This document shows positions 1-7,561 of a stretch of DNA of 7,561 bases, one piece after another. How positions within the stretch are numbered: the first letter of the stretch is position 1; every line of letters begins with the position of its first letter. The translations under genes were made by a program, and so were the position numbers. Below the pieces are notes generated by a model. It was not told the origin of the DNA. It was given only the letters and a program-made list of their open reading frames with translations, and searched no databases. Source of the stretch: Bacillota bacterium (GTDB taxonomy: Bacteria > Bacillota_A > Clostridia > Lachnospirales > Lachnospiraceae); NCBI GenBank assembly GCA_023443625.1, contig JAEZTQ010000087.1:1-7561 (forward strand), read 5' to 3'.

Positions 1-2
1 CC

Positions 3-566
3 TTAAATTATGTGAAAGCAGGTTCCGCCAATTAAACCACTGCCCATCATGAAAAAGATAGGGTTCAGCTTAAACCGCCGTAGCAGGAAAAACCCGGCTG
101 CAAATAGAGAAACGGCGATGAAGTCAATAGAGGTTATATTCTCAGTGAAGCCATCTGTCCCCCAGAACGCCAGCACAAGAATGGACATCCCTGCCGACAG
201 AATCAGGGCGACCACTGTGGGCCGCAAGCCCGCAAGCACGCCCCTTATTACCGCCATCTCATTGTATTTGTTGTATAGCCATGCCAGCAGCAACACAATG
301 AAACATGAGGGCAGGATACAGCCCAAGGTAGATACTAAGGCCCCACCCACGCCTGCGATTCGGGTTCCCACGAATGTGGCCGAGTTGATAGCGATGGGAC
401 CCGGTGTTGTTTCTGAAATGGTGATAAGATCTGTAAATTCCGTAAGAGAAAGCCAGTTGTGGAGATCAACCACCTGATTTTGTATCAACGGCATAGCAGC
501 CATGCCACCACCAAAACTGAACAAACCGATTTGAAAGAAACTCCAAAATAGTTGCAGATAAATCAT
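3..566 (-). CDS. chrA: Short-chain chromate transporter (CHR family), second gene of the pair
   Basis: This 187-aa membrane protein is a single-domain CHR-family protein. Family members export chromate or related oxyanions across the inner membrane, and short-chain ones usually work as two non-identical partners. The sequence shows the CHR signature FSFGGGMAAMPLI (about residues 16-28) and a TTPGPIAIN motif (53-61), followed by several strongly hydrophobic segments (about 72-97, 108-133, 145-161, 167-187). Full-length ChrA is about 400 aa with two such halves, so this is one half. It starts with ATG at 566, three bases after the stop of the upstream CHR gene, so the two are surely co-transcribed and probably translationally coupled; its own AAAGGAG lies 12 nt before the ATG, rather far. 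The TAA stop is at 3-5, so the gene is complete. The substrate is inferred from family only; many CHR pairs have never been tested and may carry another oxyanion. The symbol is a family label. Confidence 0.93.
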   Translation of the reverse strand: MIYLQLFWSFFQIGLFSFGGGMAAMPLIQNQVVDLHNWLSLTEFTDLITISETTPGPIAINSATFVGTRIAGVGGALVSTLGCILPSCFIVLLLAWLYNKYNEMAVIRGVLAGLRPTVVALILSAGMSILVLAFWGTDGFTENITSIDFIAVSLFAAGFFLLRRFKLNPIFFMMGSGLIGGTCFHII

Positions 567-569
567 ATC

Positions 570-1142
570 TTATATGTGCTCCTTTCCGGTTCGTTTGTCA
601 TGCAGGCTCACCAATGCCCCCAGAGTACCGCAGAATAGAATAATGTAAATGATGTTAATATGCAGGAAAAAGTATACGGCGAAAGTCCCTGCCATGATGA
701 GAATGGGCAACCACTTTTTTGCCTTGATGATATTGCCGCCCATTATGAATACTACATCGAAAATTACTGCACATACGCCGGCCATCATGCCCTTGAGCAC
801 GGCGCTCACGATGGCATTGTCACGAAAGGCGGCGTAGAACAATGAGATGACGGAGAGGATGATGAACGGTGGCAACGCGGTGCCAAGGATCGCCACCAGT
901 GCGCCTGATAAGCCCATTATCCGCCAACCTACCAGAATGGAAGCATTGACTGCCATTGCTCCTGGCGAGGATTGGGCGATTGCTGCCATGTTCAGCATTT
1001 CCTCTTCCTCCAGCCATGCCAATTCATCCACAAATTTTTTCTTCATCAATGGGATGATGACATACCCACCGCCAAAAGTGAAAGCACTTAGAAAGAACAT
1101 AGATTTGAAAAGCTTAAAATAATTTTTTAGATTTTTTTCCAC
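570..1142 (-). CDS. chrA: Short-chain chromate transporter (CHR family), first gene of the pair
   Basis: This 190-aa CHR-family membrane protein is homologous to, but clearly different from, the gene that follows it. The same landmarks appear: FTFGGGYVIIPLM at about residues 21-33 and SSPGAMAVN at 58-66, then hydrophobic segments near 79-105, 112-135 and 143-175, ending in a charged tail. The two proteins correspond to the N- and C-type halves of a bidomain ChrA and are expected to assemble together in the membrane, as proposed for the YwrA/YwrB type of pair in Bacillus. The start is GTG at 1142, with AAAGGAGG (1149-1156) six bases upstream, which is convincing. A TATAAT -10 box on this strand lies at 1166-1171, while the -35 region is poor and falls inside the palindrome at 1181-1212, suggesting that transcription depends on the divergent LysR protein. 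The inducer and true substrate are not visible from sequence. Confidence 0.93.
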   Translation of the reverse strand: MEKNLKNYFKLFKSMFFLSAFTFGGGYVIIPLMKKKFVDELAWLEEEEMLNMAAIAQSSPGAMAVNASILVGWRIMGLSGALVAILGTALPPFIILSVISLFYAAFRDNAIVSAVLKGMMAGVCAVIFDVVFIMGGNIIKAKKWLPILIMAGTFAVYFFLHINIIYIILFCGTLGALVSLHDKRTGKEHI

Positions 1143-1148
1143 AGATAT

Positions 1149-1156
1149 CCTCCTTT
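1149..1156 (-). promoter_or_regulatory. Ribosome binding site fixing the GTG start of the first CHR gene
   Basis: AAAGGAGG on the minus strand is six bases from the GTG at 1142. It decides the unusual start codon; no ATG nearby has a comparable site. Confidence 0.8.
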
Positions 1157-1165
1157 ACTATATAC

Positions 1166-1204
1166 ATTATAAGCCTTGCCTTCATATAATAAAAATAGTA
1201 TTAT
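1166..1204. promoter_or_regulatory. Divergent overlapping promoters of the CHR operon (-) and the LysR gene (+)
   Basis: For the LysR gene, TTGCCT (1176-1181) and TATTAT (1199-1204) are separated by 17 bases, a good housekeeping-type promoter (4/6 and 5/6 matches). For the CHR operon, a perfect TATAAT is read on the minus strand at 1166-1171, but the bases 16-18 further upstream (TTTTAT-like) are a poor -35. The strong/weak asymmetry fits a regulator gene that is transcribed by default and a target operon that needs help from the regulator. Positions are read by eye; no transcript start is known. Confidence 0.6.
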
Positions 1205-1212
1205 TATATGAA
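1181..1212. promoter_or_regulatory. Palindromic LysR operator candidate
   Basis: TTCATATAATAA (1181-1192) and TTATTATATGAA (1201-1212) are perfect 12-bp inverted arms around an 8-bp centre. LysR-type proteins bind dyad sites containing T-N11-A in the gap between their own gene and a divergent target, which is exactly the position here. The palindrome covers the spacer and -10 box of the LysR promoter and the -35 region of the CHR promoter, so one bound protein could repress its own gene and act on the CHR operon. The AT-rich composition makes some symmetry likely by chance, but not arms of 12 perfect pairs. Confidence 0.7.
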
Positions 1213-1254
1213 TATCATAGCTATTTAACCATGTATAGAGAGAAGGAAAGAAAT

Positions 1255-2136
1255 ATGACTATTCGGCACTTGAAGATCTTTGTGGCGGTATGTGAAGAAG
1301 GCAGTATCACCAAAGCCGGACAAAAACTGTTTATGGCGCAGCCTACTGTCAGCTTTGCAGTGTCGGAGTTGGAAAAGCACTATGGAGTCAAGTTGTTTGA
1401 CCGGCTCTCCAAGCGGCTATATTTGACTGATGCCGGAAGGAAACTACTGCCTTATGCACAGCACATCGTTTTGATGTTCGACGAAATGGAAGTCGAAGCA
1501 CAGAATTTAGATAGTAGAGGCACTCTGCATATAGGGGCTAGTATAACCATAGGAAATTATCTAATACCGGGTTTGTTGAAATCCTTTGCCAAAAACCGAC
1601 CTGGTATAGCCGTAAAAATGCAGGTGGACAATTCCAAAAAAATTGAGCAATCTGTATTGAACAACCAAATCGATCTAGGTCTAATAGAGGGGGTGGCTCA
1701 CAGTTCACAGCTTGTCAGTGAGGCGTTCCGGGATGATGAGTTGGTGTTAATATTTGCCCCTGGCCATCATTGGGAGACGCAGATATCGGTGACACCGGAC
1801 CAGTTGAAAGAGGAACCCTTTCTGATGCGGGAGAGTGGCAGTGGAGGACGTGAGATATTGGAAAGTGCCCTGCTGTTGCATGACATCGATATCGAACCCG
1901 CATGGGAAAGCATCAGCACTCAGGCCATAGTGCAGGCAGTAGTCAATGGCCTGGGGGTAGCCGTATTGCCCCTCATGCTGGTGGAACCCCTTCTGGTGCA
2001 AGGCAGCCTTATCAGCAGGCCGATTGAAGGGATGTCCCTCAAGCGGAAGTTTTTCATCATCCACCACAAAAACAAATACATCACAGGCATCATGCGAGAG
2101 TTTATTAGCCTGTGCCATGTTGAGGGAACGGATTGA
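1255..2136 (+). CDS. LysR-type transcriptional regulator, probable regulator of the divergent CHR operon
   Basis: This 293-aa protein has the full length and layout of a LysR-type regulator: an N-terminal winged helix-turn-helix (residues 1-60, with the core around GSITKAGQKLFMAQPTVS at 16-33), a linker helix to about residue 88, and a periplasmic-binding-protein-like effector domain (about 89-290). The segment RESGSGGREILE resembles the effector-site loop of CysB/CysL/CbbR-type members, but the ligand cannot be read from the sequence. An in-frame ATG exists at 1231, but the ATG at 1255 is preferred: it has AGAAGGAAAG seven to eight bases upstream and begins MTIRHLKIF, the usual start of the family. 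The gene is divergent from the two CHR genes and shares the intergenic palindrome with them, so oxyanion-responsive control of that operon is the natural inference. The last codons overlap a different-frame remnant of a polymerase gene. Confidence 0.93.
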   Translation: MTIRHLKIFVAVCEEGSITKAGQKLFMAQPTVSFAVSELEKHYGVKLFDRLSKRLYLTDAGRKLLPYAQHIVLMFDEMEVEAQNLDSRGTLHIGASITIGNYLIPGLLKSFAKNRPGIAVKMQVDNSKKIEQSVLNNQIDLGLIEGVAHSSQLVSEAFRDDELVLIFAPGHHWETQISVTPDQLKEEPFLMRESGSGGREILESALLLHDIDIEPAWESISTQAIVQAVVNGLGVAVLPLMLVEPLLVQGSLISRPIEGMSLKRKFFIIHHKNKYITGIMREFISLCHVEGTD

Positions 2137-2257
2137 ATTGTTTTCCAGTGTAGAACAAAGAGAAAAACAAAGGAAAATGGATAAAGCAGTGGATACCATT
2201 AAAAGAAGATATACTATAATTGAATATCTAAATAATGGTGTAATAAGGCTCGCATCT
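2132..2257 (+). pseudogene. C-terminal remnant of a Y-family DNA polymerase (DinB/UmuC type)
   Basis: In the frame that begins just before the LysR stop, the translation reads IELFSSVEQREKQRKMDKAV and continues through DTIKRRY to about RLAS. This resembles the extreme C-terminal tail of Firmicutes Y-family polymerases, where a clamp-binding QLSLF-like motif is followed by a segment like EKQRKLDKAIDSIRKKYG and a final RAS. The rest of the polymerase (palm, fingers, thumb, little finger; about 380 aa) is absent: upstream is the LysR gene in another frame. No start codon or ribosome site fits. The glycine after RRY is replaced and extra residues follow, so even the tail is decayed. The assignment rests on pattern memory of the family, not on a search; a chance resemblance is the alternative. 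Confidence 0.5.
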
Positions 2258-2401
2258 AGGATTACAATAATATGGTGGTCTAAATCCTATTTCTGGTAAT
2301 TCAAATGTATGATTATTAGCTGTATACACTACTCCTACTTTAGCATCGGAATCATATACTAAAAGTAAGTTTACATCCTTACAGGTATTATCGTGTAACA
2401 C
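2228..2401 (-). CDS. Possible small hypothetical protein, 57 aa
   Basis: On the minus strand a GTG at 2401 is preceded, eight bases upstream, by GGAGG (2409-2413 region), and opens a 57-aa frame beginning MLHDNTCKDVNLLLVYDSDA and ending in a tyrosine- and cysteine-containing tail (PPYYCNPRCEPYYTII). The composition is protein-like (mixed charged, hydrophobic and aromatic residues), with no signal peptide or membrane segment. I recognise no family. Its end overlaps the polymerase remnant on the other strand. It could be a real small gene, a fragment of a larger one, or a chance ORF; the good ribosome site is the main argument for it. Confidence 0.35.
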   Translation of the reverse strand: MLHDNTCKDVNLLLVYDSDAKVGVVYTANNHTFELPEIGFRPPYYCNPRCEPYYTII

Positions 2402-2535
2402 AATCGATGCCTCCAATCTTTTTTAGTCACTTATATTCATAGTATATTAAATAACTTAATAATTGATAGTAAAATCAATATAGAAATCTGAAAAGTATAC
2501 ACTGCAAGGCCTTAGTAGCATAAAATAATGTTAAG
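2258..2535. other. Gene-poor AT-rich spacer before the SDR gene
   Basis: Apart from the possible minus-strand small ORF ending at 2228, this stretch holds no gene that I can support. The part from 2420 to 2535 is very AT-rich and contains a small inverted repeat, ATTGAT (2462-2467) with ATCAAT (2474-2479). It should contain the SDR promoter, but no pair of boxes with proper spacing stands out. Confidence 0.4.
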
Positions 2536-3495
2536 ATGTTTTCTGAGGACAATATTAAATTGGAAGGTAATCAATTTTACAGCATTAAAAATAAGGAACA
2601 GGATTATCCCATGTATCCTAATTACGGGAAAATAACACAATATGAAGAGGTTCCGATTGCAGTACCTGAACAACGTCAAATACGACAGCCTGGCGTTGAA
2701 AAGTTAATGTTACCAAGGCCGATTATAGAAAACTGTAATTATATAGGAAGTGGAAAGCTAAAAGATAAAGTTGCACTTATAACAGGTGGTGATAGTGGTA
2801 TTGGTGCAGCCATAGCAATATCTTTTGCCAAAGAAGGTGCAGATGTTGCCATTTCCTATTTAGACGAGCATGAGGACGCTCATCGAACGAAAAAGAGAGT
2901 CGAAGAATTAGGACGGAGATGCTTACTTTTACCTGGAGATTTAAGGGTAAAAGAACAGTGTATTTTTATCGTTGATAAGACGATTAAAACCTTTGGTAAG
3001 CTTAATATTTTATGCAATCATGTAGGCATACAATTTCAACAGTTAAGCCTACTTGATATCTCAGACGAACAGTTTGATGATACCTTTAAAGTTAATATAT
3101 ATTCACATTTCTATACTACGAGAGCTGCACTCCCCCATTTAAATCCAGGTGATTCAATCATCAATACAGCATCCGTTGTAGCTTATTATGGCAATGATCA
3201 ACTAATTGATTATAGTGCATCGAAATCTGCTATCGTCGGCTTCACCCGTGCACTTGCCAATAATCTGGTAAGTAAAGGTATCCGTGTGAACGCCGTTGCC
3301 CCCGGGCGGGTATGGACTCCGTTAATCCCTTCTAGCTTTTCTGCAGATACCGTTACTCAACCCGGTAACCCTATGCAGCGTAACGGGCAGCCTTTTGAAA
3401 TTGCACCTGCCTATGTTTATCTTGCCTCCGATGATTCACGTTTTGTAACCGGGCAAACAATTCATGTAAATGGTGGTCAGATAACTTCGTCTTAA
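2536..3495 (+). CDS. SDR-family NAD(P)-dependent oxidoreductase, YhxC/YdaD (general stress protein 39) type
   Basis: This is a 319-aa classical short-chain dehydrogenase/reductase with the N-terminal extension typical of the YhxC/YdaD group. The cofactor loop TGGDSGIG is at residues 83-90, the catalytic set is Asn187, Ser213, Tyr226 and Lys230 (in IDYSASK), and the late motif [12 protein letters not shown] spans about 254-265. The usual NNAG strand motif is NHVG here (161-164), a variation that leaves the catalytic residues intact. The extension contains RQPG (50-53) and a proline-rich MYPNYG stretch. The physiological substrate of this group is not established; homologues are linked to general, salt or ethanol stress. 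ATG 2536 has a poor ribosome site; an alternative start at ATG 2611 (294 aa, AGGA seven bases upstream) is nearly as likely, because the conserved part only begins around MYPNYG. The gene stands alone, is cytoplasmic, and has lower GC than the CHR/LysR block upstream. Confidence 0.92.
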
Positions 3496-3560
3496 CAATT
3501 ATTAAATGATGTCAGAGTCGTTATGAATTTATATTTCACACGGTTGACAAAAAGAGCAGA

Positions 3561-3589
3561 CACGGTCAAGCATTTGTTTTTCGACCGTG
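3561..3589. promoter_or_regulatory. Inverted repeat upstream of the AraC-type gene, operator or hairpin
   Basis: CACGGTC (3561-3567) and GACCGTG (3583-3589) form perfect 7-bp arms around a 15-base T-rich loop, 28 bases before the AraC-type start codon. A consensus -35 hexamer TTGACA lies just upstream at 3544-3549, but no good -10 box sits 16-18 bases after it. No T-tract follows the hairpin, so a terminator is unlikely; an operator, possibly autoregulatory, or a leader hairpin is more plausible. Confidence 0.5.
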
Positions 3590-3616
3590 GTATATTTTCA
3601 TAGAGAGGGAATTATA

Positions 3617-4528
3617 ATGCATGCATGGGAAGCCATACAGAAAACGCTGAATTACATCGAAGAGCATATCGGTGAGGAAATGCAAATCGAGGAGTTGGCA
3701 GAAATTGCCGCACTTTCACTGTTTTATTATCAGCGATTGTTCACGCGATTGGTAAAAACATCGGTCCGGGATTATATAAAATTACGTCGATTGGCAAGGG
3801 CAACCGCTCCGCTGCGTGATAAGAAAAAACATATTATCGACATTGCAATGGAATACGGTTTTGGCAGTCACGAAACTTTTACGCGAGCTTTTAAGGAAAC
3901 TTACGGTATTACCCCATCGCAGTACCGGGATAAACCTGTTAGCTTACAGAATTTTCATAAACCTGATTTACTGCTTGGCTACATAGTGATAGATGAAGGT
4001 GTGCCGCTGATTAGTGACGGATTGGTGCTGGAAATGAACCGAAAATTTCTTGAAGAACCGATTTGTTTTCTCGGTGTGACGGGATATTATCCATTCAAAC
4101 ATGGTAAAATGTCCGGAGAAAGAACCGGTGTCGATACGGTCAGTGAGATTTGGGACAGGTTTTTCGGGGAACTTCCGAATATTCCTCGTGTCTCGAAAGG
4201 ACGTTTGATCGGTGTTTCTTATCACGGCGATGCACCAGACGGTTATTCCAGTTATTTTATTGGAGCAGAAGTCGCAAAAGATAAGGAAAGCCGTAATTTT
4301 GCAAATTGGCAGCTGCCTGTACGGGAATATGTAGTCTGCGGATTCGAGGCAGAGAGTCACGACCAGATGATTATTTGTATGGGAAAAGCGATGAAATACA
4401 CTCGATTTTGGTTGAAAAAGCATGATTTGATTGCCGATGGATTTTTCCCCGAGATGTATTATCAAAATACGTTCGATGTCGCTTATGCGGAGTTGTGGAT
4501 TCCTTTTAAGAAACGGGAAAAGACATAA
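3617..4528 (+). CDS. AraC/XylS-family transcriptional regulator with GyrI-like effector-binding domain
   Basis: This 303-aa protein has the AraC DNA-binding domain at its N-terminus (residues about 4-105). It contains two helix-turn-helix units, one around IEELAEIAALSLFYYQRLF (24-42) and the second from about 73 to 104, ending in the family signature GFGSHETFTRAFKETYGITP followed by SQYR. After a short linker, residues of about 124-300 match the layout of the GyrI-like/AraC effector-binding domain, as in Rob- and BmrR-like small-molecule sensors; the GWQ-like ligand pocket cannot be confirmed by eye. The ATG at 3617 is preferred over an in-frame GTG at 3587: it has GAGGG seven to eight bases upstream, and the GTG lies inside the inverted repeat. 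The gene is followed within 20 bp by the MITE-like element and then by a flavoprotein gene on the same strand, which could be a target or former operon partner, but that is inference. Confidence 0.92.
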   Translation: MHAWEAIQKTLNYIEEHIGEEMQIEELAEIAALSLFYYQRLFTRLVKTSVRDYIKLRRLARATAPLRDKKKHIIDIAMEYGFGSHETFTRAFKETYGITPSQYRDKPVSLQNFHKPDLLLGYIVIDEGVPLISDGLVLEMNRKFLEEPICFLGVTGYYPFKHGKMSGERTGVDTVSEIWDRFFGELPNIPRVSKGRLIGVSYHGDAPDGYSSYFIGAEVAKDKESRNFANWQLPVREYVVCGFEAESHDQMIICMGKAMKYTRFWLKKHDLIADGFFPEMYYQNTFDVAYAELWIPFKKREKT

Positions 4529-4547
4529 GATCAATAAAGTTTAAGTA

Positions 4548-4586
4548 ATTGCGAAACAGATAAGTTGTGAAAATTTCATACACAAC
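4548..4586. repeat. Left terminal inverted repeat of the MITE-like element
   Basis: This 39-bp arm matches the reverse complement of 4771-4809 without gaps: the ten outer bases are identical and so are the fourteen inner bases. It also contains its own small palindrome, GTTGTG/CACAAC. Confidence 0.75.
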
Positions 4587-4762
4587 AAATATAGATGGTA
4601 AAGAAAGATGGTATGAAAGTTTTCCAAGCTCTGGTTATGCCAAGCACTATGCTGAGCCAGAGAAGGAATCCTTTTCAGCAAGGGCTTCAAGGATTCCTAT
4701 GTCTCCGCTCCGTGGCCTAAAATCGCTTGAAAAATCTTTCAAACCATTCTTTCATATTTAAG

Positions 4763-4790
4763 TTGTGCTAGTTGTGTATGAAATTATAAC
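4763..4790 (+). promoter_or_regulatory. Candidate outward promoter at the right end of the MITE-like element
   Basis: TTGTGC (4763-4768) and TATAAC (4785-4790) are separated by 16 bases and point towards the flavoprotein gene. The -10 matches 5/6 but the -35 only 3/6, so this is a weak call. If real, the element supplies transcription to its neighbour. Confidence 0.3.
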
Positions 4791-4809
4791 AGTTGATGAG
4801 TTTCGCAAT
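4771..4809. repeat. Right terminal inverted repeat of the MITE-like element
   Basis: This is the inverted partner of 4548-4586. It ends 37 bp before the start codon of the flavoprotein gene, so the element now makes up most of that gene's upstream region. Confidence 0.75.
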
Positions 4810-4846
4810 CATCTAAATTAATAAAATTAATTGGGAGGAAAATGAA

Positions 4847-5320
4847 ATGAGTATGTATGAAGAGGGATTAAAATTAATTGATGAGGCATTCGGCAATGGA
4901 AAGGATAATAACATCTCGCTGGCGACAATTGCGCTTGAGCCGAGTATAGACGGAAAACCTTGCCCTAACGTCCGTGTTGTGGACGCTTATTATGAAGACG
5001 GCGCATTTTATGTTGTCACATATGGAAAATCGAACAAAATGCAGGAAATTGCACAAAACTCGGAAGTTTCAATTGCGGCTTGTCATGAGATGTTTACTGC
5101 TTGCGGAGTAGGTGAAAATCTCGGTTGGGTGCTCGACCCTATAAATGCTGAAATAAGAAACAAGCTTCGTAAAGCCTTTTCCGATTGGTACGACATGGCA
5201 AATAATGAAAAGGATGAAAACTGCGTTTTTTTAGCAATTCATCTCACAAAGGGAATTTTAAATGTAAACCATTGGGAAAAACTATATCACATGGATTTTA
5301 CCAATAAGACTTGCCAATAA
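4847..5320 (+). CDS. Pyridoxamine 5'-phosphate oxidase-family (split-barrel FMN-binding) protein
   Basis: This 157-aa protein has the small single-domain layout of the PNPOx-like split-barrel flavoproteins. The barrel strands read NISLATIAL (22-30), CPNVRVVDAYYEDGAFYVVT (39-58) and EVSIAAC (73-79), with a KSNKMQEIAQ helix between the last two, a typical FMN-phosphate region. True PdxH enzymes are about 210 aa and carry a C-terminal dimerisation segment that is absent here, so a vitamin B6 oxidase role should not be assumed; small members bind FMN, F420 or haem and reduce or oxidise varied substrates, often without known function. Start ATG 4847 has GGGAGG eight bases upstream; an ATG at 4842 meets a stop after two codons. 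The gene is monocistronic, flanked by the MITE-like element before it and a terminator after it. A cytoplasmic location is expected, as no signal peptide is seen. Confidence 0.88.
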   Translation: MSMYEEGLKLIDEAFGNGKDNNISLATIALEPSIDGKPCPNVRVVDAYYEDGAFYVVTYGKSNKMQEIAQNSEVSIAACHEMFTACGVGENLGWVLDPINAEIRNKLRKAFSDWYDMANNEKDENCVFLAIHLTKGILNVNHWEKLYHMDFTNKTCQ

Positions 5321-5340
5321 GACAGAATTTGAGTATTTTT

Positions 5341-5383
5341 AGGGGCACTTTCCAATTGAAAATTTGGTCAGTGTCCTTTTGTT
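5341..5383 (+). terminator. Rho-independent terminator after the flavoprotein gene
   Basis: AGGGGCACT (5341-5349) pairs with AGTGTCCTT (5370-5378) over nine positions including two G-U pairs, with an inner CCAA/TTGG stem, followed by a T-rich tract (TTTTGTT). It starts 20 bp after the stop codon of the flavoprotein gene, the right place and orientation for its transcript end. Confidence 0.7.
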
Positions 5384-5482
5384 ATGGTCGAAAACAATGA
5401 AGACAGTGCCCAATGAGTTATGATCTGAGCTCCGTAATGTTAAGAAAACGGGCATAAATGAGAAGTGCTGTTGGTAGATTTC

Positions 5483-5494
5483 TATCCATATATC
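5483..5494. repeat. Direct repeat, left copy, at the IS boundary
   Basis: TATCCATATATC is repeated exactly at 7205-7216. It overlaps the first three bases of the left inverted repeat. It may mark similar target and donor sequences at the two junctions, or be a chance AT-rich match. Confidence 0.45.
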
Positions 5495-5502
5495 ACCTAT
5501 AC
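5492..5502. repeat. Left subterminal inverted repeat of the IS110-family element
   Basis: ATCACCTATAC is the exact reverse complement of 7095-7105. It lies 138 bases before the transposase start codon and directly after the TAT that may be the insertion core. Confidence 0.65.
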
Positions 5503-5623
5503 TTGGTTTACATATAAAAAGAAGGAGCATTCCTGTTAAGTAACAAATGACAGGTTTGCAAAAAATGAGTGCCACCCATAGAATAATGATTGTTAACTGG
5601 CCGGTTGACAAAATCATCGTTCG

Positions 5624-5630
5624 AAGGAGA
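5624..5630 (+). promoter_or_regulatory. Ribosome binding site of the transposase gene
   Basis: AAGGAGA lies nine bases before ATG 5640 and decides that start over the in-frame ATG at 5547. A TTGACA hexamer (5605-5610) is too close to the gene to have a useful -10 box. Confidence 0.75.
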
Positions 5631-5639
5631 CACCCACAA

Positions 5640-6917
5640 ATGAATTGTAAACAAAATCAAAAAATCAATCAAGTAAAAGAATCAACTTTGGTAGTTGGAA
5701 TCGATATCGGAAGTACAACACAGTACGCCAGAGCTTTTGACTGGCGAGGCATCGAATTAGGGAAGGTCTTTAAATTTAGCAACAGCAGAGAAGGTTTTGA
5801 CAGCTTCAAAAACTGGATGCAGTGGATACAGGACAAGAACAAAAAGTCAGATGTTATCGTAGGTATCGAACCAACAGGTCACTACTGGTTTGACCTTGGC
5901 GCTTATCTTGAAGATGAAGGCATCCTCCTGGTTATGGTCAACCCTTATGCGGTAAAGCAGACCAAGGAACTGGATGACAACAGCCAAAGTAAGAATGACA
6001 GCAAGGATCCCAAGGTAATCGCAAAACTCGTTATAGAAGGAAGATATTGTGCACCATATACACCGGATGGGGTGTATGCAGATCTAAGAATTATGGCAGC
6101 GAATCGGAAGAGGCTTATCAGGGAACTTACCCAGATCAAGAACAGATTTGCCAGATGGTTTGCCATATACTTTCCTGAATATAAAGATGTATTCGGGGAT
6201 TATGAATCACAAAGCAGTATGCTGCTTCTAAAGAAAGCATGTACACCTGAAGCAATCGTGGGACTCGGAGCCGAGAATATAAATCAAATCTGGCGTGATG
6301 CAAAACTGCGGGCTGTCGGGATGAAAAGGGCAACGACCCTGTGCGAGACAGCAAAGCGTAGCATTGGCCTAAAGAAAGGCTCTTCGGCAGCTGAGTATGA
6401 AATGAAACTACTGCTCGAGGATCATGATTACAAAATGGCACAGCTTGAATCTGTTATGGAAGAAATAGAAGGCTTGTGTAAAAAGATACCCGAAAGCGAG
6501 CAGATGCTTGCCATCAAAGGTATCGGACTGATTACGGTTGCCGGATTTCTGGCTGAGATCGGTGATGCGAGGCGTTTCGAATCACCAAGGCAGATACAAA
6601 AGCTGGCAGGACTCTCGTTAAGGGAAAATAGTTCAGGAAAGCATAAAGGACAGACGACCATAAGCAAACGAGGTCGAAGTAAGCTGCGAGCTGTACTGTT
6701 CAATGCTGCGATTCCACTGATAGCTACGAACCCGGAGTTCAATGCCCTGCATGAGTATTATACGACCAGAGCAAATAATCCACTGAAAAAGAAGCAATCC
6801 GTGATAGCCATCAGCTGTAAGCTGATACGAATCTTTTATACTATTTTGACCAAAGGTGTATCGTATGATGCACAAAAGATGATGTCTGACATACACAGAC
6901 AGCCAGCGATAGCATAA
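5640..6917 (+). CDS. IS110-family transposase (DEDD, RNA-guided recombinase type)
   Basis: This 425-aa protein is complete and of usual family length. The N-terminal RuvC-like DEDD domain shows Asp22 (GIDIG), Glu77 (GIEPTGHYW), Asp120 and Asp123 (KNDSKDPKVIAKL). A long helical middle region (about 155-285) leads to the C-terminal Transposase_20 domain, which begins at MLAIKGIGLITVAGFLAEIG (289-308) and includes GLSLRENSSGKHKG (324-337) and SKRGRSKLRAVL (342-353). The nucleophilic serine of the family is probably Ser331 or Ser332 before that glycine. IS110-family enzymes excise the element as a circle and insert it at a short core chosen by an IS-encoded bridge RNA. ATG 5640 is chosen over a possible ATG at 5547 because AAGGAGA (5624-5630) lies nine bases before it and family similarity starts only after it. 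No frameshift or missing catalytic residue is seen, so the element may be active. Confidence 0.96.
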   Translation: MNCKQNQKINQVKESTLVVGIDIGSTTQYARAFDWRGIELGKVFKFSNSREGFDSFKNWMQWIQDKNKKSDVIVGIEPTGHYWFDLGAYLEDEGILLVMVNPYAVKQTKELDDNSQSKNDSKDPKVIAKLVIEGRYCAPYTPDGVYADLRIMAANRKRLIRELTQIKNRFARWFAIYFPEYKDVFGDYESQSSMLLLKKACTPEAIVGLGAENINQIWRDAKLRAVGMKRATTLCETAKRSIGLKKGSSAAEYEMKLLLEDHDYKMAQLESVMEEIEGLCKKIPESEQMLAIKGIGLITVAGFLAEIGDARRFESPRQIQKLAGLSLRENSSGKHKGQTTISKRGRSKLRAVLFNAAIPLIATNPEFNALHEYYTTRANNPLKKKQSVIAISCKLIRIFYTILTKGVSYDAQKMMSDIHRQPAIA

Positions 6918-7094
6918 GAGGAAAACTGTAGAATTCAGGAAGACGTCCACCCTAAGGTGCTGAATGGAACAGAAAAAGAAACAAAACATAGAGAGCCGAA
7001 GTCAGATTTTTCACCATCAGAGCAGAGACTCAGCGAAGGAGCATCATGACGCCCCTTTATGGATAAGCAGAACGAAGGAATTCAGGACCCTGAG
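6918..7094 (+). ncRNA. Candidate bridge RNA/seekRNA region at the right end of the IS
   Basis: This non-coding stretch between the transposase stop and the right inverted repeat is where IS1111-type elements encode their guide RNA. It can fold locally: ATTCAG (6933-6938) pairs with CTGAAT (6960-6965), enclosing CACC-CTAA-GGTG (6948-6959); TCAG-GACC-CTGA forms a second hairpin at 7082-7093. A 10-bp direct repeat, GAATTCAGGA, occurs at 6931-6940 and 7078-7087 and roughly brackets the region. Bases 7046-7065 contain two short segments matching the reconstructed target on opposite strands. The precise ends and the donor-binding loop were not found, and transcription is not shown, so the RNA call is an inference from family and position. 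Confidence 0.45.
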
Positions 7095-7105
7095 GTATAG
7101 GTGAT
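7095..7105. repeat. Right subterminal inverted repeat of the IS110-family element
   Basis: GTATAGGTGAT is the perfect inverted copy of 5492-5502. If it is subterminal as in IS1111 elements, the element ends within a few bases to its right, near 7109-7112. Confidence 0.6.
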
Positions 7106-7171
7106 CCCGTATGACATGGGAGGTTGGGCTGCCGTAAGGATTTGGGGATAAGGAAAGGCCGATCATAACAA

Positions 7172-7190
7172 AATAAGACGACGTCTTATT
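7172..7190. repeat. Near-perfect 19-bp palindrome
   Basis: AATAAGACG and CGTCTTATT are perfect 9-bp arms around a single central A. The site is nested in a longer stem (ATTTGGGG 7140-7147 with CCCCAAAT 7198-7205). It could be a protein-binding dyad, a recombination-site dyad or part of an RNA fold. Confidence 0.5.
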
Positions 7191-7204
7191 AAGTGAACCC
7201 CAAA

Positions 7205-7216
7205 TATCCATATATC
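7205..7216. repeat. Direct repeat, right copy, possible alternative IS end
   Basis: This is an exact second copy of 5483-5494. If it is the true right junction, the element would be about 1.72 kb and would include the G-rich stretch and palindromes from 7106 to 7204. Confidence 0.45.
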
Positions 7217-7335
7217 CATGATTTAAGGCCATGGGGAATGACATTGACGAAGAATGCGGTTCTATAAAAAAATGAAAAAGTAAGAAAAAGCGAGTTAACA
7301 AGAGAAAAATTAAGATAATTATGGGAGGCGTTCAA

Positions 7336-7497
7336 GTGACAAATGAAATACGCTTGAACTGCTGGCTTATGATAAAAAATGTGGTAGATGTGATGAAAGA
7401 TTACCTTGAGATATTTGCCTATCAAATAATTATGACATTTAGTGGAACCGGGATGCTCAAAAAAGGCAGGAATCCGTTTTTGAATTCCCGCCTTTAA
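7336..7497 (+). CDS. Possible small ORF, 53 aa, of unknown function
   Basis: A GTG at 7336 with GGGAGG (7323-7328) seven bases upstream opens a 53-codon frame starting MTNEIRLNCWLMIKNVVDVM and ending NPFLNSRL. I recognise no family. The hydrophobic-amphipathic first 35 residues look protein-like, but the last dozen codons lie inside the terminator hairpin at 7462-7495, which argues that the frame is either a truncated gene or fortuitous. The start codon lies within an inverted repeat (GTTCAAG 7330-7336, CTTGAAC 7353-7359), which could hide the ribosome site region. Confidence 0.3.
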   Translation: MTNEIRLNCWLMIKNVVDVMKDYLEIFAYQIIMTFSGTGMLKKGRNPFLNSRL

Positions 7498-7500
7498 ATT
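7462..7500. terminator. Bidirectional rho-independent terminator
   Basis: AAAGGC (7462-7467) plus GGAAT (7469-7473) pair with ATTCC (7484-7488) plus GCCTTT (7490-7495), giving eleven pairs with one A-C mismatch and a ten-base loop. On the minus strand it is followed by a clean run of six T (7459-7464 complement), so it should stop a transcript entering from the right particularly well; on the plus strand the tail is TTTAAATTTAT, which is weaker. Confidence 0.65.
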
Positions 7501-7561
7501 TATATAAATATTATTTATTGAAAATTAGCTTATTGGATAATAACCAGAGAATCACTAATTC

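Follow-up and report, generated by a model that had tools for sequence, protein, structure and literature searches.

The window, by which we mean the whole 7,561-nt stretch of Lachnospiraceae DNA that was analysed, appears from comparison with homologous copies to contain an IS110-family element of ~1.8 kb at 5528-7327. We consider it very probable that this element carries a bispecific guide RNA in its 3' region, inserts codirectionally into Shine-Dalgarno sites and rebuilds the ribosome-binding site with its own right end. The following features could be delineated:

5524-5527, plus strand: left-junction core GGAG, forming the left portion of AAGGAGG, the Shine-Dalgarno sequence that the element interrupts (junction comparison)
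5528-5639, plus strand: 112 nt comprising the left end and a short non-coding stretch 5' of the transposase gene, beginning CATTCCTGTTAA (ends of close relatives)
5640-6917, plus strand: IS110-family DEDD transposase/recombinase, 425 aa (domain matches)
6918-7323, plus strand: long 3' non-coding region encoding the predicted guide RNA (conservation)
7001-7050, plus strand: target-binding loop with closing stem GTCA (7001-7004) / TGAC (7047-7050)
7010-7015, plus strand: right-target guide (RTG), predicted to pair through its CC with the final GG of GGAGG and through the bases preceding CC with the right flank
7034-7041, plus strand: left-target guide (LTG) CGAAGGAG, in the same sense as left flank plus GGAG, predicted to pair with the bottom strand
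about 7056-7137, plus strand: donor-binding region, stem TTATGG/CCGTAA with nested pairs (predicted pairing)
7076-7081, plus strand: right-donor guide (RDG) AGGAAT, complementary to left-end ATTCCT
7116-7122, plus strand: left-donor guide (LDG) ATGGGAG, in the same sense as the right end TATGGGAG
7324-7328, plus strand: GGAG core at the right junction and next target G, with GGGAGG re-formed before the downstream gene (junction comparison)
7336-7494, plus strand: downstream open reading frame, GTG start, 53 aa, without Pfam match; the element targets its putative ribosome-binding site

The transposase matches the profiles DEDD_Tnp_IS110 (1.1e-29), Transposase_20 (3.2e-24) and NF033542 (2.4e-64), thus combining the DEDD RuvC-like N-terminal domain with the Transposase_20 C-terminal domain as is typical of the IS110 family, and resembles the IS621 and ISCro4 recombinases. 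As in this family, no terminal inverted repeats were found when the outer 40 nt of both ends were searched for exact repeats in 18 elements: the longest exact inverted repeat between the ends measured 4-10 nt in 18/18 elements and in none exceeded the maximum of that element's own shuffles. The same search returned no subterminal inverted repeats of the kind described for IS1111 (~11-13 bp), and the element was therefore not filed in IS1111. It further differs from IS1111 in its target, here a Shine-Dalgarno sequence, and in transposase length (425 aa versus 330-350 aa in the accessible part of PMC11187229). Non-coding DNA around the transposase gene amounts to 112 nt upstream versus ~410 nt downstream, the long region thus lying on the downstream side as in the IS1111 group. 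The element may belong to the IS110-type elements with a downstream non-coding region that are named in the same part of PMC11187229, with which it shares the long 3' non-coding region, and its 425 aa lie within the 395-455 aa given there for the subgroup of IS110 itself.

The ends were located by comparison of homologous copies. BLAST matches of full-length close relatives to the window begin at 5513-5524 and end at 7328-7335, where anything beyond 5523-7328 represents short extensions by chance. The left end reads GGAGCATTCCTGT in 19/19 and the right end TATGGGAGG in 22/22 of the close relatives having the respective end, with unrelated sequence outside. At the left junction of the element ...GGAG is followed by CATTCC, at the right junction TATGGGAG by G; the core GGAG is thus common to both, and the sequence does not say which copy is the target's. 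Pairwise comparison of more remote relatives, whose proteins are 49-60% identical to that of the window, mostly gave the same end pattern, e.g. GGAGCTTCCTGTA at the left end and TATAGGGAG followed by G at the right end, with the L051/L054 pair showing GAAAGCATTCC in its place and some pairs being interrupted by contig ends. An earlier note on this DNA had proposed TAT-bounded ends, with the right end near 7110, and a target-binding loop at 7045-7065. The strings on which it relied are present as given (TATCCATA at 5483-5490, TATGGATA at 7058-7065, ATGAC at 7046-7050 and 7111-7115, TAT at 5489-5491 and 7110-7112). However, homology of the close relatives continues up to 7328, which places the right end ~215 bp past 7110-7112 and leaves no TAT core. 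Since the relatives' ends correspond to 5528 and 7327, 5483-5490 belongs to the host, over 30 bp away from the element, and 7110-7115 is internal, so that the empty site TATCCATATGACATGGG reconstructed from these flanks is not supported. The proposed guide TATGGATA is kept in place in 21/21 aligned relatives at unrelated sites, constancy of 7046-7065 at unrelated targets being the very outcome that the note had named as speaking against it, and its supposed target half TATCCATA was found in 0/16 relatives in the 80 nt preceding the left end. Together, these observations leave the TAT-bounded model with next to no probability. The reverse complement of TATGGATA also occurs inside the element, at 7205-7212. 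Of the loop at 7045-7065, the location stands in part, as it overlaps two stems, the target-loop stem in its 3' arm (7047-7050) and the predicted donor stem in its 5' arm, but the guides lie elsewhere, the LTG just to its left and the RTG at 7010-7015. For IS110 elements, ends should consequently be called by comparison of homologous copies before they are called by eye.

We propose a mechanism in which one RNA loop would pair with both target strands and the other with both element ends. The 5' side of the target loop would complement the right target on the top strand, its 3' side would match the left target and pair with the bottom strand, and both sides would include the core within GGAG. 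To follow guides and DNA partners through natural copies, we collected 101 relative loci (L001-L101), at least 80 from genomes and 21 from viral contigs, giving 102 sequences with the window. Eleven loci without RNA anchor were dropped (L002, L019, L033, L044, L051, L052, L061, L084, L094, L099 and L100), and L050 and L096 stayed unparsed, as did a spurious second hit in L075, leaving 89 parsed elements. In these, each of the four guide segments changes in step with its DNA partner.

The left-target guide could be established firmly. Over the first 18 loci, the left flank agreed at 42/72 positions with the four RNA bases that precede GGAGC, versus 28.4 after shuffling (p 6e-5). Over 77 sites distinct by flank (89 elements minus 8 without left end and 4 with too little flank), matches at -5, -6, -7 and -8 number 71, 61, 45 and 25, with 6/77 flanks mismatching the guide at -5; only -5 and beyond count as a test, since the script was anchored on GAGC/AAGC. 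Positions -5 to -7 yield 177/231 matches versus 119.4 in group-stratified shuffles, a value reached by 0 of 20,000. The signal is confined to a single register (z = 10.3 over the 77 sites), no excess being observed when the guide is shifted elsewhere between -4 and +4, read as complement or compared with the right flank. The window's own left flank AGAAGGAG matches its LTG at 7/8 positions, including all of -5 to -7.

For the right-target guide, our confidence is moderate. An earlier register taken from MAFFT columns, in which group B was misaligned, gave 88/237 versus 81 (p 0.14); the register was then reset by finding the CC beside the hairpin with a regular expression, and the test was repeated. 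Positions R2-R4 are complementary to the right flank in 108/237 cases versus 82.3 expected, and 0 of 20,000 stratified shuffles attained 108. A register scan over 79 sites gave z 4.1 at shift 0 (reached by 1 of 3,000) and z 2.3 for the complement at shift +1; the same-sense control at shift 0 gave z 2.6 (p 0.005). In group C alone the effect was not significant (23/57, p 0.30), and the window's right flank CGT matches its own RTG at 1/3 tested bases.

If the recombinase protein itself read AGGAGG, the likeness of the RNA would be ancestral or structural and would play no role in targeting. GGAG is near-constant in target and RNA, and the core alone can accordingly not discriminate between this explanation and guidance by RNA. 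However, target bases beyond the core vary together with the RNA, at a single register and against shuffles within three groups, and changes of the core itself are shared by guide and flank, as seen in the retargeted elements L018 and L054 (GAAAG in both) and L046 (GACGAG in both). RNA guidance has additionally been demonstrated experimentally for other family members (accessible parts of PMC11187229 and PMC11208160). Recognition by the protein alone is therefore very improbable. L096 is likewise retargeted, with CGTTAGAA in both guide and flank. Disagreements between guide and flank are found in L092 (flank GAAG versus guide GGAG), L057 (AGAG) and L066 (mismatch at -5).

Covariation of this kind could also arise as an artefact of relatedness, if the same insertion had been inherited by related genomes, and guides are indeed shared within groups whose hosts are mostly related. 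Against this, the 77 left sites are distinct by flank, the shuffles were stratified by group, the left signal is lost on a register shift of one base, and copies in the same genome share a guide at different sites (L004-L006 are three copies in one genome with identical guide and three sites). We therefore regard such an artefact as highly improbable and retain guidance by the RNA as the preferred reading.

The donor guides follow the element ends in the same manner. GGAAT in the RDG is found with ATTCC, or GGAAG with CTTCC, in 80/81 left ends, L071 being the exception. The two variable bases of the LDG equal those of the right end in 82/82 elements (GG 68, AG 12, GA 2), a count less stringent than it appears, since some of the positions compared are restricted to purines by the right-end and donor patterns. 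The counts for both donor guides represent non-independent events. The clearest single step is provided by the sister pair L038/L040 (91% nucleotide identity), in which guide and end differ together.

The 3' non-coding DNA is strongly conserved among relatives. The consensus fold of 14 close sequences shows the GTCA/TGAC loop around a small hairpin, followed by a second stem region; in the window, the hairpin GAG/CTC (7020-7022 / 7029-7031) divides the target loop. Alignment A2 was partly misaligned between groups in the right-guide region and its fold lacked the closing stem of the target loop, hence this stem was tested separately. It differs between groups with both arms changed (GTCA/TGAC, GTCGGC/GCTGAC, GCCGC/GCGGC, GCTGC/GCAGC) and reaches at least 4 bp in 44/47 distinct loops, where shuffled controls average 3.75 bp. 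In a 32-sequence alignment, two-sided changes were observed at 7/16 consensus pairs, located in the donor stem and the target-loop hairpin, with one hairpin pair exchanged between G-C and A-U by two-sided change in 12/32 sequences. Single-sequence folding of the target loop from five loci gave z values of 1.05, 1.05, -0.94, -1.26 and -2.62, and the window's loop folded alone (z 1.05) is not better than its shuffles. The guide RNA region returned no Rfam family at gathering threshold. We additionally note a possible extra stem ATTTGGGG/CCCCAAAT around a hairpin AATAAGACG/CGTCTTATT at 7140-7205, 3' of the donor region, which competes with the CCCC/GGGG pairing of the 14-sequence consensus fold. 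From guide/DNA covariation and conserved pairing, the earlier suggestion that the non-coding DNA of the right end encodes an IS110-family guide RNA gains support, as does, from the LTG and RTG tests, that of one guide per target strand.

Most right flanks consist of a short spacer and then a start codon. A site was scored when ATG, GTG or TTG followed 4-14 nt after GGAG and opened a frame of at least 40 codons, shorter frames being accepted if they had at least 15 codons and remained open to the end of the available DNA. By script, 62 of 80 distinct sites qualified, 54 of them with ATG, and 18 had no qualifying start codon and frame; the script found no right end for 7 of the 89 elements, and one of these, L047, was inspected by eye. 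Backgrounds from both strands of the same flanks were 205/558 for GGAGG, 102/199 for AGGAGG, 505/2246 for GGAG and 1507/11200 for random positions. From these counts, the site can be identified as a Shine-Dalgarno sequence, with the enrichment for start codon and frame following in part from the motif itself. Nine of ten downstream proteins match Pfam, that of L077 under the curated cut-off, the window's 53-aa frame being the one without a match. For six of them (a TPP enzyme, two Fe-alcohol dehydrogenases, a nitroreductase, an FGGY kinase and a Phd antitoxin) the match lies above the cut-off and starts at one of residues 1-9, consistent with a native start. The elements of L012 and L077 both lie upstream of Phd/YefM-like antitoxin genes.

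In L047, a record from a metagenome assembly, the element sits between an amino-acid-kinase-family gene and frr, which encodes ribosome recycling factor and is generally essential, exactly at the frr ribosome-binding site; the neighbours presumably reflect the pyrH-frr gene order. Among 61 genomes searched, a paralogous unoccupied site (L174) in the genome of L006 itself displays an uninterrupted AGGAGG with similar leader and start, and another paralogue of the L006 site (L173) has no GGAGG at the corresponding place. No orthologous empty site was found for L001 in 61 genomes, nor for the window's own copy in 397 genomes.

The preference for ribosome-binding sites might partly reflect survivorship, with a guide that reads the purine motif anywhere and intragenic insertions being lost, which would be compatible with our main reading. 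AGGAGG in the flanks by itself precedes start codon and frame in 102/199 cases, as this explanation would have it; among standing rather than fresh insertions, however, ATG follows at 54/80 sites versus 84/199 AGGAGG motifs. We regard a contribution of survivorship as possible, if somewhat doubtful. In the RNA-guided model that we prefer, production of the RNA, its binding by the transposase and its control over target choice are inferred: as the guide spells (N)NGGAG, insertion would occur into Shine-Dalgarno sequences and codirectionally with the gene, and as the right end supplies GGGAG, a ribosome-binding site would remain before this gene and its expression could continue.

In group B, joining of right and left ends, as in the circular intermediate with abutted ends that characterises the IS110 family, would create a TTGACA-17-TATAAT-like promoter scoring 9-12 of 12 in 35/35 elements (e.g. 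L053, L070). For the 19 junctions of group A and the 20 of group C, scores of 6-8 were obtained, comparable to those of their integrated junctions, and a near-consensus junction promoter is absent in the window's group. Since the group-A junction promoter does not rise above controls, landing behind a host promoter may aid expression.

In the remaining window, genes at 3-1142, 1255-2136, 2536-3495 and 3617-4528 are of ordinary kinds: two, on the minus strand, for chromate transporters, and one each for a LysR regulator, a short-chain dehydrogenase and an AraC-type regulator. Between the AraC-type regulator gene and the next open reading frame (4847-5320, without Pfam match), ~280 bp at 4540-4817 are bounded by 47-nt imperfect inverted repeats (79% complementary) and resemble a small non-autonomous element of the MITE type. 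Two short stretches of the left flank, at 5338-5397 and 5436-5510, recur in other genomes of the family with 77-89% identity, so that the IS110-family element may adjoin an older mobile-element remnant.

Compared to known systems, the element combines features of two guide RNA types. The IS621 bridge RNA likewise has a target and a donor loop, each with two guides for opposite strands, and a related recombinase, but the RNA resides in the left end of IS621 and in the right end here, with reversed guide order (accessible part of PMC11208160). In IS621-type RNAs the guide pairing with the bottom strand comes first, which is not the case in the window. The departure from IS621 seen in the earlier note is thereby borne out, and reading the RNA from the other strand, which in the note's view would have fitted IS621 better, is unneeded, since the order is that described for IS1111 seekRNAs in the accessible part of PMC11187229. 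There, too, the top-strand complement lies 5' of the bottom-strand match, a likeness that here depends on the weaker RTG; relatives are naturally retargeted; and in the IS1111-group elements with 3' seekRNA (ISEc11, ISPa11, ISKpn4) the guide RNA is located downstream of the transposase gene. The relatives collected here form a natural set in which guides occur together with their matching targets and donors, and in which an IS110-family protein without subterminal repeats is combined with IS1111-type RNA order.

A precedent for the targeting of translation start signals is IS900 of Mycobacterium avium subsp. paratuberculosis, a host distant from that of the window by phylum; going by the title of Doran et al. 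1997, IS900 reportedly targets translation initiation signals. Like the window's element, it belongs to the IS110 family; its target motif is given in PMC8141618 as CATGNNNNNNTCTCCTT, with complement AAGGAGANNNNNNCATG, but the printed motif suggests the opposite orientation to the gene, and the accessible part of that paper describes no guide RNA. An RNA guide for a Shine-Dalgarno target was found neither in titles and abstract openings on IS110, bridge RNA and seekRNA among the matches listed nor in the accessible running text of PMC7823733 and PMC7288454.

On balance, it seems somewhat more probable than otherwise that in a whole clade of these elements, seen here mostly in Lachnospiraceae and other Clostridia, the programmed target has become fixed as the Shine-Dalgarno sequence, so that they insert codirectionally behind host promoters and rebuild the ribosome-binding site. 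This would allow them to sit in operons, even before frr, with transcription provided by the host. For an IS110 subgroup, target choice would thereby be linked to an RNA which spells the ribosome-binding site, and the mechanism may extend to the old report of IS900 targeting translation initiation signals.
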